Positions 1-64,000 of a stretch of 64,000 nucleotides of DNA are shown here, one piece after another (the first letter of the stretch is position 1; every line of letters begins with the position of its first letter). The translations under genes were made by a program, and so were the position numbers. Origin of the DNA: Sulfurimicrobium lacus (GTDB taxonomy: Bacteria > Pseudomonadota > Gammaproteobacteria > Burkholderiales > Sulfuricellaceae); the NCBI RefSeq assembly GCF_011764585.1, contig NZ_AP022853.1, forward strand, positions 727,501 to 791,500, read 5' to 3'. Below the pieces are notes generated by a model, which did no database searches, was not told where the DNA came from, and saw only the letters and a program-made list of their open reading frames with translations.

Positions 1-751
1 GGTAGGTGTCGACTTCACGAATCAGCGCGTCGCGGTTGGCCAGGCAGATGTCGCGCCACATTTCGGGGTGGCTGCCGGCGATGCGGGTGAAGTCGCGGAA
101 GCCGCCCGCCGCATAGCTGAACAGTTCCTTTGCGTTGGCGCGGAAGGCGATGTCCTCCACCAGGGCGAAGGCCAGCAGATGGGGCAGGTGGGAAACCGCG
201 GCGAAAATTTCGTCGTGCTTTTGCGCCGGCATGGTAGTGACGATGGCGCCGCAGGTCTGCCACATGGCAGTAATGCGGGACACGGCAAGCGCGTCGTTTT
301 CGGGCAGCGGCGTCACGACGACGTTGCGGCCCTGAAACAGATCGGCAAAAGCCGCTGCGGCGCCGCTCTTCTCTGCGCCGGCGATGGGGTGTCCCGGAAT
401 GAAGCGGGACAGATGGTCCGGCAGGTGTTGCTGGGCGTAGGCGATGACATCGCGCTTGGTGCTGCCGACATCGGTGACGATGGTGTGCGGCGACAGGCAG
501 GTCGCAAGTTGCGCCAGGGTCGGCTGCATGGCCGCCACGGGCACGGCCAGCACCACCACGTCGGCATCTTTCACCGCGCTGGCCATATCGGTTTCGATAC
601 GGTCGACGATGCCCAGCGTTCTGGCCGCTTCCAGGTTCTCCCGGCTGCGGCCGAGGCCGACGATTTCCTTAACCGCCCCCGCTTCGCGCAGCGCCAGTGC
701 AAGCGAGCCGCCGATCAGGCCGACGCCGATGATGACGAGTTTGTTAATCAT
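1..751 (-). CDS. tyrA: Prephenate dehydrogenase, partial (C-terminus beyond window)
   Basis: Converts prephenate to 4-hydroxyphenylpyruvate in tyrosine biosynthesis in the cytoplasm. The ATG at 751 opens a protein beginning MINKLVIIGVGLIGGS, a Rossmann NAD(P)-binding motif at residues 5-16, and a later stretch GHPIAGAEKSG matches the conserved TyrA substrate-binding segment. About 250 residues are visible before the window edge; the family is usually 280-300 residues. It is the last visible gene of a minus-strand run gyrA, serC, pheA, hisC, DAHP synthase, tyrA, the usual betaproteobacterial order. A palindromic interspersed repeat separates it from the DAHP synthase gene upstream. Confidence 0.95.
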   Translation of the reverse strand, partial: MINKLVIIGVGLIGGSLALALREAGAVKEIVGLGRSRENLEAARTLGIVDRIETDMASAVKDADVVVLAVPVAAMQPTLAQLATCLSPHTIVTDVGSTKRDVIAYAQQHLPDHLSRFIPGHPIAGAEKSGAAAAFADLFQGRNVVVTPLPENDALAVSRITAMWQTCGAIVTTMPAQKHDEIFAAVSHLPHLLAFALVEDIAFRANAKELFSYAAGGFRDFTRIAGSHPEMWRDICLANRDALIREVDTY

Positions 752-761
752 GCAAGAAACC

Positions 762-821
762 AACCACGGAAGACACGGAAGACACGGAAATTTGGTAGGT
801 TTTTCCGTGTTCTCCGTGGTT
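762..821. repeat. Interspersed palindromic repeat (CCACGGA..CACGGA type), copy 1
   Basis: The left arm AACCACGGAAGACACGGAAG pairs imperfectly with the right arm TTCCGTGTTCTCCGTGGTT across a short A/T-rich centre. It lies between the DAHP synthase stop codon (827-829) and tyrA. A related copy is at 5133-5194. The direct-repeat plus inverted-repeat composition resembles the interspersed repeats that produce spurious NHGRHGRHG translations in many proteobacterial genomes. Confidence 0.8.
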
Positions 822-826
822 CACGC

Positions 827-1843
827 TCAGATCGACCGGCCGATTGCGCCGGCGATCGCGCCCAGCGAGCCCATCAAGGTCTTCAGCTCATCCGGGGTGA
901 GGGCCTGGTCGGCGTCGCACCAGGCTTCGCACGGGGTCGGGTGCATTTCCACCAGCAGACCGTCGGCGCCCGCGGCGATGGCGGCGCGGGAGAGCGCCGG
1001 CACCATCCAGGCTTTGCCGCCCGCGTGGGACGGGTCGACGATGACCGGCAGGTGAGTTTCCTTCTTCAGCACCGGAATGGCGGTGACGTCGAGCACGTTG
1101 CGGTAGTAGGTCTCGAAGGTGCGAATGCCGCGTTCGCAGAAAATGATGTTGTGGTTGCCGCCGGCGGCGATGTATTCGGCCGCCATGAGCCATTCCGAAA
1201 TGGTGGCGGACATGCCGCGCTTGAGGATCACCGGCTTGTTGATGGTGCCGACTTCCTTCAGCAGGTCGAAGTTCTGCATGCTGCGCGTGCCGATCTGGAT
1301 CACGTCCACGTCGTGCTTCATGAAGGTGTCCAGCTGGCGCGCATCCATCAGCTCGGTGACCATGGGCAGGTTGTAGCGCTCGGCCGCCTTGCGGAACATG
1401 ACCAGGCCTTCCTCGCCGTGGCCCTGGAAAGCGTAGGGGCTGGTGCGGGGCTTGAAGGCGCCGCCGCGCATGAGGCGGCAACCGGCCTCATGGACGAATT
1501 TGGCGGCCGCGTCCATTTGCGGCTGGGTTTCCACCGAGCACGGGCCGGCGATGATCTGGATCTGGTTGCCGCCGAGCTTGATGCCCTTGATATCGACAAT
1601 GGAATCCTGCTTGTGCCATTCGCGTCCCACGATCTTGTAGGGCTTGACGATGTGCATCGACTGTTCCACGCCGGGCAGGGCATCGAACAGTTCCTGGTCG
1701 AGCTTGCGTTCGTCACCGATGGCGCCGATGACGGTGCGCTCGGTGCCGCGCGACACGTTGGCGTCAAGGCCGTATTCGCGGATCTTTTTGACCACGCCTT
1801 CGATTTGTTCTTCCGTGGCGCCATTGTTCATTACGATGATCAT
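827..1843 (-). CDS. aroF: 3-deoxy-7-phosphoheptulonate synthase (DAHP synthase, class I beta type)
   Basis: Condenses phosphoenolpyruvate and erythrose 4-phosphate into DAHP, the first step of the shikimate pathway. The 338-aa protein has an N-terminal ferredoxin-like regulatory domain (about residues 1-70, starting [20 protein letters not shown]) followed by the TIM-barrel with IIAGPCSVE and [14 protein letters not shown]. This matches the Thermotoga/Bacillus-type enzyme rather than E. coli AroG. Its ATG overlaps the hisC TGA by 4 nt (ATGA), so translation is probably coupled. The N-terminal domain suggests allosteric control by aromatic amino acids; which one cannot be told from sequence. 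The symbol aroF is by family only. Confidence 0.93.
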
Positions 1844-2946
1844 TTTGACTCTCCGAGGGCGATCTCTAGCGCCTGTAAAAATTTGGTGTTTTCCGCCTTC
1901 AGCCCAATGCTGACGCGGAGGTGTTCGGACATGCCGTAGTTGGCGACCGGGCGCACGATGACGCCCTGCTTCAGCAGGCTGTGGTTCACGGCGGCCGCAT
2001 TGCCCACTTTCACCGCTACAAAGTTGGCGCAGGACGGGATATATTCAAGCCCCAGCCGTTTGAAGCCATCCGTGACTTGCTTCATGCCTGCATCGTTGAT
2101 GTCGATGCACTCCTCCAGGAACGCATCGTCCAGCATCGCGGCCACGGCTGCGGCCTGGGCCATGCTGTTGGCGTTGAACGGCTGGCGCACGCGGTTAAGC
2201 AGGTCCGCCACTTGCGGATGAGCCAGGGCAAAGCCGAGGCGCAGGCCCGCCAGGCCATATGCCTTGGAGAAGGTGCGGGTGATCACCAGGTTGGGGAATT
2301 TCTTCAGCCAGGCGATGGAATCGCTGCTCTGGTCCTTGGGCAGGTATTCGGTGTAAGCCTCGTCCAGCACCACCAGCACCGTGTGCGGAACCTGTTCGAG
2401 GAAATGCTCCAGTTCTTTCGCGCCCAATAGCGTGCCGGTGGGATTGTTGGGGTTGGCGATGAAAATCACCCGCGTGTCGTCGTTTATCGCTTCCAGCATG
2501 GCGGTGAGGTCGTGGCCGTAATCGCGCGCCGGCGTTTCGATGCCGCGTGCACCGACCGCCTGGGTCGCCAGGGGGTAGACGGCGAAAGCGTACTGGGAAT
2601 AGATGGCCGACGTGCCGGGCGCGAGGAAGGCGCGCGCCGCCATTTCCAGCACGTCGTTGGAGCCGTTGCCGAGCACGATCTGGTTCAGCTCCACGCCGTA
2701 TTTTTCCGCCAATGCGGTCTTGAGCAGGAAACCGTTGCCATCGGGGTAGCGCGCGACTTCCATCAGCACGTTCTCCATCGCCGCCAGCGCGCGCGGGCTG
2801 GCGCCGAGCGGGTTTTCGTTGGAAGCGAGCTTGACGATGTCTTCCTCGGCCAGGTCCATTTCCCGCGCCAGTTCGGCGATCGGTTTGCCCGGCTGGTAGG
2901 GCGCGATGGCGCGCACGTAGGAGGGGGAGAAGTTACATAGATCCAT
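1840..2946 (-). CDS. hisC: Histidinol-phosphate aminotransferase
   Basis: PLP-dependent fold-type I aminotransferase that transaminates imidazole acetol phosphate in histidine synthesis. Within an aromatic operon it may also act on aromatic keto acids (inference). The chosen start at 2946 gives a protein of 368 aa beginning [20 protein letters not shown], the normal HisC N-terminus. A longer reading frame to 3093 adds 49 residues that overlap pheA and look unlike the family. Visible motifs are [17 protein letters not shown] and the PLP-lysine segment [15 protein letters not shown]. It sits 14 nt after pheA and overlaps the DAHP synthase start. Confidence 0.94.
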
Positions 2947-2960
2947 GATATACCCGCGTG

Positions 2961-4028
2961 TTACAGAACTGCGGCCGGATAGGAGCCGAGTATCTTCAGG
3001 AAAGCGGCCTTGTCGCGCAGTTCGGCCAGGGCTTGCGCCACTTTTTCGTCCTGATGATGGCCTTCCACGTCGACGAAAAACATGTATTCCCACAGGCCGG
3101 TGCGGGAGGGGCGGGACTCCAGCTTGCTCATGCTGACACCGAAGCGGGCGAACGGCGCCAGCAGTTCATAGACCGCGCCGGGCTGGTTTTTCGACGACAG
3201 CACCAGGGAGGTCTTGTCCCTGCCCGAGGGCGCGGCGTCGTGGAGCGCGATTACCAGGAAGCGCGTGGTGTTGTTGGGTTCGTCCTCGATGTTCTGCGCC
3301 ACTTTTTCCAGGCCGTAAACCTCGGCTGCCGCTTCGCCGGCGATGGCTGCGGCATTTTCATCCTCGCTCGCCAGCTTCGCCGCCTTGGTGTTGCTCACCA
3401 CCGGAATGCGCTCCGCGCCCGGCAGATGCTGGTTGAGCCATTCGTGGCACTGAGCCAGGGACTGGGCATGGGAATACACCTTCACCGCCTTGGCCATGGT
3501 GCCGGGCTTGCGCAGCAGGAACTGGTGGACGCGCAGGTCGACTTCGCCGCACACCTTGAGCGGCGCTTCCAGCAGCAGATCCAGGGTGGTTCCCACCGCG
3601 CCGCCGGTGGAGTTTTCCACCGGCACCACGCCGTAATCGACCGTGCCGGCTTCGACGTTGCGGAACACGTCGTCGATCGAGGCGCAGCCTTCGGTATGCG
3701 CGGCATGACCGAAATGCTTGATGGCGGCAGCCTGGCTGAAGGTGCCTTCAGGACCGAGATAAGCCACTTTCAGCGGTTTTTCCAGTGCCAGGCAGGCGGA
3801 CATGATTTCGCGGAACAGGCGCGCCACGGATTCGCCGGACAACGGGCCGGGGTTGTTTTCCTTGACCCGACGCAGCACCTGGGCTTCGCGTTCGGGGCGG
3901 TAGATCAGGCCGCCGCCCTTGAGCGCGCCGATGGCCTGGGCGTGCATGGCGCGGGCATTGACGAGCTTGAGCATCTCGTCGTCGATGGCGTCGATGGCCG
4001 CGCGGTGTTGTTGCAAAGCTTTATCCAT
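2961..4028 (-). CDS. pheA: Bifunctional chorismate mutase / prephenate dehydratase (P-protein)
   Basis: Makes prephenate from chorismate and then phenylpyruvate, committing flux to phenylalanine. The 355-aa protein has an AroQ-type chorismate mutase domain (about 1-90, with [16 protein letters not shown]), a prephenate dehydratase domain (about 95-270, with [23 protein letters not shown] and NTTRFLVI) and a C-terminal ACT domain (about 275-355). The ACT domain holds [17 protein letters not shown], the ESRP motif typical of Phe-feedback sensing. It overlaps the serC stop by 8 nt and is followed 14 nt later by hisC. Confidence 0.96.
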
Positions 4029-5103
4029 GCCGGCGCTCGAAGTCCTGCATGAAGTCGACCAGCGCCTGCACGCCTTGCGGCGGCATGGCGTTGTAGATCG
4101 AGGCGCGCATGCCGCCCACCATCTTGTGGCCCTTGATGGAGACGATGTTCTGTTTCTTCGCTTCGGCGACGAACAGCTCTTCCAGCCCCGGCTTGTTCAG
4201 GGTGAATGGGACGTTCATGCGCGAGCGGCAGGCGGGCTCGACCGGGTTGTGGTACAGGCCGCTGTTGTCGATGGCCTGGTAGAGCAGTTTCGCCTTGGCG
4301 ATGTTGGTTTGCTCCATGGCTGCAAGGCCGCCCTGTTTTTTCAGCCACTGGAACACCAGCCCGGCGACGTAGATGGAATAGGTCGGCGGCGTGTTGAGCA
4401 TGGAGCCGTGCTCGGCCTGCACTGCGTAGTCGAGCATGGTGGGCAGATTCGTCGGCGCGCGGCCGAGCAGGTCTTCGCGCACGATTACCAGCGTGAGGCC
4501 GGCCGGGCCGATGTTCTTTTGCGCGCCGCCGTAGATCAGGCCGTATTGGCCGATGTCGACGGGGCGCGACAGGATGTGCGAGCTCATGTCGGCGACGATA
4601 GTGGCGGAGGTCCGGAACGCGGACAGGTCGTGAATTTCCACGCCGTGCACGGTTTCGTTGCTGCACACGTGCAGGTAGGCCGCGTCGGGGTCGAATTCCA
4701 GCTCCGACGCGGCGGGCAGGCGGGTGAAATTGCTGGCCTCGGTCGTGGCGACCAGGCGTGCGCTGCCGACTTTCTGCGCTTCCTTGAAGGCTTTCTTCGA
4801 CCAGGCGCCGGTGACCAGGTAGTCCGCCGAGCGGCCGGCGAGCAGGTTGAGCGGGATCTGGGCGAACTGCATGGTCGCGCCACCCTGCAGGAACAGTACC
4901 TTGTAGTTGGCAGGAACGCCAAGCAACTCGCGCAGGTCGGCCTCCGCCTGGGCGATGATGGCGGAAAAGTCCTTGCCGCGATGGGTCATTTCCATCACCG
5001 ACAGGCCGCAGTCGTGCCAGTTGAGCAGTTCGTCGCGAGCCTGCTCCAGGACTTCCCGGGGGAGCATGGCAGGGCCGGCGCTGAAGTTGTAAGTTCGTTC
5101 CAT
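4021..5103 (-). CDS. serC: Phosphoserine aminotransferase
   Basis: PLP enzyme that converts 3-phosphohydroxypyruvate to phosphoserine for serine synthesis, and also acts in pyridoxine synthesis. The 360-aa product starts MERTYNFSAGPAMLP, typical of SerC. The catalytic lysine lies in IYGGAQKNIGPAGLT, and HRGKDFSAII is the conserved N-terminal segment. It starts about 90 bp after gyrA, with a palindromic interspersed repeat in that gap, and overlaps pheA by 8 nt. The gene order gyrA-serC-pheA is common in betaproteobacteria. Confidence 0.96.
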   Translation of the reverse strand: MERTYNFSAGPAMLPREVLEQARDELLNWHDCGLSVMEMTHRGKDFSAIIAQAEADLRELLGVPANYKVLFLQGGATMQFAQIPLNLLAGRSADYLVTGAWSKKAFKEAQKVGSARLVATTEASNFTRLPAASELEFDPDAAYLHVCSNETVHGVEIHDLSAFRTSATIVADMSSHILSRPVDIGQYGLIYGGAQKNIGPAGLTLVIVREDLLGRAPTNLPTMLDYAVQAEHGSMLNTPPTYSIYVAGLVFQWLKKQGGLAAMEQTNIAKAKLLYQAIDNSGLYHNPVEPACRSRMNVPFTLNKPGLEELFVAEAKKQNIVSIKGHKMVGGMRASIYNAMPPQGVQALVDFMQDFERRHG

Positions 5104-5132
5104 GATGAATTCTAAATTCGATAAAACAATTT

Positions 5133-5194
5133 AACCACGGAGAGCACGGAGAAAGTCTTTGTCTGTATCCGTGCTCTCCGTGTGCTCAGTGGTT
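5133..5194. repeat. Interspersed palindromic repeat (CCACGGAGAGCACGGAG type), copy 2
   Basis: The left arm AACCACGGAGAGCACGGAGA (5133-5152) pairs with the right arm containing TCCGTGCTCTCCGTG and ending GTGGTT. It occupies nearly the whole gyrA-serC gap, and its last bases form part of the gyrA stop codon (TAA on the minus strand at 5193-5195). It is related to the copy at 762-821. Confidence 0.8.
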
Positions 5195-7760
5195 ACAAGG
5201 TCGGCTCTTCATCTGCGTCGTCGGACTCATCCGACTCCACCACTTTTTCCAATCCGGTGAGCTTCTCGCCCTTGTCCAGGTTGATCAGCGTCACGCCCTG
5301 GGTGGCGCGGCCCATTTCGCGGATTTCCTTGATGCGGGTGCGGATCAGCACGCCGCCGGTGGTGATGAGCATGATTTCGTCTTTTTCTTCCACCAGCGTG
5401 GCGGCGACCACCTTGCCGTTGCGTTCGCTGGTCTGGATCGCCATCATGCCCTGGGTGCCGCGTCCGTGGCGGGTGTACTCGGTGATCGGGGTGCGCTTGC
5501 CGTAGCCGTTTTCGGTCGCGGTCAGGACGGACTGGTTTTCGTTTTCCGCTACCAGCAGGGAAATGACTTTTTGTGCTTTTTGCAGGCGCATGCCGATTAC
5601 GCCGCGTGAGTTGCGGCCGGTATCGCGCACGTCGCCCTCCTCGAAGCGCACCGCCTTGCCGCCGTCGGAGAACAGCATGATGTCGTGCTTGCCGTCGGTG
5701 ATGGCGACGCCGATAAGGAAGTCGTCCTCGTCCAGGTTGATGGCGATGATGCCGCGCTTCATGGGGCGCGAGAAACTGGTCAGCGGGGTCTTCTTGACGA
5801 TGCCGCTGGAAGTGGCCATGAAGATGAAGTGATTTTCGTCGAACTCCTTGACCGGCAGGACGGCGTTGATCTTCTCGCCTTCTTCCAGTTGCAGCAGGTT
5901 GACGATCGGCTTGCCGCGCGAGATGCGGCTGCCCTGCGGCACTTCGTAAACCTTGATCCAGTACACCCGGCCGCGGTTGGAGAAGCACAGGATGTAGTCA
6001 TGGGTGTTGGCGATGAACAGGTTGTCGATGAAATCGTCTTCCTTGGTCGCCGTCGCCTGCTTGCCGCGTCCGCCACGCTTCTGCGCCTTGTATTCATCCA
6101 GCGGCTGGGACTTGATGTAGCCGGTATGCGAGAGGGTGACCACCACGTCCATCGGCGTGATCAGGTCTTCCATGCTCAAGTCCTGGGCGTGGGCGATGAT
6201 CTCGCTGCGCCGCTTGTCGCCGAACTGGGTTCGGATCGCGACCAGTTCGTTGGTGATGATTTCCGTCACACGTTCCGGGCGCGCCAGGATGTCGAGCAAG
6301 TCGGCGATGCGCAGCATCACGTCCTTGTATTCGTTGACGATCTTGTCCTGCTCCAGGCCGGTCAGGCGCTGCAGGCGCAGTTCCAGGATGGCCTGGGTCT
6401 GTGCTTCGGAGAGGCGGTAGCCTTGCGCAGAAAAGCCGAACTCGGGAGCCAGCCCCTCCGGACGGGAGGCATCAGCGGCCGCGCGCAGCAGCATTTCTTC
6501 CACCAGCGGCGAACGCCAGGTGCGCTCCATCAGGCTGATCTTGGCGGCGGCCGGTGTCGGGGCGGCCTTGATCAGGGCGATGATTTCGTCAACGTTGGAC
6601 AGCGCCACGGCCAGGCCTTCCAGGATATGGCCGCGTTCGCGCGCCTTGCGCAGTTCGAACACGGTGCGGCGCGTGACCACTTCGCGGCGGTGGCGCAGGA
6701 AGGCGTCGAGCATCTGCTTCAGGTTGAGCAGGCGCGGCTGCCCGTCCACCAGGGCCACCATGTTCATGCCGAAGGTGTCCTGCATCTGCGTGTCTTTGTA
6801 CAACTGGTTGAGGATCACCTCTGGCACTTCGCCGCGTTTCAGCTCGATCACCACGCGCATGCCGGACTTGTCCGACTCGTCGCGCAGGTCGGAAATGCCC
6901 TCGATTTTCTTCTCGCGCACCAGTTCGCCGATCTTGATGCACAGGTTGGCCTTGTTTACCTGGTAGGGCAGTTCGTCGACGATGATGGCCTGGCGTTCGC
7001 CCTTGCCGATGTCTTCGAAATGGCAGCGCGCGCGCATCACCACGCGGCCGCGCCCGGTGCGGTAGCCTTCCTTGACACCCACCGTGCCGTAAATAATGCC
7101 GGCGGTGGGGAAGTCGGGCGCCGGCACGATCTCGATCAGTTCCTCGATGCCGGTGTCGGGGTCTTCCAACAGCTTGAGACAGGCGTCCACCACCTCGTTC
7201 ATGTTGTGGGGCGGGATGTTGGTGGCCATGCCGACGGCAATCCCGGAGGAGCCGTTGATCAGCAGGTTGGGAATCTTGGCCGGTAGCACCAGCGGCTCGA
7301 ATTCGGAACCGTCGTAGTTGGGGCCGAAATCCACCGTCTCCTTGTCGAGGTCTGCGAGCAGTTCATGGGCGATTTTGGCCATGCGGATTTCGGTGTAACG
7401 CATCGCGGCGGCATTGTCGCCGTCTACCGAGCCGAAGTTGCCCTGGCCGTCCACCAGCGGGTAGCGCAGGGAAAAGTCCTGCGCCATGCGCACGATGGTG
7501 TCGTATACGGCGGTGTCGCCGTGGGGGTGGTATTTACCGATCACGTCGCCGACGATACGCGCCGACTTCTTGTAAGCCTTGTTCCAGTCGTTGGAAAGCT
7601 CGTGCATGGCGAACAGGACGCGGCGATGCACAGGTTTCAGGCCATCGCGCACATCCGGCAGCGCGCGCCCCACGATCACGCTCATGGCGTAATCGAGGTA
7701 GGAGCGGCGCATTTCTTCTTCCAGGCTGACCGGGATTGTTTCTTTGGCGAATTGATCCAT
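5193..7760 (-). CDS. gyrA: DNA gyrase subunit A
   Basis: Breakage-reunion subunit of gyrase, which introduces negative supercoils with GyrB. The 855-aa protein has the winged-helix/tower N-terminal domain with catalytic Tyr122 in AAMRYTE, and the quinolone-resistance region reads [14 protein letters not shown]. Residue 83 is therefore Thr where E. coli has Ser, and Asp87 is present. The C-terminal beta-pinwheel carries the GyrA box QKRGGRGK. The tail is acidic ([14 protein letters not shown]). It is the first gene of the minus-strand run into serC and pheA. Thr83 is a natural variant in several genera, so it does not by itself show resistance. Confidence 0.98.
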
Positions 7761-8085
7761 AAATTTTATGTGTTTGCTTTATTGAGCGACAGAATTTTGA
7801 ACGCGCAATATTAGCACGCGGGGGTATTTCAGGCCATATTCAGCGAAGGACTGCCGATTTTTTGCATGGGCTCGAAGCCATGGTGCGAGCATGTTGCCTA
7901 TGTCGGGATATAAATGGGTGTTTTTGGAGTGTCGTTTATATGCAACACAGGCGCTAGAATTAGTCTAGGCGAGCTTGCTCGCGGGGCGTTTTTGTGTATC
8001 ATTGCAGCAACAAAAAGATTCATATAAATGAAACAAGAATCAAGCATCACGTAGCACAAATAACAACTTTTAAAGAAGAGGGGAT
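7761..8085. other. Intergenic region between gyrA and the first FadL-like gene
   Basis: This 325-bp divergent region should hold both the gyrA promoter and the promoter of the plus-strand outer-membrane gene. A perfect 6-bp stem GCGAGC-TT-GCTCGC at 7969-7982, followed by GGGGCGTTTTT, looks like a small terminator or leader hairpin on the plus strand. The A-rich stretch after 8005 leads to a purine-rich ribosome site (GAAGAGGGG) before the ATG at 8086. I see no confident -35/-10 pair and no gene. Confidence 0.5.
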
Positions 8086-9417
8086 ATGAGCATGAAATTG
8101 AAAAAGATTGTAGGCGTTCTGGCAGCGATCGGCATTGCCGCACCGGGTGTGGCAATGGCAACTAACGGTTATTTTGCTCATGGCTATGGCATGACTGCCA
8201 AAGGCATGGGTGGTGCATCCACTGCGATGGCCAAAGACACCTTCGGTGGCGCCAATAACCCGGCCAGCATGGTTTGGGTGGGTAATCGACTGGATATCGG
8301 CGTGGATTGGTTCCGTCCGATTCGCAGCGCTGAGCGTAGCGGTGCTGCAGACCCGACCATGAATGGCTCTTCGAAGAGCGACAGCAATGATTTCGCCGTG
8401 CCGGAATTTGGCTACAACAAGATGCTTAATGCGAATATGTCTTTGGGCGTCACGGTTTACGGTAATGGTGGTATGAACACCGACTATAAAGGCGGGGAAC
8501 TTCCAAATGTTGGTGGTACCTGTCAAGGCTTTAACCCGGCTGGTGCGGCGGGCGCTCCATATAACTTGCTTTGCGGCAGTGGGAAATTGGGCATCGATCT
8601 GATGCAGTTGATCATTGCACCGACATTTGCCTATAAAGTGAACGAAAGCAACTCCATTGGTGTTTCTCCCTTGCTTGGCTATCAGCGTTTCAAGGCGGAT
8701 GGTCTGCAGGCTTTCTCCGGATTTTCTGCTGACGCCAACAATCTGACCAACAAGGGCTATGACAGCTCGACGGGCTATGGTATTCGCGTTGGCTACATGG
8801 GTAAGATCAACGACATGGTGACGGTTGGCGCAGCCTATGCCTCCAAGATGAAAATGGGCAGTTTTGACAAGTACAAAGGCCTGTTTGCCGAACAAGGCGG
8901 TTTCGACATGCCTGAAAACTGGAACGTCGGCATTGCAGTCAAAGCTAATGCCAAAACAACCGTGGCCCTTGACTACCAGCGTATTAATTACAGCGGCGTG
9001 AATTCCGTTGGAAACCCCAGCACCAATATGAACCCAGCCATCGCCAGCACCCTTGGGCCTGTTAATGGACGTGGATTTGGTTATAGTGACGTTGATGTTG
9101 TGAAACTGGGCGTGGAATACGCTTATAGCGATGCTTTGACGTTGCGCGCCGGCTATAGCCACACCAACAATCCGATCTCGTCGCGCGATGCGACCTTCAA
9201 CATCATTGCTCCGGCCGTAATCGAAGATCACTTCACCCTTGGCTTCACCTATGCTCTGGATAAGAACTCGGAAATCACCATGGCCTACATGCATGCCCAG
9301 GAAAACAGCGTATCCGGCAGCAGTCTGTTCAATACATGGACCGGCAATACTTCCGGAACGGAAACAATCAAGATGTACCAAGACTCCCTCGGCATCGCTT
9401 ATGGCATGAAGTTCTAA
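8086..9417 (+). CDS. OmpP1/FadL family outer-membrane transporter (first copy)
   Basis: Predicted outer-membrane beta-barrel that admits hydrophobic compounds such as long-chain fatty acids or hydrocarbons; the substrate is unknown. The 443-aa precursor starts MSMKLKKIVGVLAAIGIAAP and has a signal peptide cleaved after about residue 26 (GVAMA-TNGYF). The mature N-terminus TNGYFAHGYGMTAKGMGGAS with NNPASMVW is the FadL/TodX hatch signature. The protein ends in a phenylalanine (AYGMKF), as expected for a barrel inserted by BamA. A ribosome site GAAGAGGGG precedes the start; an ATG two codons further in is also possible. A strong terminator follows. A second, diverged copy lies at 10480-11817. 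Confidence 0.9.
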   Translation: MSMKLKKIVGVLAAIGIAAPGVAMATNGYFAHGYGMTAKGMGGASTAMAKDTFGGANNPASMVWVGNRLDIGVDWFRPIRSAERSGAADPTMNGSSKSDSNDFAVPEFGYNKMLNANMSLGVTVYGNGGMNTDYKGGELPNVGGTCQGFNPAGAAGAPYNLLCGSGKLGIDLMQLIIAPTFAYKVNESNSIGVSPLLGYQRFKADGLQAFSGFSADANNLTNKGYDSSTGYGIRVGYMGKINDMVTVGAAYASKMKMGSFDKYKGLFAEQGGFDMPENWNVGIAVKANAKTTVALDYQRINYSGVNSVGNPSTNMNPAIASTLGPVNGRGFGYSDVDVVKLGVEYAYSDALTLRAGYSHTNNPISSRDATFNIIAPAVIEDHFTLGFTYALDKNSEITMAYMHAQENSVSGSSLFNTWTGNTSGTETIKMYQDSLGIAYGMKF

Positions 9418-9455
9418 TATTGCCATTGACCGTGTTGTGTGAAGCAAACTAAACA

Positions 9456-9494
9456 GGGCTGGAACTGAGAAATCAGTTCCAGCCCTTATTTTTT
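9456..9494 (+). terminator. Rho-independent terminator after first FadL-like gene
   Basis: A perfect 13-bp stem GGGCTGGAACTGA / TCAGTTCCAGCCC is followed by TTATTTTTT. The terminator ends only 9 nt before the next start codon, so the next gene is probably expressed by readthrough or from a promoter overlapping this stretch. Confidence 0.9.
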
Positions 9495-9502
9495 GGAGGA
9501 AC

Positions 9503-10396
9503 ATGATGAAGAAAATCTTAATAGCATTTGCTGCTCTGATCTGGGCGCCGCTCGCCTTCGCCATTACGCCGTATGTTTCCGGCGACAAAGTGGGTGGCGG
9601 TGACGTTAACGCCGTGATGGGTCAGGTCGAGAAAAAACTGACCGCTGAAGGTTTCACCGTGGTGGGCAAGTATTCGCCCAAGGGCGTGAGCCAATATGGC
9701 GTGGTGGTGGTGACGGACAAAGGCATTCTGGATGCTGTCCGCAACCTCGGCGGTGCGACAATCGTGGGTGCTGCCATTCGCGTGGGTGTGAAAGCCGACG
9801 GTACCGTCAGCTACATGAATCCCGAATACTGGTACCGTGCGTTTTTCCGCAAGCAGTATAGTTCCGCCGAGCCGGCAGTGAAGGCGCTGGAAGTCAAATT
9901 GCAGAAGTCGCTGGGCGCCGGCAAGGGTTTTGGCGGGGACGAGTCCGCAGGGGATCTGCCGAATTACCACTACATGGTGGGCATGGAGCGTTTCGAGTCC
10001 AACAAGAACGAGCTGAAGAGCTATGCCAGCTTCGAGGCCGCGGTGAAGGCGATTCAGGACAACCTGGCAAAAGGCACCAACAAGACTTCCAAAGTTTACG
10101 AGATCGTGATGGCGGACAAGAAAATTGCCGTGTTCGGTGTCGCCATGAACGACCCCAAGACCGGCGAAGGCGTCTGGCTGAACAAGATCGGTGTCGACCA
10201 TATTGCCGCGCAGCCGTATGAAATCTACGTGGTCGGTGGCAAGGCAAGTGCTTTGTATGGCCGCTACCGTATCGCGCTGGGCTGGCCCACGCTCGGCATG
10301 GGGACTTTCATGAAGATCAGCGATTCTCCGGATGAAATCCTGGAAACGTTGACCGGCGTTGCTGGTGGCACCTACGAGAAGTCCAGCGCGTTCTGA
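9503..10396 (+). CDS. Exported protein of unknown function between two FadL-like genes
   Basis: A 297-aa protein with a clear signal peptide (MMKKILIAFAALIWAPLAFA, about 20 residues) and a soluble mature part, so it is probably periplasmic. I do not recognise the family with confidence. The segment around residues 30-75 (VMGQVEKKLTAEGFTVVGKY) has the amphipathic pattern of DUF302-like domains, but this is only a resemblance. There is no lipobox and no other membrane segment. A good GGAGG site precedes the start (TTTTTTGGAGGAACATGATG). Its position between two FadL-like barrel genes suggests a periplasmic partner in uptake of hydrophobic substrates (inference). Confidence 0.8.
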   Translation: MMKKILIAFAALIWAPLAFAITPYVSGDKVGGGDVNAVMGQVEKKLTAEGFTVVGKYSPKGVSQYGVVVVTDKGILDAVRNLGGATIVGAAIRVGVKADGTVSYMNPEYWYRAFFRKQYSSAEPAVKALEVKLQKSLGAGKGFGGDESAGDLPNYHYMVGMERFESNKNELKSYASFEAAVKAIQDNLAKGTNKTSKVYEIVMADKKIAVFGVAMNDPKTGEGVWLNKIGVDHIAAQPYEIYVVGGKASALYGRYRIALGWPTLGMGTFMKISDSPDEILETLTGVAGGTYEKSSAF

Positions 10397-10433
10397 TTTA
10401 TTTTTCTTCCTGCAAAGCTTGCCGGAGGAGTTC

Positions 10434-10458
10434 AAACCCCGCACACGCGGGGTTTTTT
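10434..10458 (+). terminator. Rho-independent terminator
   Basis: Stem ACCCCGC-ACAC-GCGGGGT followed by TTTTT, directly downstream of the exported protein gene. Confidence 0.88.
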
Positions 10459-10479
10459 ATTGATTGAAATGGGAATGTG

Positions 10480-11817
10480 ATGCAGTTGAGAAAGATGGTT
10501 GTGGTCCTCGCGGGTCTGGCTGTGCCGGGCGTAAGTTTTGCCACCAATGGCATGAACATGGAAGGTTATGGCCCTATCGCGCTCGGCATGGGCGGTGCAT
10601 CGATGGCATACGATAACGGCACGGCCGCGATGATGAATAACCCGGCCACGCTGGGCTTGTTGAGCGAAGGCCACCGGGTTGATCTGGCGCTCGGCTTCAT
10701 GGGGCCGAATGTGGAGGCCAGCGCCGGCGGCGCGACTGCTCATTCTTCGGCAGATGCGTTTGGCGGTCCGGCTTTTGGCTGGAGCGACAGGCACGACAAA
10801 TTGACCTACGGTGTCGGCGTGTACGGCCAGGGTGGAATGGGAACGCAATACGACCGCAATAGTTTCATGAGCGCGGGAACGGGGCTGGAAACAAGGAGCG
10901 AGTTGTCGGTTGGCCGGCTGCTTTTTCCGCTCACTTATAATGTAACGCCCGACCTGGTGGTCGGCGGTTCATTCGATTTCGTGTGGGCCGGTCTGGACCT
11001 GAAAATGGCCATGACTACAGCACAGATGGGGGCGATGAGCGCGGCGGGAAACCTTTCTCTCAGTCCCAATGCCAGCGCGGGACTCGGCGCGTACTTTGGT
11101 TGCGGCACGTGCCAGGGATATTTCGATTTCTCGAACGGCAGTCCCTTTACCGGTAAAGCTCAGGCGACTGGGTACGCCGGCAAGCTCGGATTCGTCTATA
11201 AGGTGAACCCGCAGTTTTCCGTCGGAGCCTCTTATCACTCGGTGACACAGCTAGGCGACCTGGAAACCGATGGCGCCAAAGTGTCCATGATTGACAATGG
11301 CAATGCGGCAGGGGGCTCCACGACGCTGACAGGCAAGATCAAGGTCATCAACTTCCAGTGGCCGGAAACCTATGGCGTCGGCGTGGCCTACCAGGCAAAC
11401 GACAAACTGATGCTGGTCATGGATTACAAGCGCATTAACTGGTCGAAGGTCATGAAGGATTTTCATATGACCTTTAGCAGTGCAGGCGATGTGTCCCTGG
11501 ATATGCGGCTGCCGCAGAACTGGGTGGATCAGGATGTGTTCATGGCGGGCTTTTCCTACCAGGCGAGCGATGCGTTGGTGCTGCGCGCGGGCGTAAACGT
11601 GGCGAACAACCCGGTGCCGGATTTCGACATGCATCCCCTGTTCCCGGCCATCATCAAAAATCACGTGACTGCAGGCTTCGGCTACCGCTACAGCAAGGCA
11701 TCGACTATCGACTTTGCTTATAGCTACGCCCCGGAAGTGACCGTAACCAACGGGAGCGGCATTGCCGTGAGCCACAGTCAGAACAATATGCAGTTCATCT
11801 ATAGCTTCCGATACTGA
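10480..11817 (+). CDS. OmpP1/FadL family outer-membrane transporter (second copy)
   Basis: Second FadL-type barrel of about 445 aa with signal peptide MQLRKMVVVLAGLAVPGVSFA and mature start TNGMNMEGYGPIALGMGGAS, again with MNNPATLGLL near residue 50. The C-terminus ends FIYSFRY, an outer-membrane barrel signature. A GTG directly precedes the ATG at 10480; I prefer the ATG. The loop around residues 190-225 contains a Cys pair (YFGCGTCQGYF) that the first copy lacks at that place. It is paralogous to 8086-9417 but clearly diverged, so this is an old duplication or independent acquisition rather than a recent tandem copy. Confidence 0.9.
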   Translation: MQLRKMVVVLAGLAVPGVSFATNGMNMEGYGPIALGMGGASMAYDNGTAAMMNNPATLGLLSEGHRVDLALGFMGPNVEASAGGATAHSSADAFGGPAFGWSDRHDKLTYGVGVYGQGGMGTQYDRNSFMSAGTGLETRSELSVGRLLFPLTYNVTPDLVVGGSFDFVWAGLDLKMAMTTAQMGAMSAAGNLSLSPNASAGLGAYFGCGTCQGYFDFSNGSPFTGKAQATGYAGKLGFVYKVNPQFSVGASYHSVTQLGDLETDGAKVSMIDNGNAAGGSTTLTGKIKVINFQWPETYGVGVAYQANDKLMLVMDYKRINWSKVMKDFHMTFSSAGDVSLDMRLPQNWVDQDVFMAGFSYQASDALVLRAGVNVANNPVPDFDMHPLFPAIIKNHVTAGFGYRYSKASTIDFAYSYAPEVTVTNGSGIAVSHSQNNMQFIYSFRY

Positions 11818-11838
11818 TCGCCATCGATTGCACCTGAA

Positions 11839-11862
11839 ACCGGCCAAATGGCCGGTTTTTTT
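11839..11862 (+). terminator. Rho-independent terminator after second FadL-like gene
   Basis: Stem ACCGGCC-AAAT-GGCCGGT followed by a run of T residues, 21 nt after the stop codon. Confidence 0.9.
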
Positions 11863-12147
11863 ATGATGTGCCGAAATTACGCTTGACAGGCTGTTTATTC
11901 ACACCCCCGAATAAATGCCATTTGTCATTTTTCAATGCACGTTGTTCTGGTGCGTGTGATTTGTAACATATTGTAAATAAAAGATAAATAAATCGTTCAT
12001 TTGCTGTGCTGCACAATAAAGTCCTGTTGGCTCAATGGGGTTATGTGCGTTATTGGGCAGCTATGCACAGAGTTATCCACAGGAATTGTGAGTAACAAAA
12101 TAAGTCTTTTTAATTGATGAGCTTGGGGCGGATTTCGCAAATAAGCT
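11863..12147. other. A/T-rich intergenic region between convergent genes
   Basis: The 285-bp region has no gene. It is clearly more A/T-rich than its surroundings (for example GTAAATAAAAGATAAATAAA near 11972-11991) and contains a DnaA-box pair described separately. The flanking genes converge here, so no promoter is needed for either. Confidence 0.6.
12061..12081 (+). promoter_or_regulatory. DnaA-box-like pair
   Basis: TTATCCACA at 12073-12081 is an exact match to the DnaA box consensus TTATNCACA. CTATGCACA at 12061-12069 differs at one position. They are 12 bp apart in the same orientation, next to an A/T-rich stretch. The location, between a FadL-like gene and hrpA, is not a usual oriC neighbourhood. 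Confidence 0.5.
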
Positions 12148-15100
12148 TTAATGTTTGGCGCTAACTTGGCGAATTGTGTTTTCCCATTGTTTTTCCAGCC
12201 TTTTCGTCGATATGGGCTGAATGGTTTTAAGTTCCTGCGCGAATAGCGAAACCCGCAGTTCCTCGATCATCCAGCGGTAATCGCTCAGTTCCGGGCTTGG
12301 CGTTGCGCCGCGCTTCTCCAGTTGCAGCATGGCGTCCAGATAGCGCCGCCAGAAAGGAGCCAGTTCAGCCTGCAACTGGCTATCGCGGTTAGCCGCGTGC
12401 GGGAGTTTGTCGAGGCGTAGTGCCATGGCTTTGAGGTAGCGGGGGTAATGGCGTAGCCAGTTCATGGGCGTTTGGGCCAGAAAGCCCAGATAGACGAGCT
12501 GGCCGAGCTGCTCCTTCATATCGCTGATGGCCGAGGGTGAGACTTTGGCTGCCTGAAGTTTCTGGGCGACGGCGTGGTATTCGGCCAGGATATCCGCGAC
12601 AAGTTTGCATGTCTGGTTGGTTGTGCTGACCAGCAGGGGGCGGGATTCATCACGGCGCTGGGCAAATTGTGCTGCGGTGTGGACCACCGGTTTGTCGCCG
12701 ATCAGGACGTGCTCGGCGATGGCATGTTGCAAGTCACGTTTCAGTTCGTCACATGTGCCGATCGGCAGGTAGTGAAGGCACGTTGCCTTATTTATCGGCA
12801 GCGATTTTTCCAGAAAGCGCGCCTGCTCCGGCAGCTGCAACAGCAGCAGGCGCGCCAGCCCCATTCGCATGGCTAGCTCTGCCTTTGCGGGCGTGTCGAA
12901 CAAGCGCAGGGCTACACCGCCTTCCTGGTCCACCAGTGCCGGATAGCCGACAAGCGTCTGTGCGTGGCGCTGGAATTCCACCTTGTCCGGAAGGTCGCCG
13001 AAGTCCCAAGCGGTGATCCCGTCGCGCTCGAAGTCGGATGTCAGGGCGGCGCCAAAACTTTGTTCTGCCTGGCCGCCTAGTTCGCTACGCAGTTTTTCCA
13101 GGTCCCGGCTGCTGGCGAGTTCGCGATTGTCTCCATCGATGACGCGAAAGTTCATGCGAAGATGCTCGGGAACGGTGTCGTTTGCCCATGCTTCCGCCGG
13201 GATGTCGATGCCCTTGGCGGCTTTGATGAAGAACCCCAGGTCTCGGGTCAGTGGTCGATCAGCAGGATTAAGCTTGCCCAGTGCCGCAGTGACGAACTCC
13301 GGTACCGGTACGCAGGCACTGCGCAACTTGTGCGGCAGGCCGCGAATGAACCACGTTATTTTCTCCCGCAGCAGACCGGGCACCAGCCATTCGCACCGAG
13401 CGGCGCTGATCTGGTTGAGCGCGGCAAGGGGAATGGTGATCGTCACGCCGTCCAGCGGGTGTCCGTGCTCGAAGCGATAGGTCAGCGGGTATTCGCCGCC
13501 GCTGAGCTGAAGCGAGGGCGGGAACAGGTCTTCCGTGACGTGCCCTGCCTCATGGCGCATCAGCTGTTCGCGCGTCAGAAAAAGCCGGCGTGGGTTGCTG
13601 CGTTCCGCCTCGCGGCGCCATTTGTCGAATGCCGCGCCGTTGTGGATGCCTTGCGGAATCAGCTGGTCGTAGAAGTCGAAAATACGTTGTTCGTCTACCA
13701 GAATGTCCTGGCGCCGCGCCTTGTGCTCCAGTTCCTCGATGTCTTCAACCAGCTTACGGTTGTGCTTGAAAAATGGGGCGTTGGAAACATACTCCCCTTC
13801 GACCAGGGCGGCACGGATAAAAATTCCGCGCGCTTCCGTTGGGCTGATGGGGCCGTAATGAACTTTGCGCTTGGGCTCGATCACCAGGCCGTAGAGCGTC
13901 ACCCGTTCGTAGGCGGATACCCGTGACGCCTTCTTTTCCCAGTGCGGGTCGAAATAGTTGCGCTTGATGAGGTGACCCGCCAGCGGCTCGATCCACTCCG
14001 GCTCGATGCGGGCCAGGGTGCGGCCATAGAGGCGCGTGGTCTCGGTAAGTTCACCGGCCATCAGCCATTTGGGGCCAGCCCCGCCGGTTTTTTCTTTGCT
14101 GGCGGAGCTGGGTTTGAACAGCACCGATCCGGGAAAAATGGAGAACTTGATGCCGCGCGCGCCGAGATATTCGCGCCCTTCGCTTTTCAGCCCGATATTG
14201 CCCAGCAGACCGGCGAGCAGGGCGCGATGGATCTGGGCGTAATCCGCTTCGATCTCGTTGGGGCGCATGCCCATTTCCTTGACCATCACCGCGAGCTGGC
14301 CGTGAACGTCGCGCCATTCGCGCATGCGCATGGCCGAAAGAAAGTTGTCGTAACAGTGTTGTGTTAGCTTGCGGTTGGATTTCTTGTGAACCAGCGCTTC
14401 ATCGTAGAAGCGCCACAGCTTGATGAAGCCGAGAAAGTCCGAGCGCTCGTCCTGGAAACGACGGTGCGCGGTATCGGCGGCCTCCTGGGCAGCCAGTGGC
14501 CGTTCGCGGGGATCTTGCACGGTAAGCGCGGAAGCGATGACGAGTGCCTCGCTGAGGCTGTTCTCCTGGTGCGCCGCTAGGATCATGCGCGCGATGCGCG
14601 GGTCGATGGGGAGCTGGGCCAGCTGCTTGCCGAGCGGAGTAAGGGTGCGCGCCTCGTCCACCGCACCCAGTTCTTCCAGCAGCTGGAATCCGTCGGAAAT
14701 GGCGCGGGGGTCGGGTGCTTCGAGGAAGGGAAAGTCTTCCACCGCACCCAGGCCGAGTGCCTGCATGCGCAGGATCACGGCCGCCAGGTTGCTGCGGCGG
14801 ATTTCCGGGTCGGTGAAGGCGGGGCGGGTGTTGAAATCCTCCTCGTCGTAGAGGCGGATGCAGATGCCGCTGGCGACCCGGCCGCAGCGCCCCGCGCGCT
14901 GGGAAGCGGAGGCGCGCGATATTTTCTCCACCTGTAGCCGTTCCACCTTGGCCCGTACACTGTAGCGGCGAATGCGTGCGTAGCCGGGATCGATCACGTA
15001 GCGGATGCCTGGTACGGTGAGGGATGTTTCCGCCACGTTGGTCGCCAGCACGATGCGTCGTCCGCCGCCGGGCTTGAAGACGCGGTCCTGCTCGGCGTTG

Positions 15101-16071
15101 GAGAGGCGCGAATAGAGCGGCAGAATTTCCGCTCCTGGCGGATGGTGCTTGCGCAAGGCTTCCGCGACCTCGCGAATTTCTCGCTCGCCGGGAAGAAAAA
15201 TGAGGATGTCGCCGCCATGTCCGGCAATCTCGTCCACCGCATGGAGTATGGCAACCTCAAGGTCGGCCTCGCTGCCGTTTTCTTCTTCCGCAAGCGGGCG
15301 GTAGCGCATTTCCACCGGGTACATGCGTCCCGACACTTCGATCACCGGCGCGCCGTCGAAGTGGCGCGAGAAGCGCTCGGCATCGATGGTCGCGGAAGTG
15401 ATGATGACTTTAAGGTCGGGGCGGCGCGGCAGGATGCGCTTGAGATAGCCCAACAGGAAATCGATGTTGAGGCTGCGTTCGTGCGCCTCGTCGATGATCA
15501 GCGTGTCGTAGGCGTCGAGGAAGCGGTCGCCCTGGGTTTCCGCCAGCAGGATGCCGTCGGTCATGACCTTGATGTAATTGTTTTCGCTTACCCGGTCGTG
15601 GAAGCGCACCTGGTAGCCCACGGCCTGGCCAAGCTCGCTTTTGAGTTCCGCGGAGATGCGTGCCGCCACGCTGCGCGCCGCGATGCGCCTGGGCTGGGTA
15701 TGGCCGATCAGACCGGCTGCGCCGCGTTTCAGGTCGAGGCAGATTTGCGGCAGCTGGGTGGTCTTTCCGGAACCGGTTTCGCCGCACACGATGACGACCT
15801 GGTTGGCCGCAATCGCTGCCGCTATGTCATGGCGTTTTTCGTTTACCGGAAGTTCGGCGGCGAAGGTCGGGGTCGGAATGCGCTCCAGCCGGCTGGCTCG
15901 TCTTGCCGCAGAGGCGCGGATGCGCGCGCCGAGGTCGGCCAGGGCGGCTTCCGGCGCCTTGCCGCTGCGCAGTGCGTTTTCGATTTTGTTGAGCTCGCGC
16001 ACGAAACGGTGCCGGTCGCGCTGCATGCAATTTGCGATGTCGAGGGAAAGGGCGCGGAAGTTGGAGGGCAC
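12148..16071 (-). CDS. hrpA: ATP-dependent RNA helicase HrpA (DEAH box)
   Basis: Very large DEAH-box helicase (1307 aa), the usual HrpA size. It is known in E. coli for mRNA processing and rescue of stalled ribosomes. Order seen: N-terminal region (1-75), RecA-like domain 1 with Walker A GETGSGKTTQLPQ (about 96) and the DEAH box in LIIDEAHERS with SAT in ITSATIDAERF, RecA-like domain 2 with QRAGRCGRV, the HA2 winged-helix/ratchet region, then the long C-terminal DUF3418-type half. It is monocistronic by position, with plus-strand genes on both sides. The start at 16071 (MPSNFRALSLDIANCMQRDR) fits the family. Confidence 0.95.
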   Translation of the reverse strand: MPSNFRALSLDIANCMQRDRHRFVRELNKIENALRSGKAPEAALADLGARIRASAARRASRLERIPTPTFAAELPVNEKRHDIAAAIAANQVVIVCGETGSGKTTQLPQICLDLKRGAAGLIGHTQPRRIAARSVAARISAELKSELGQAVGYQVRFHDRVSENNYIKVMTDGILLAETQGDRFLDAYDTLIIDEAHERSLNIDFLLGYLKRILPRRPDLKVIITSATIDAERFSRHFDGAPVIEVSGRMYPVEMRYRPLAEEENGSEADLEVAILHAVDEIAGHGGDILIFLPGEREIREVAEALRKHHPPGAEILPLYSRLSNAEQDRVFKPGGGRRIVLATNVAETSLTVPGIRYVIDPGYARIRRYSVRAKVERLQVEKISRASASQRAGRCGRVASGICIRLYDEEDFNTRPAFTDPEIRRSNLAAVILRMQALGLGAVEDFPFLEAPDPRAISDGFQLLEELGAVDEARTLTPLGKQLAQLPIDPRIARMILAAHQENSLSEALVIASALTVQDPRERPLAAQEAADTAHRRFQDERSDFLGFIKLWRFYDEALVHKKSNRKLTQHCYDNFLSAMRMREWRDVHGQLAVMVKEMGMRPNEIEADYAQIHRALLAGLLGNIGLKSEGREYLGARGIKFSIFPGSVLFKPSSASKEKTGGAGPKWLMAGELTETTRLYGRTLARIEPEWIEPLAGHLIKRNYFDPHWEKKASRVSAYERVTLYGLVIEPKRKVHYGPISPTEARGIFIRAALVEGEYVSNAPFFKHNRKLVEDIEELEHKARRQDILVDEQRIFDFYDQLIPQGIHNGAAFDKWRREAERSNPRRLFLTREQLMRHEAGHVTEDLFPPSLQLSGGEYPLTYRFEHGHPLDGVTITIPLAALNQISAARCEWLVPGLLREKITWFIRGLPHKLRSACVPVPEFVTAALGKLNPADRPLTRDLGFFIKAAKGIDIPAEAWANDTVPEHLRMNFRVIDGDNRELASSRDLEKLRSELGGQAEQSFGAALTSDFERDGITAWDFGDLPDKVEFQRHAQTLVGYPALVDQEGGVALRLFDTPAKAELAMRMGLARLLLLQLPEQARFLEKSLPINKATCLHYLPIGTCDELKRDLQHAIAEHVLIGDKPVVHTAAQFAQRRDESRPLLVSTTNQTCKLVADILAEYHAVAQKLQAAKVSPSAISDMKEQLGQLVYLGFLAQTPMNWLRHYPRYLKAMALRLDKLPHAANRDSQLQAELAPFWRRYLDAMLQLEKRGATPSPELSDYRWMIEELRVSLFAQELKTIQPISTKRLEKQWENTIRQVSAKH

Positions 16072-16129
16072 GATGGGTAGGCTGAACGGGATCGGCGCAA
16101 TTATACATTGAACGCATTAATCCCTATTG

Positions 16130-16158
16130 TTGACTGTTTAGATCGGGTATGTTCTAAT
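16130..16158 (+). promoter_or_regulatory. Sigma70-type promoter for the TusE/DsrC-like gene
   Basis: TTGACT (16130-16135), 17-bp spacer, TCTAAT (16153-16158). It would give a leader of roughly 90 nt before the ATG at 16255. Confidence 0.6.
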
Positions 16159-16254
16159 GGCATTCATATTACTCAAGTATAGAAGTTGTACTACCTCTAG
16201 TTATTGAGGTGGTTCAAGACAAATATTCAATAACTTAATTTCAAGGAGCATAAA

Positions 16255-16548
16255 ATGGAACTTCCAGTACGCGATGGCGATGGTTATTTGGCCGACATGA
16301 ATGAATGGACCGAGGACGTTGGCCGTGCAATGGCTGAAGCTGACGGCGTCGAGTTGGACGAAGTGAAATGGAGTCACATCCTGAAAGCACGTGAATATTT
16401 CGAAGAAACCAGCTCCGTGCCGCCGATCCGGAAATTCGCCAAGTATATCGATGAAGACCAGAAGGTCATCTTCAATACCTGGATGACCGGCCCGATGAAG
16501 CCTATTACCAAGTACGGCGGTCTGCCCAAGCCAACCGGCTGTGTATAA
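16255..16548 (+). CDS. TusE/DsrC/DsvC family sulfur-relay protein (single C-terminal Cys)
   Basis: A 97-aa cytoplasmic sulfur carrier. The ending KYGGLPKPTGCV is the DsrC/TusE arm with the conserved penultimate cysteine. The second arm cysteine that defines true DsrC, about ten residues upstream, is absent, so this is TusE-like or a DsrC-like paralogue. TusE passes persulfide sulfur to MnmA for tRNA 2-thiolation; DsrC-like proteins act in sulfur oxidation. It has its own promoter, an AAGGAG ribosome site and its own terminator, so it is monocistronic. In a sulfide-oxidizing background a role in sulfur oxidation is possible, but the sequence does not decide. Confidence 0.92.
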   Translation: MELPVRDGDGYLADMNEWTEDVGRAMAEADGVELDEVKWSHILKAREYFEETSSVPPIRKFAKYIDEDQKVIFNTWMTGPMKPITKYGGLPKPTGCV

Positions 16549-16568
16549 GCCCTGATCCTGTTGTCAAC

Positions 16569-16610
16569 AAAGGCCCGGCAGTGTTGCGCATTGCCGGGCC
16601 TTTGGTTTTT
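16569..16610 (+). terminator. Rho-independent terminator after the TusE/DsrC-like gene
   Basis: Twelve-base arms AAAGGCCCGGCA / TGCCGGGCCTTT (16569-16603) followed by GGTTTTTTG. Confidence 0.9.
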
Positions 16611-16653
16611 TGCTATAGAATAGGCTCCTGAACCAAATGGAAGAGCCGAGCAA

Positions 16654-17004
16654 ATGATTACCATCGAACACCACGACCACATCGTCAAAGTTTCCGTATT
16701 CGGCGAATTCACGCTTGCCGACTACAAACAGCTGGAAGATGCAGTGGTCTATGAAATGAAATTCAAGGGCAAGGTCAACCTGCTGATGGATTTGCGCGAC
16801 ATGGCCGACTTCACTCTCGATGTGGCTTGGGAAGATGCGCGTTTCAACTGGCAGCACGTCCATGATTTCCAGAAAATTGCGGTGGTCGCCAGTGGCCGCC
16901 TGGTAGCTTGGAGTGCATGGCTGGCGCGGGCCTTTTCGGATGCCGAAATTCAGATTTTCGAAAATTATGACCTGGCCAGCGACTGGATCGAGGCCGGCGC
17001 CTGA
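16654..17004 (+). CDS. SpoIIAA-like (STAS-fold) protein
   Basis: A 116-aa soluble protein. The pattern of an N-terminal beta-strand pair (MITIEHHDHIVKVSVFGEFT), the phrase NLLMDLRDMADFTLDVAWEDARF and the C-terminal WLARAFSDAEIQIFENYDLASDWI is typical of the SpoIIAA-like family (PF11964 type). Its members have a STAS-like fold and mostly unknown function. No phosphorylatable anti-sigma-antagonist serine motif is obvious. It lies alone between a terminator and the Bax-inhibitor gene. Confidence 0.8.
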   Translation: MITIEHHDHIVKVSVFGEFTLADYKQLEDAVVYEMKFKGKVNLLMDLRDMADFTLDVAWEDARFNWQHVHDFQKIAVVASGRLVAWSAWLARAFSDAEIQIFENYDLASDWIEAGA

Positions 17005-17081
17005 CAGATTGAAACTTTAGACTGCCTTCTGCAGTCTTAAATTGGCATGAATTGTCTGTTTCTCACCAAGGAGAGTGTCTG

Positions 17082-17771
17082 ATGCAACCCGAATTACAAA
17101 TAAGCAGCCAAGCGGCGGGATTATCGCTATCCACCCACAAGGTGTTGCGCAATACCTACATGTTGCTCGGCCTGACCATGATTCCTACGGTTATCGGCGC
17201 GCTGATCGGCATGAGCATGAATTTTTCTTTCATGGCGCAAAGCCCGATTCTGGGCATGGTGGTCATGCTTGCGGTCATGTTTGGCCTGTTCTGGGGTATT
17301 TCCAAAAACCGTGACAGCGGCGTGGGCGTGGCCTTGCTGCTGGCGCTGACATTCTTCATGGGGATGATGCTGGGACCGATCCTGCAAGTGGCGCTGCACC
17401 TGAAAAACGGTGCACAGCTGGTGGGTCTGGCGGCAGGTGGTACGGGTGTGATTTTCTTCGCGCTGGCTTCCTATGCCACGGTTTCAAAGAAGGATTTCAG
17501 CTTCCTCGGCAATTTCCTTTTCGTCGGCCTGATCCTGTTGATCCTCGCTTCCCTGGCCAATATGTTCTTCCAGGTTCCGGCGGCTGCGCTGGCAATTTCC
17601 TCGGTTGCCGTGCTGATCTTTTCCGGCTTTATCCTGTTTGATGTGAGCCGCATCGTGCAGGGCGGCGAGACCAACTACATCATGGCTACGCTGGCGCTTT
17701 ATCTGGATATTTACAACCTGTTCGTCAACCTGTTGCAACTGCTGATGGCGTTGAGCGGCGAGCGGGACTAG
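17082..17771 (+). CDS. Bax inhibitor-1 / YccA family integral membrane protein
   Basis: A 229-aa inner-membrane protein with about seven hydrophobic segments and the family phrases LRNTYMLLGLTMIPTVIGAL near the N-terminus and GFILFDVSRIVQGGETNYIMATLALYLDIYNLFVNLLQLL at the end (quoted here in description only: the FDVSRIV and LYLDIYNLF blocks). E. coli YccA, a relative, modulates FtsH proteolysis; YbhL/YetJ relatives conduct calcium. The ATG at 17082 is preceded by AAGGAGA at a good distance. A start 30 nt earlier would add ten unlikely residues. A strong bidirectional terminator follows. Confidence 0.9.
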   Translation: MQPELQISSQAAGLSLSTHKVLRNTYMLLGLTMIPTVIGALIGMSMNFSFMAQSPILGMVVMLAVMFGLFWGISKNRDSGVGVALLLALTFFMGMMLGPILQVALHLKNGAQLVGLAAGGTGVIFFALASYATVSKKDFSFLGNFLFVGLILLILASLANMFFQVPAAALAISSVAVLIFSGFILFDVSRIVQGGETNYIMATLALYLDIYNLFVNLLQLLMALSGERD

Positions 17772-17784
17772 TCAGAGTTCTCAA

Positions 17785-17822
17785 ACGTTAAAAAGGGCAG
17801 CCTAGGCTACCCTTTTTAACGT
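17785..17822. terminator. Bidirectional terminator between the BI-1 gene and proB
   Basis: Arms ACGTTAAAAAGGG and CCCTTTTTAACGT are perfect complements, with an inner AGCC-TA-GGCT stem. The A and T runs on the two sides allow function in both directions, which suits the convergent genes here. Confidence 0.85.
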
Positions 17823-17841
17823 GCTAACGGATTTGAGCTAA

Positions 17842-17940
17842 AGCAAAACCAGATTGTGGTTCCGGCATATCATTGACTGCGTCAATGTGAGCCTGGACCG
17901 CAATCTGGTCCTGCTAAAGCAGGACTAGATTGTCACGGTG
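17842..17940 (-). repeat. Triple repeat of the proB 3' end in alternating orientation
   Basis: Three related segments are seen: A at 17842-17866 (same orientation as proB), B at 17891-17915 (inverted) and C at 17918-17940 (the 3' end of proB coding sequence and what precedes it). A and the reverse complement of B agree at 20 of 25 positions. B and C agree at 14 of their first 15 positions. In the minus-strand transcript C pairs with B across a 2-nt gap, or B pairs with A around an internal ATTGAC-TGC-GTCAAT stem. Segment A, read like proB, even encodes NLVLL and a stop as proB does. Confidence 0.75.
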
Positions 17941-19032
17941 GATGAGTTCGGGTTCGTCCACGTAACCTAGAATAGGTTCGATCTCGACACTGGCGTGGCG
18001 CATGATTTTCCGGGCTTCTCCCGCTGCGTAATTGATCAGTCCGCGCGCAATTTCCCGTCCGTCCCGGTCGATGCAGGTCACTACTTCACCACGTTCGAAA
18101 TCCCCGCTTACCTCACATACGCCGATGGGTAGTAGACTTTTTCCTTCCAGACACAATGCTTTTGTGGCGCCTTCGTCCAGCATGACCCTGCCGCGCACCT
18201 GCAGGTGATCGGCCAGCCATTGCTTGCGCGCGGCGATCGGCATGGTCTGTGCGATAAGCTGGGTGCCGATGGCCTCGCCCTGGGCGAGGCGCACCAGCAC
18301 ATCCCGCTCGCGCCCGGAGGCGATGATGGTGTGGGCGCCGCTGCGCATGGCGCGCTTGGCGGCCAGGATCTTGGTCAGCATGCCGCCGCGTCCGATATCG
18401 CTGCCTGCGCCGCCGGCCATTTTCTCCAGTTCAGCTTCACCGGCTGTGGCTTCCTGTATCAGGGTGGCCGTCGGGTCTTTGCGCGGATCGGCACTGAACA
18501 GGCCGGATTGGTCGGTGAGGATGACCAGCGTGTCGGCTTCGATCAGGTTGGTCACCAGAGCGCCGAGCGTGTCGTTGTCGCCAAAGCGGATTTCGTCGGT
18601 CACGACGGTGTCGTTTTCGTTGATGATCGGGATAACGTTCAGTTCGAGCAGGGTGCGCAGCGTGGTGCGTGCGTTGAGGTAGCGCTTGCGGTCGGACAAG
18701 TCGTCGTGGGTCAGTAATATTTGTGCGGTGTGTAGGCTATGTTTGCGGAAGCAGCTTTCGTACACCTGCACCAATCCCATCTGGCCGACTGCGGCTGCCG
18801 CTTGCAGTTCGTGTACCGCGCTGGGGCGCTTTTTCCAACCCAGGCGTTGCATGCCCTCGGCTACTGCACCGGAGGAGACCAGCACCACTTCACGTCCCAT
18901 CTCCTTGAGGCGGGCAATCTGTTCGGCCCAGTTGGCGATGGCGGCATGATCCAGCCCGGCGCCGCTGTTGGTGACCAGGCTGCTGCCGACTTTGACGACC
19001 AGGCGTTTGGAATTCGCGAGTATGGATTTCAT
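17914..19032 (-). CDS. proB: Glutamate 5-kinase
   Basis: Phosphorylates glutamate at the gamma carboxyl, the first step of proline synthesis. The 372-aa protein has an N-terminal amino-acid-kinase domain (about 1-255: [51 protein letters not shown]) and a C-terminal PUA domain (about 280-372), the full-length bacterial form. Proline feedback usually acts on the kinase domain. It follows obgE by 23 nt in the run rplU-rpmA-obgE-proB, the standard betaproteobacterial arrangement. Its 3' end takes part in an unusual repeat described separately. Confidence 0.96.
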
Positions 19033-19055
19033 GGTTTGTTGGGATGCGTGATTGC

Positions 19056-20187
<1,132 letters not shown>

Positions 20188-20189
20188 TA

Positions 20190-20222
20190 TAAAATAAAAA
20201 GGCCCTATCGTGCGATAGGGCC
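20190..20222 (-). terminator. Rho-independent terminator after rplU-rpmA
   Basis: On the minus strand the stem GGCCCTATCG-CA-CGATAGGGCC is followed by TTTTTATTTTAT. It lies between rpmA and obgE, so obgE-proB must rely on readthrough or a separate promoter. Confidence 0.9.
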
Positions 20223-20248
20223 GGGGTCGCATCGCCAGAAGCCTGAAA

Positions 20249-20509
20249 TCAGGCGGCCGGGATGATGCTGACCATAGTGCGTTGCAGTGCACCTTTGACG
20301 GAGAATTGCACAGTGCCGTCGATCTTCGCGAACAGCGTGTGGTCCTTGCCAATGCCGACGTTGTCGCCGGGGTGCATCTGGGTGCCGCGCTGGCGAACGA
20401 TGATGCTGCCGCCGGAAACCAGTTCGCCGCCGAAGCGCTTCACGCCCAGACGTTTGGAATGCGAGTCGCGGCCGTTACGTGAACTACCGCCTGCTTTTTT
20501 ATGTGCCAT
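20249..20509 (-). CDS. rpmA: 50S ribosomal protein L27
   Basis: An 86-aa ribosomal protein near the peptidyl-transferase centre. The N-terminus [20 protein letters not shown] is unmistakable, and [20 protein letters not shown] follows. It starts 21 nt after rplU and is cotranscribed with it. A terminator follows at 20190-20222. There is no N-terminal extension of the Firmicutes type. Confidence 0.99.
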
Positions 20510-20530
20510 GGTATTTCTCCTTGCTCAGGC

Positions 20531-20842
20531 TTACTTGGCGATCAGATCGATACGGATCTCGGTGTAGTTCTGCCGATGACCCTGTGTCTTGCGGTAGTGC
20601 TTGCGGCGACGCATTTTGAAAATCATCACCTTCTTGGCACGCCCCTGGCTCATCACCGTGGCTTTCACCGTTGCGCCTGCCACCAGTGGGGCGCCTACCG
20701 TTACCGCTTCGTCGTCCGCTATCATCAGTACTTCGTCCAGTACGATTTCGCTGCCGATGTCTGCCGGTATCTGTTCTATTTTAAGTTTTTCGCCAGGGAC
20801 AACGCGATACTGCTTGCCACCGGTTTTTATGACCGCATACAT
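20531..20842 (-). CDS. rplU: 50S ribosomal protein L21
   Basis: A 103-aa ribosomal protein that binds 23S rRNA. The ATG at 20842 gives [20 protein letters not shown], the standard start; a longer frame upstream to 20989 contains the promoter and is not coding. [20 protein letters not shown] is the conserved C-terminal RNA-binding block. It is the first gene of the rplU-rpmA unit. Confidence 0.99.
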
Positions 20843-20879
20843 GTTTAGCTCCATTGCTTCACTTTTAAATGAACCGCGA

Positions 20880-20908
20880 AGTATACCTAAGTGCATGAGC
20901 CGGGTCAA
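20880..20908 (-). promoter_or_regulatory. Sigma70 promoter of rplU-rpmA
   Basis: On the minus strand TTGACC (20908-20903), a 17-bp spacer, then TATACT (20885-20880). The leader would be about 30 nt before the rplU ATG. It is one of the best-matching promoters in the window. Confidence 0.8.
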
Positions 20909-20959
20909 AAAATCTTTGGTAGTAAACTCTGCTTGGGGGCGGATAATTGCTTCTGTCCC

Positions 20960-20989
20960 TTGACACTGACTTGTGAACGTTTCTACCAT
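20960..20989 (+). promoter_or_regulatory. Sigma70-type promoter of ispB
   Basis: TTGACA (20960-20965), 18-bp spacer, TACCAT (20984-20989), divergent from the rplU promoter and about 15 nt before the GTG start of ispB once a start point is allowed for. Confidence 0.6.
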
Positions 20990-21010
20990 TGACCTTTTTC
21001 GGATTATCTC

Positions 21011-21979
21011 GTGTCAATCGAAGCTATTCGCAGCTGCATCGAAGCGGACATGCATGCCGTCGATGCGGTCATTCGCCGGCGTCTCCACTCAGAAGTCGCT
21101 CTGATCGGTCAGGTCAGTGAATATATCATCAATAGTGGCGGCAAGCGCTTGCGCCCGGCATTGGTGTTGCTGTCCGCCGGGGCGTTTGGCTTTAGCGGTA
21201 CGCATCACCACGAACTCGCAGCGGTGGTGGAATTCATCCATACCGCGACGCTGCTCCACGATGATGTGGTTGACGAATCCAGCCTGCGCCGCGGCAAGGC
21301 TACGGCCAATGCCATGTTCGGCAATGCTGCCAGTGTGCTGGTGGGAGATTTCCTCTATTCCCGTGCTTTCCAGATGATGGTGGGGGTGAACAGCTTGCGC
21401 GTGATGGAAGTGCTGGCCGATGCGACCAATATCATTGCCGAGGGCGAGGTTTTGCAACTGCTGAATTGCCACGATCCGGATATCGACGAAGCTCGCTACC
21501 TCCAGGTCATTCATTACAAAACCGCCAAGCTGTTCGAGGCCGCCAGCCGCCTGGGCGCGATTTTGGGTGGAGCGTCCCCGCAGGACGAAGAAGCGATGGC
21601 CGAGTACGGCATGCGTCTCGGGACTGCATTCCAGTTGATTGATGACGTATTGGACTATTCGGGCGAGCATCAGGATACGGGCAAGAACGTAGGTGACGAT
21701 CTGGCCGAAGGCAAGCCGACACTCCCCTTGATTTATGCCATCAAACACGGCAGCGCAGATCAGGCGGCGGTGGTTCGGCATGCCATCGAGCAGGGCGGAC
21801 TGGATGAGCTGCAGCCAGTCATGCAGGCGATTCGTGACACCGGTGCACTGGATTACACCAAGGCACAGGCAAAGCGGGAAGCGGATGCGGCCTGCGCGGC
21901 AATATCGCACCTGCCCGGTTCAAATTACAAGGATTCTTTGCTACAATTGGCCGACTTTGCGGTCGCGAGGAATCATTAA
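21011..21979 (+). CDS. ispB: Octaprenyl/polyprenyl diphosphate synthase
   Basis: Trans-prenyltransferase that makes the quinone side chain. The 322-aa protein has [18 protein letters not shown], the first aspartate-rich motif [16 protein letters not shown] and the second [11 protein letters not shown], all diagnostic. The GTG at 21011 gives [18 protein letters not shown]; no closer in-frame start fits as well. The position, divergent from rplU and followed by tRNA-Pro, is typical for beta- and gammaproteobacteria. Chain length (C40 probable) cannot be read directly. Confidence 0.95.
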
Positions 21980-22001
21980 GAAGGCGGCCGCTGTTTGTTT
22001 T

Positions 22002-22078
22002 CGGGGTGTAGCTTAGCCAGGTAGAGCGCTACGTTCGGGACGTAGAGGCCGGAGGTTCGAATCCTCTCACCCCGACCA
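22002..22078 (+). tRNA. proM: tRNA-Pro(CGG)
   Basis: A 77-nt cloverleaf. The acceptor stem CGGGGTG pairs with CACCCCG, discriminator A and an encoded CCA end the molecule. The anticodon arm is CTACG-TTCGGGA-CGTAG with anticodon CGG, and the T arm contains GGTTCGAATCC. A T-rich stretch follows directly. The gene symbol is by E. coli analogy only. Confidence 0.97.
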
Positions 22079-22117
22079 GTTTTTTCCTAAGGCACGGTAA
22101 TTCATCTGTGCTTTGAT

Positions 22118-23458
22118 CTAATCCCGCAATTCGTAGCGAATCAACTTTCTGTAAAGAGTTCGTTCGCTGATCCCAAGAATATCAGCCACTTTGCGCCGGT
22201 GCCCGTCGTGTTGTTCGAGCAGGCGAGCGATGTGGCTCGCTTCCAGTTCTGCCATCGATGCGCCTTTTTTCTTTGGCGCAACTGCGGCGGCTAGCGCAAG
22301 TTCTGGTTGCGCCGCGCTAACTCCCTGGTTATTGGCGTCGAAGCGAATATCTTTTGCCGTGATGATGCCGTTGTCGCTGAGTGCCAGCGCTTTTTGCAGG
22401 ATGTTACGTAGTTCGCGCACATTGCCGGGGTAATCATAGGTTACCAGCCGCGTCATGGCACTTTCGTTGAGTTCGCAGCTGCGCCCGCCATTCATGCGCG
22501 ACAGCATGGACTTGGCCAGGGCAGGGATATCGCTGCGACGCTCCCGCAGCGCGGGCAATGTGACGTCAATGCCTGCAATTCGGTAATAAAGGTCGAGACG
22601 AAACCGGCCTTGGTCCACCATTTCCAGCAAGTCCCGGTTGGTTGCGCTAACGACCCGTACGTCGGCGCGCAGCGTTTCGGTGCCACCCACGCGGCGGTAC
22701 TCGCCGCTCTCCAATACGCGCAGCAGCTTGGCTTGCATCGTGAGCGGGATTTCGCCGATCTCGTCGAGGAATAGCGTGCCGTTGTCTGCGAGTTCGAATA
22801 GCCCCAGCTTCCGTCCTACACAACCGGTGAATGCCCCGCGCTCATGACCGAAGAGTTCGCTTTCGAACATCGATTCGGCGATGGAGGCGCAATCTACTGC
22901 GATAAAGGCTTTCCCTTCCCGGTTGGAGCGGCGATGAAGGTATTGCGCCGCCAATTCCTTTCCGACACCGCTTTCGCCGTATAGCAGAATGGAGGCTTCA
23001 GATTCGGCCACGCGCGTCAGATTTTCCACGCAGGACAGGAATGTGGCCGATTTGCCGATCATGCGCATTTCGTCGCAGTCCATGGCTGTGGTCGGGGCGA
23101 AGGGGTAAATCGCTTCTCCTAAATAAAGCTCGCCGTTTAGTCCCAGGATTGGGTGCCCTTGGATGCGTACGTGCTCTGGTTGATTGTGGTGGTCATAGTG
23201 GGTGTGCAGTACTTGCTGGCCTGAGCCGGTGGCGAATACTTGCTGGTGTGGGCAGGTCTCGCCGTTGAGGTGGCAGGGCACCGAGGCGTGGTGGGAAATT
23301 TCATGGCAGGTGCGTCCAACCACATGTGCTTCATCTGTGCCATAGCGCTTGCAGTAGGCGCGATTGGCGGCCACGATGCGGTAGTTGATGTCAATGAGCA
23401 CGAAGGGGTTTTCCTGCGCGTCAATAAGGGATTGAAGTTGGACTGGGGTGTGGTTCAT
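22118..23458 (-). CDS. Sigma54-dependent transcriptional activator with Cys-containing PAS domain
   Basis: A 446-aa enhancer-binding protein. Order seen: PAS domain (about 8-120) with an unusual Cys set including [20 protein letters not shown] followed by [11 protein letters not shown]+ domain (about 130-365) with Walker A GESGVGKE, the sigma54 contact loop GAFTG, Walker [11 protein letters not shown] and FRLDLYYRI; Fis-type helix-turn-helix at the C-terminus ([19 protein letters not shown]). There is no receiver domain, so the PAS domain is the likely sensor, perhaps through its thiols or a bound metal or heme (inference). It is divergent from the sulfide cluster, whose promoter is of the sigma54 type, making it the probable activator. 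Confidence 0.93.
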
Positions 23459-23472
23459 GTCTGGCTGCGACC

Positions 23473-23490
23473 TGTCAATATGTCATGACA
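23473..23490. promoter_or_regulatory. Operator-like site 1 (TGTCAATATGTCATGACA)
   Basis: It contains the perfect 10-bp palindrome TGTCATGACA at 23481-23490 preceded by a further TGTCA half-site. It sits 15 bp upstream of the activator ATG, a position suited to autoregulation. It matches site 2 at 16 of 18 positions. Confidence 0.7.
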
Positions 23491-23643
23491 GTATACGTGA
23501 CGGTTTTTGATTTGCAACAGCAGCGCATCGATTTGATAATACGAAACAAAACAGTTAGTTATGATTATTGTGGTTGGCCGGACTAAGTGGTAAGGCATCA
23601 TTGGTTTGAATTAGCCACTAATAATCAAAGAGATGACTGTTGG

Positions 23644-23661
23644 TGTCAAAATGACATGACA
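23644..23661. promoter_or_regulatory. Operator-like site 2 / upstream activating site (TGTCAAAATGACATGACA)
   Basis: It contains TGTCA-AAA-TGACA and overlapping TGACATGACA repeats. Its centre lies about 95 bp upstream of the start point predicted from the -24/-12 promoter, a usual distance for a sigma54 activator site. It is near-identical to site 1, 171 bp away. Confidence 0.7.
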
Positions 23662-23721
23662 CGATGGCATGTAATTGCCGGAGAGGCGTCTTGTAGCTAT
23701 GTGATTCAGGTACTTACGTTC

Positions 23722-23737
23722 TGGCATAAGGATTGCT
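23722..23737 (+). promoter_or_regulatory. Sigma54 (-24/-12) promoter of the sulfide cluster
   Basis: TGGCATAAGGATTGCT matches the consensus TGGCAC-N5-TTGCW with one mismatch, and the GG and GC doublets are separated by exactly 10 nt. The predicted start point near 23748 leaves a leader of about 38 nt. Confidence 0.8.
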
Positions 23738-23785
23738 ACAAGGCTATCCGGATGTTTATAGCGTAATTACTGTTAGGGGTTAACT

Positions 23786-23986
23786 ATGACTGATCCAATC
23801 TGGAAATTGCAGGCGGGCGTCTCCATGAGCCAGGAAACGGCTCAGGAGGTAGCCAAGATCGCCTGCGCATTGAAGTCACTTTCGGCATATGTTACGTTGA
23901 TGCACGAGAATGAGGATGCACCAGAGGAGCTTCAACAACTTGTGGATGAGGGGTTGGACGCGATGAAAAAAGTGTTTGTGTGGTAA
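23786..23986 (+). CDS. Small protein of unknown function, first gene of the sulfide cluster
   Basis: A 66-aa soluble protein starting MTDPIWKLQAGVSMSQETAQ. It is mostly helical by composition, has a single cysteine (IACALKSL) and an acidic middle (HENEDAPEELQQLVDEGLDA). There is no signal peptide or membrane segment. It is the first gene after the sigma54 promoter and ends 19 nt before the SQR gene, so it is certainly cotranscribed with it. I do not recognise the family; a cytoplasmic partner or regulator of sulfide oxidation is the natural hypothesis. Confidence 0.8.
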   Translation: MTDPIWKLQAGVSMSQETAQEVAKIACALKSLSAYVTLMHENEDAPEELQQLVDEGLDAMKKVFVW

Positions 23987-24005
23987 TGAAATGGAGAACA
24001 AGTAA

Positions 24006-25283
24006 ATGGCACATATTGTAATCATGGGTGCAGGCATCGGCGGCATGCCGATGGCCTACGAAATGCGCGAGCAACTGAGGTCCTCGGACAAATTGACGGT
24101 AATTGGAAACGGCGACAGTTTTCAGTTTACGCCCTCCAACCCCTGGGTGGCCGTCAACTGGCGTACGCGGGAAGATATTCAGTTTCCGGTCGCGCCCTAT
24201 TTCGAGCGCAAGAACATCGGCTTCATTTCATCTCCAGTAAAGCGCGTTCACCCCGAAAAAAATCAGGTGGAACTGACTGACGGGCAGGTTATCGATTACG
24301 ATTTTCTGGTTATTGCTACCGGGCCGAAGCTGGCGTTCGATGAGGTAGAAGGACTGGGGCCGGAAAAGCATACCCATTCAGTATGCAATGTGGACCATGC
24401 GGTAAAGGCTGGTGAAGCCTGGGGCAAGTTCGTCAAAGAGCCAGGTCCGATCGTGGTGGGTGCGGCTCAGGGCGCTTCCTGCTATGGCCCGGCTTACGAG
24501 TTCGCCTTCATCATGGATACCGACCTGCGCCGTCGTCGTATCCGCGACAAAGTTCCGATGACCTTCGTTACTGCCGAGCCGTATATCGGCCATCTCGGCT
24601 TGGGCGGAGTGGGTGATTCCAAGGGCTTGTTGGAATCGGCCATGCGCGATCGTCACGTCAAGTGGATTACCAATGCCAAGGTTACCAAGGTCGAGGCCGG
24701 CAAAATGTTTGTGGCCGAGCATGACGATATGGGTAACGTAAAGAAGGAACACGAACTGCCGTTCAAGTACGGCATGATGTTGCCGGCATTCAAAGGCGTC
24801 GATGCCGTATTCGGTATCGAGGGGCTGACCAACCCGCGCGGCTTTATCCTGATCGACCCTTACCAGCGCAACCCGAAATTCAACAATATCTATTCGGTAG
24901 GCGTATGTGTTGCGATTCCACCGGTCGAAGCAACACCGGTTCCGACTGGTGCGCCCAAGACCGGTTACATGATCGAAACCATGGTGACAGCCGCAGCGCA
25001 CAACATCCGTGCCGTGCTGGACGGCAAGGAGCCGTATGAAAAGGCAACCTGGAACGCGATCTGCTTGGCTGATTTCGGTGATACCGGCGCGGCGTTCGTT
25101 GCCCTGCCGCAGATTCCGCCGCGCAACGTGAACTGGTTCAAGGAAGGCAAGTGGGTGCACCTGGCCAAGATCGCCTTTGAGAAATACTTCATCCGCAAGA
25201 TGAAGAAGGGTACGACCGAGCCCTTGTATGAAAAATACGTGCTTGGTGCCCTTGGTATCAAGAAGCTTAAAGATAAGTCCTGA
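24006..25283 (+). CDS. sqr: Sulfide:quinone oxidoreductase, type I (Acidithiobacillus-like)
   Basis: FAD enzyme on the periplasmic face of the inner membrane that oxidizes sulfide to polysulfide and reduces quinone. The 425-aa protein starts MAHIVIMGAGIGGMPMAYEM (FAD-binding GxGxxG). All three redox cysteines are present, in HSVCNVDHA (about 128), GASCYGPAYEF (about 160) and NAICLADFG (about 345). GAPKTGYMIETMV and the amphipathic C-terminus KIAFEKYFIRKMKKG, a membrane anchor in known structures, are also seen. From memory it closely resembles the Acidithiobacillus ferrooxidans enzyme along its whole length. AATGGAGAACAAGTAA precedes the ATG. It is the core of the sigma54-controlled cluster. 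Confidence 0.92.
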   Translation: MAHIVIMGAGIGGMPMAYEMREQLRSSDKLTVIGNGDSFQFTPSNPWVAVNWRTREDIQFPVAPYFERKNIGFISSPVKRVHPEKNQVELTDGQVIDYDFLVIATGPKLAFDEVEGLGPEKHTHSVCNVDHAVKAGEAWGKFVKEPGPIVVGAAQGASCYGPAYEFAFIMDTDLRRRRIRDKVPMTFVTAEPYIGHLGLGGVGDSKGLLESAMRDRHVKWITNAKVTKVEAGKMFVAEHDDMGNVKKEHELPFKYGMMLPAFKGVDAVFGIEGLTNPRGFILIDPYQRNPKFNNIYSVGVCVAIPPVEATPVPTGAPKTGYMIETMVTAAAHNIRAVLDGKEPYEKATWNAICLADFGDTGAAFVALPQIPPRNVNWFKEGKWVHLAKIAFEKYFIRKMKKGTTEPLYEKYVLGALGIKKLKDKS

Positions 25284-25296
25284 TTTTGCGGGAGGC

Positions 25297-25319
25297 ACCT
25301 CTCCGGTTTCGGGGAGGTG
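25297..25319 (+). terminator. Hairpin after SQR (possible attenuator)
   Basis: CACCTCTCCGG-TTT-CGGGGAGGTG forms a stem with one wobble pair, followed only by GTTTAATG, so it may be a weak terminator or an mRNA 3'-end stabilizer inside the cluster. Confidence 0.5.
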
Positions 25320-25349
25320 TTTAATGCAATTGATCAATTGGAGGTATTG

Positions 25350-25562
25350 ATGAATAAAATTCTGACCATGGTGTGGTTGGCTTGTGGGCTGGTCGTCACA
25401 CCTGTGGTGTATGCGGCGGACGCAGCGCCTGCCGACCAGAAAAAGGACCAGAAAGCCGCCGGCGAAGATAAAGACAAAGAAAAAGACAAGAAGGCCGGGG
25501 AAGAAGGTAAGGGTAAGGGCGAAAAGAAGGGTGATGGCGGCGCCGAACCTGAATGCAACTGA
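25350..25562 (+). CDS. Small exported Lys/Glu-rich protein with C-terminal cysteine
   Basis: A 70-aa precursor. The ATG at 25350 follows a good TTGGAGG site and gives a signal peptide MNKILTMVWLACGLVVTPVVYAA. The mature part is about 45 residues of almost only Lys, Glu, Asp, Gly and Ala (KDKEKDKKAGEEGKGKGEKK) and ends PECN. The single cysteine near the very C-terminus is the only reactive side chain, recalling sulfur carriers with a terminal Cys arm, though no homology to SoxY or DsrC is visible. It is probably disordered and periplasmic. Unknown family. Confidence 0.75.
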   Translation: MNKILTMVWLACGLVVTPVVYAADAAPADQKKDQKAAGEDKDKEKDKKAGEEGKGKGEKKGDGGAEPECN

Positions 25563-25623
25563 TTACGCTGTAAAGTACGCCATCACGTATTTTCTTACAT
25601 AAAAAAATATCAAGGGGACGAAT

Positions 25624-26274
25624 ATGACTATAAAAAATAAATTAGTAGCTTCTACCGTTTTGCTGGCTAGCGCCCTGTTGCCAAGTCTGTCTTTCGCGCT
25701 CGACGTGAACATCACAGCAGACATGCCGTTGGTTGAGGTCATGCACAAGGGGCAGAAGGTTGCCATTCAGCGCAACCAGAATCAGGATAACAACGTAAAT
25801 CCGGCGTTTGCCAAGACTTCGCGCAAGTGTCCTCCGTTCTGCATTCAACCGGGAGAACTGGCGCCGGGCGTGGAAACCATCGGCGAACTGGAGATGTTGC
25901 ATTACCTGAAGAAGATGAGCAGTGGTGATGCCAGCATCATGGTGATCGATTCGCGCACACCTGACTGGGTGGCAAAGGGCACGATCCCCGGCGCGGTGAA
26001 CATCCCTTGGGACAAGCTCAATATCGGCAAGTCAGACCCCATTACGGTGCAGGAAATCCTCGAAAAGCAGTTGGGCGCCAAGCAGTCTGAAGGCTTCTGG
26101 AATTTCGAAAGCGCCAAGACCCTGGTGATGTTCTGCAACGGCTCCTGGTGCGGTCAGTCGCCCACCAATATCAAAGGGCTGCTCAAGATCGGCTACCCCG
26201 CCAACAAAATCAAGTGGTACCGCGGGGGGATGCAGGACTGGGAATTGCTCGGCCTGACGACGGTCAAGCCGTAA
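25624..26274 (+). CDS. Exported rhodanese-like protein with two Cys pairs (copy 1)
   Basis: A 216-aa precursor with signal peptide MTIKNKLVASTVLLASALLPSLSFA. The mature protein has a segment SRKCPPFCIQPGELAPGV (C-x3-C) and then a rhodanese domain (about 95-210: VIDSRTPDWVAKGTIPGAVN and the active loop FCNGSWCGQSP). The active loop has a second cysteine three residues after the catalytic one. It is probably a periplasmic sulfurtransferase taking sulfane sulfur from SQR-made polysulfide (inference). Its tandem paralogue follows at 26329. Confidence 0.88.
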   Translation: MTIKNKLVASTVLLASALLPSLSFALDVNITADMPLVEVMHKGQKVAIQRNQNQDNNVNPAFAKTSRKCPPFCIQPGELAPGVETIGELEMLHYLKKMSSGDASIMVIDSRTPDWVAKGTIPGAVNIPWDKLNIGKSDPITVQEILEKQLGAKQSEGFWNFESAKTLVMFCNGSWCGQSPTNIKGLLKIGYPANKIKWYRGGMQDWELLGLTTVKP

Positions 26275-26328
26275 TCCGGCGCGTTACCGCACATATATAA
26301 ATAAAATAAACATAGAGGAGTAAAGTTT

Positions 26329-27021
26329 ATGAAGAAAGATCTGCTCAAGCTTTCCGGTCTTGTGCTGGCGCTGTTTGCTACGGTTGGCATGTCTGGTTGC
26401 GCTTCCACCGGCGGCAATGCCGCTGCTGCAGCCAAACCCTTGGAGGTTGGCATTGCTGCGGATATCCAGTCTGTGGATGTTATGCATGGCGGCCAGGTGG
26501 TAACCATTCAGCGTAACCAGAATCAGGATAACAACATCAACCCTGCTTTCGGCAAAACCTCGCGCAAGTGTCCGCCATTCTGTATTCAGCCTGGTGAACT
26601 GGCTCCCGGCGTGAAGACCATCGGCGAATTGGAAATGCTGCATTACCTGCAAAAGGTGAGCGCTGGTGACAAGACCGTGATGGTGATCGATTCCCGTACT
26701 CCGGATTGGGTCGAGAAAGGCACGATCCCCGGCGCGGTGAGCATTCCCTGGGACAAGCTCAATATTGGCAAATCCGACCCGATCACGGTGCAGGAAATCC
26801 TTGAGAAGCAGCTGGGTGCGAAGCAACAGGACGGCTTCTGGGACTTCTCCGGCGCCAAGACGCTGGTGATGTTCTGCAACGGTCACTGGTGCGCCCAGTC
26901 CCCGACCAATATCAAGGGGCTGCTCAAAATCGGTTACCCTGCCCATAAATTGGTCTGGTATCGCGGTGGCATGCAGGAGTGGGAAGCCTTGGGGCTGACC
27001 ACGGTCAAGCCCGCAAAGTAA
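26329..27021 (+). CDS. Rhodanese-like lipoprotein with two Cys pairs (copy 2)
   Basis: A 230-aa tandem paralogue of the previous gene; about four of five residues agree from QRNQNQDNN onward. The key difference is the N-terminus: MKKDLLKLSGLVLALFATVG then MSGCAS, a lipobox that should anchor it in a membrane, where copy 1 is soluble. It keeps CPPFCIQP and the active loop FCNGHWCAQSP. The divergence of the active-loop residue (Ser to His) suggests a different sulfur acceptor. A terminator follows. Confidence 0.88.
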   Translation: MKKDLLKLSGLVLALFATVGMSGCASTGGNAAAAAKPLEVGIAADIQSVDVMHGGQVVTIQRNQNQDNNINPAFGKTSRKCPPFCIQPGELAPGVKTIGELEMLHYLQKVSAGDKTVMVIDSRTPDWVEKGTIPGAVSIPWDKLNIGKSDPITVQEILEKQLGAKQQDGFWDFSGAKTLVMFCNGHWCAQSPTNIKGLLKIGYPAHKLVWYRGGMQEWEALGLTTVKPAK

Positions 27022-27043
27022 TTTGAATTTAAGTGTTTACTTA

Positions 27044-27070
27044 AAAGGCGGCGCAAGCCGCCTTTTTTTT
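27044..27070 (+). terminator. Rho-independent terminator after the rhodanese pair
   Basis: AAAGGCGGC-GCAA-GCCGCCTTT followed by TTTTT. It ends the core sulfide transcript; the PhnD-like gene downstream would need readthrough or its own promoter. Confidence 0.92.
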
Positions 27071-27105
27071 GCCTCGACTTGGTCTTAAATGGATTGGAGG
27101 AAATT

Positions 27106-27921
27106 ATGATGAAATTCCTGACGGCAATGCTGCTCATGCTGTTGGTAATTCCGGCTGGTGCTGCGGAGCGACTGCTGCTCGGCGTCAATACCGGCGTTCC
27201 GGCCCAGGATGATCAGCGGGATATAAGCGATAAGTACAAACCGTTGGCCAATTATCTGGGCACGATGCTGAAACGCCCGGTCAAGCTCGAGGTGAGCCAG
27301 AATCTGTCGGCCTCCGAGCGACGCCTGAAAAAGGATGCATTCGATGTCTTTCTCGGTCCGCCCCAAGTTATAGCACAGGCCATGAAGGGTTCCGGATATG
27401 TGCCGATCGCCCGATATCCGGGTAAGCTCAAAGCGGCATTCGTGGTGATGGATACAAGTAATATCAAAAACCTGTCAGATGCAAAAGGCAGGCGATTGGG
27501 ACTGCCGGACAAGGAAAGCCTTGCGTCCAATCTGGCACTGGCAAAACTGCGTTTTTCCAGAATGACACCGGAAACTCATTTCGCGGAAATTTTCCACCAG
27601 CGCTTCCAGGATGCGACTCTGAACGCGTTGCTGATTGGCCGTGTCGATGTGGCGGCGGTGACCGCCGGTTTTGCCAAGAAGTGGGTGGGAGAGCATCCGG
27701 GGGCGCGTGTAATCGAGGAAAGCTATGAAGTCCCACATTTCGCTTTTGCGGTCAGCGAAGACATGAGCGAGGCTGATGCCATGCAGATCCGGCAGGTCTT
27801 GCTGGATGCGCCTAATACCGTCGAAGGCCGAGCTATGCTGGGGAAGATGGGGCACAAGGATGGCTTCATTCCCACCAGCAAGGATGATTATTCGCCTCTG
27901 ATACGGTTGTTCGGTTTATAG
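27106..27921 (+). CDS. PhnD-like periplasmic substrate-binding protein
   Basis: A 271-aa precursor. The ATG at 27106 follows TTGGAGG and gives signal peptide MMKFLTAMLLMLLVIPAGAA. The mature sequence (LLLGVNTGVPAQDDQRDISD, YKPLANYLGTMLKRPVKLEV, DVFLGPPQVIAQAMKGSGYV) follows the phosphate/phosphonate-binding PhnD fold, also used as sensor domains. No ABC permease or ATPase is adjacent, so it may bind an oxyanion for a remote transporter or act as a sensor or chaperone. Its place after the rhodaneses suggests a sulfur oxyanion ligand, an inference only. Confidence 0.82.
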   Translation: MMKFLTAMLLMLLVIPAGAAERLLLGVNTGVPAQDDQRDISDKYKPLANYLGTMLKRPVKLEVSQNLSASERRLKKDAFDVFLGPPQVIAQAMKGSGYVPIARYPGKLKAAFVVMDTSNIKNLSDAKGRRLGLPDKESLASNLALAKLRFSRMTPETHFAEIFHQRFQDATLNALLIGRVDVAAVTAGFAKKWVGEHPGARVIEESYEVPHFAFAVSEDMSEADAMQIRQVLLDAPNTVEGRAMLGKMGHKDGFIPTSKDDYSPLIRLFGL

Positions 27922-28008
27922 CGGGGGCGAGGTAGGGCGTGTTCAATCCGGCGGGTTTTGCTTAAGTCATTACTCGTCAGCCCAGGATCGCTTACAATGC
28001 GAAGCCTT

Positions 28009-30504
28009 ATGAATGCAACAGCCAAACCTGACTGTGTCTCGCAGGAATGTTTCCACTGCGGTCAGCCAATTCCTCAGAATTCCCACTACCCCGTGGTAAT
28101 CGAAGCCGTTTCACGCGAAATGTGTTGCCGGGGCTGCCAGGCGGTAGCCGAGGCAATTGTGGATGGGGGCCTCGAGGATTACTACCGTCACCGCACGGCA
28201 AAATCAGGCACGGCTGCGCTGGATGCCGCGGATGTGGTGCCGGAGTGGTTGCGTCAGGCAAAGCTTTACGATCTTCCCGAGGTGCAGAAAAGTTTTGTGC
28301 GCCAGGAGGTCGGCGAGGTCCGCGAGGCTTCCCTGATCCTGGAAGGCATTGTCTGCGCCGCCTGCGTCTGGCTTAACGAACACCATCTTTCCGGGCTGCC
28401 AGGCGTGCTGTCGGTTGAGATCAATTATTCCACCCATCGTGCGCGGGTCCGCTGGGATAATTCGCGCATCAAGCTATCCGAAATCCTTCACGCCGTCGCG
28501 GCGATCGGTTACACGGCCCACCCTTTTGACCCGGGTCGCCAGGAACAGCTTTTCCTCAAGGAGCGCCAGGCTGCGCTGCGGCGCCTGTTCATCGCCGGCA
28601 TCGGCATGATGCAGGTGATGATGTACGCGATACCGGCTTACGTCGCCGGCGGGGATGGCACCATGCCGCCCTGGATCGAAAGCATAATGCGCTGGGCCAG
28701 CCTGACCCTGACGCTGCCAGTGGTCGGCTATTCGGCCTGGCCGTTCTTCCTCGGCGCCTGGCGCGATCTGAAGCTGCGCCAGGCGGGCATGGATGTGCCG
28801 GTGGCGCTGGGCATCGGCGCCGCATTTATGGCCAGTGTCTATGCGACCTTGACGGGAGGGGGCGAAGTTTATTTTGACTCCATCACCATGTTCGTGTTTT
28901 TCCTCCTTTCCGGACGCTTCCTTGAAATGGGCGCAAGGCGGAAGGCCGCAGATGCTGCCGAGAAACTGGTCAAGATGCAACCGGCCATGGCAAGCCGCCT
29001 CCCCGCGTATCCAAACACCCAGTCCGATGAACTGGTGGCTGTGAGCAGCTTGAGTCTGGGAGAATATCTTCTGATTCGTCCGGGCGAATCGGTGCCGGCA
29101 GACGGCGTAGTGGAGCAGGGTAGCAGCCGGGTGGATGAGTCACTGCTGACCGGTGAAAGCCGCCCGGTGCCAAGAAATGCGGGAGGGCGGCTGATAGCGG
29201 GTACCATCAATGTGGATAGCCCGCTGATTATGCGGATTGAAGGTCTGGGGCAGGACACGGTGCTGTCCGGCATTGTGCGCCTGCTTGATCGCGCACTGGC
29301 TGAAAAACCGGCGTTGGCGCAGGTGGCGGACCGGGTTGCCAGCTGGTTTGTGCTGGCCCTGCTGCTGATTGCCGTCGGCACAGGCGTGGCATGGTATTTC
29401 ATCGAGCCGGCTCGGGCTTTCTGGATTACCGTTGCTGTATTGGTAGTGAGTTGTCCCTGCGCCCTGTCTTTGGCGACTCCCGCTGCCCTAACTGCGGCTA
29501 CGGGCAGTCTGACCCGTCTGGGGTTGCTAACCACACGAGGCCACGCACTGGAAACGTTGGCCAAGGCCACGCACTTTGTTTTCGACAAGACCGGCACCCT
29601 GACCTACGGCAAGATGAACTTGCTGGAAACGGTTGCGCTGGGCGCTGTCGGCCGCGAGCGCTGCCTGGCTATGGCAGCGGCGCTGGAACGGGCCTCTGAG
29701 CATGCTATTGCCAATGCCATTGCCACTGCTGCGGCGGGCAGCAACGATCAGTTCAGTGTCGAGGAAACCACCAATTTGCCTGGTAGTGGGGTCGAGGGAA
29801 AAATCGGTGGTCAGCGCTATCGCCTGGGGCGGCCTGCGTTTGTGGCTGAACTGTGCGGTACTCCTTTGCCGGATGCGCTGCTCCAAGTCCCGGAAGGTGC
29901 AACGGTGGTGGCTTTGGGCAGTGAAGACGCATGGCTTGCGCTATTCGCCTTGGGGGATACGCTGCGCCCTGATGCTGCGTATCTGGTTAATGGTTTGCAG
30001 CTGCGCGGGAAGACGGTGGTGCTCCTGTCGGGCGATCAGGAAGAAGCTGTGCACCGGGTTGCACAGCAGCTTGGTATCGCTACGGTGCGTGCCGCCATGA
30101 CGCCGCAAGGGAAGCTGGACTATGTGCGTGGCTTGCAGCGCGACGGGGCTGTGGTGGCGATGGTCGGCGACGGGGTGAACGATGCGCCGGTGCTTGCCGC
30201 AGCCGGAGTCTCCGTCGCCATGGGCGGCGGCACTCAGGTGGCGCGTGCCAGTGCCGACATGATCCTGCTTTCGGAACAATTGCCGCACTTGCTCGCGGGC
30301 GTGGATATCGCCGTCAAAACCAGCCGCATTATCCGCCAGAATCTGACGTGGGCATTCGTCTATAATTTAATCGCTATTCCACTTGCCGCGCTAGGTTATG
30401 TTACCCCCTGGATGGCGGGGATTGGCATGTCCGCCAGTTCGCTCATGGTGGTTCTGAATGCATTGCGCCTGGTCGAGCCGGACGCTGTCAAAGGACGGAA
30501 ATAA
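28009..30504 (+). CDS. ccoI: Copper-translocating P1B ATPase CcoI/FixI type
   Basis: Pumps copper out of the cytoplasm for cbb3 oxidase assembly. Order seen: N-terminal Cys-rich metal-binding segment (CFHCGQPIP and CCRGCQAV, PF12156 type), an HMA domain with VCAACVWL, eight membrane segments, the A-domain TGES, the intramembrane metal site SCPCALSLATP, the phosphorylation motif FDKTGTLTYG and VGDGVNDAPVLA. The start is uncertain: ATGs at 27997 and 28009 are both possible and neither has a good ribosome site; 28009 gives 831 aa. It is followed 3 nt later by ccoS. Confidence 0.95.
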   Translation: MNATAKPDCVSQECFHCGQPIPQNSHYPVVIEAVSREMCCRGCQAVAEAIVDGGLEDYYRHRTAKSGTAALDAADVVPEWLRQAKLYDLPEVQKSFVRQEVGEVREASLILEGIVCAACVWLNEHHLSGLPGVLSVEINYSTHRARVRWDNSRIKLSEILHAVAAIGYTAHPFDPGRQEQLFLKERQAALRRLFIAGIGMMQVMMYAIPAYVAGGDGTMPPWIESIMRWASLTLTLPVVGYSAWPFFLGAWRDLKLRQAGMDVPVALGIGAAFMASVYATLTGGGEVYFDSITMFVFFLLSGRFLEMGARRKAADAAEKLVKMQPAMASRLPAYPNTQSDELVAVSSLSLGEYLLIRPGESVPADGVVEQGSSRVDESLLTGESRPVPRNAGGRLIAGTINVDSPLIMRIEGLGQDTVLSGIVRLLDRALAEKPALAQVADRVASWFVLALLLIAVGTGVAWYFIEPARAFWITVAVLVVSCPCALSLATPAALTAATGSLTRLGLLTTRGHALETLAKATHFVFDKTGTLTYGKMNLLETVALGAVGRERCLAMAAALERASEHAIANAIATAAAGSNDQFSVEETTNLPGSGVEGKIGGQRYRLGRPAFVAELCGTPLPDALLQVPEGATVVALGSEDAWLALFALGDTLRPDAAYLVNGLQLRGKTVVLLSGDQEEAVHRVAQQLGIATVRAAMTPQGKLDYVRGLQRDGAVVAMVGDGVNDAPVLAAAGVSVAMGGGTQVARASADMILLSEQLPHLLAGVDIAVKTSRIIRQNLTWAFVYNLIAIPLAALGYVTPWMAGIGMSASSLMVVLNALRLVEPDAVKGRK

Positions 30505-30507
30505 GCG

Positions 30508-30690
30508 GTGGAAATACTTTATTTAATCATCCCGATTAGCGTGATCCTGATATTTTTCATCATCTGGATTTTCCTTTGGGCGGTAAAACATGGCCAGTTC
30601 GATGATATGGAGGGTCCTGCCCACCGTATTCTTATGGACGACGACAGGGCGCGCACCGAACCTTCCGAACATAAACCGAACGAAGAGTAA
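30508..30690 (+). CDS. ccoS: Cbb3 oxidase assembly protein CcoS
   Basis: A 60-aa single-pass membrane protein required for cofactor insertion into cbb3 oxidase. The start is GTG at 30508. The sequence MEILYLIIPISVILIFFIIW, then GQFDDMEGPAHRILMDDD, matches the CcoS signature of a membrane helix and DDxxGP motif. It is in the normal position directly after ccoI. Confidence 0.95.
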   Translation: MEILYLIIPISVILIFFIIWIFLWAVKHGQFDDMEGPAHRILMDDDRARTEPSEHKPNEE

Positions 30691-30714
30691 ATTCGTTCCC
30701 TCGCGAGCAAATCG

Positions 30715-30731
30715 CCGCGACATTTTGTCGC
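30715..30731. repeat. Short perfect hairpin upstream of the ccoN FNR site
   Basis: CGCGACATTTTGTCGCG, 7-bp arms with a 3-nt loop, followed by AAAAATG on the plus strand (a T run on the minus strand). It may be the 3' end of the ccoIS transcript or an operator; the sequence does not decide. Confidence 0.45.
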
Positions 30732-30747
30732 GAAAAATGAATCAAGT

Positions 30748-30789
30748 TTGATCTAGCGCAAAATTCCATTTACAGGATTCAGTTAATAT
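30748..30789 (+). promoter_or_regulatory. FNR-type site and -10 of the ccoN promoter
   Basis: TTGAT-CTAG-CGCAA (30748-30761) matches the FNR/Anr consensus TTGAT-N4-ATCAA at 8 of 10 positions. TAATAT at 30784-30789 is a good -10. A start point at 30796 places the FNR site exactly at -41.5, the class II activation position. The fnr gene lies 6 kb downstream. Confidence 0.75.
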
Positions 30790-30854
30790 TGGGACAGTAA
30801 TGTCCTGAAATAGACTTTACCTAAGGCGACTTTTTGTAATCAGGGAGGGAATAT

Positions 30855-32288
30855 ATGGAAGCGCAAACCACGTACAACTACAAGGTTGTGCGGCAATTCG
30901 CCATCATGACGGTGGTGTGGGGAATTGTCGGCATGCTGGTCGGGGTGATCATCGCCTCGCAGTTGATTTGGCCGGAATTAAATTTTGAGCCGTGGCTGAC
31001 GTATGGCCGTCTGCGTCCACTGCATACCAATGCGGTGATTTTTGCTTTTGGTGGTTCTGGTCTATTTGCGACCTCGTACTACATCGTGCAGCGCACTTGT
31101 CATACGCGTTTGCTTTCTGATGGCTTGGCTGCATTCACCTTCTGGGGATGGCAACTGGTGATTCTTCTGGCAGCAATTACTCTGCCGCTGGGTTACACCA
31201 CTTCCAAAGAGTATGCCGAGCTGGAATGGCCGATTGACATCTTGATTACCGTGGTCTGGGTGGTCTATGCAATCGTGTTCTTCGGCACCGTCATGAAGCG
31301 TAAAACCACGCATATTTATGTGGCCAACTGGTTTTTTGGCGCCTTCATTATCACCATCGCGTTGCTTCACCTCGTCAATAATGCCGAGTTGCCAGTCAGT
31401 TTCATGGGCATGAAGTCCTATTCCGCCTATGCTGGCGTGCAGGATGCAATGATTCAGTGGTGGTACGGTCACAACGCCGTGGGCTTCTTCCTGACGACCG
31501 CTTTCCTGGGCATGATGTATTACTTCGTTCCCAAGCAGGCAGGGCGCCCGGTATATTCCTACCGCCTGTCCGTGGTGCACTTCTGGGCGCTGGTCTTTAC
31601 CTACATGTGGGCCGGTCCTCACCATCTGCATTACACCGCGTTGCCTGACTGGACCCAGTCCATCGGTATGATCTTCTCGCTGATTCTGCTGGCACCTTCC
31701 TGGGGCGGCATGATCAACGGCATCATGACTCTCTCGGGTGCCTGGCACAAACTGCGTACTGATCCTATCCTGAAGTTCCTGGTGACCTCGCTGTCCTTCT
31801 ACGGTATGTCTACCTTCGAAGGTCCGATGATGTCCATCAAAACCGTGAACGCGCTGTCTCACTATACCGACTGGACCGTGGGTCACGTGCACTCCGGCGC
31901 CCTGGGTTGGGTGGCGATGGTGACCATCGGTTCCCTGTACTACCTGATCCCGCGCCTGTTTGGCCGCGAACAGATGTATAGCGTCAAGCTGATCACGACC
32001 CATTTCTGGATTGCCACGATCGGTGTGGTGCTGTACATCGCCGCGCTGTGGATTTCCGGTGTGATGCAGGGATTGATGTGGCGCGCGGTGAACGCCGACG
32101 GAACGCTGACCTACAGCTTCGCAGAAGCAGTCAAGGTGGTGTACCCGTTCTACACGATTCGCTTGATTGGCGGCACTTTGTTCCTGGTTGGAATGCTGAT
32201 CATGGCCTACAACGTATTCAAGACTGTGGCTGGCTCCAAGGCAGTGGATGATGCGGCGATCCCCGCTCCTGCCGGCGCTCACGCTTAA
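30855..32288 (+). CDS. ccoN: Cbb3-type cytochrome c oxidase subunit I
   Basis: Catalytic haem-copper subunit of the high-affinity oxidase. The 477-aa protein has about 12 membrane helices and the conserved [52 protein letters not shown] and [18 protein letters not shown] segments with the haem and copper histidines. A GGGAGG site precedes the ATG. It is the first gene of ccoNOQP and is placed under an FNR-type promoter, as expected for microaerobic induction. Confidence 0.98.
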
Positions 32289-32310
32289 GTAAAGGGAAGG
32301 AGATAAGATA

Positions 32311-32931
32311 ATGAGTGCAAATTCATGGCATGAATCACTGGAAAAAAACATCGGTTTCATGATGGTGTTGATTCTACTGGTGGTGAGCGTGGCAATGATG
32401 GTGGAAATTCTGCCGCTGTTTTTCCAGAAATCCACCACGGAACCGGTGGCCGGCCTCAAGCCGCGTACTGCTCTGCAGTTGGCGGGACGGGACATTTACC
32501 AACGCGAGGGGTGCTACAACTGCCACTCGCAGATGGTGCGTCCGTTCCGTGCTGAAACTGAACGTTATGGTCACTACTCTGTTGCGGGCGAGTTCGTATA
32601 CGATCACCCGTTCCAGTGGGGCTCCAAGCGTACTGGTCCTGACCTTGCCCGTGTTGGCGGTCGTTATTCCGACGACTGGCACCGTACCCACCTCAATAAC
32701 CCGCGCGACGTAGTGCCGGAATCCAATATGCCGGCTTACACCTTGCTGGCGAACACCGCGGTTGCAGGCGACGATCTGGGCGCTCACATGAGCACGCTGC
32801 GTGCTCTGGGCGTTCCATATACTGACGCGGATATTGCCGGTGCTGCGCAGGCAGTTGCAGGTAAGACCGAACTGGATGCCGTGATCGCCTACTTGCAGAG
32901 TCTTGGTACAGTAATCAAGAGCACGAGGTGA
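32311..32931 (+). CDS. ccoO: Cbb3-type cytochrome c oxidase subunit II (monohaem)
   Basis: A 206-aa membrane-anchored c-type cytochrome. One N-terminal membrane helix (about 12-33) is followed by the haem motif in [20 protein letters not shown], diagnostic for CcoO, and the distal methionine region [10 protein letters not shown]. It lies 22 nt after ccoN and is followed by ccoQ after 3 nt. Confidence 0.98.
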
Positions 32932-32934
32932 GTC

Positions 32935-33120
32935 GTGGACATCAACGATCTTAGATCAATCGTGACGGTGGTGTCGTTCATAACTTTCCTCGGCATCTTG
33001 GCTTGGGCTTTCAGCGGACGCCGCAAGGCGGCGTTCGACGAGGCAGCCCAATCGCTGATGGAAGATGACGAATTCAGCCGGGTGAACGTGAAATCCGCTC
33101 CCAAGGCGGCGGGACACTAA
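32935..33120 (+). CDS. ccoQ: Cbb3 oxidase subunit CcoQ
   Basis: A 61-aa single-helix protein starting at GTG 32935 (MDINDLRSIVTVVSFITFLG), with the post-helix FSGRRKAAFDEAAQ pattern of CcoQ/FixQ. It stabilizes the complex. It sits between ccoO (3 nt) and ccoP (11 nt). Confidence 0.93.
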   Translation: MDINDLRSIVTVVSFITFLGILAWAFSGRRKAAFDEAAQSLMEDDEFSRVNVKSAPKAAGH

Positions 33121-33131
33121 AGGAGATAAAG

Positions 33132-34031
33132 ATGAGTGATTTTGTAAGCGACTTTTGGAGTCTGTGGGTCGCCGGGATTACCCTGGCCAGCGTACTCGGC
33201 TGCGGGTTGTTTCTGTGGGCTGTGAGTATCAAGCGTACCAATGCCAAGGTGGAAACCACCGGACATAAGTGGGATGAAACGCTGGAGGAATGGAATAACC
33301 CGATGCCAGCATGGTGGAGTTGGTTGTTCTACATCACGGTTGTATTCGGACTGGTGTATCTGTCGCTCTTCCCCGGCTTGGGAACTTTCCAGGGGATGCT
33401 TGGCTGGAGTTCGCATGGCCAGTATGACGACGAGATGAAGGTTGCAAAGGAAACGTACGATCCGATCTTCAACAAGTATCTGAAGCAGGATTTGAAGACC
33501 GTGGCTGCCGATCCGGAAGCCAGAGCAATGGGTCAAAGGCTGTTTCTGACCTACTGTTCACAGTGCCATGGTTCAGACGCAGGTGGCGCACGTGGCTTCC
33601 CCAACCTGGCCGATAAAGACTGGCTGTATGGCGGTGCTCCTGAAACCATCGAGGCCAGCATTACCGGTGGCCGTGCTGGTGTTATGCCTCCTTGGGCGCC
33701 GGTACTAGGCGATCAGGGCGTAAAGGAAGTTGCCAACTACGTACTCTCCTTGTCCGGCCACAAGCATGATGCCAATCTGGCAGCTGCTGGTAAGCCCAAG
33801 TTCGAGCAGAACTGCGTTGCATGCCATATGCCGACCGCTACTGGCAACCCGGCCCTTGGCGCGCCCAACCTGACTGATAATGTCTGGTTGTACGGCGGCA
33901 CCGAAGCGAAGGTGATCGAAACCATCAGCAAGGGTCGCAACGGCGTAATGCCTTCGTGGAAGGATTTCCTTGGCGAGGCCAAAATCCATCTGCTGGCAGC
34001 TTACGTATATAGCCTGTCCGAAGGGAAATAA
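33132..34031 (+). CDS. ccoP: Cbb3-type cytochrome c oxidase subunit III (dihaem)
   Basis: A 299-aa membrane-anchored dihaem cytochrome c that feeds electrons to CcoO and CcoN. It has two N-terminal membrane segments, the conserved HKWDETLEEWNNPMPAWW, then two haem motifs, CSQCH (about 141) and CVACH (about 230). GGRAGVMPPWAPVLG and KGRNGVMPSWKDFLG are the axial-methionine segments. It is the last gene of ccoNOQP; a hairpin follows. Confidence 0.98.
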   Translation: MSDFVSDFWSLWVAGITLASVLGCGLFLWAVSIKRTNAKVETTGHKWDETLEEWNNPMPAWWSWLFYITVVFGLVYLSLFPGLGTFQGMLGWSSHGQYDDEMKVAKETYDPIFNKYLKQDLKTVAADPEARAMGQRLFLTYCSQCHGSDAGGARGFPNLADKDWLYGGAPETIEASITGGRAGVMPPWAPVLGDQGVKEVANYVLSLSGHKHDANLAAAGKPKFEQNCVACHMPTATGNPALGAPNLTDNVWLYGGTEAKVIETISKGRNGVMPSWKDFLGEAKIHLLAAYVYSLSEGK

Positions 34032-34063
34032 AGTAGTAAAATAATAAAAAAGTAATAAAGGAG

Positions 34064-34091
34064 CGGGCGGAGTTTGTAAGGATTCCGCCCG
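34064..34091 (+). terminator. Hairpin between ccoP and ccoG
   Basis: CGGGCGGA / TCCGCCCG arms with a 12-nt loop, followed by TTTCAAC. The T run is weak, so partial termination or mRNA stabilization between ccoNOQP and ccoGH is more likely than full termination. Confidence 0.6.
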
Positions 34092-34177
34092 TTTCAACTC
34101 ATCACAAAATGGTTTTGTGGCTCGCGTAAGGACTGGGGGACGCGACATTTCTGCTCGTAGATAATTGGGAGTGTTAA

Positions 34178-35605
34178 TTGAACCAGTCGGATGGAAAAGT
34201 AGCCGGTAAAGTTGAAGAGCCGGTTGAAGCAAAAGACCTCTATGAAGCTCGCAAAAATATTTATGCACGTTCTGTAACGGGTATTTTTGCAAATTTGCGA
34301 ATTTTGGGTGTAGCGCTTACCCAGTTCGTTTTCTACGTTTTTCCCTGGCTGATCTGGAACGATCGACCGATGATGCTGTTCGATCTGGTGCATCGGAAGT
34401 TCTACGTATTTGGCTATATATTCTTTCCCCAGGATTTCGTTTACCTAACCGGCGTGCTGGTCATTGCGGCATTGGCACTGTTCCTGTTTACCGCCGTGGC
34501 AGGGCGTATCTGGTGCGGCTACGCGTGTCCGCAAACGGTTTACACCGAGATTTTTATGTGGATCGAGCGCGCCATCGAGGGCGATCGTGCACAGCAGATC
34601 AAACTTGCGAAATCGCCTTGGAACGCACGAAAAATCAGGCTAAAACTTGCCAAGCACGCGGCATGGTTTGCCGTGGCATTGTGGACCGGATTTACCTTTG
34701 TAGGCTTCTTTACGCCTATCAGGGATCTGGCACATGAGTTTGCTTCGTTTTCCATGGGGCCGTGGGAAACGTTCTGGGTGTTTTTCTATGGATTTACCAC
34801 CTATGGCTTTGCGGGGCACATGCGCGAACAGGTTTGCCTATATATGTGTCCTTATGCGCGTTTCCAGAGCGTGATGTTCGACCCCGATACGCTCATCATT
34901 ACCTATGATGGCAACCGAGGTGAACCGCGCGGACAGCGCAACAAGAACGCGGATTACCGTGCCGAGGGTAAAGGTGATTGCGTGGATTGCGGTATTTGCG
35001 TCCAGGTTTGCCCAACCGGCATCGACATACGCAAGGGTTTGCAGTATGAATGCATTGGATGCGCAGCCTGTATCGATGCCTGCAACCAGGTCATGGATAA
35101 AATGTCTTATCCGCGCGGGCTGATCCGTTATTCGACGGAAAACGTGATGCTGGGCAAATTCCCGGAACGTAGCATGACGGCTCACGTGTTTCGCCCCCGC
35201 GTGCTGCTTTATACCGCCATCCTTACGGCGATTGCCATTGCGCTGGGTGTGGCGATATATATGCGTGAACCACTCAAGGCCAACATCATTCGCGATCGTA
35301 CCAATCTGGTGCGGGAAACCGATGATGGCTTGCTGGAGAACGTTTATCGCATGCAGATCATCAACATGGATGAAAAAGCGCACCGTTATACGCTGTCAGC
35401 CTCAGGCATGAACGACCTCAAGGTTACAACGAATGAGGCGCAGCCACTGTTAGTTGAGCCTGCATCTACTCGCGTCGTATCCATGAGCCTGATTGCCGAT
35501 CCAGAGAACCTGAAGACGGGATCGATTCCGGTGCATATCAAAATTCAGGATGTCGATAATCCAGATATAAGCGCCAACGAAAAAACTAGTTTTCTTGTGA
35601 GGTAG
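34178..35605 (+). CDS. ccoG: Cytochrome c oxidase accessory protein CcoG (FixG/RdxA)
   Basis: A 475-aa membrane iron-sulfur protein linked to copper reduction for cbb3 assembly. It has membrane segments around 50, 90, 160 and 345, GYACPQTVYTEIFMWIER, and a pair of 4Fe-4S motifs in CVDCGICVQVCPTGID and CIGCAACIDACNQVMDKM. A C-terminal immunoglobulin-like domain follows. The start is TTG at 34178 with GGGAG six nt upstream; there is no suitable ATG or GTG nearby, so the rare start is likely real. Confidence 0.95.
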   Translation: MNQSDGKVAGKVEEPVEAKDLYEARKNIYARSVTGIFANLRILGVALTQFVFYVFPWLIWNDRPMMLFDLVHRKFYVFGYIFFPQDFVYLTGVLVIAALALFLFTAVAGRIWCGYACPQTVYTEIFMWIERAIEGDRAQQIKLAKSPWNARKIRLKLAKHAAWFAVALWTGFTFVGFFTPIRDLAHEFASFSMGPWETFWVFFYGFTTYGFAGHMREQVCLYMCPYARFQSVMFDPDTLIITYDGNRGEPRGQRNKNADYRAEGKGDCVDCGICVQVCPTGIDIRKGLQYECIGCAACIDACNQVMDKMSYPRGLIRYSTENVMLGKFPERSMTAHVFRPRVLLYTAILTAIAIALGVAIYMREPLKANIIRDRTNLVRETDDGLLENVYRMQIINMDEKAHRYTLSASGMNDLKVTTNEAQPLLVEPASTRVVSMSLIADPENLKTGSIPVHIKIQDVDNPDISANEKTSFLVR

Positions 35606-35607
35606 AT

Positions 35608-36120
35608 ATGAATGCTCTGACTGAAAACATCAAACCTTGGTACCGCGAACCCTGGCCATGGATATTGATGGCTCTTCCGGCGGCGGCGGTAATCTTTGGG
35701 CTGTTTTACGCGTGGTTGGCGATTACTACGCAAGATGGCTTGGTAGATGATGATTATTACAAAGACGGGCTGGCTATCAACCGGACTCTCGATCGCGACA
35801 AGGCGGCTAAGACGCTTAACATCAAGGCGCAGTTGATGGTTGGAGACGATCCGACACACCTGCGTTTAATGCTTCAGGGGGGGCAGTCAGGCACGTTGCC
35901 TCAGCACCTGCGGCTAAAATTGCTTCACCCCACCCGTGCCGGTATGGATCAGGTGGTTGACCTAACCCAGCGAGGTGAAGGCTATTACGAGGGGGCACTC
36001 AAGTCATTGGGCCCCGCTCGTTGGCATCTGGTTCTGGAAGATACCGAGAAGAAATGGCGGTTGACCGGAACCTGGCATGTGCCCAAGGACCACTCAGTGG
36101 CACTGGATTCAAAGGGATAG
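35608..36120 (+). CDS. ccoH: CcoH/FixH family protein
   Basis: A 170-aa protein with one N-terminal membrane helix (about 14-38, WPWILMALPAAAVIFGLFYA) and a periplasmic FixH domain (DDDYYKDGLAINRTLDRDKA is the conserved block after the helix). It is needed for cbb3 assembly. It starts 2 nt after ccoG, so translation is coupled. Confidence 0.93.
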   Translation: MNALTENIKPWYREPWPWILMALPAAAVIFGLFYAWLAITTQDGLVDDDYYKDGLAINRTLDRDKAAKTLNIKAQLMVGDDPTHLRLMLQGGQSGTLPQHLRLKLLHPTRAGMDQVVDLTQRGEGYYEGALKSLGPARWHLVLEDTEKKWRLTGTWHVPKDHSVALDSKG

Positions 36121-36149
36121 TTTTACTAACGACAAGAGGAGAAGAGGAA

Positions 36150-36287
36150 ATGGACTTGATGCAAACGTTATTTTCGACTGATATTGGCCTGCTCAGCATG
36201 TTCACGATTGGGTTCATCCTCGTGATGGCAGTGTTTTTTATCGTGTGGTACAACAAAAAAATCAACGAACCCAATCAAGGCGATTAA
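36150..36287 (+). CDS. DUF3149-like small membrane protein
   Basis: A 45-aa single-pass protein. A GGAGAAGAGG site leads to ATG 36150, giving MDLMQTLFSTDIGLLSMFTI and a helix ending in VWYNKKINEPNQGD. The phrase DIGLLS followed by a helix and a Lys-rich end is the DUF3149 pattern as I recall it. It is the last gene of the cbb3 locus on this strand. The function is unknown; position suggests a link to cbb3 assembly or stability. Confidence 0.8.
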   Translation: MDLMQTLFSTDIGLLSMFTIGFILVMAVFFIVWYNKKINEPNQGD

Positions 36288-36304
36288 GTGCCGGCCTAAA
36301 ACTT

Positions 36305-37087
36305 TTAAGTTTGAGCGGATCCGGGCGCCGCGTTTGTATGCGTGCGCTCGGTAATCCGTTTTAGTCTGGCCAGGTCATTCAGGACGAGGTGTTTGTTTTG
36401 AACGCTGATGAGACCGTCTTCCTGGAATTTTGAAAGCGTGCGGCTGATGGTTTCCAGTTTGAGGCCAAGATAACTGCCGATTTCCCCCCGTGTCATACGC
36501 AGTTGGAACTGGTGGGGAGAGTAACCGCGAGCGCCAAAGCGCTGGGAAAGGTTGAGCAGGAATGCAGCTAGTCTTTCATCCGCATTCATGCTCGAAAGCA
36601 AAACCATCAGGCCTTGATCGCGTGATATTTCACGGCTCATTATCTTGTGGAATTGCTTCTGCAAGGCGGGAATTTCGCGGCACAGGTTTTCAAGCGCAGA
36701 AAAAGGTATTTCGCAAATTTCGCTGTCTTCGAGCGCGATGGCGTTACAGCTGTGGTTGTCGTTGCAAATGGCGTCAAGCCCCAGCAATTCCCCGGTCATG
36801 TGAAAACCGGTAACGTGTTCCTGGCCGTTCTCACTGATGAACAGTGTTTTGAAAAAGCCGGTGCGCAGAGCATAAAGAGAGCGGAAGACATCCCCGACGC
36901 GATATAGATGTTCACCACGCTTAATCCGCTTGCGACGGTTAATGATGTTATCAAGCTGATGAAACTCTTCGCTCTTGAGGCCAATCGGGAGGCACCAGAG
37001 GTCGCGCAGATCACAAGCTGAGCACGCACTCTTGGGGTAATGGACATCAATAATATCGGCAAACAGCTGATGGACTTTCTGTTGCAT
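36305..37087 (-). CDS. fnr: FNR-type oxygen-sensing regulator (Crp/Fnr family)
   Basis: A 260-aa protein. The N-terminal cysteines SACSACDLRDLWC plus a fourth in DAICNDNHSC are the 4Fe-4S ligands of FNR/Anr. The cyclic-nucleotide-like domain (LDNIINRRKRIKRGEHLYRV, HVTGFHMTGELLGLDAI) is followed by a helix-turn-helix with MTRGEIGSYLGLKLETISRTL, whose recognition helix E-xx-S-R is the FNR type that reads TTGAT. The ATG at 37087 is chosen; a TTG 36 nt upstream is an alternative. It ends the cbb3 locus convergently and probably drives ccoNOQP. Confidence 0.95.
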   Translation of the reverse strand: MQQKVHQLFADIIDVHYPKSACSACDLRDLWCLPIGLKSEEFHQLDNIINRRKRIKRGEHLYRVGDVFRSLYALRTGFFKTLFISENGQEHVTGFHMTGELLGLDAICNDNHSCNAIALEDSEICEIPFSALENLCREIPALQKQFHKIMSREISRDQGLMVLLSSMNADERLAAFLLNLSQRFGARGYSPHQFQLRMTRGEIGSYLGLKLETISRTLSKFQEDGLISVQNKHLVLNDLARLKRITERTHTNAAPGSAQT

Positions 37088-37110
37088 TTTATGTGTCGCG
37101 TCACTTTCCT

Positions 37111-38193
37111 TTAAGTGCGGCAATCATCGCATGATTGGCCGTGCTGCGCTAGAGCCCAAGTAACATGTTCTCGTACGAGAAGGGAATTATGGTTATCTAG
37201 TTTTTTAAGGGCTTCTATGATGATCTTTGTCGTGGGAGCATTGCCCAGCGCGACTGCAATATTGCGCAACCAGCGTTCATGTCCGATTCGGTGGATAGCG
37301 CTTCCAGCAGTTTTGACGCGAAACTCTTCTTCGCTCCATGCCAGCAGGGTGGTTAGATCCATGCTATCCAAACTGTGGCGTACTTCAAAATCTTTTTCCG
37401 TGCTTGTTTGCGCAATGCGGTTCCATGGACAAACCAGCTGGCAATCATCGCAGCCATAAATGCGGTTTCCCATTAGCGATCTCAGCGGAAGAGGGATGCT
37501 ACCCTTGTGCTCGATGGTGAGGTAGGAAATGCAGCGTCGTGCGTCCACCCGATAGGGTGCGATGATGGCCTGGGTGGGGCAGGCTTCGATGCAGCGAGAG
37601 CAAGTGCCGCAATGCGCGCCTTGTGGCGGGTCAAGAGGCAAGGGGAGGTCAGTGTAGATTTCACCCAGGAAAAACCAGGAACCGTGTTCACGCGATAACA
37701 ACATGCTGTGCTTGCCGCGCCACCCGAGCCCGGCTTGGGCAGCCAACTCGACTTCCATCACCGGAGCGCTGTCGCTGAAGACGCGGTAACCGAATGGGCC
37801 GATTTCTTCCCTGATTTTGTCGGAAAGTTTCTGCAGTCTTGCGCGCAAGATTTTATGGTAGTCTCGCCCCAGAGCGTAGCGCGAGATGAAGGCTTTGGTG
37901 GGGCTGGCAAGGATTTCAAGGCTATCGTGCGCATCCGGCGGCAGATAATCCATCCGTGCGCTAATGACGGTAAGCGTGCCTGGTACCAGTTCAGCAGGTC
38001 GGCTGCGCTTCATGCCATGGCTTGCCATGTAATCCATTTCGCCGTGCATGTCCTGCTCCAGCCATTCCAGCAGTCTTGTTTCGGCCTTGGAGAGATCGGG
38101 GGCGCTGATGGCGACAGCCTGGAAGCCTAATGTCTTGCCCCAGGACTTAATTTTTTCGCTCAAGGCGCCGTAATCTGTTAATAAACCCTGCAC
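37111..38193 (-). CDS. queG: Epoxyqueuosine reductase
   Basis: Cobalamin-dependent iron-sulfur enzyme completing queuosine in tRNA. Seen: the N-terminal cobalamin-binding region (YALGRDYHKILRARLQKL, GWRGKHSMLLSREHGSWFFLG), two 4Fe-4S motifs in CGTCSRCIEACPTQAI and GCDDCQLVCPWN, and CISYLTIEHKGSIP. The GTG at 38193 gives 360 aa, aligning with the family N-terminus (GALSEKIKSWGKTLGFQAV). Upstream codons to 38331 would overlap tsaE on the other strand and lack similarity. It ends 23 nt before fnr on the same strand. Confidence 0.92.
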   Translation of the reverse strand: MQGLLTDYGALSEKIKSWGKTLGFQAVAISAPDLSKAETRLLEWLEQDMHGEMDYMASHGMKRSRPAELVPGTLTVISARMDYLPPDAHDSLEILASPTKAFISRYALGRDYHKILRARLQKLSDKIREEIGPFGYRVFSDSAPVMEVELAAQAGLGWRGKHSMLLSREHGSWFFLGEIYTDLPLPLDPPQGAHCGTCSRCIEACPTQAIIAPYRVDARRCISYLTIEHKGSIPLPLRSLMGNRIYGCDDCQLVCPWNRIAQTSTEKDFEVRHSLDSMDLTTLLAWSEEEFRVKTAGSAIHRIGHERWLRNIAVALGNAPTTKIIIEALKKLDNHNSLLVREHVTWALAQHGQSCDDCRT

Positions 38194-38204
38194 AAGAGTC
38201 CGAT

Positions 38205-38675
38205 ATGAAAGTTGCGCGATATCTCGCGGATGAAAACAGCACTGCACGATTGGGCTTTGAATTGGCCATGGTACTGCATCCGGGGCTGGTCTTCTATCTG
38301 GTCGGGGACCTTGGCGCCGGTAAAACGACATTAGTCCGGTCTGTCTTGCGCGGACTGGGATTTCAGGGAAAAGTGAAAAGTCCGACCTACGCTTTAGTTG
38401 AATCTTATGTTGTTTCTAGTTTAAACTTATACCACTTTGATTTGTATAGATTCGCAGATCCAGAAGAGTGGGAGAGCTCAGGGTTCCGCGAATATTTCAA
38501 TCCGCATACGGTAAGTTTTGTGGAGTGGCCGGAGAAGGCAGTGGGGTTTTTGCCTCCGGCAGATGTGATTATTCACCTCGGTATCCGTGATTTCGGGCGC
38601 GAGGCAGAGCTGGAAGCAGTATCGGAGGCAGGCAGGCAATGTTTAAACCGGCTTCAGAACATAAGCGCCACCTGA
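38205..38675 (+). CDS. tsaE: tRNA threonylcarbamoyladenosine biosynthesis ATPase TsaE
   Basis: P-loop ATPase partner of TsaBD for t6A37 of tRNA. The 156-aa protein has Walker A GDLGAGKTTLVRSVLRGLG, KSPTYALVESY and FVEWPEKA, all diagnostic. It is divergent from queG, with only 11 bp between start codons, so each promoter must lie inside the other gene's coding sequence. It overlaps amiC by 37 nt. Confidence 0.95.
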   Translation: MKVARYLADENSTARLGFELAMVLHPGLVFYLVGDLGAGKTTLVRSVLRGLGFQGKVKSPTYALVESYVVSSLNLYHFDLYRFADPEEWESSGFREYFNPHTVSFVEWPEKAVGFLPPADVIIHLGIRDFGREAELEAVSEAGRQCLNRLQNISAT

Positions 38676-40069
38676 GTGTGGAAATGCCCGAACGGCGCAG
38701 CCTGGTTGCGTTGCTCGGGTTGGGAGCGTTGTGGGCGGCGTTTCTGCTGGCGCTGCTTGCCGTTAATACTGCCAATGCGGCAGTTACGGTAACCGCTGCG
38801 CGGGTCTGGCCTGCTGCGGAATATACACGCATTACCCTGGAAACTTCTTCCCTCATCAAGTTTTCACAATCCATCGTTAAAGACCCCGAGCGACTGGTCC
38901 TCGACCTTGAAGGAATAGAGCCAAATGCAGCGCTGACGGGCCTTTCTGCCAAGGTCGGCGAGGATGACCCATATATCAAATTAGTGCGGGTAGGGCGTTT
39001 CAAGCCAGGTGTGGTACGCGTGGTGCTGGATCTCAAAACCGAGGTCAAGTCTTCCGTATTTACGTTGCCGCCGGTCGGCGAATACGGCAATAGACTGGTG
39101 GTGGATATCTACCCGGCCAAACCGCTGGACCCCTTGATGGCGCTTGTGGATTCGCCGCGACAGGCTGCAGAAGGCAGCCAGGATTTGGGAAATCAGGGAG
39201 GTGACAAAGCTGCGGCAACGCCTGCTGCGGTGCCGGTTGCCAAATCAGAGCCGGTAGAGCCCAAGAGCGTTCAGGCAGAGAACCCGAATGCCGGCCTGGA
39301 AAAGGCTCCTAAAGGCGAAAAACGCAAACCCGAGTTGCAGGTGACAAGGCTGGTCACGATTGCCATCGACGCGGGTCATGGCGGTGAGGACCCCGGTGCC
39401 CAGGGCGCGCGCGGGACGCATGAAAAAGACGTCACGCTGGCCATTGCCAGGCAGCTTAAAGCGGTGGTCGACGCGGAGCCTAATATGCGCGGCGTCCTGA
39501 TTCGCGACGGGGATTACTTCATTCCGCTACAAGGCCGGGTGGTGAAGGCGCGTAAGGTAAGCGCCGATTTGTTCGTATCCATCCACGCCGATGCCTTCAT
39601 CCGTCCGGATGCGCGTGGCTCCTCGGTGTTCGCGTTATCGGAACGTGGCGCCACATCTGCTGCCGCGCGTTGGCTGGCGAAGAAGGAAAACGAGGCTGAC
39701 CTCATCGGCGGCGTCAATCTGGACGTGAAAGACCCCTATTTGGCGCGCACTCTGCTGGATTTGTCGCAAACCGCGACCATCAACGACAGCCTGAAACTGG
39801 GTAAGGCCGTGCTGAACGAACTGGGTGGCATCAACTCGCTGCACAAGGGGGCGGTGGAGCAGGCCGGGTTTGCGGTACTCAAATCGCCCGATATTCCTTC
39901 CATCCTGGTCGAAACGGCATTCATCTCGAATCCTGAAGAGGAAAACCGGCTGACCGACGATGCTTATCAGGAAAAAATGGCGAAGGCTATTTTGTCCGGC
40001 ATCAAGCGCTACTTCTCCAAGAACCCGCCCTTGGCGAAATCCCGCCTGGCTGCAAGCGGAGCCTTCTGA
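38639..40069 (+). CDS. amiC: N-acetylmuramoyl-L-alanine amidase (AMIN + Amidase_3)
   Basis: Periplasmic zinc amidase that splits septal peptidoglycan. The 476-aa protein has a signal segment (about 22-48, SLVALLGLGALWAAFLLALL ending ANAA), an AMIN targeting domain (about 50-155), a Pro/Ala-rich linker, then Amidase_3 (about 240-465) with TIAIDAGHGGEDPGAQG, the zinc ligands in THEKD and VSIHADAF, and ILVETAFISNPEEE. GGAGG precedes the ATG at 38639, which lies inside tsaE. The tsaE-amiC order is widespread in proteobacteria. Confidence 0.95.
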   Translation: MFKPASEHKRHLSVEMPERRSLVALLGLGALWAAFLLALLAVNTANAAVTVTAARVWPAAEYTRITLETSSLIKFSQSIVKDPERLVLDLEGIEPNAALTGLSAKVGEDDPYIKLVRVGRFKPGVVRVVLDLKTEVKSSVFTLPPVGEYGNRLVVDIYPAKPLDPLMALVDSPRQAAEGSQDLGNQGGDKAAATPAAVPVAKSEPVEPKSVQAENPNAGLEKAPKGEKRKPELQVTRLVTIAIDAGHGGEDPGAQGARGTHEKDVTLAIARQLKAVVDAEPNMRGVLIRDGDYFIPLQGRVVKARKVSADLFVSIHADAFIRPDARGSSVFALSERGATSAAARWLAKKENEADLIGGVNLDVKDPYLARTLLDLSQTATINDSLKLGKAVLNELGGINSLHKGAVEQAGFAVLKSPDIPSILVETAFISNPEEENRLTDDAYQEKMAKAILSGIKRYFSKNPPLAKSRLAASGAF

Positions 40070-40072
40070 TTT

Positions 40073-41278
40073 TCAGGCAAATTGTCCGGCAACCCAGCCT
40101 GACGACCAAGCCCACTGGAAATTGTAACCGCCGAGCCACCCGGTGACGTCGACCACTTCGCCGATGAAAAAGAGCCCCGGCACCGTCATCGCCTCCATTG
40201 ACTTCGACGACAGCGCGTTAGTATCGATACCTCCCAGCGTCACTTCTGCCTTGGCATAGCCCAGCGTACCGGATGGCATCAGAACCCACCCCTTGAGCGC
40301 CTCTGCAGCGGCGCTGATATCTCGCTTCGAGAGTTCATTAAGCGGCCGCTCCCAGCCGAATAGCGCGCACCATTCGTGCGCGAACCGGCGCGGCAGATGT
40401 TCCGCCAGCAGGCTGGATAGCCGTGCTTTGCTGTTGCGGTGCTCTGTCAGCCACGCCGACGCATCGGTGTCGGGCAGCAGGTCGATCTCGATCGCTTGCC
40501 TCTTGCCGTCGCTGTATTCCTGCATCTGCCAGTAACTGGAAATCTGCAGAATGGCCGGCCCGGAAAGGCCGCGGTGCGTGAGCAAAACGTTCTCGCGGAA
40601 CGATCCGCCATTGCACCAGGTTGCGGCGTCGAGCGTGGCGCCTGCCAGCGGTTTGAGCGGAACGAGCGTTTCCGGCGCGAGCGCCAGCGGCACCAGGGCC
40701 GGTTTCGGGGCAACCACGGGCAGGCCGAATTGTTCAGCAAGCTTGTAGCCGAATGGGCTGGCTCCGATGAGTGGCGCAGCAAGTCCCCCGCTGGCGACTA
40801 CCAGTGATTGGCAGCGGAAGGTGCCACGTTCCGTGGCCACAGAAAAACGCACGCCCTCCATGTCTTCGATGCGTGCGACTTGCCGGACGGCGCAGGGCAT
40901 CGCCCACTGCACGCCGGCAGCATCGCACGCGTCCTTGAGCATATCGATGATGTCCTGAGCTGAATCGTCGCAGAAGAGCTGGCCGTGTTCGCGTTCGTGG
41001 TAGGGTATGCGGCGTCGCTCGATCATCTTGATGAAGTCGTGCTGAGAGAAACGGGCAAGCGCCGAGCGGCAAAAATGCGGATTTTGCGACAGGTAATTTT
41101 CTGCGCCAACACTACGGTTGGTGAAGTTGCAGCGGCCGCCGCCGGAAATGCGAATGCGCTCGGCGAGTTTTTCCCCGTGGTCGAGCAGCAGCACTCGCCG
41201 CCCGCGCTGGCCCGCTTGTGCCGCACACATCATGCCGGCAGCGCCGGCTCCGATCACGACGACATCGAACGAACTCAA
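40073..41278 (-). CDS. NAD(P)/FAD-dependent oxidoreductase, YhiN/HI0933 family
   Basis: A 401-aa flavoprotein. The N-terminus VVVIGAGAAGMMCAAQAGQR binds FAD, ISGGGRCNFTNRS is the family signature, and FFIGEVVDVTGWLGGYNFQWAWSSGW is the C-terminal FAD-contact block (described; core WLGGYNFQWAWSSG). Physiological substrates of this family are unknown. It overlaps the upstream small membrane protein by 4 nt (ATGA), so the two are translationally coupled. Confidence 0.92.
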   Translation of the reverse strand: MSSFDVVVIGAGAAGMMCAAQAGQRGRRVLLLDHGEKLAERIRISGGGRCNFTNRSVGAENYLSQNPHFCRSALARFSQHDFIKMIERRRIPYHEREHGQLFCDDSAQDIIDMLKDACDAAGVQWAMPCAVRQVARIEDMEGVRFSVATERGTFRCQSLVVASGGLAAPLIGASPFGYKLAEQFGLPVVAPKPALVPLALAPETLVPLKPLAGATLDAATWCNGGSFRENVLLTHRGLSGPAILQISSYWQMQEYSDGKRQAIEIDLLPDTDASAWLTEHRNSKARLSSLLAEHLPRRFAHEWCALFGWERPLNELSKRDISAAAEALKGWVLMPSGTLGYAKAEVTLGGIDTNALSSKSMEAMTVPGLFFIGEVVDVTGWLGGYNFQWAWSSGWVAGQFA

Positions 41279-41508
41279 TCAGCGGAGCTTTGTACGGCGG
41301 CGAGCATCGCCAGCCCCAGCGGGAACGCGCCGGACAGGATCAGCGCGATACCGGTAACCACGAGCGCCAGGCCACCATCGGCATTGAGCAGGGGGTGTAC
41401 TTTGTGCAGCAGTCCGGTCATTGCAAAAATGCCGACCGCGAGGGTGATAAATCCGAGGACGCCGAAAAAAACGGCGCTGACGGGCAGGCGGAAGCGTGTT
41501 GGTGGCAT
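41275..41508 (-). CDS. Small two-helix membrane protein coupled to the YhiN-like gene
   Basis: A 77-aa protein with two hydrophobic segments (about 11-33, VFFGVLGFITLAVGIFAMTG; about 46-70, GLALVVTGIALILSGAFPLG). I do not recognise the family. It starts at ATG 41508 and its stop overlaps the YhiN-like start by 4 nt. A membrane tether or partner for the flavoprotein is possible (inference). Confidence 0.75.
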   Translation of the reverse strand: MPPTRFRLPVSAVFFGVLGFITLAVGIFAMTGLLHKVHPLLNADGGLALVVTGIALILSGAFPLGLAMLAAVQSSAD

Positions 41509-41648
41509 GGTGTCGATACTTTCTTTGTCGATTCCTGGCTTGGCGGCTGGGAAAATTTCAGGTGTGCGCAGGCCGCAGTGTCTGAAGTGAAATGGTACAT
41601 GCTTTGCACTTCATTTTCTTTATCAAAATGACTGGCGAATCTGGTCCG

Positions 41649-42254
41649 CTACGGCGGGCAGTTGCTTATGCATTTCACCTCCGGAATCTTCTTGCCGCCG
41701 CACGCCAGAAAACAGGCGTCATAGATGGACTGGCAGCCGCAGTCCACATCGCAGCGCTCGCCTCTCAGACGCTCGAACTCTGCGCTCCTGCTGGGCTTCG
41801 CCGGCGGAACAGGGGGTGAGTAGTATGGCATCTCCCAAGGGGAATATGGCCACAAACCATGGTGCCATGAGTAGGGGTAGCCCCAATTCAGCGACAGATA
41901 TAAGTCATATTGCAGCACTTCCCGGCGGTAGCGACCCAGTTCCGTCTCGTAACGCTTCATGTCCGCGTTGTAGCGTTCATCGACCAGAGGTGCCAGATTC
42001 TTCAGGCAAGCCTGACTGGTCGCAGTGCACTGCTCGCGGCATATGGCAATTTTGCGCGTGCAAGCTTCCAGGCAAGTGCGGCCTGCCATGTCTGTCGGCG
42101 GCTCGTAGCGATACGCGGACTGGTAGCGGGGGGCAGCACAAGCGGCCAGTTCAAGAATAAGAGCGGCCATTGTCAGGACACGCAAGGCGGAGCGAATGGA
42201 TCGACTCCCCGAAAATACCCGCCTGACCTTGCTGATGGAGCGCTTAGCAACCAT
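41649..42254 (-). CDS. Cys-rich predicted lipoprotein of unknown function
   Basis: About 201 aa from the ATG at 42254. A hydrophobic stretch ending in ILELAACAAP looks like a lipobox with the lipidated Cys near residue 38; an ATG at 42170 would give a shorter, more normal signal (MAALILELAAC). The mature part is rich in cysteine (CLEACTRKIAICREQC, and a final CDVDCGCQSIYDACFLACGG), suggesting disulfides in the periplasm. The frame is open further upstream to 42548, but that part overlaps the divergent lipoprotein gene. A TATAAT-like sequence lies just before 42254 on this strand. Family unknown. Confidence 0.7.
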   Translation of the reverse strand: MVAKRSISKVRRVFSGSRSIRSALRVLTMAALILELAACAAPRYQSAYRYEPPTDMAGRTCLEACTRKIAICREQCTATSQACLKNLAPLVDERYNADMKRYETELGRYRREVLQYDLYLSLNWGYPYSWHHGLWPYSPWEMPYYSPPVPPAKPSRSAEFERLRGERCDVDCGCQSIYDACFLACGGKKIPEVKCISNCPP

Positions 42255-42302
42255 AATCGCCACATTCACAATTATACGTTTACAGACTTGAAAGGAAATT
42301 AG

Positions 42303-42611
42303 ATGCAGAAAAAGACACCGTCGTTCACCGCATTGGTCCTCGCACCCATGATCGTCCTTTTCCTGTTGTCCGGCTGTAGCAGCAAGCCCAAAACCGAGGC
42401 CGAGCGGACCGTCGAGTTCTTGCGCGACCTGAGCGATGAAAAAGTCGCCGAGGAATTCCACGCGGCCTACTGGGAAAACCAGTGCAAGCAAAACAACCAG
42501 ATATGGAAAAACGCCCAGAAAATATGCCATGACGGCGGGCCGCATCACTGGATGTGCGACGTAATTACGACCATGAAGGATTGCCAGGCCCGCTCGGTCG
42601 GGGTCAACTGA
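42303..42611 (+). CDS. Small predicted lipoprotein
   Basis: A 102-aa precursor with signal MQKKTPSFTALVLAPMIVLF and lipobox LLSGC. The mature part is helical at first (TEAERTVEFLRDLSDEKVAE) and has four further cysteines (ENQC, KIC, WMC, KDC). AGGAAATTAG precedes the ATG. It is divergent from the Cys-rich lipoprotein gene. I do not recognise the family; the TVEFL segment faintly recalls EexN-type entry-exclusion lipoproteins, not enough to name it. Confidence 0.75.
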   Translation: MQKKTPSFTALVLAPMIVLFLLSGCSSKPKTEAERTVEFLRDLSDEKVAEEFHAAYWENQCKQNNQIWKNAQKICHDGGPHHWMCDVITTMKDCQARSVGVN

Positions 42612-42628
42612 TTCGTCAAAACACGGCG

Positions 42629-42976
42629 CTATCCCTTCAGGACTGCGTCGATAAAGCCGTGCCGCTCATTCTCCAGAACGTTGATCGCTGCTTTCAGTCC
42701 GTCACCAGGAATATCCTCGGCCAAGCGCTCCAGTGCTTCCTGGCAGCGTTCATGGTAGGTGTTGAAAGCGGCAAGCACCGCCTCCGCCAGCAGCATTCTT
42801 TCTGCTTTCTTTGCTGGGCGCTGCTCCGCGCCGCCCAGCGGCTGGACCGCCGCGTAGCGGGCCAGGAATTTTTTCTCCCCACCCTCTTCCCTGCTGGCAA
42901 GTACCGGGCTGGTTTTGACATAAGCCGCGCCGTCAAGCTCGAAGCGTTGGCCAATGGCCAGGTCGTGAAATTTCAT
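42629..42976 (-). CDS. Conserved-looking small cytoplasmic protein
   Basis: A 115-aa protein with N-terminus MKFHDLAIGQRFELDGAAYV followed by KTSPVLAS, a beta-rich module, and a helical C-terminal half (AKKAERMLLAEAVLAAFNTY, HERCQEALERLAEDIPGDGL). No signal peptide or membrane segment. Function not recognised. It lies between envelope orphans and is probably monocistronic. Confidence 0.7.
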   Translation of the reverse strand: MKFHDLAIGQRFELDGAAYVKTSPVLASREEGGEKKFLARYAAVQPLGGAEQRPAKKAERMLLAEAVLAAFNTYHERCQEALERLAEDIPGDGLKAAINVLENERHGFIDAVLKG

Positions 42977-43061
42977 CGTTGTAATCTCAAGTAATGTAAC
43001 GGCGGCTACCCATGCCGATATGTATGAAGATCGGCTTTTGTGGGCCGAGATCTATAGCCTT

Positions 43062-43607
43062 CTAAAACAACAGCACTGCCACGCCTGCCACTAGCAAGCC
43101 AAAACCCGTCATTAACAGGGTGTTGTTGGGTTCCACGACGCCCTGGCGGACCTGAACATCTGCACTTATCAGGTTCATGCCTGCTTCGCCTGTCTGGCTG
43201 ATTTCCAGGAGATAGGCGTCACTGGTGTTGGCCTGGAATAACGGCATGGCCTCATGGAAATTCAGCAGCACTTCGCTTTCTAGCGAGGTGGATGTCAGCA
43301 TGAACGGCTGGTCAAAAATGGTTTTGTTCCCGGATTTTAACAATGCCCGGTATGAGTTGCGCGGCATCTTTGTTGGCGTCGTTACAGGGCCGTGTTCGGC
43401 TTGAAAACGGAGTATCAATCCGACTTTACCCATGTCGGGACTAAGCTCGATTCGCACCGGATCGAAGTGATTGCCTGCTGCCTGGTGTTTCACCGGCAGA
43501 GGATACGTTGATACCGCCTTGCCGCTGAGAAAGTGGCTGTACACATAATACCCAGGCCCCAAGACAAGACCGATAACCAGTAGCGCAACACCCGCTGAGT
43601 TTTCCAT
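43062..43607 (-). CDS. Membrane protein with large periplasmic domain, unknown
   Basis: A 181-aa protein from ATG 43607 (preceded by GGAAAG), with an N-terminal helix (SAGVALLVIGLVLGPGYYVY) and a C-terminal helix (TLLMTGFGLLVAGVAVLLF). Between them is a beta-rich domain of about 120 residues. The two-anchor layout recalls a small periplasmic loop protein. A longer frame to 43634 adds nine residues without a better ribosome site. Family unknown. Confidence 0.7.
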   Translation of the reverse strand: MENSAGVALLVIGLVLGPGYYVYSHFLSGKAVSTYPLPVKHQAAGNHFDPVRIELSPDMGKVGLILRFQAEHGPVTTPTKMPRNSYRALLKSGNKTIFDQPFMLTSTSLESEVLLNFHEAMPLFQANTSDAYLLEISQTGEAGMNLISADVQVRQGVVEPNNTLLMTGFGLLVAGVAVLLF

Positions 43608-43715
43608 ATGCTTTCCAAAGTCGAGCCAATGCAAGAAATTAGGCCCAGCGCAGAAATTGCGCGTTCCATAAAATGGTCGATTTTTCTTCGTTTTCCGGCA
43701 GCGTAGCTGGTCCGC

Positions 43716-44339
43716 CTATCGGTAATCGTGCCGCCTCGGCACATCCTGTGCGGGCACCAGGTCGCAGCGCATTCTGCCGCGCAGAAAACGCGAAGTTTCG
43801 ATGCGCTGCTCAAAGCCGCGTCGGTAGTCGGCGAAGGTTCCGAGCACACGGGCACACGTGCTCGGGTTGCGGCGATCGTCATCGTCATCGCGGCACAGGC
43901 CGACGCTCTGACCGTCGAAATATGCATAGGCCGGCGTGCGATAGCTCACTGTTCGGCTGGAAGGCTCGGTCAGGTTGAAAGATATCTCCATGCCTTGCAC
44001 CAGATCCAATGCCACTGGTTCGATAGTGCGCCATTTTCCACCCAGATAGGCCTCGGCGTTCGACAAGATGCATTGCACGCGCTCGCCGTAGCGCGCCTCT
44101 TGACGCCGTGTTTCCAGTTCGGCGCGTTGCCGCTCAGCCTCTGCTACGCGGGCACGTGCTTCGGCGGCTTGACGTTCGGCCTCGGCCCGCTTCAGCTCGG
44201 CCTGTTTTTCCTGGGCTTGCAGCCGCTGCGCTGTACTCATGGCTTGCCATTGTTCTTCTGGGATGCCGAGCGGATAGTGGGGGGTGCAGGCGGTGAGAGC
44301 GAGCAATACGATTGTTGAGGTCAACTTGTAAGGCAACAT
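43716..44339 (-). CDS. Coiled-coil lipoprotein of unknown function
   Basis: A 207-aa precursor with signal MLPYKLTSTIVLLALTAC, a clear lipobox (LTAC). A long Ala/Glu/Arg helix follows (about 33-85, with KRAEAERQAAEARARVAEAE), then a C-terminal globular part with three cysteines (VQCILSN, VGLCRDDDDDRRN, RMRCDLV). It is probably anchored in the outer membrane. It is the last gene before the ssrA island. Family unknown. Confidence 0.78.
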   Translation of the reverse strand: MLPYKLTSTIVLLALTACTPHYPLGIPEEQWQAMSTAQRLQAQEKQAELKRAEAERQAAEARARVAEAERQRAELETRRQEARYGERVQCILSNAEAYLGGKWRTIEPVALDLVQGMEISFNLTEPSSRTVSYRTPAYAYFDGQSVGLCRDDDDDRRNPSTCARVLGTFADYRRGFEQRIETSRFLRGRMRCDLVPAQDVPRRHDYR

Positions 44340-44578
44340 GGGGATCCTGCGTGTTGTTATTGGTGTTGTCGGAAATCATCTCTTATTTGCTTTAACACGA
44401 AGCATTACGGACTGAGCGGGCAATGCTACCCGAGGCCTTTTCTATTTGGAAGATTCCGGTCAACCTTTTGGGTGCCAAGTCGAGAGGTTCTCATCAAATT
44501 TAATCTCGTGGCACACCTCCTGTTTTCATCGTGCGGCAAAACAAAAGGCCACCGCATGGGTGGCCTTTTGTTTCGATT
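44340..44578. other. Gap before the ssrA island, holding only a terminator
   Basis: About 240 bp between the coiled-coil lipoprotein gene and the island edge. It holds the displaced ssrA terminator (44539-44573) and no gene that I can support. Confidence 0.6.
44539..44573 (-). terminator. Original ssrA terminator, displaced by the island
   Basis: Perfect 15-bp arms AAACAAAAGGCCACC / GGTGGCCTTTTGTTT around a 5-nt loop. It stands immediately beyond the left-end remnant of the ssrA 3' end, as it would if it once terminated ssrA on the minus strand. Confidence 0.75.
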
Positions 44579-44599
44579 TTGGTGGGGCGGCGGGAATCG
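44579..44599 (-). repeat. attL: remnant of the ssrA 3' end
   Basis: TTGGTGGGGCGGCGGGAATCG matches the 3' end of tmRNA at 48585-48606 (TTGGTGG-A-GGCGGCGGGAATCG) except for one missing A. It marks the left boundary of the island. Confidence 0.85.
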
Positions 44600-45041
44600 C
44601 ATATATCCATATATATGGCTTAAACAGGCTGGTTGAATGTAAGTTAAATTCATAAATACCGTCATAAATACCGTCAAATAAGTTCGTTGGGAGGCGAGTG
44701 GATAGTGTGTATGACTTTGTTGCAGGGAGTGCCAGCCTTCTCTTGTTCGGCCACTGCTGCCATTCGGATGTGCATGCGTCTCGGGCCGCAATGTAGCGGT
44801 AACCGGCCGTAAAGTCGGAGATCGTTCTGTATAGCAGCTTCACCCATCAGGCTACAGCCGGATTCGCCTCCAAGCGGTCTGCCACACCTGGCTACCGATT
44901 GACCGCTCGTCAGCCATTGCTGCTATCGGTATTCCCTCCTATGGCGGCAACTCATCCCGCCGGTTCGCGGGCGGAGAAATTGCGAATCCATTCTATTTAA
45001 CACTGTCCCAAATTAACGCGTGTCGCCCGTCAGCAAACATA
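44600..45041. other. Left non-coding arm of the island
   Basis: A 440-bp stretch with no gene I can support. It contains two ATACCGTCA repeats (44656-44664, 44668-44676) that match the octamer cluster at the right end, in inverted orientation relative to most of it, and an A/T-rich CATATATCCATATATATGG near the boundary. They are likely integrase arm sites. Confidence 0.6.
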
Positions 45042-47165
45042 TCAATGAGTTCCTAGCTTTTGCAGTTGAGCCTCATCAATAGGGTACTTCCGTGGATGGT
45101 ATTGATTCAGGGTCCTGATCGAGTGCACGATGTTGGACAAATCGATTGATGCCAAATTGAGATAGGTTTTCAACCTTGAGGCATCCGGGCTGTTGAGCGA
45201 GAGGGATTGCAGGATGCCGACCAGTTCGATCACGTTGCCTTTGGCGTCGGAAAGAATGTCGGACACAGTCGGGGCATCGTTAGCTTTGAATACCTGGAAA
45301 TTCATTGATGCACTTTCGATACCAGAGGGGTTCTCCCAAATCATTCTTCTGACCGCCAAGTGTTGGACAACCGAGAACCACTCATCATGGTTCAATGTGC
45401 TGTCGATTTCTCGCATTTCACAAGTTGCGGAATTGAGTTCCTTAAACAGGCGGGCAAGCGATCTGGCTTCAAGCGAATTGTTGTCGGAACTGCGGGCTGC
45501 GCCTTGATCGAAGATTGCCAGGCCGATACGGAAGAGCAAGAGCAACAGCCGCCCGGCCTCCGAGCGCGAGCTGTATTCGTCTTCGACTGCATCCGAATCG
45601 CCGAACTCCACAATTTCGCGTAAGGTGTTGGCGTCATTCCATAGGCCGATCCACACTTCCGCAGGAGAGAGAGATTGCGCAATTGGATAAGCCAGTAAGT
45701 TCGCGGCAACGCCCGGAATTTCTTTGTTCAGGGTGGTAATCAGACTGGCGTGCTCGCGTAAAAGCCGTCCTTTATCTCCGCCCCAATCTTCAGGCGAAAG
45801 ACGCCATTCATCTCCAAAACCCTCCCAAGCCGGTGCCTGGATATGCCCGTTATAGGCAAAGGAAGCCAGTGCGCAGCGGTAGCACCAAGCCTCCCATAAG
45901 GGCGCGTCGCCAGGACTTGTTTGAGGTAATGGACTATCTCCCAGCTTGCGGCCAATCACATCAATCAAGGCATCATCGGCTAATGCCGCAGACTTCACAT
46001 CGGCGATTTCCTTTGCGGTCTGCCCCAGGATTTGCCGCATCAGCCAGGGCGTCCAGCGGGCAAAAGTGGTGGAGGCATCTTGGCGGGCAGCCAAAGCGGT
46101 TACGATGAGTTCGGCAGTGCTGGTTATTTCCTGTTTAATCTCATCACGCTCGCCGGGAGTGAGGTCTAGATTGCGGCGGTTCTGCGGTACCTGCAACAAC
46201 TGGTTGCGTGCCTCGACCAGAAGCAGCGGCATCAGGACAGAGCTATTCCATTTGCCTCCGTCCTCGAAAGCGGCGGGAGCAGCGGCAATCATTCGTTTCC
46301 ATTCTGAGAATCGTGGAGAGAATGCGCCTATGCCTGCCACGAATAACAATGCACTGACCAAGTAAGGGTTAGCTGATCTCGATATTGTTCGAATGAACAC
46401 GTCCGGATTCAGTTTGTAGAACACCTGAAATAGCGGAAGCTCTTCTTCGTAGTTCATGAAGCCAGACCAGCCGCGCAAGCCCCACCATATTTCTTCAAGC
46501 CTGTCCTGGCGATTGTTCCAGTATGCCCATGCCCCCGAACGCTCTTCGTTGGTGCGGGCGGATTGGGATTTCAGTGTGAAATTATCCAAGGCGGCAAAAG
46601 CTTCTTTCGCAAGCTCGACATAGGCATTGCATGCAGAGGGATTCATCTCGGCATAAGCCGTCATGGCTTCGCTCAGCCAACGCGCAAGCTGCCATGAGTT
46701 GTATTTGAATGCATTGATTTTCGTCCAGGTTCGCAGCGAGGGCGTGCGTTCGAGTGCTGCCCCACAGGCGAGCGTCATCAGCATGGTTTTGCCATCTGGG
46801 ATTGTCGGCGCTATTTCGTCGGCAAGTTGAGCTGTGCGTTGTTCCAGTTCAGAAAGGTCGCCATCCTGTTCCATTATCCAGCTCACGATGTCATCGAAAG
46901 CCTTGGGTAGACCGAGAGGGAGCGCATTCAGGAGGCTGAGAAAATCTTGCGCAGTTTTGAACGAGGAATCTGCAAAGATTTCTCGTTTTTCGGCGTGGCG
47001 CTCGCTTGGCCATTGCTCGTTCATTTCCGCTCTCCCGCGTTCCAGATTCCCTCGTACCAATTTGTCGGATTCTGTGGTGGCGCTCATTCTCTGGCCAATA
47101 AAAACGCCGAGTAATCCCCCAAGAAGTGCAATTATCGATGTGGCTAGTGCAGCAGATTTTTCCAT
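45042..47165 (-). CDS. Island cargo protein of unknown function (707 aa, N-terminal membrane anchor)
   Basis: A 707-aa protein with one N-terminal hydrophobic helix (about 5-24, AALATSIIALLGGLLGVFIG) and a large, mainly helical body rich in Trp and Leu (for example EEIWWGLRGWSGFMNYEEEL, PSLRTWTKINAFKYNSWQLA). I see no Walker, nuclease, protease or phosphatase motif. It is the only gene on the island besides the integrase and is codirectional with it, the integrase lying upstream with a 33-nt gap. A role in defence or in superinfection control would fit one-cargo islands, but the sequence gives no direct support. Confidence 0.85.
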   Translation of the reverse strand: MEKSAALATSIIALLGGLLGVFIGQRMSATTESDKLVRGNLERGRAEMNEQWPSERHAEKREIFADSSFKTAQDFLSLLNALPLGLPKAFDDIVSWIMEQDGDLSELEQRTAQLADEIAPTIPDGKTMLMTLACGAALERTPSLRTWTKINAFKYNSWQLARWLSEAMTAYAEMNPSACNAYVELAKEAFAALDNFTLKSQSARTNEERSGAWAYWNNRQDRLEEIWWGLRGWSGFMNYEEELPLFQVFYKLNPDVFIRTISRSANPYLVSALLFVAGIGAFSPRFSEWKRMIAAAPAAFEDGGKWNSSVLMPLLLVEARNQLLQVPQNRRNLDLTPGERDEIKQEITSTAELIVTALAARQDASTTFARWTPWLMRQILGQTAKEIADVKSAALADDALIDVIGRKLGDSPLPQTSPGDAPLWEAWCYRCALASFAYNGHIQAPAWEGFGDEWRLSPEDWGGDKGRLLREHASLITTLNKEIPGVAANLLAYPIAQSLSPAEVWIGLWNDANTLREIVEFGDSDAVEDEYSSRSEAGRLLLLLFRIGLAIFDQGAARSSDNNSLEARSLARLFKELNSATCEMREIDSTLNHDEWFSVVQHLAVRRMIWENPSGIESASMNFQVFKANDAPTVSDILSDAKGNVIELVGILQSLSLNSPDASRLKTYLNLASIDLSNIVHSIRTLNQYHPRKYPIDEAQLQKLGTH

Positions 47166-47198
47166 TTGATCCTATCGTATCAATGCGTTTCTAGCAGT

Positions 47199-48410
47199 CT
47201 AGGCCGCACAAAGTGGCACAATAACCGCTCCTGTCCTCAATTCGTCAAGATAGTCCGCCCACTGCTGCATCATCTTCCGACGCTCGGCAAGATGTGCTGT
47301 CCGGTTGTACGCGCGTCCATTCGGATCGCGAACAGCGTGGGCTAGTTGGTGTTCGATGAAGTCTGGTCGTACTCCTAGCACTTCGTCAAGAATGGTTCTG
47401 GCCATCGCTCTGAATCCGTGGCCACTCATTTCGTTTTTTTCATAGCCCATGCGGCGTAGTGCGGCAAGAACCGCATTTTCACTCATGGGGCGGCCGTTTG
47501 TTCTGGCGCCAGGAAATACATATCTGCCGACTCCGGTCATGGCTTTCAATTCCAGCAATACTTCCAAAGCTTGGGCGGATAGCGGGACTAGGTGGGATTG
47601 CTTCATTTTCATTTTTTCGGCTGGTATGTTCCACTCTGCTCGTTCCAGATCAATTTCATTCCATTCGGCCTGTCTCAGTTCACCAGGGCGAACGAATAGC
47701 AACGGAGCCAGGCGCAGAGCGCACTTCGTCAGGAATGATCCTTGATAGCCTTCAATCGCACGCAATAAACCGCCGATGGCCTGGGGGTCGGTGATGGCGG
47801 CGTGGTGTGTCTCGCGTGCGGGTGGCAAAGCCCCTCTTAAGTCGCTGGAAAGATCCCTTGATGCCCTTCCCGTGGCAATGGCATAGCGAAACACCTGGCC
47901 GCAATTGCCGAGAGCGCGGTGAGCTGTTTCCAGTGCCCCCCTGTTTTCAATTCGTCGAATTGTGGCGAGCAGTTCGGGGGCGCTGATCTCAGAGACGGGT
48001 TTTGCGCCAAGCCATGGGAAAACGTCACGCTCCAGGCGGCGAATAATGCGGTCACCATGATTCGAGGCCCAAGTCACAGAGTATTTGGCGAACCATTCAC
48101 GCGCCACTACTTCAAAACTATTGCACTCGCTGTTCTGACGAGATAGTTTGATGGCCTTCCGCTCATCTGACGGGTCAATGCCGTCAGTCAGCTTTTTCCT
48201 GGCCAGGTCTCGTTTTTCGTTGGCCAATGCCAGCGAAATTTCAGGATAGACGCCTAGCGCCAAGGTCTTACGCTTCCCAGCGAAACGATAGTCCATGCGC
48301 CAGTATTTGCCGGTCTGGTTGACCAGGAGATAGAGCCCTTTGCCAGCGGCTAGCTTATAGGGCTTGTCCACCGGTTTTGCGTTCTTAATTTCAATCGCGG
48401 TTAATCCCAT
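47199..48410 (-). CDS. Tyrosine-type integrase (P4-like, DUF4102 N-terminus)
   Basis: A 403-aa site-specific recombinase. It has an N-terminal arm-binding domain of the DUF4102 type (MGLTAIEIKNAKPVDKPYKL, KYWRMDYRFAGKRKTLALGVYP), a core-binding domain, and a catalytic domain with Arg in LFVRPGELRQAEW, the H-xx-R box GHGFRAMARTIL, HQLAHAVRDPNGRAYNRT with the second His and the nucleophile Tyr. All catalytic residues seem present, so the element may still be mobile. It lies next to the intact ssrA 3' end (attR). Confidence 0.95.
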   Translation of the reverse strand: MGLTAIEIKNAKPVDKPYKLAAGKGLYLLVNQTGKYWRMDYRFAGKRKTLALGVYPEISLALANEKRDLARKKLTDGIDPSDERKAIKLSRQNSECNSFEVVAREWFAKYSVTWASNHGDRIIRRLERDVFPWLGAKPVSEISAPELLATIRRIENRGALETAHRALGNCGQVFRYAIATGRASRDLSSDLRGALPPARETHHAAITDPQAIGGLLRAIEGYQGSFLTKCALRLAPLLFVRPGELRQAEWNEIDLERAEWNIPAEKMKMKQSHLVPLSAQALEVLLELKAMTGVGRYVFPGARTNGRPMSENAVLAALRRMGYEKNEMSGHGFRAMARTILDEVLGVRPDFIEHQLAHAVRDPNGRAYNRTAHLAERRKMMQQWADYLDELRTGAVIVPLCAA

Positions 48411-48568
48411 TGACGGTATCTCCCCTGACGGTATGTTCGAATACCGTCAAAAGTACCGCCAACAATTACGGTATGTCAAGTTATGCGACGGTATGTCTAG
48501 TGATATATCAGGGCAACAAAAAACCCGCAATGCGTTTAAACATGCGGGTTTTCGGTATGCAACGGTAT
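48411..48568. repeat. Cluster of GACGGTAT octamers (integrase arm-type sites)
   Basis: TGACGGTAT at 48411 and 48426, inverted ATACCGTCA at 48441, TTACGGTAT at 48466, GACGGTAT at 48487, and weaker TTCGGTAT at 48551 and AACGGTAT at 48561. The same word occurs twice at the other island end. Several copies cover the region directly upstream of the integrase start, where they could also repress it. Confidence 0.75.
48518..48552 (-). terminator. Current ssrA terminator, carried by the island
   Basis: Arms AAAACCCGCA / TGCGGGTTTT with a 13-nt loop, followed on the minus strand by TTGTTGCC after a T run. It lies 34 nt beyond the tmRNA 3' end, inside the island. Confidence 0.8.
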
Positions 48569-48585
48569 TTCTGATGATGCGCTAT

Positions 48586-48949
48586 TGGTGGAGGCGGCGG
48601 GAATCGAACCCGCGTCCGCAAGCCCTCTACAGGCAGTTCTACATACTTAGTCCAATTATTTGGTTTTAACCCTTGTCACGCCAACAGGACAGGCTGGATT
48701 CGGGCGAGTTACCTTTTATTTAGCACCGGTTCAAGTAACCCGGACCGGCGCGATCTCATGTGAATGACTCTGCTGTCAGTTGCCTGACCCGGCCCATGAG
48801 AGAACCGGTGCAGAGGCAAAGCCGTTTAAGCGGCTAGTGCGTAGTTTTCGTCGTTTGCGACTATTTGTTTCCAGATGTATTTACGAGGTAACTGGTCCTC
48901 GGTATGCCCTACGCTGCTTTGCAACCCACGTCGAAACCGGGTCGCCCCC
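48586..48949 (-). ncRNA. ssrA: Transfer-messenger RNA (tmRNA)
   Basis: Ribosome-rescue RNA of about 364 nt. The 5' end GGGGGCGACCCGGTTTCGAC pairs through GGGGGC with GCCTCC of the 3' end, which closes GGTTCGATTCCCGCC-GCC-TCCACCA. The tag reading frame (48826-48858 on the minus strand) reads ANDENYALAA followed by TAA, preceded by the usual GTCGC resume context. The tRNA-like T arm GGTTCGATTCC is intact. The 3' end was rebuilt by the island that integrated there. Confidence 0.96.
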
Positions 48950-49014
48950 GTGCTTACATTGACTGGCCTGGAGCACCAAAGTTCAATGGAACATGAATTT
49001 TAACACAGCGCTGC

Positions 49015-49662
49015 TTACAGCAAGCGCAATAGTTCCAGCGGGCTTTCGATCATGCAGTGGGCGTCCCATTGTTCCGGGTGGTCATCCGGCCCGAGGTAGC
49101 CGTAGCGCGCGATGATCGGCCGCATTCCGGCGGCGAGGGCGGCTTCCATGTCGCGCTGGGCGTCGCCTACATAGGCGAATGTTTCCGGTGGCAGGCCGAT
49201 TTCACGGCTGGCGCACAGCAGGGGTTCGGGATGGGGTTTGGGGTGGGCGCAGGTGTCGCCACTGATGATGCTGGCGGCCCGTTCGCTCAATCCCAGCGCG
49301 GCCATGAGCGGGTCGGTGAAGCGCGCGGGTTTGTTGGTGACCACGCCCCAGGGGATGCCGCGCTGTTCGAGTTGTTGCAGGGTTTCTGCCATGCCCTGAA
49401 ACAGACAGGTCAGGCGGCACAGGTTGGCGGTGTAAAGCTCGAGATATTCTTCCCGCATGGCGGAGAAGGACGGGTCTTGGGGTGCGAGGTTGAAGCCGAC
49501 GTCAAGCAGGCCGACCGTGCCGTGCGAGGCATAGGGGCGAAGCTGCTCGTGCGGCAGCGGAGCCAGGCCGTGCCGGCGGCGCTGTTCGTTGAGGGCGTAA
49601 CCCAGATCCAACGCGGTGTCGGCGAGTGTGCCGTCGAGGTCGAAGAGGACTGCCTTGATCAT
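49015..49662 (-). CDS. gph: Phosphoglycolate phosphatase (HAD family)
   Basis: A 215-aa HAD hydrolase removing 2-phosphoglycolate. Motif I FDLDGTLADTALDL, motif II VTNKPARF and motif III-IV YVGDAQRDMEAALAAGM are present, and the family size fits. It lies 16 nt after ubiG on the same strand, the usual proteobacterial pairing. Substrate choice within HADs is inferred from this synteny. Confidence 0.88.
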   Translation of the reverse strand: MIKAVLFDLDGTLADTALDLGYALNEQRRRHGLAPLPHEQLRPYASHGTVGLLDVGFNLAPQDPSFSAMREEYLELYTANLCRLTCLFQGMAETLQQLEQRGIPWGVVTNKPARFTDPLMAALGLSERAASIISGDTCAHPKPHPEPLLCASREIGLPPETFAYVGDAQRDMEAALAAGMRPIIARYGYLGPDDHPEQWDAHCMIESPLELLRLL

Positions 49663-49678
49663 TTTGCTGCCTGGTTTC

Positions 49679-50392
49679 TTATGCTTCGCGGCGGCATGCC
49701 AGCATGTAGTTGACGCTGGTGTCCTTGCCGAGGGAATAGACCTTGGAAAGCGGGTTGTAGCTCATGCCGGTGACTTCGTCGACGACCAGGCCTGAGGCGC
49801 GGCAGTGGCGCGCGAGTTCGGATGGCTTGAGGAATTTTGCATATTCGTGGGTGCCGCGCGGCAGCATGTTGAGCACGTATTCTGCGCCGATGACGGCGAA
49901 CAGATAGGACTTGAGGTTGCGGTTGAGTGTGGAGAAGAACACCTGGCCGCCTGGTTTGACGAGCTGGCTACAGGCTCTGACGATGCTGGCAGGGTCGGGC
50001 ACGTGTTCCAGCATCTCCATGCAGGTCACCACGTCATATTGCCCGGCCTCCTGCTGCGCCAATGCTTCCACGGCGATCAGGCGGTAATCCACTTTCTGGC
50101 CGCTTTCCAGCAGATGCAGTTTGGCTACCTTGAGGGCCTTTTCGCCCAGGTCGATGCCGGTAACGTTCGCGCCCCGTGCTGCCATGCTTTCGGACAGGAT
50201 GCCGCCGCCGCAGCCGACATCCAGCACGTGCTTGGCCGAAAGGCCGGCGAGGCTGTCGATGTATTCGAGGCGCAAGGGGTTGATGTCATGCAGCGGTTTG
50301 AATTCGCTGCTGGGGTCCCACCAGCGGTGGGCGAGCTGGCTGAATTTGTCCAGTTCCTGTTGGTCGGCGTTCAATGGGGTAGCGTCGTTCAT
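49679..50392 (-). CDS. ubiG: Ubiquinone O-methyltransferase
   Basis: SAM-dependent O-methyltransferase for both O-methylations of ubiquinone. The 237-aa product starts [20 protein letters not shown] at ATG 50392, preceded by AGGTAAAG. An upstream frame to 50452 overlaps the preceding gene. Motifs are [17 protein letters not shown] (SAM), [20 protein letters not shown] (the UbiG N-terminal signature) and [13 protein letters not shown]. It is between the deaminase (4 nt) and gph (16 nt), a common order. Confidence 0.95.
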
Positions 50393-50396
50393 GTCT

Positions 50397-51707
50397 TTAC
50401 CTAATGCGTTCTTGCCACATGCCGGCATGGGCTGACAGGTGCCGCTCATCAAGCGTGAGCAGGTTGCGGTTTTCCACTACGGGCTTGCCGCGGACCCACA
50501 CGTGCGTGACGTGTTCGCGTCCTGCAGCATAGACCAGATGCGAAATCACATCATAACATGGCAAGGTTTCCAGTCCGCCAAGTCTGACGGCGACAATATC
50601 CGCCTCCTTGCCCGGCTCAAGCGATCCCAGCCGTTCTTCCTTGCCCAATGCACGTGCCCCGTTGAGCGTTGCCATGCGCAGCGCCTGATGCGCCGGCAGG
50701 GCGTCCGCCTGTCCGCTGGTTCCTTTTGCGAGCAGGGCGGCGAGGCGCATTTCCTGGAACAGGTCGAGGCGGTTGTTGCTAGCGGCGCTATCGCTGCCGA
50801 TACCGACGTTGATGCCATGAGCCAGCATGGCTGTAACCGGTGCGATACCGCTCGCCAGTTTGAGGTTCGAAGTGGGGCAGTGCGCGATATGGCAGCCTTG
50901 CTGGGCGAGGACGGCCATTTCATCCGGCTTCAGATGCACGGCATGCACCGCGATCAGGTTGGGGCCCAGTAATCCCAAATTTTGCAGGCGCTGCAACGGC
51001 CTGAGCTGATGCTGCTCCAGACCTTGCTGGATTTCGTCCTGCGTTTCCTGCAGATGGATGTGAATGGGCAGGTCGAGTTGCTCGGCATAAGTGAGTATTT
51101 TGCCGAAGGTTTTGTCGTTGACGGTGTAGGGTGCATGAGGCGCGAGCGTGAACGACAGCAATGGCTCCGCCGCAAAGCGGTCGCGCGTCTCCAGACCCTT
51201 GTGGAGGTAGGTGTCCGCGTCGCTCGCATAAGCGGTGGGATGGTCCATAACGATCATGCCGATGGCGGCGCGCATGCCTGATTCCAGAACCGCTTCGGCG
51301 ACTGCATCCGGGAAGAAATACATGTCGTTGAAGCAGGTAATGCCGCCCTTCAGCATCTCGGCGCAGGCCAGCAGCGTGCCGTCGCGCACGAACTGGGAAG
51401 AGACGTGGCGTGCTTCGGCGGGCCAGATGTGATGCTTGAGCCACTCCATCAGCGGCAGGTCGTCGGCCAGGCCGCGCATCAGGTTCATTGCGGCATGGGT
51501 GTGGAGATTGATCAGGCCGGGGATGAGCGCGTGCTCACCCAGCGTGACGGTACGCTTCGCCTCAAAGCACTTATGGGCTTCGGGGGTCGGCAGAATGGCG
51601 ACGATATGCTCCGCCGCGATGACCACACTGTGATGGTCGAGTACCTGCCGCGCCGGCTCTACGGGTATCACCCAGCGTGCATCAATTATCGTGTCGGCTT
51701 GTTGCAT
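50397..51707 (-). CDS. mtaD: TRZ/ATZ family amidohydrolase, probable 5'-methylthioadenosine/S-adenosylhomocysteine deaminase
   Basis: A 436-aa metal-dependent deaminase. Metal ligands are in [15 protein letters not shown], the later [10 protein letters not shown] and VHAVHL, and the catalytic Asp in [16 protein letters not shown]. The family deaminates MTA or SAH. Placement directly upstream of ubiG, whose methylation produces SAH, supports that substrate (inference). The stop lies 4 nt before the ubiG start. Confidence 0.87.
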
Positions 51708-51733
51708 CGGTTTACCAGATGGGGTGCAAGAAA

Positions 51734-51758
51734 AAAGCCCCGCATAGTGCGGGGCTTT
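51734..51758 (-). terminator. Rho-independent terminator after the OmpA-like gene
   Basis: GCCCCGCA-TAG-TGCGGGGC with flanking A and T runs; on the minus strand it ends in TTTTTTC. It separates the OmpA-like gene from the deaminase operon. Confidence 0.9.
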
Positions 51759-51778
51759 CGGTTACTAACTCAACTCGC

Positions 51779-52450
51779 TTATTGCTGGGTTGGTTTTTGT
51801 ACTCTGACTTCAACCATTACGCGACGGTTTGGCTGCAGGCATTCCACCAGTTTCTTGTTCTTGCCGCTTTCCTTGCCTTTGATGTCGCTGCAGGCAACCA
51901 CTGGCTCGGATTCGCCCTTGGCGGCGGTTTCGATGCGCTTGGCATCGATGCCCTGGCCGACCAGGTAGCTCTTCACCGCATCAGCGCGGCGTCCGGACAG
52001 TTTCTGGTTGTAGGCTTCCTTGCCGATGCGGTCTGCATGGCCGGTGACCAGCACCACTTCGACTTCAGGGTACTGCTTCATTTTTGCGACGACTTCTTCG
52101 TCCAGCTTCTTCTTGCCATCCGGGCGTACCACGGCCTTGTCGAAATCGAACAGGGTCTCGGCTTGCAGGGTGATTTTTGCAAATGCGGCTTTCTCCGGGC
52201 CCGACGCTACAGGAGCGGCGGGGGCGGCGGCAGGAGTTTCTTTCTTGACCAGGTCAGGGTCGCATTCGGCGATGGCCATGGCCGGAGTCCAGTAGCCGGT
52301 TCTCCAGCATTCGTTGTAGTTGTTCTTGACCACGTTGCCGCGGGTGTCGATCAAATAACCTTCTTTTTCCACAGAATGTGCGAACGCAGCGGTGGAAAAG
52401 GCCAGGCTCAGTGCCAGGCTGATGCTGATTTTGGTGAGTGTATTTTTCAT
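51779..52450 (-). CDS. OmpA family outer-membrane/peptidoglycan-binding protein
   Basis: A 223-aa exported protein with signal peptide MKNTLTKISISLALSLAFST ending AAFA. A short N-terminal part follows (DTRGNVVKNNYNECWRTGYW), then an OmpA C-terminal domain (about 105-220) with LFDFDKAVVRPDGKKKL, TGHADRIGKEAYNQKLS and PNRRVMVEV, the peptidoglycan-contacting set. A full membrane barrel is absent, so it is probably periplasmic or surface-anchored by other means. The segment with two Cys (VACSDIKGKESGKNKKLVEC) is the usual OmpA disulfide loop. Confidence 0.92.
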   Translation of the reverse strand: MKNTLTKISISLALSLAFSTAAFAHSVEKEGYLIDTRGNVVKNNYNECWRTGYWTPAMAIAECDPDLVKKETPAAAPAAPVASGPEKAAFAKITLQAETLFDFDKAVVRPDGKKKLDEEVVAKMKQYPEVEVVLVTGHADRIGKEAYNQKLSGRRADAVKSYLVGQGIDAKRIETAAKGESEPVVACSDIKGKESGKNKKLVECLQPNRRVMVEVRVQKPTQQ

Positions 52451-52560
52451 TATTTACTCCTTGATAGAGACTGTTTTGGTGTGCGATGTTGTTGGGATTA
52501 TTACCAATGCTTAATATTAATACACAAGCCGAAAAATAATTCAAGTTGCATGCTACAAGA

Positions 52561-54207
52561 TCATTTCTTCTGAAATAGCGTAAACCATTCTGAATTGTCG
52601 CCTAAGCGCTGTCCCTCCCACAGGATACGCCAATTCTTACCGGGTGGTTCGAGGGACTGAGGTTGTCCCTGCACCAGCAACAGGCTGCAGTGGGGTTGGT
52701 ATATCTCTTCTCTTTCGCTGATTATGCCATTGAAATAATACAGCATCGCGCGCTGCGGTTCACCCAGGCTTCTGCTGGCGAGGCAGTCATACTGCGCGGG
52801 CATGGCTTGGTGCAGGGAGGTGAACATGTCGCGATAGCTTTTGCCCGCATCCAGCCACGGTAGCCAGATCGTAGCCAGTAAACCCCATACCAGCGTGATG
52901 CCCAGTGCGGAATTGATGATCGCGCGCAGTGCGCCGCGCTCCATTCGCAACACGACAATCAGCCAGGCCAGGCTCAATACCATGGCAATGAGCAGTGCAG
53001 GCCAATTTAGATGCGTGACATAGCCGGGTTGGAGACGATCGAATTTACTGGCCAGTGCTGCAGGATGGCCGGTCAAGGTGGCATACCAGCCTGCCCACAG
53101 GACAATTGCGATCAGGCCGAAAGTCATTACGCTGAACCAGTCCAAAGCGTTGGCGGCTCCTCTGCGCAGAGTTTCCACCGCCGCCGCGCCCAGCACCGCG
53201 AGTGGTGGAAGCAGGGGTAGCGCATAGACATCGTGGCCTTCCGACGCAGCGCTCAGTACGCTTAATGTAACCAGAAACAAGGTGAGAGGCAGGGCAACAT
53301 ACTGCTTGCTCCAACCGCTCCATCTTTGTCGCCATAGAGTCCAAAGTGCCAGGGGGAGAGCCGGCCACGCGAACCATGGCAGCATGCGCAGGTAATAGGC
53401 GGATTCGTGCGTGTCGCTGAGATGGGCGGTGCCGTTAAAGCGCCCCAGGTTGTTGACCAGAAACCACTCGGAAAACAGTTGCGGGGAACGCTGATAAAGC
53501 AGGTATGGCCATATCGTCATCCAGGGCAGGACGACGATGAGGGCGATGAGCAGCGAGATCAAATACTGGCGGGTTCGCCAGGTCGGGGATGCCAGCGGCA
53601 ACAGCAAGGCGGTGATGGCGATGGTGCCGGGCGCGAGCAGGCCCTTGGACATGAACCCGACGCCTGCGCCCATGCCGATAAATATTCCGCCAAGAACCAG
53701 CCGGCGCGGAGCAAGCGCGAGACCGTAGAACGCGGCGGTGAATCCGGCCAACAGGGCTGTATCGGTGATCAGCTGATGGGTGCGCACCAGAAGACCGAGG
53801 CAGGCGATCAGGATTAGAGCGGTCAGGCGCCCGTATCCTTTACCCCACAGTTCGCGCGCAGCCAGACCGCTGAACAGGAGCGTCAGGCCCATATAGAAAC
53901 CGCTGGCGAGGCGTGCGCCGTCGTGGAGCGGCAGCCAGCCGGAGAAAAGGCGAGCGAATCCGGCTGCCGTCAGGTAATACAGTGGCGGCTTTTCCATAAA
54001 GGGTTCGCCGGCCAGCATCGGTACCACCCAGTCGTGTCCTTTCAGAATGGAATAAACCAGGCCGAAGCTATAGGCTTCGTCAGGCTTCCACGGGTCGTGG
54101 CCGATCAGGCTGAAAAGTACCCACGCCGAGCAGACGAGGATGACCCAGCCTAAATGGATGGCGGGCGGCTGCCCGAACGATGGTCGCGAGAAAGGTGTAA
54201 ATGGCAT
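52561..54207 (-). CDS. GT39/ArnT-like glycosyltransferase (dolichyl-phosphate-mannose type)
   Basis: A 548-aa membrane protein with about 11 hydrophobic segments. The first periplasmic loop HDPWKPDEAYSFGLVYSILK carries the acidic catalytic residues of the GT39/GT83 superfamily, and MEKPPLYYLTAAGFARL is the conserved following block. It transfers a sugar from a polyprenyl-phosphate donor to lipid A, protein or another envelope acceptor; which one is not decided by the sequence. It lies between the OmpA-like gene and rpmE, without obvious partner. Confidence 0.85.
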   Translation of the reverse strand: MPFTPFSRPSFGQPPAIHLGWVILVCSAWVLFSLIGHDPWKPDEAYSFGLVYSILKGHDWVVPMLAGEPFMEKPPLYYLTAAGFARLFSGWLPLHDGARLASGFYMGLTLLFSGLAARELWGKGYGRLTALILIACLGLLVRTHQLITDTALLAGFTAAFYGLALAPRRLVLGGIFIGMGAGVGFMSKGLLAPGTIAITALLLPLASPTWRTRQYLISLLIALIVVLPWMTIWPYLLYQRSPQLFSEWFLVNNLGRFNGTAHLSDTHESAYYLRMLPWFAWPALPLALWTLWRQRWSGWSKQYVALPLTLFLVTLSVLSAASEGHDVYALPLLPPLAVLGAAAVETLRRGAANALDWFSVMTFGLIAIVLWAGWYATLTGHPAALASKFDRLQPGYVTHLNWPALLIAMVLSLAWLIVVLRMERGALRAIINSALGITLVWGLLATIWLPWLDAGKSYRDMFTSLHQAMPAQYDCLASRSLGEPQRAMLYYFNGIISEREEIYQPHCSLLLVQGQPQSLEPPGKNWRILWEGQRLGDNSEWFTLFQKK

Positions 54208-54228
54208 AGGGGGCGAAAGTGTGACAAC

Positions 54229-54256
54229 AAAAAAGGCAGCCTGAGCTGCCTTTTTT
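54229..54256 (-). terminator. Rho-independent terminator after rpmE
   Basis: AAAAAAGGCAGC-CTGA-GCTGCCTTTTTT, perfect 12-bp arms, able to work in both directions. Confidence 0.9.
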
Positions 54257-54274
54257 CCTGCATTTCGATCGTGT

Positions 54275-54478
54275 TTACTTCATGCCGTACTTTTGGCGGA
54301 ACTTCTCGACCCGGCCTGCTGTATCGACAATCTTCTGTTTGCCGGTATAGAAGGGGTGGCACTGTGAGCACACTTCAACGTGCAAGTCCTTGGACATCGT
54401 GGAACGTGTCTTGAAGGAAGAACCGCAGCTGCAGTTCACGGTGATTTCGTTGTAGTTGGGGTGAATTTCCGGTTTCAT
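54275..54478 (-). CDS. rpmE: 50S ribosomal protein L31 (zinc-binding form)
   Basis: A 67-aa ribosomal protein. [20 protein letters not shown] is the standard start, and the zinc-type cysteines are C16, C18 and the CSQC pair near 37-40 ([15 protein letters not shown]). The zinc-bound paralogue is replaced by a Cys-free one under zinc starvation in many bacteria. A terminator follows. Confidence 0.98.
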
Positions 54479-54630
54479 GATTCAAATCCTTGCCTGTTGC
54501 CCAATTTAGAGCATCGATTGTTTGAGCGTTTCGAGGTATTGATTGCCGCGAAAAATGGCGCAATTATCCACCATGGAACGTCGTTTGGCAAGCGCTTTGT
54601 GGATAAATGAAGTGCGTCCGGCAGGGCGGA

Positions 54631-55668
54631 TCAAATCAGTCCCTTGTTCGTCAGTTCGCTTTTCAGGTAAGCGTAGTAAATCGGCGCAGCGACCACGCCC
54701 ATGACGCCGAATGCCGCTTCCATGGTCAGCATGGCGAGCAGGAGTTCCCAGGCGTGGGCGCGGATCTGGGTGCCGACGATGCGGGCGTTGAGAAAATATT
54801 CCAGCTTGTGGATCACGATCAGGAACAGCAGGGAAGCCATGGCGATTTCGAGAGACTGCCCCAGGCTGACGATAACGATGATGGAATTGGAAATCAGGTT
54901 GCCGATAACCGGCAGCAGGCCGGCGAGAAAGGTCACGACGATAAGTGTCTTGGTGAGCGGCAGATGGACGCCGGACAGGGGCAGAATCACACCCAGGTAG
55001 ATCCAGGTAAAGAAGGCGTTGAGCGCTGCGATCCTGACCTGGGCGAAGACGATGCGGCGGAATGCGTCGGCGAGCAGCCTCACGCGCTCCGCAAGGGCGC
55101 CCGCGAGGGGGCGATACTGATGGCTTGCAGTGACTTCGCGCAGCGAAACCATGGCGCCGATGATCAGGCCGATCAGCACATGGACCAGGGTGCGCCCCAT
55201 TTCCTTGCCCACCGTCTGTACCTCGCTGGCATGGGTGCGCAACAGTTCCACCGTGCCGGTCTGGATGCCTTCCGCGCTGGTAGGCAACTTCTCTACCAGC
55301 CAGGCGGGTAGCATGGCGCGAGACCCTTCGATGATGGCCGCCATTTTCTGCATCAACGCCGGAAGATTGCTGGCATCGCTGTGAAAGAAAGCCATCAGTC
55401 CCAGCGTGGCGAATGAGATCAAAGTCGCCATCAGTGCTGCCAGCAAGGCGACCGCGGCGATCTTGGCCGGTCTGCCGCCGAAACGGAGCAGGTTGATGCG
55501 CGCGGCGAGCATATGCACCAGTTCATACATCAACAGTCCGGCCAGAAGCGCGGGCAGGAGGTGCGTATATACCACCGTGACGAGCAGAAACGCCGCGATC
55601 AGCCAGGCGGCGATTTCGATATGGCGGGGGTTGAATTCACCAGTGTACTGTTTCACGCTAAATGGCAC
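54631..55668 (-). CDS. AI-2E family transporter (PerM-like)
   Basis: A 345-aa inner-membrane protein with about seven hydrophobic segments. The C-terminal block (LVTFLAGLLPVIGNLISNSI, then YFLNARIVGTQIRAHAWELL) is the family core. Members export autoinducer-2 or, for others, Na+ or unknown solutes. The first nine codons (MPFSVKQYT) lie inside the terminal repeat of a palindromic element at 55642-55910, so the annotated start codon is provided by that element; the membrane part begins after residue 16. A later start is possible if those codons are not used. Confidence 0.88.
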   Translation of the reverse strand: MPFSVKQYTGEFNPRHIEIAAWLIAAFLLVTVVYTHLLPALLAGLLMYELVHMLAARINLLRFGGRPAKIAAVALLAALMATLISFATLGLMAFFHSDASNLPALMQKMAAIIEGSRAMLPAWLVEKLPTSAEGIQTGTVELLRTHASEVQTVGKEMGRTLVHVLIGLIIGAMVSLREVTASHQYRPLAGALAERVRLLADAFRRIVFAQVRIAALNAFFTWIYLGVILPLSGVHLPLTKTLIVVTFLAGLLPVIGNLISNSIIVIVSLGQSLEIAMASLLFLIVIHKLEYFLNARIVGTQIRAHAWELLLAMLTMEAAFGVMGVVAAPIYYAYLKSELTNKGLI

Positions 55669-55910
55669 TTTCAGAGCCCTCCCAAAAGTGGCGTGGCAAG
55701 GCGTGGCGCGCCGGCAATGGCTGCTCCCTTGCCAAGCGCCGCAACGCAGTCAGGGCGATTTTGGGTGGGCTCCCTTCGGGCGCGACCCTGAGCGGTCATC
55801 TGCGGCGTTGCTCGTACTTGGAATAGAGTGACTATTCCGGCGCATGCGCGTCTTGCATATGACCGCTCAGGGTCGCGCTGAAAGTGCCATTTAGCGTGAA
55901 ACAGTACACT
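55642..55910. mobile_element. 269-bp palindromic element with perfect 33-bp terminal inverted repeats
   Basis: The ends 55642-55674 and 55878-55910 are perfect 33-bp inverted repeats. Inside are two further hairpin systems: GAGCCCTCCCAAAA with TTTTGGGTGGGCTC, and GCGCGACCCTGAGCGGTCAT with its exact complement, plus a small GGAATAG / CTATTCC stem at the centre of the second. No transposase is present, so it resembles a miniature inverted-repeat element. No clear target duplication flanks it. Confidence 0.75.
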
Positions 55911-56946
55911 AGCCATGGTCTTCCTTGTCGAGGGCTACGGTGATTTCATCCAGCACTTGCTGAGGCGTCAGCTTCACCAGGCAATTGAGGTGGCCGAGCG
56001 GACATTCGCGCTTGAAGCAGGGGCTGCAGGGCAGATGCAGGCTGACGATGTGCGCTTTTTGCGACAACGGCGGCGTGAAGCCCGGGCTGCTGGAGCCGTA
56101 AAGCGCGATGAGCGGTTTGTCGAGCGCTGCAGCGACGTGCATCAGGCCGGAGTCGTTGCTGACTACAATCGAGGCTGAGGCGAGCAGATCCACCGCCTCG
56201 TCGAGACTGGTCTTGCCGCACAAGTCGATACAGGCGCCGCCGCTCAGGCGCGCCGCTTCGGCGCCTGCTTCCGCGTCCTTGGCCGAGCCCACCAGCCAGA
56301 CCTGGCAGCCCTGCTGGCGCAGCTTCTTTCCCAGTTCGGCGAAATGCTGCGGCGGCCAGCGCTTGGCCGGGCCGTATTCGGCGCCGACGCACAGGGCGGC
56401 GATATTGGCGCCTGCTGTCAGGCCGAGTTTGGTCAGCGTGGCCAGTCTGCGATGGTCGTCCACGGATAGCGCCGGCTGTGGCAGGGGAAGTCGCAGCGTT
56501 GAGTCGGGCGCGTCAGCCAGCGCCACGAAGCGTTCCACCATTAGCGGCAGTTTGTTCTTATCCAGCTTGCGCCGGTCGTTCAACAATCCCCAGCGCATCT
56601 CGCCGCGATAGCCGCTGCGCACGGGTATGCCGGCGAAAAAGGGCACCAGGGCGGATTTCCACGAATTGGGCAGCACGATGGTCTGGTCGTAGCCGCGCGC
56701 GCGCAGCGACTGCCCCAGGCGATAGCGGGCACCGAGCTTGAACTCGCCATGGCGAAACGGATTGGAGATGGCCTCGCGCACTTCCGGCATGCGCGACAGC
56801 AGGGGGATGGTCCAGTCCGGCGCCAATACGTCCAGTTCCAGGCCGGGGTGCAACTGATGCAGGCGTATGAACAGCGTTTGCGCCATGACCATGTCGCCCA
56901 CCCAGGAGGGGGCGACGACAAGGATTCTGTATCGGGGCTGGGCCAT
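55909..56946 (-). CDS. waaF: Lipopolysaccharide heptosyltransferase II
   Basis: A 345-aa GT9 enzyme adding the second heptose to the LPS inner core. Seen: the N-terminal MAQPRYRILVVAPSWVGDMV, a conserved donor-binding SNDSGLMHVAAALDKPLIALYG and the Cys-rich C-terminal PCSPCFKRECPLGHLNCL typical of WaaF. The stop TAG at 55909-55911 is formed at the junction with the palindromic element, so the original C-terminus may have been slightly longer. It is cytoplasmic, on the inner face of the membrane. Confidence 0.93.
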   Translation of the reverse strand: MAQPRYRILVVAPSWVGDMVMAQTLFIRLHQLHPGLELDVLAPDWTIPLLSRMPEVREAISNPFRHGEFKLGARYRLGQSLRARGYDQTIVLPNSWKSALVPFFAGIPVRSGYRGEMRWGLLNDRRKLDKNKLPLMVERFVALADAPDSTLRLPLPQPALSVDDHRRLATLTKLGLTAGANIAALCVGAEYGPAKRWPPQHFAELGKKLRQQGCQVWLVGSAKDAEAGAEAARLSGGACIDLCGKTSLDEAVDLLASASIVVSNDSGLMHVAAALDKPLIALYGSSSPGFTPPLSQKAHIVSLHLPCSPCFKRECPLGHLNCLVKLTPQQVLDEITVALDKEDHG

Positions 56947-57006
56947 GGAGCCGGAGTTTAACCGTGATGCGGCTCGCCCTACAAGCGGAGAAGGCTGGGT
57001 TGCAGC

Positions 57007-57141
57007 TCAAATATAATGGGTCGCCTCGTAAACGACACCGCTCAGCGCGAGCGCCATCAGGAAATAGATCCCGACAATGATGCTTTTTCTTGAAATGCAG
57101 GGTTGTGATTCTTGATCGGTCTTGCAGCATTTTTGAGTCAT
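57007..57141 (-). CDS. Small Cys-containing membrane protein (44 aa)
   Basis: ATG 57141 is preceded by AAGGA at 8 nt spacing. The 44-aa product begins MTQKCCKTDQESQPCISRKS, and residues 21-38 (IIVGIYFLMALALSGVVY) form one membrane helix. Three cysteines lie on the N-terminal side (C5, C6, C15), which could bind a metal or form a redox site. It ends before waaF and lies downstream of the AmmeMemoRadiSam triad on the same strand. Below usual size cut-offs, so likely missed by automatic annotation; family unknown. Confidence 0.6.
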   Translation of the reverse strand: MTQKCCKTDQESQPCISRKSIIVGIYFLMALALSGVVYEATHYI

Positions 57142-57237
57142 GGGATCATCCTTGAGGTAAGGTAATTGAGGACGTATTCAAGCAGATGAACGTGACGATT
57201 TGATGTTGCTCCGTGAATACTTTTTCCAGAGAGGCGC

Positions 57238-57330
57238 TGGAGACAATCGTCATCGCGAGGAGTGCAGCGATGAAGCCATCTGCGATATTGGTTGCTGAAA
57301 TCGAGATTGCTTCGCTGCGCTCGCAAGCTG
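57238..57330. repeat. Interspersed repeat of the TCGCGAGGAG..GCTTCGCTGCGCTCGCA type
   Basis: CGTCATCGCGAGGAGTGCAG is followed after a variable centre by GAGATTGCTTCGCTGCGCTC, the two arms being imperfectly complementary. The pattern yields ACERSEAIS / AALLAMT in spurious reading frames, as seen in many proteobacterial genomes. It lies between the radical SAM gene and the 44-aa protein gene; the rest of the 57142-57348 gap holds nothing else I can support. Confidence 0.75.
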
Positions 57331-57348
57331 GCAGTGGGAAAGCCGACG

Positions 57349-58451
<1,103 letters not shown>

Positions 58452-58455
<4 letters not shown>

Positions 58456-59009
58456 TTGAACTCGGACTCCTTCCATTTGCACACGGTATAACACGACAAC
58501 TTCACCCCGTCGGCCCAGAAGTCCGGCGCGAGCCCGGCCTTGTACTTGAGATGGGCCATGAACTGCGCCGGGTCGGGCAGCGACTCCCACACCTGGGGCA
58601 AAAAAGTGCTGCGGCAGTGGCCGTACTCGAACACCACGCCGTCCACGTTGGGGCGCAACTGCGCCAGGGCGTCCTGCTCGCAGGTGAAACACATCGGCGC
58701 ACATGGCGAGAGCAGGGAAACCTCGACTTGGGTGGTTTCCAGTTCCTCCGCGGTGAGCGGCGCAAAACGGGAATCGCGGAAAGCGGCGTTGAGGGCGTTG
58801 GCCTTGACGTCCTCCAGCAGGGTGCGATGCGCCTCCAGGCTGCCGATGCAGCCGCGCAGCTCGCCATCCTGGGTGAGGGTGACGAAGGTCGCGCCGGGTT
58901 CCTGCAGCCAGGGTGCGGATTCGTCCGCCCGCAGCGGCTTGCCCAGGGCGCTGGAAATGGCGGCGCGGGCGATCGCCAGCAGCACGGGGCCGCGCTCGTC
59001 AGTGCTCAT
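58452..59009 (-). CDS. amrA: AmmeMemoRadiSam system protein A (AMMECR1 domain)
   Basis: A 185-aa AMMECR1-family protein. The start is ATG 59009 (MSTDERGPVLLAIARAAISS). LRGCIGSLEAHRTLLEDVKA is the diagnostic AMMECR1 segment, with FRDSRFAPLTAEEL after it. It overlaps amrB by 11 nt and amrS by 4 nt, so the three are translationally coupled. Its biochemical activity is unknown in the family. Confidence 0.93.
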
Positions 59010-59820
59010 GGCCACGGTTCTCGAAAAAGGCGAACGCGCCATATCCCACCACCCGGTCGCGGTCGCCCGCAGTATCGCCGGAATTGCGCAAGTCCAGCAG
59101 TTGCGCCGCGAGGCGGTGGTGCCGCGCCGCCAGCAACAGGCCGTTGACCGGCGTGCCGCCGCACGCCTGTTCGTGGCTGACGGGGGCGTCCAGCGCCAGG
59201 ATGGCCTGGGCCGTGCCATGGTCCACCCGCTTGGCGACGTCATAGGGAAGGTAATGGGAAAGATCGGAGCTGATGACGATGACGGTTTCCTCGCCACCCC
59301 ACAGGCGTTCCAGTACTTGCGCCACTTCCTGCGGCGTGGCGTCGCCCACTGCCAGCGGCACCAGGCTGAAGTCGTCGAGAACCTGCTGCAAAAACGGCAA
59401 CTGGACTTCGAGCGAGTGTTCCCAGGCGTGGGCGGGCGGACTGTCCACCACTTGCGGCAGGTCGGCGATCGAATCCATGGCTTGTCTGTCCAGCGGTACG
59501 ATGCCGAGCGGCGTTTCGAAGCTGTCGACACTGCCGGGCAGGGCGAGGCCGCGCACTGCCACGCGATGCACCGGTCCGAGCAGGACCACGCGGCGGATGG
59601 TGGCGCGGGCCGGAATCAGTTGCGCATAGGCGCTGGCGGCGATGGGGCCGGAATAGATATAGCCGGCGTGGGGTACAATCAGCGCCTTGGGCGGGGTGGT
59701 GCGCGCGCCGGATGGATGAGCTTGCGCCGCAGCCAGCATGGCTTTCACATCGTGCATCAGAACGCCGCTTTCACCGGGGTAAAATGCGCCGGCGACAGCG
59801 GCGGGACGGATTTGATTCAT
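58999..59820 (-). CDS. amrB: AmmeMemoRadiSam system protein B (MEMO family)
   Basis: A 273-aa MEMO/dioxygenase-like fold protein. It has RPAAVAGAFYPGESGVL, ALIVPHAGYIYSGPIAASAY, LLGPVHRVAVRGLALP, AWEHSLEVQLPFLQ and VIVISSDLSHYLPYDVA. The three conserved histidines of MEMO (in PHAGY, GPVHR and EHSLE) and the Cys in HEQACGGTPV are all present. It is the first gene of the triad, divergent from ispD. MEMO-type copper/iron binding has been described for relatives; its role here is inference. Confidence 0.94.
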   Translation of the reverse strand: MNQIRPAAVAGAFYPGESGVLMHDVKAMLAAAQAHPSGARTTPPKALIVPHAGYIYSGPIAASAYAQLIPARATIRRVVLLGPVHRVAVRGLALPGSVDSFETPLGIVPLDRQAMDSIADLPQVVDSPPAHAWEHSLEVQLPFLQQVLDDFSLVPLAVGDATPQEVAQVLERLWGGEETVIVISSDLSHYLPYDVAKRVDHGTAQAILALDAPVSHEQACGGTPVNGLLLAARHHRLAAQLLDLRNSGDTAGDRDRVVGYGAFAFFENRGHEH

Positions 59821-59947
59821 GATGCCCCCTATCTTTTGGATAAACGGGATAGCTTGGCGATAAAATGGGGATGGTTGGAGTTCTCAATCATACCCCTCCC
59901 AGCATTCGTATCAATTGATTAACGCCATTTGTACGCAGGTTCATGAC

Positions 59948-60643
59948 ATGCCTAATTTCTATGGTTTGATTCCCGCTGCCGGCTGGGGTTCCCGCATGGG
60001 CGCGCCGACGCCGAAGCAGTATCTCGAAGTGCTGGGACGGCCGCTGATTTACTACGCCATTGCCCGCCTGTGCGGCTGCAAGAATATCGAGCGGGTGTAC
60101 GTGGTGCTGGCGCCGGACGACGAACGCTGGGGGCAATACGACTGGGAAGCCTTCGCGCCGACCCTGGTGCCGCTGTTTTGCGGCGGGGCGGAACGTTTCG
60201 AGAGCGTGCGCAACGGGCTCAAGGCGATCCGCGACGACGTGGCCGCCGACGACTGGGTGCTGGTGCACGACGCCGCCCGCCCTTGCCTGAGCGACGAAGC
60301 GCTGGGGCGCCTGATCGCCGAGGGCGGCGCCGACCCGGTAGGCGGCCTGCTCGCCGTGCCGGTGGCGGACACGCTCAAGCGTGCCGATGCGGAACAGCGG
60401 GTCGCCCACACCGAGCCGCGCGCCGGCCTGTGGCAAGCGCAGACGCCGCAGATGTTCCGTCATGGCGCCCTGCTCGAAGCGCTGTCGCTGCCCGGCAGCC
60501 ACGTTCCCACCGACGAAGCGCAGGCGATGGAGCTGCTCGGGCTGAAACCCAGGCTGGTGCAGGGGGACAGCCGCAACTTCAAGGTCACTTACGCGCAGGA
60601 TCTGGAAATCGCATCATTGTTGCTGCAACAGGAGGAATCATGA
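59948..60643 (+). CDS. ispD: 2-C-methyl-D-erythritol 4-phosphate cytidylyltransferase
   Basis: Third enzyme of the MEP isoprenoid pathway. The 231-aa protein starts [20 protein letters not shown] at ATG 59948 (an upstream frame to 59915 has no similarity). The nucleotide-binding [28 protein letters not shown] and [12 protein letters not shown] motifs are present. It overlaps ispF by 4 nt (ATGA). Confidence 0.96.
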
Positions 60644-61113
60644 GAGTCGGTCAAGGTCTGGACGTGCATGCTCTGGTAGAGGGGCGCAAGCTGATTATCG
60701 GCGGGGTCGACATCCCCTATCACCTCGGCTTGGCCGGGCATTCCGACGCGGACGTGCTGTTGCACGCCATCTGCGACGCCTTGCTGGGCGCTGCCGGGCT
60801 GGGCGACATCGGGCGCCATTTCCCGGATACCGACCCCCAGTTCAAGGGCATCGATAGCCGCCATTTGCTGCGCGAGACCATGCGCCTGGTGGCGCTCAAG
60901 GGTTTCCATGCGGTGAACGTGGACGCCACCATCATCGCCCAGGCGCCCAGGATGGCGCCCCATATCCCGCAGATGGAGGCCAACATCGCCGCCGACCTGA
61001 ATGTGGCTGGCGATTGCGTCAACGTCAAGGCGACCACCACGGAGAAACTGGGCTTTGCCGGGCGCGGCGAGGGCATTGCGGCGCAGGCCATTTGCCTGCT
61101 GCGCGAGGTGTGA
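60640..61113 (+). CDS. ispF: 2-C-methyl-D-erythritol 2,4-cyclodiphosphate synthase
   Basis: Fifth enzyme of the MEP pathway; zinc-dependent trimer. The 157-aa protein has [40 protein letters not shown] (metal His/Asp) and [29 protein letters not shown] precedes the ATG at 60640, which lies inside the ispD stop. The normal ispD-ispF pair. Confidence 0.97.
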
Positions 61114-61120
61114 AGGCCGT

Positions 61121-61155
61121 GAGGGGTGAGGGGTGAGGGGTGAGGGGTGAGGGGC
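61121..61155 (+). repeat. Heptanucleotide tandem repeat (GAGGGGT)n before thpR
   Basis: Five units of GAGGGGT, the last GAGGGGC, between ispF and thpR. Each unit contains a Shine-Dalgarno-like GAGGGG and a GTG across its junction. The GTG at 61140 is in frame with thpR. Confidence 0.9.
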
Positions 61156-61676
61156 AGGCGCGGCTGTTTTTCGCCTTGTGGCCGGACGCCGCGGTGTGCG
61201 GCGCGCTAGACCAGGCGGGCCGCAAGCTGCGCGATGCGTGCGGCGGGCGGCAGATGCGGTGCAACAACATCCACCTCACGCTGGTGTTTCTCGGCAACGT
61301 GGAAATCACCAGGATCGACGCCTTGCGCGCGGTGGGAGATGGCGTTGCGCTGCCGCCTTTCGTCATGACCCTGAACCAGCTTGGCTGGTGGCGCCACAAC
61401 CGGGTGGCCTGGGCTGCGCCGGACACAACGCCCGGGCCGTTGCTGGCGCTGGTGAATCAGTTGCAGGACGGGCTGCGCGTTGCTGCTTTCGCCTTTGATG
61501 ACCGCCCCGTTTATGCACCTCATGTCACGCTGCTGCGCAATGCGCGCTGCGAAAAAGCGGAATGGCCGGCGTTTGAATCCCAGGAATGGGTCGCCAATGA
61601 GTTCGTGCTGGTGCGTTCGGTAACGCGGGAGGAAGGGGCGACCTATGAGGCTATAGGTCGCTGGTCTTTAGGTTGA
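61140..61676 (+). CDS. thpR: RNA 2',3'-cyclic phosphodiesterase (2'-5' RNA ligase family)
   Basis: A 178-aa 2H phosphoesterase. Its two H-x-T-x motifs are HLTLVFLG and HVTLLRNA, the catalytic pair. The start is uncertain: the GTG at 61140 lies inside a heptamer repeat, giving MRGEGQARLFFALWPDAAVC; the domain proper begins at ARLFFALWP. Neighbouring copies of GTG in the repeat are out of frame or run into a stop. It converges with the host-attachment-family gene. Confidence 0.88.
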   Translation: MRGEGQARLFFALWPDAAVCGALDQAGRKLRDACGGRQMRCNNIHLTLVFLGNVEITRIDALRAVGDGVALPPFVMTLNQLGWWRHNRVAWAAPDTTPGPLLALVNQLQDGLRVAAFAFDDRPVYAPHVTLLRNARCEKAEWPAFESQEWVANEFVLVRSVTREEGATYEAIGRWSLG

Positions 61677-61685
61677 TAGGCGGTG

Positions 61686-62126
61686 TCAGAGGAAAATGAC
61701 GTTTTCCAGGTGCCCGCACAATTCTTTTTCAGTGGCCTTGGTGTAGTCCTTTTCCACGCTTTCGCTCACCAGTTTGCTGACCTGGCCGCAGAGATTGCCT
61801 TTGAGCAATCCCATGAACGCCGGAGCGGCAACCAGTATGGCGCGCTGGTAAATATTGGCCGTTCGGCCTTGGTCCAGTTCTCGCGCGAGTTCCTGGGCGA
61901 AGCGCTCGGCTTCGTTGTGCTTGGGGTCGCAGGAAGGGACGAAAGAGCCGTGCCCATTGCCCGCGCCGGGGTTGTGTCCGGGGCGGTCGGCGACGAGATT
62001 GGAGGCTTTTTCCCGGCTTTCGGGGTGGAACAGTTCTTTCACCAACTGCATGCCTTTTTTCGCGCCATGGTTGGCGTAGAGGCGGGCGGTACTGGCGTTT
62101 GCGACAAGAATCCAGGTTGTGATCAT
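61686..62126 (-). CDS. Host attachment family protein
   Basis: A 146-aa cytoplasmic protein starting MITTWILVANASTARLYANH at ATG 62126. This N-terminus, HNEAERFAQELARELDQGRT and ILVAAPAFMGLLKGNL are typical of the proteobacterial family annotated as required for attachment to host cells, with an eRF1-like fold. The annotation comes from plant-associated bacteria and the real activity is unknown. A reading frame further upstream to 62330 overlaps selU and is not supported. Confidence 0.85.
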   Translation of the reverse strand: MITTWILVANASTARLYANHGAKKGMQLVKELFHPESREKASNLVADRPGHNPGAGNGHGSFVPSCDPKHNEAERFAQELARELDQGRTANIYQRAILVAAPAFMGLLKGNLCGQVSKLVSESVEKDYTKATEKELCGHLENVIFL

Positions 62127-62238
62127 GATGTACGACACTCCTGACTTGATTTTGATGATAGGAAAGACCGTGTCGGCGTTTTTTTGCGCACGGCAGAAAC
62201 AGCCTAGCACTTTTTCGCTGCAGCTAAAATGAGTCAGA

Positions 62239-63288
62239 TCAATTTTTCTGGCCGTCCAAAATCTCTTGCGCCAGTTCCCGCATGGCGGCTTCGCCCAGCT
62301 CCAGCGGCTGCAGCACCAGGCCTTGCGCATAGTGGGGATAGTGCTTGAGGGTGGAGCGGGTATAGGCGGGGTCGTAGTGCTGTTCCAGCAACTCGCCGAC
62401 CAGCGTGTCCCATTCGCCGCGGAGCGCCATTTCCTGCCAGCGGCCGATGCGTTCCTTGCCGTGAAGTTCGGTGAGAAAACCGAGTTTCTGCCCCAGGGCG
62501 GCCGGGTCGGAAAGAAAGTGCTGATATTCCTCTTTCAATAGCACGACGCGTTGCGCCGTGGTGGCTTCGACGCGGATACATTGACCCTGCCACATGGCCT
62601 CGATGATTGTGTCCGGCACCCGCACGTTGCCGATTTTCTTGCTTTCCGCCTCGGCGTAGACCGGCAGGGCGGGGTCGAAGCTGTGCAGCTTGGCCCAGAC
62701 CAGGCTTTCGAAGTATTTTTGCGACGGCTGAGGCACGTCGGGAATGTTGCCCAGCAATGAGCCGCGGTGATTGGCGAGATCTTCGAGGTCCAGCACCTGC
62801 GCGCCCGCTGCCTGCAGGGCCTGCAACAGGCGGCTTTTGCCTGAGCCGGTCGTGCCGCACACCACGCGCCACTGGAAGCGGGCGGGCAGCGTCGTCAGGT
62901 CCTCCAGCACCTGGCGACGGTAGGCCTTGTAGCCGCCGTCCATCTGGCCGACATGCCAGCCGATCTGCCCCAGCACGTGGGCCATTGAACCGCTGCGTTG
63001 GCCGCCGCGCCAGCAATAGACCAGGGGCTTCCAGCCCTTGGGTCGGGCGGCGAGGCCGCGCTCCAGGTGCAGGCCGATATTGCGCGACACCAGGGCAGCA
63101 CCGGCTTTTTTGGCGTCGAAGGAGGAGACTTGCTTGTACATCGTGCCGATGCGAGCGCGCTCCTCGTCGTCCAGTACCGGGAAATTGAGCGCGCCGGGCA
63201 CGTGGTCATCGGCGAATTCGGAGGGCGAGCGGACGTCGATGATGTCGTCAAACTCGGCCAACTGTGCTACGTTTACCACCTTCAACAA
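62239..63288 (-). CDS. selU: tRNA 2-selenouridine synthase
   Basis: A 349-aa enzyme (SelU/MnmH) that replaces 2-thiouridine sulfur with selenium in tRNA wobble positions, using selenophosphate. An N-terminal rhodanese domain (about 1-135) has the catalytic Cys in [20 protein letters not shown]. The C-terminal P-loop domain has [14 protein letters not shown]. It is divergent from selD with 17 bp between the start codons, so the two are surely functionally linked. Confidence 0.94.
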
Positions 63289-63305
63289 TTTTCTTTTCCC
63301 GATTT

Positions 63306-64000
63306 ATGAGCACAATCAAATTAACCGAATTCTCTCACGGCGGCGGTTGCGGCTGCAAAATTGCGCCAGCCATGCTGCATGAAATTCTGGCCAATATGCC
63401 GGGGCGCTTGATTCATCCCGACCTGATGGTCGGCACCGAGACCGGCGACGACGCGGCAGTGTACCGCCTCAACGACAACCAGGCCATCGTCGCCACTACC
63501 GATTTCTTCATGCCCATCGTGGACGACCCGGTGGATTTCGGCCGCATCGCGGCCACCAACGCATTGTCCGATATCTATGCCATGGGCGCGCAGCCCATCA
63601 TGGCGCTGGCGATCGTGGGCATGCCTATCGGCAAGCTTTCCACGCAAGTCATCCACGACATCCTGGTGGGCGGGGAATCGGTCTGCGCTGCGGCGGGGAT
63701 TCCCATCGCCGGCGGGCATTCCATCGATTCGCCGGAGCCGATCTACGGGCTGGTGGCGCTGGGTGTGGTACATCCCGACAAGGTGAAGCGCAACATCGGC
63801 GCCCAGGATGGCGATGTGCTGATCCTGGGCAAAGGCTTGGGCATCGGCATCATGAGCGCTGCGCTCAAGAAGGGCGAGTTGTCGCAGGAAGGCTACCGCC
63901 AGATGCTGGAGAGCACCACCCAGCTCAATACGCCCGGATCGGTGCTGGCCCACATGCACGGCGTTCATGCGCTGACCGACGTGACCGGCTTCGCCTTGCT
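63306..64000 (+). CDS. selD: Selenide, water dikinase, partial (C-terminus beyond window)
   Basis: Makes selenophosphate from selenide and ATP. About 231 residues are visible. The start [20 protein letters not shown] holds the catalytic Cys and Lys of the glycine-rich loop (Cys rather than selenocysteine). It continues with [23 protein letters not shown] and [12 protein letters not shown]. It pairs with selU; no selA/selB is in the window, so only the tRNA-selenation use is visible here. Confidence 0.97.

Follow-up and report, generated by a model that had tools for sequence, protein, structure and literature searches.

A putative FisR-controlled locus of Sulfurimicrobium lacus linking a type I sulfide:quinone oxidoreductase with a tail-cysteine peptide and two rhodaneses

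In this work we present a computational analysis of a locus from Sulfurimicrobium lacus, located within a window of 64,000 nucleotides (the whole stretch of DNA that was analysed). An activator gene is divergent from genes for a 66-aa protein (s66), sulfide:quinone oxidoreductase (SQR), a 70-aa peptide with an EPxC tail, two rhodaneses (Rhd1 and Rhd2) and a PhnD-like protein, followed 3' by a copper-type P-ATPase and then a cbb3 oxidase. All seven open reading frames are present in the ORF list of the window, at or near the places given in an earlier note on this DNA, and the Pfam families along the locus are, in order, Sigma54_activat with HTH_8 and PAS, Pyr_redox_2, Rhodanese (twice) and Phosphonate-bd. 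For the PhnD-like gene, whose mechanical ORF begins at 27079, we took as start the first ATG that follows a Shine-Dalgarno-like sequence. Signal peptides, lipoboxes and the starts of the peptides were assessed by eye, with no predictor. The features are:

22118-23458, minus strand: FisR-like sigma54 activator with PAS-type sensor, AAA+ and Fis HTH
23481-23490, strand '.': palindrome TGTCATGACA, candidate activator site (genome-wide pattern count and homologous intergenics)
23652-23661, plus strand: TGACATGACA, second candidate activator site (homologous intergenics)
23722-23737, plus strand: putative sigma54 -24/-12 promoter TGGCATaaggaTTGCT (pattern match and homologous intergenics)
23786-23986, plus strand: s66, 66 aa, without signal peptide, single Cys27, predicted two-helix hairpin
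24006-25283, plus strand: type I SQR by similarity to A. ferrooxidans SQR, with C127, C159 and C353
25294-25322, plus strand: strong hairpin between the SQR and peptide genes, weak T run
25350-25562, plus strand: EPxC-tail peptide, 70 aa, signal-peptide-like start, charged linker, tail Cys
25624-26274, plus strand: Rhd1 rhodanese, signal-peptide-like start, CPPFC, CNGSWCGQS
26329-27021, plus strand: Rhd2 rhodanese, lipobox-like GMSGC24
27043-27066, plus strand: predicted intrinsic terminator, hairpin with T run, also found in the genus
27106-27921, plus strand: PhnD-like periplasmic binding protein (Pfam), without Cys

The activator scores 221 bits against PF00158 (sigma54 AAA+) and 43 bits against PF02954 (Fis-type HTH). 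Its sensor domain carries C51, C62 and C69, spaced by 11 and 7 residues; this triad is kept in all nine aligned activators, the window's included, and occurs in a C. metallidurans homologue (same spacing) and in two Pseudoalteromonas homologues. FisR was reportedly first named in Cupriavidus pinatubonensis, and the third cysteine of the Cupriavidus protein we take to be C71. An excerpt of PMC8614764 describes formation of a C53-C64 tetrasulfide in Cupriavidus FisR; the C51/C62 pair has the spacing of C53/C64, with the third cysteine 7 further, and Cys-based sensing would be a feature shared with that system. FisR is known as a persulfide sensor of the sigma54 class; the window protein matches it and would be activated by sulfane sulfur.

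Since the activator matches FisR, the remark of the earlier note that SQR is normally not placed in such a setting is wrong. In the A. baumannii locus described in an excerpt of PMC7315123, the sigma54 activator FisR (named after the Cupriavidus regulator) faces away from an sqr operon, for which a sigma54 promoter is predicted, as in the window, and the C. metallidurans homologue is likewise divergent from an SQR, although one of mitochondrial type, whereas the window FisR faces type I. The idea that SQR does not stand under a sigma54 activator was rejected on these two examples. The partners also differ: persulfide dioxygenase, TauE and homoserine dehydrogenase are given for A. baumannii in the same excerpt (PMC7315123), in contrast to the type I SQR, s66, tail-Cys peptide and two CPPFC rhodaneses of the window, where no dioxygenase was found among the nine proteins scanned.

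The sigma54 match TGGCATaaggaTTGCT is the sole one in the window, with 0.66 expected by chance, therefore the window alone proves nothing about a sigma54 promoter. Homologous FisR/sqr intergenic regions were compared in a set of 32 (the window, 29 named loci, L039 and L042), in which close relatives are included, some borders were set by hand and other FisR loci are omitted. The strict TGGCAY-N5-TTGC pattern is present in 31 of these 32, compared with 0.01 expected (expected sigma54 and palindrome counts come from single-base shuffles), and a palindrome of the TGTCATGACA type, with at most one mismatch, in 23. In the whole genome TGTCATGACA occurs at two places, the other copy lying within a gene of phage-like appearance. 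Sigma54 control of the s66-sqr operon, as had been proposed for the SQR genes in the earlier note, is thus, at the level of sequence patterns, well supported, and the palindromes TGTCATGACA and TGACATGACA are candidate sites of the FisR-type activator.

The window SQR is similar to that of Acidithiobacillus ferrooxidans (PDB 3sz0 and others) over residues 2-424 of 425, with a score of 562 bits, and three cysteines of that enzyme are matched in the alignment by C127, C159 and C353; Aquifex SQR scores 370 bits and solved SQRs of other types at most 62. The A. ferrooxidans enzyme is classed as type I in an excerpt of PMC6382920, and type I SQR is described as respiratory and high-affinity (excerpts of PMC6382920 and PMC4643136). 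Judged by full-length similarity and the three conserved cysteines, the window protein is a type I SQR. It has the s66 gene beside it; the A. ferrooxidans SQR was compared as protein only.

Among 399 genomes, all 26 copies of s66 lie 15-70 b upstream of a type I SQR. In the named loci, a set partly overlapping with these genomes, s66 is directly upstream of SQR in 49 of 64, and SQR was not found beside it in the other 15. Eight of these 15 have more than 400 b of downstream sequence, and in two of the eight s66 stands beside genes reading as aprA; in the remaining seven the absence of SQR is less certain because the sequence ends within 90-313 b. Genera named among the s66 loci include Sulfuricella, Thiobacillus and Hydrogenophilus, which are sulfur oxidisers, and many other loci are named to class or phylum only. 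The alignment of 55 members comprises the window plus 54 named loci (of the 64, ten were omitted, two as partial matches and eight for brevity); Cys27, the only Cys of the window protein, is invariant in all 55, and many further positions are conserved too. The s66 protein represents a real, conserved family. It did not match any Pfam family meaningfully (best E 0.098; for the 55 homologues best E 0.004, in 3 members only), and the fold search of the PDB with the s66 model returned 85 matches at E ≤ 10, none of them at E ≤ 0.001. The s66 profile compared with solved sequences gave a computationally designed protein (E 7e-4) and a MarR regulator (0.66), both judged not meaningful.

According to a script count, no divergent FisR is present in 15 of the 49 named s66-SQR loci despite more than 1.5 kb of upstream sequence (one of the 15, L075, is a miss of the script filter), and s66 is missing from six genomes with FisR|SQR and peptide-rhodanese genes (G106, G182, G358, G383, G080 and G121), therefore it is dispensable. 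That s66 belongs to the FisR switch was rejected, because s66-SQR is found without divergent FisR and FisR|SQR is found without s66.

Both rhodaneses exceed the PF00581 cut-off (48.5 bits for Rhd1 and 45.0 for Rhd2, compared with 22.2) and possess the active-site Cys, while TIGR03865 (PQQ_CXXCW) is matched only weakly (24 and 22.5 bits, cut-off 128). What sets them apart from these families is the N-terminal CPP[FY]C motif, CPPFC in both, and the CNGxWC loop, CNGSWC in Rhd1 and CNGHWC in Rhd2. Rhd2 is 82% identical to Rhd1 over Rhd1 residues 24-216, and the N-terminal signals differ by eye, being signal-peptide-like in Rhd1 and lipobox-like in Rhd2, which agrees with the earlier suggestion that the two are differently localized. 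No solved structure related to Rhd1 was found at E ≤ 0.01, and the structure model built from 3 sequences (mean pLDDT 50) was not used. The co-occurrence of these rhodaneses with SQR that the earlier note asked for is supported, SQR being enriched in rhodanese genomes (21 of 25, compared with 115 of all 399; Fisher p 5e-9). It is supported for the two small proteins as well, s66 recurring as given above and the peptide in 11 of the 25.

In these 11 genomes an EPxC peptide is encoded directly upstream of the CPPFC rhodanese, compared with 8 of 4000 random stretches, a comparison that is partly post hoc since the EPxC pattern was defined after the peptides had been seen. The check covered a single rhodanese copy in each genome (L125 offers only 266 b upstream, and the second G201 copy lay outside the check), and the peptide was not found at the checked copy in 14 of the 25; those of G167 and G347 were missed by the first filter and found by reading. 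The window peptide is Lys/Glu-rich and ends in CysAsn, as had been described; its tail reads AEPECN, the only Cys after residue 25 being the penultimate residue, but the richness in Lys and Glu is not a conserved property and was rejected as a hallmark, the G167 and G347 peptides being N/Q/S/T/P-rich. The conserved properties are a start resembling a signal peptide and a Cys at the C-terminal end, which in 12 of 12 peptides is the only one after residue 25 and sits 1-2 residues from the end; the linker sequence is not. Against Pfam the peptide gave only sub-cut-off PF07172 (19.7 bits, cut-off 30), and no SoxY family was among the matches.

In four of the 11 genomes the peptide-rhodanese pair lies apart from SQR. 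In G121 it forms an operon on another contig than FisR|SQR, yet the palindrome there is perfect and a sigma54-like site is present; in G266 the peptide-rhodanese genes have FisR as their immediate divergent neighbour, and the sigma54 site is a strict one. Detached peptide operons of G121, G347 and G167 carry sigma54-like sites that deviate from the strict pattern (of these three genomes, the FisR search covered G121). The hairpin preceding the peptide gene is strong with a weak T run in the window and has a long T run in G080; it is possibly an attenuator or an mRNA-processing site.

The PhnD-like protein scores 133 bits against PF12974, the domain it has in common with phosphonate-binding PhnD proteins, but fails to reach the PhnD equivalog cut-off (46.7 bits, cut-off 261.1). 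Among the neighbours scanned, which are rhodanese and P-type ATPase, no PhnC/PhnE transporter genes were found. A terminator-like hairpin with a T run precedes the gene in all 5 genomes compared within the genus, that of the window among them, therefore PhnD is probably outside the operon transcript; the operon would end at 27043-27066. A functional link is nonetheless supported by PhnD-rhodanese fusions, which exist in the genome of the window and in relatives (17 of the 38 weaker matches were read for them) and mark a difference from the phosphonate-binding PhnD proteins. A limited literature search on PhnD with rhodanese yielded only work that is unrelated by title and abstract start.

Taken together, we favour, with some reservation, a FisR regulon inducible by sulfide, where type I SQR is joined to a periplasmic module of tail-Cys peptide and rhodaneses handling sulfane sulfur, in a host that is probably a sulfur-oxidising bacterium. 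Regulation and gene linkage are the well supported parts of this reading, as far as genomic patterns allow, and the carrier chemistry of the peptide, the rhodaneses and s66 is what we infer. Several observations speak against it: s66 is dispensable, some s66-SQR loci have no divergent FisR and some s66 loci no SQR beside them, the checked rhodanese copy had no peptide in 14 of 25 genomes, the sites of three detached operons deviate from the strict pattern, and a strong hairpin stands between the SQR and peptide genes. FisR, by analogy with its family, would be switched on by sulfane sulfur, and the sigma54 promoter would drive s66-sqr; the peptide, Rhd1 and Rhd2 genes would be transcribed, probably by partial read-through of the hairpin, up to the terminator. 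Type I SQR, again as known for the family, would convert sulfide to sulfane sulfur and pass electrons to quinone. From anatomy and linkage only, the exported peptide may be a flexible tether whose terminal Cys trades sulfane sulfur with the periplasmic CPPFC rhodaneses, taking or giving it much as the carrier arm of SoxY does, and soluble Rhd1 and lipoprotein Rhd2 may shift sulfane sulfur between places. On the same grounds s66 might act in the cytoplasm as a small partner with one Cys, either accepting the SQR product or adjusting SQR, and the PhnD-like protein, separately expressed, might bind a related sulfur compound.

A rival account treats the locus as a detoxification or thiol-protection regulon, in which sulfide is removed by FisR and SQR, and the peptide and rhodaneses do no more than scavenge excess polysulfide in the periplasm and shield thiols of the cell envelope, with no energy-yielding route. 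The accessory nature of the module, with no peptide found at the checked copy in those 14 genomes, would suit it, the three sulfur-oxidising genera among the s66 loci would not, and we think it rather unlikely. The A. baumannii FisR operon is a detoxification system according to an excerpt of PMC7315123, but the SQR of the window is of the type described as high-affinity and respiratory (excerpts of PMC6382920 and PMC4643136). That the neighbours are a chance assembly without common function is very improbable: the terminator sets PhnD apart, and L049, a close relative, has s66-SQR followed by P-ATPase without the peptide and rhodanese genes, but linkages are repeated across families, FisR-type sites stand at a detached peptide-rhodanese operon, and the locus is more than chance because both small proteins recur elsewhere in the same positions.

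Narrower alternatives concern the two small proteins. It is quite conceivable, though we lean away from it, that s66 serves type I SQR as a small regulator or in its assembly and is no sulfur carrier, as its strict place upstream of SQR, the many conserved positions besides Cys and the predicted helical hairpin would suggest; the invariance of Cys27 and the eight loci with s66 but no SQR, two with aprA-like neighbours, point the other way. The EPxC peptide could instead bind a metal, serve as an anchor to cell wall or lipid, or be the precursor of a modified peptide, with the rhodanese merely sharing its promoter. This agrees with the unconserved linker and with the copper-type P-ATPase and cbb3 oxidase that come after PhnD, but no peptide-modifying enzyme was found among the nine proteins scanned, and in G121, G167, G266 and G347 the peptide goes with rhodanese with no P-ATPase in the stretch read, which makes it a doubtful explanation.

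Within the favoured reading of a FisR regulon with a sulfane-sulfur module, a bolder and in our opinion improbable version makes the EPxC peptide a free-standing periplasmic swinging arm, an exported and disordered tether that would shuttle sulfane sulfur on its single C-terminal Cys among SQR, both rhodaneses and the PhnD-like binder, with s66 as its cytoplasmic one-Cys counterpart. In SoxY, the carrier of the Sox system, and in DsrC, a flexible arm bears a Cys close to the C terminus. The peptide is like them in working principle only, no sequence relation having been found, and unlike them it looks like signal peptide plus linker without a folded domain. If true, there would be a two-compartment sulfane-sulfur relay under FisR, made from protein families not known as carriers. 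In this version s66 would be linked with SQR, or perhaps with APS reductase in other lineages.

To our knowledge, the onward transport of SQR-made sulfane sulfur in sulfur-oxidising bacteria is not settled. The locus offers two candidates for it, each reduced to one Cys and with strong genomic linkage, and promoter and operator suggest when these candidate carriers are made. A limited literature search on the genus, periplasmic rhodanese with SQR, sigma54 control of sqr and a small partner returned nothing on these proteins. As far as the literature found goes, FisR control would be extended from a persulfide dioxygenase detoxification operon to type I SQR; this extension concerns relatives of sulfur-oxidising betaproteobacteria.

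From its sequence, the locus is a variant of the FisR sulfide regulon that is both real and conserved; it includes two one-cysteine proteins, for which family-library scans and literature searches returned no prior description. All seven genes listed in the earlier note were found as described by ORF and family scans, in a genome represented by one contig of 3.83 Mb, on which the window spans G000:C1:727501-791500.

Features of the locus (window positions)
22118-23458 (-), FisR-like PAS/AAA+/Fis sigma54 activator, called FisR here
23481-23490 and 23652-23661, candidate palindromes in the FisR/s66 intergenic region
23722-23737, predicted sigma54 promoter; a pattern match, taken alone no better than chance in 64 kb
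23786-23986 (+), s66, 66-aa protein
24006-25283 (+), SQR
25350-25562 (+), EPxC peptide, 70 aa, exported-looking, tail AEPECN
25624-26274 (+), Rhd1, rhodanese
26329-27021 (+), Rhd2, putative rhodanese lipoprotein
27106-27921 (+), PhnD-like protein

The family scan assigned PAS, sigma54 AAA+ and Fis domains to the activator, in which C51, C62 and C69 have the same spacing as in Cupriavidus FisR, where C69 corresponds to a third cysteine. The triad is present in 9/9 aligned activators (window's included) and also in the C. metallidurans homologue (42% identical), which is divergent from a flavoprotein whose closest match is mitochondrial SQR. C53 and C64 of Cupriavidus FisR are described as crosslinked by sulfane sulfur (PMC8614764). 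The earlier surprise at finding SQR beside a sigma54 activator was unjustified, since the setting is already known from A. baumannii, where FisR is described as divergent from an sqr operon for which a sigma54 promoter is predicted (PMC7315123). In two Pseudoalteromonas loci (L152:2024-6329 and L153:1481-6299) a FisR-like activator with the same triad is divergent not from SQR but from cytochrome bd oxidase genes, named from annotation in L153 and by reading in L152. The GAFTGA loop is the sigma54-contact motif; it reads GAFTGC in 7 of the nine aligned activators, including the window's (C213), and GAFTGS in 2, and a cysteine at this loop of a sulfur sensor is curious.

The window SQR matches the A. 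ferrooxidans enzyme over its full length (562 bits); that enzyme is classed as type I (PMC6382920). The window SQR is itself the single match at E ≤ 1e-10 when used to search its genome. The nearest named loci come from Sulfurimicrobium (L111) and Sulfuricella (L049) MAGs, with SQR 95% identical in both and FisR 90% and 88% identical, respectively, which makes the host a probable member of this group.

Sigma54 control, as claimed earlier, is borne out at the level of sequence patterns: among 32 homologous intergenic regions (the window, 29 named loci, L039 and L042) a strict promoter pattern occurs in 31, with 0.01 expected from shuffles. The palindrome TGTCATGACA, with at most one mismatch, is present in 23/32 (0.4 expected); its perfect form has one further genomic place, within a gene reading as phage-like.

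Co-occurrence of the small proteins with SQR in other genomes, a check proposed in the earlier note, is clear for s66. In 399 sampled genomes of the order we found 26 copies in 22 genomes, and every one of the 26 has SQR 15-70 b downstream in the same orientation (Fisher p 3e-13 for the association); in the class sample, s66 occurs in 7/369 genomes, window's included. A scan of named records gave 64 loci, 49 with SQR directly 3' of s66. At these 49, the script found divergent FisR in 32 and none in 15 with more than 1.5 kb of upstream sequence, although one of these (L075) does have FisR; in two the upstream sequence is too short to judge. No SQR was seen beside s66 at the other 15 loci, of which eight have more than 400 b downstream and seven just 90-313 b, so that an SQR gene there may have gone undetected. 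They are titled Gammaproteobacteria (mostly), Chromatiales, Proteobacteria or gamma-symbiont; by reading, 12 have an S24/LexA-like peptidase gene on one side of s66, and the other side is aprA-like in two (L097, L101) and inorganic pyrophosphatase-like in three (L096, L098, L104).

The s66 homologues differ mainly at third codon positions, which account for 23/27 differences from the nearest relative and for 50-57% in five pairs further apart; this argues that selection acts on the encoded protein. Cys27 is invariant in 55/55 aligned sequences, the predicted structure is a two-helix hairpin (pLDDT 88), and fold, profile and family searches gave no informative match. Because four of the six genomes sampled within the genus keep FisR divergent from SQR without s66, and in L111 (8001-8078) just the last 26 codons match, upstream of SQR, perhaps as a decayed copy, losses or patchy gain in the genus are likely. 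Tandem s66-SQR-s66-SQR arrangements occur in L066, L069, G014, G213 and G243, Sulfuricella sp. T08 among them.

Rhd1 and Rhd2 are 82% identical across their shared part and both carry CPPFC and CNGxWC; by eye, Rhd1 starts like a signal peptide and Rhd2 has a lipobox-like GMSGC in 6/6 genomes inspected. In the order sample, SQR (E ≤ 1e-180) is present in 115/399 genomes and a CPP[FY]C rhodanese akin to Rhd1 (E ≤ 1e-55) in 25, of which 21 also have SQR (Fisher p 5e-9). Co-occurrence extends to the 70-aa peptide: a short ORF ending in [DE]PxC plus 1-3 residues lies directly 5' of the rhodanese in 11/25 genomes, against 8/4000 random stretches, a comparison partly post hoc as the pattern was written after examples had been seen. 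All 12 peptides (these 11 and that of L111) have a signal-peptide-like start and, after residue 24, 0-3 hydrophobic or aromatic residues and a single cysteine, placed 1-2 residues from the end. Linker composition varies, with K/E dominating in some peptides and N/Q/S/T/P in others, as would be expected of a tether.

SQR is directly 5' of the peptide gene in 7 of the 11 genomes and not in G121, G167, G266 and G347. In G121 the peptide-rhodanese operon and the FisR/SQR pair are on different contigs, and the operon is preceded by a perfect palindrome and TGGCAC-N5-ATGC; in G347 the palindrome is likewise perfect and the promoter-like site is weaker, and the G167 operon shows a near-palindrome together with a weak site (by eye). 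G266 has FisR immediately divergent from the peptide-rhodanese genes, and a strict sigma54 site there. These sites and the G266 arrangement argue that the peptide is tied to FisR independently of SQR.

The FisR-type sensor, the sigma54 promoter, both linkages (s66-SQR, peptide-rhodanese) and the localisation signals are seen or strongly supported at the sequence level. In the route we propose, SQR would make sulfane sulfur, the terminal cysteine of the peptide would exchange it with the rhodanese cysteine in the periplasm, the lipoprotein rhodanese would put the same chemistry at a membrane, and s66 would work on the cytoplasmic side. A cysteine on a flexible C-terminal arm is also found in SoxY and DsrC; the working principle would be similar, a likeness by analogy that implies no relation. 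The s66, peptide and rhodanese genes are each absent from some relatives. A strong hairpin separates SQR from the peptide gene in the window, and in G080 a hairpin with a long T run does so; the genes 3' of it may therefore have lower or independent expression.

The PhnD-like protein, counted earlier as a cluster member, keeps its position in 5/5 genus genomes examined; in the same number, window's included, a hairpin and T run follow Rhd2, and the gene is therefore probably a separate unit. The protein falls below the PhnD equivalog cut-off, and no transporter genes were found among the neighbours scanned. Relatives occur in 20/29 genomes searched, and the G266 rhodanese gene is followed by one for a PhnD-rhodanese fusion (PF12974 plus PF00581). 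Of the 38 weaker matches, 17 were examined: 10 have a rhodanese domain at the C terminus, including one from the window's genome (L174), and seven lack it, including the own-genome copy L175; such fusions offer Rosetta-stone evidence for a sulfur-related role. The L174 fusion gene (5304-6491 (-); G000:C1 near 143.3-144.5 kb), encoding a second PhnD-like protein of this genome, precedes a cation-efflux-like gene, with an aroE-like gene in divergent orientation on its other side (names by reading). Downstream in the window, 27997-32288 encodes a copper-type P-ATPase, which its position makes CcoI-like, together with cbb3 oxidase subunit I; this layout is an ordinary one, and we do not count it as part of the system.
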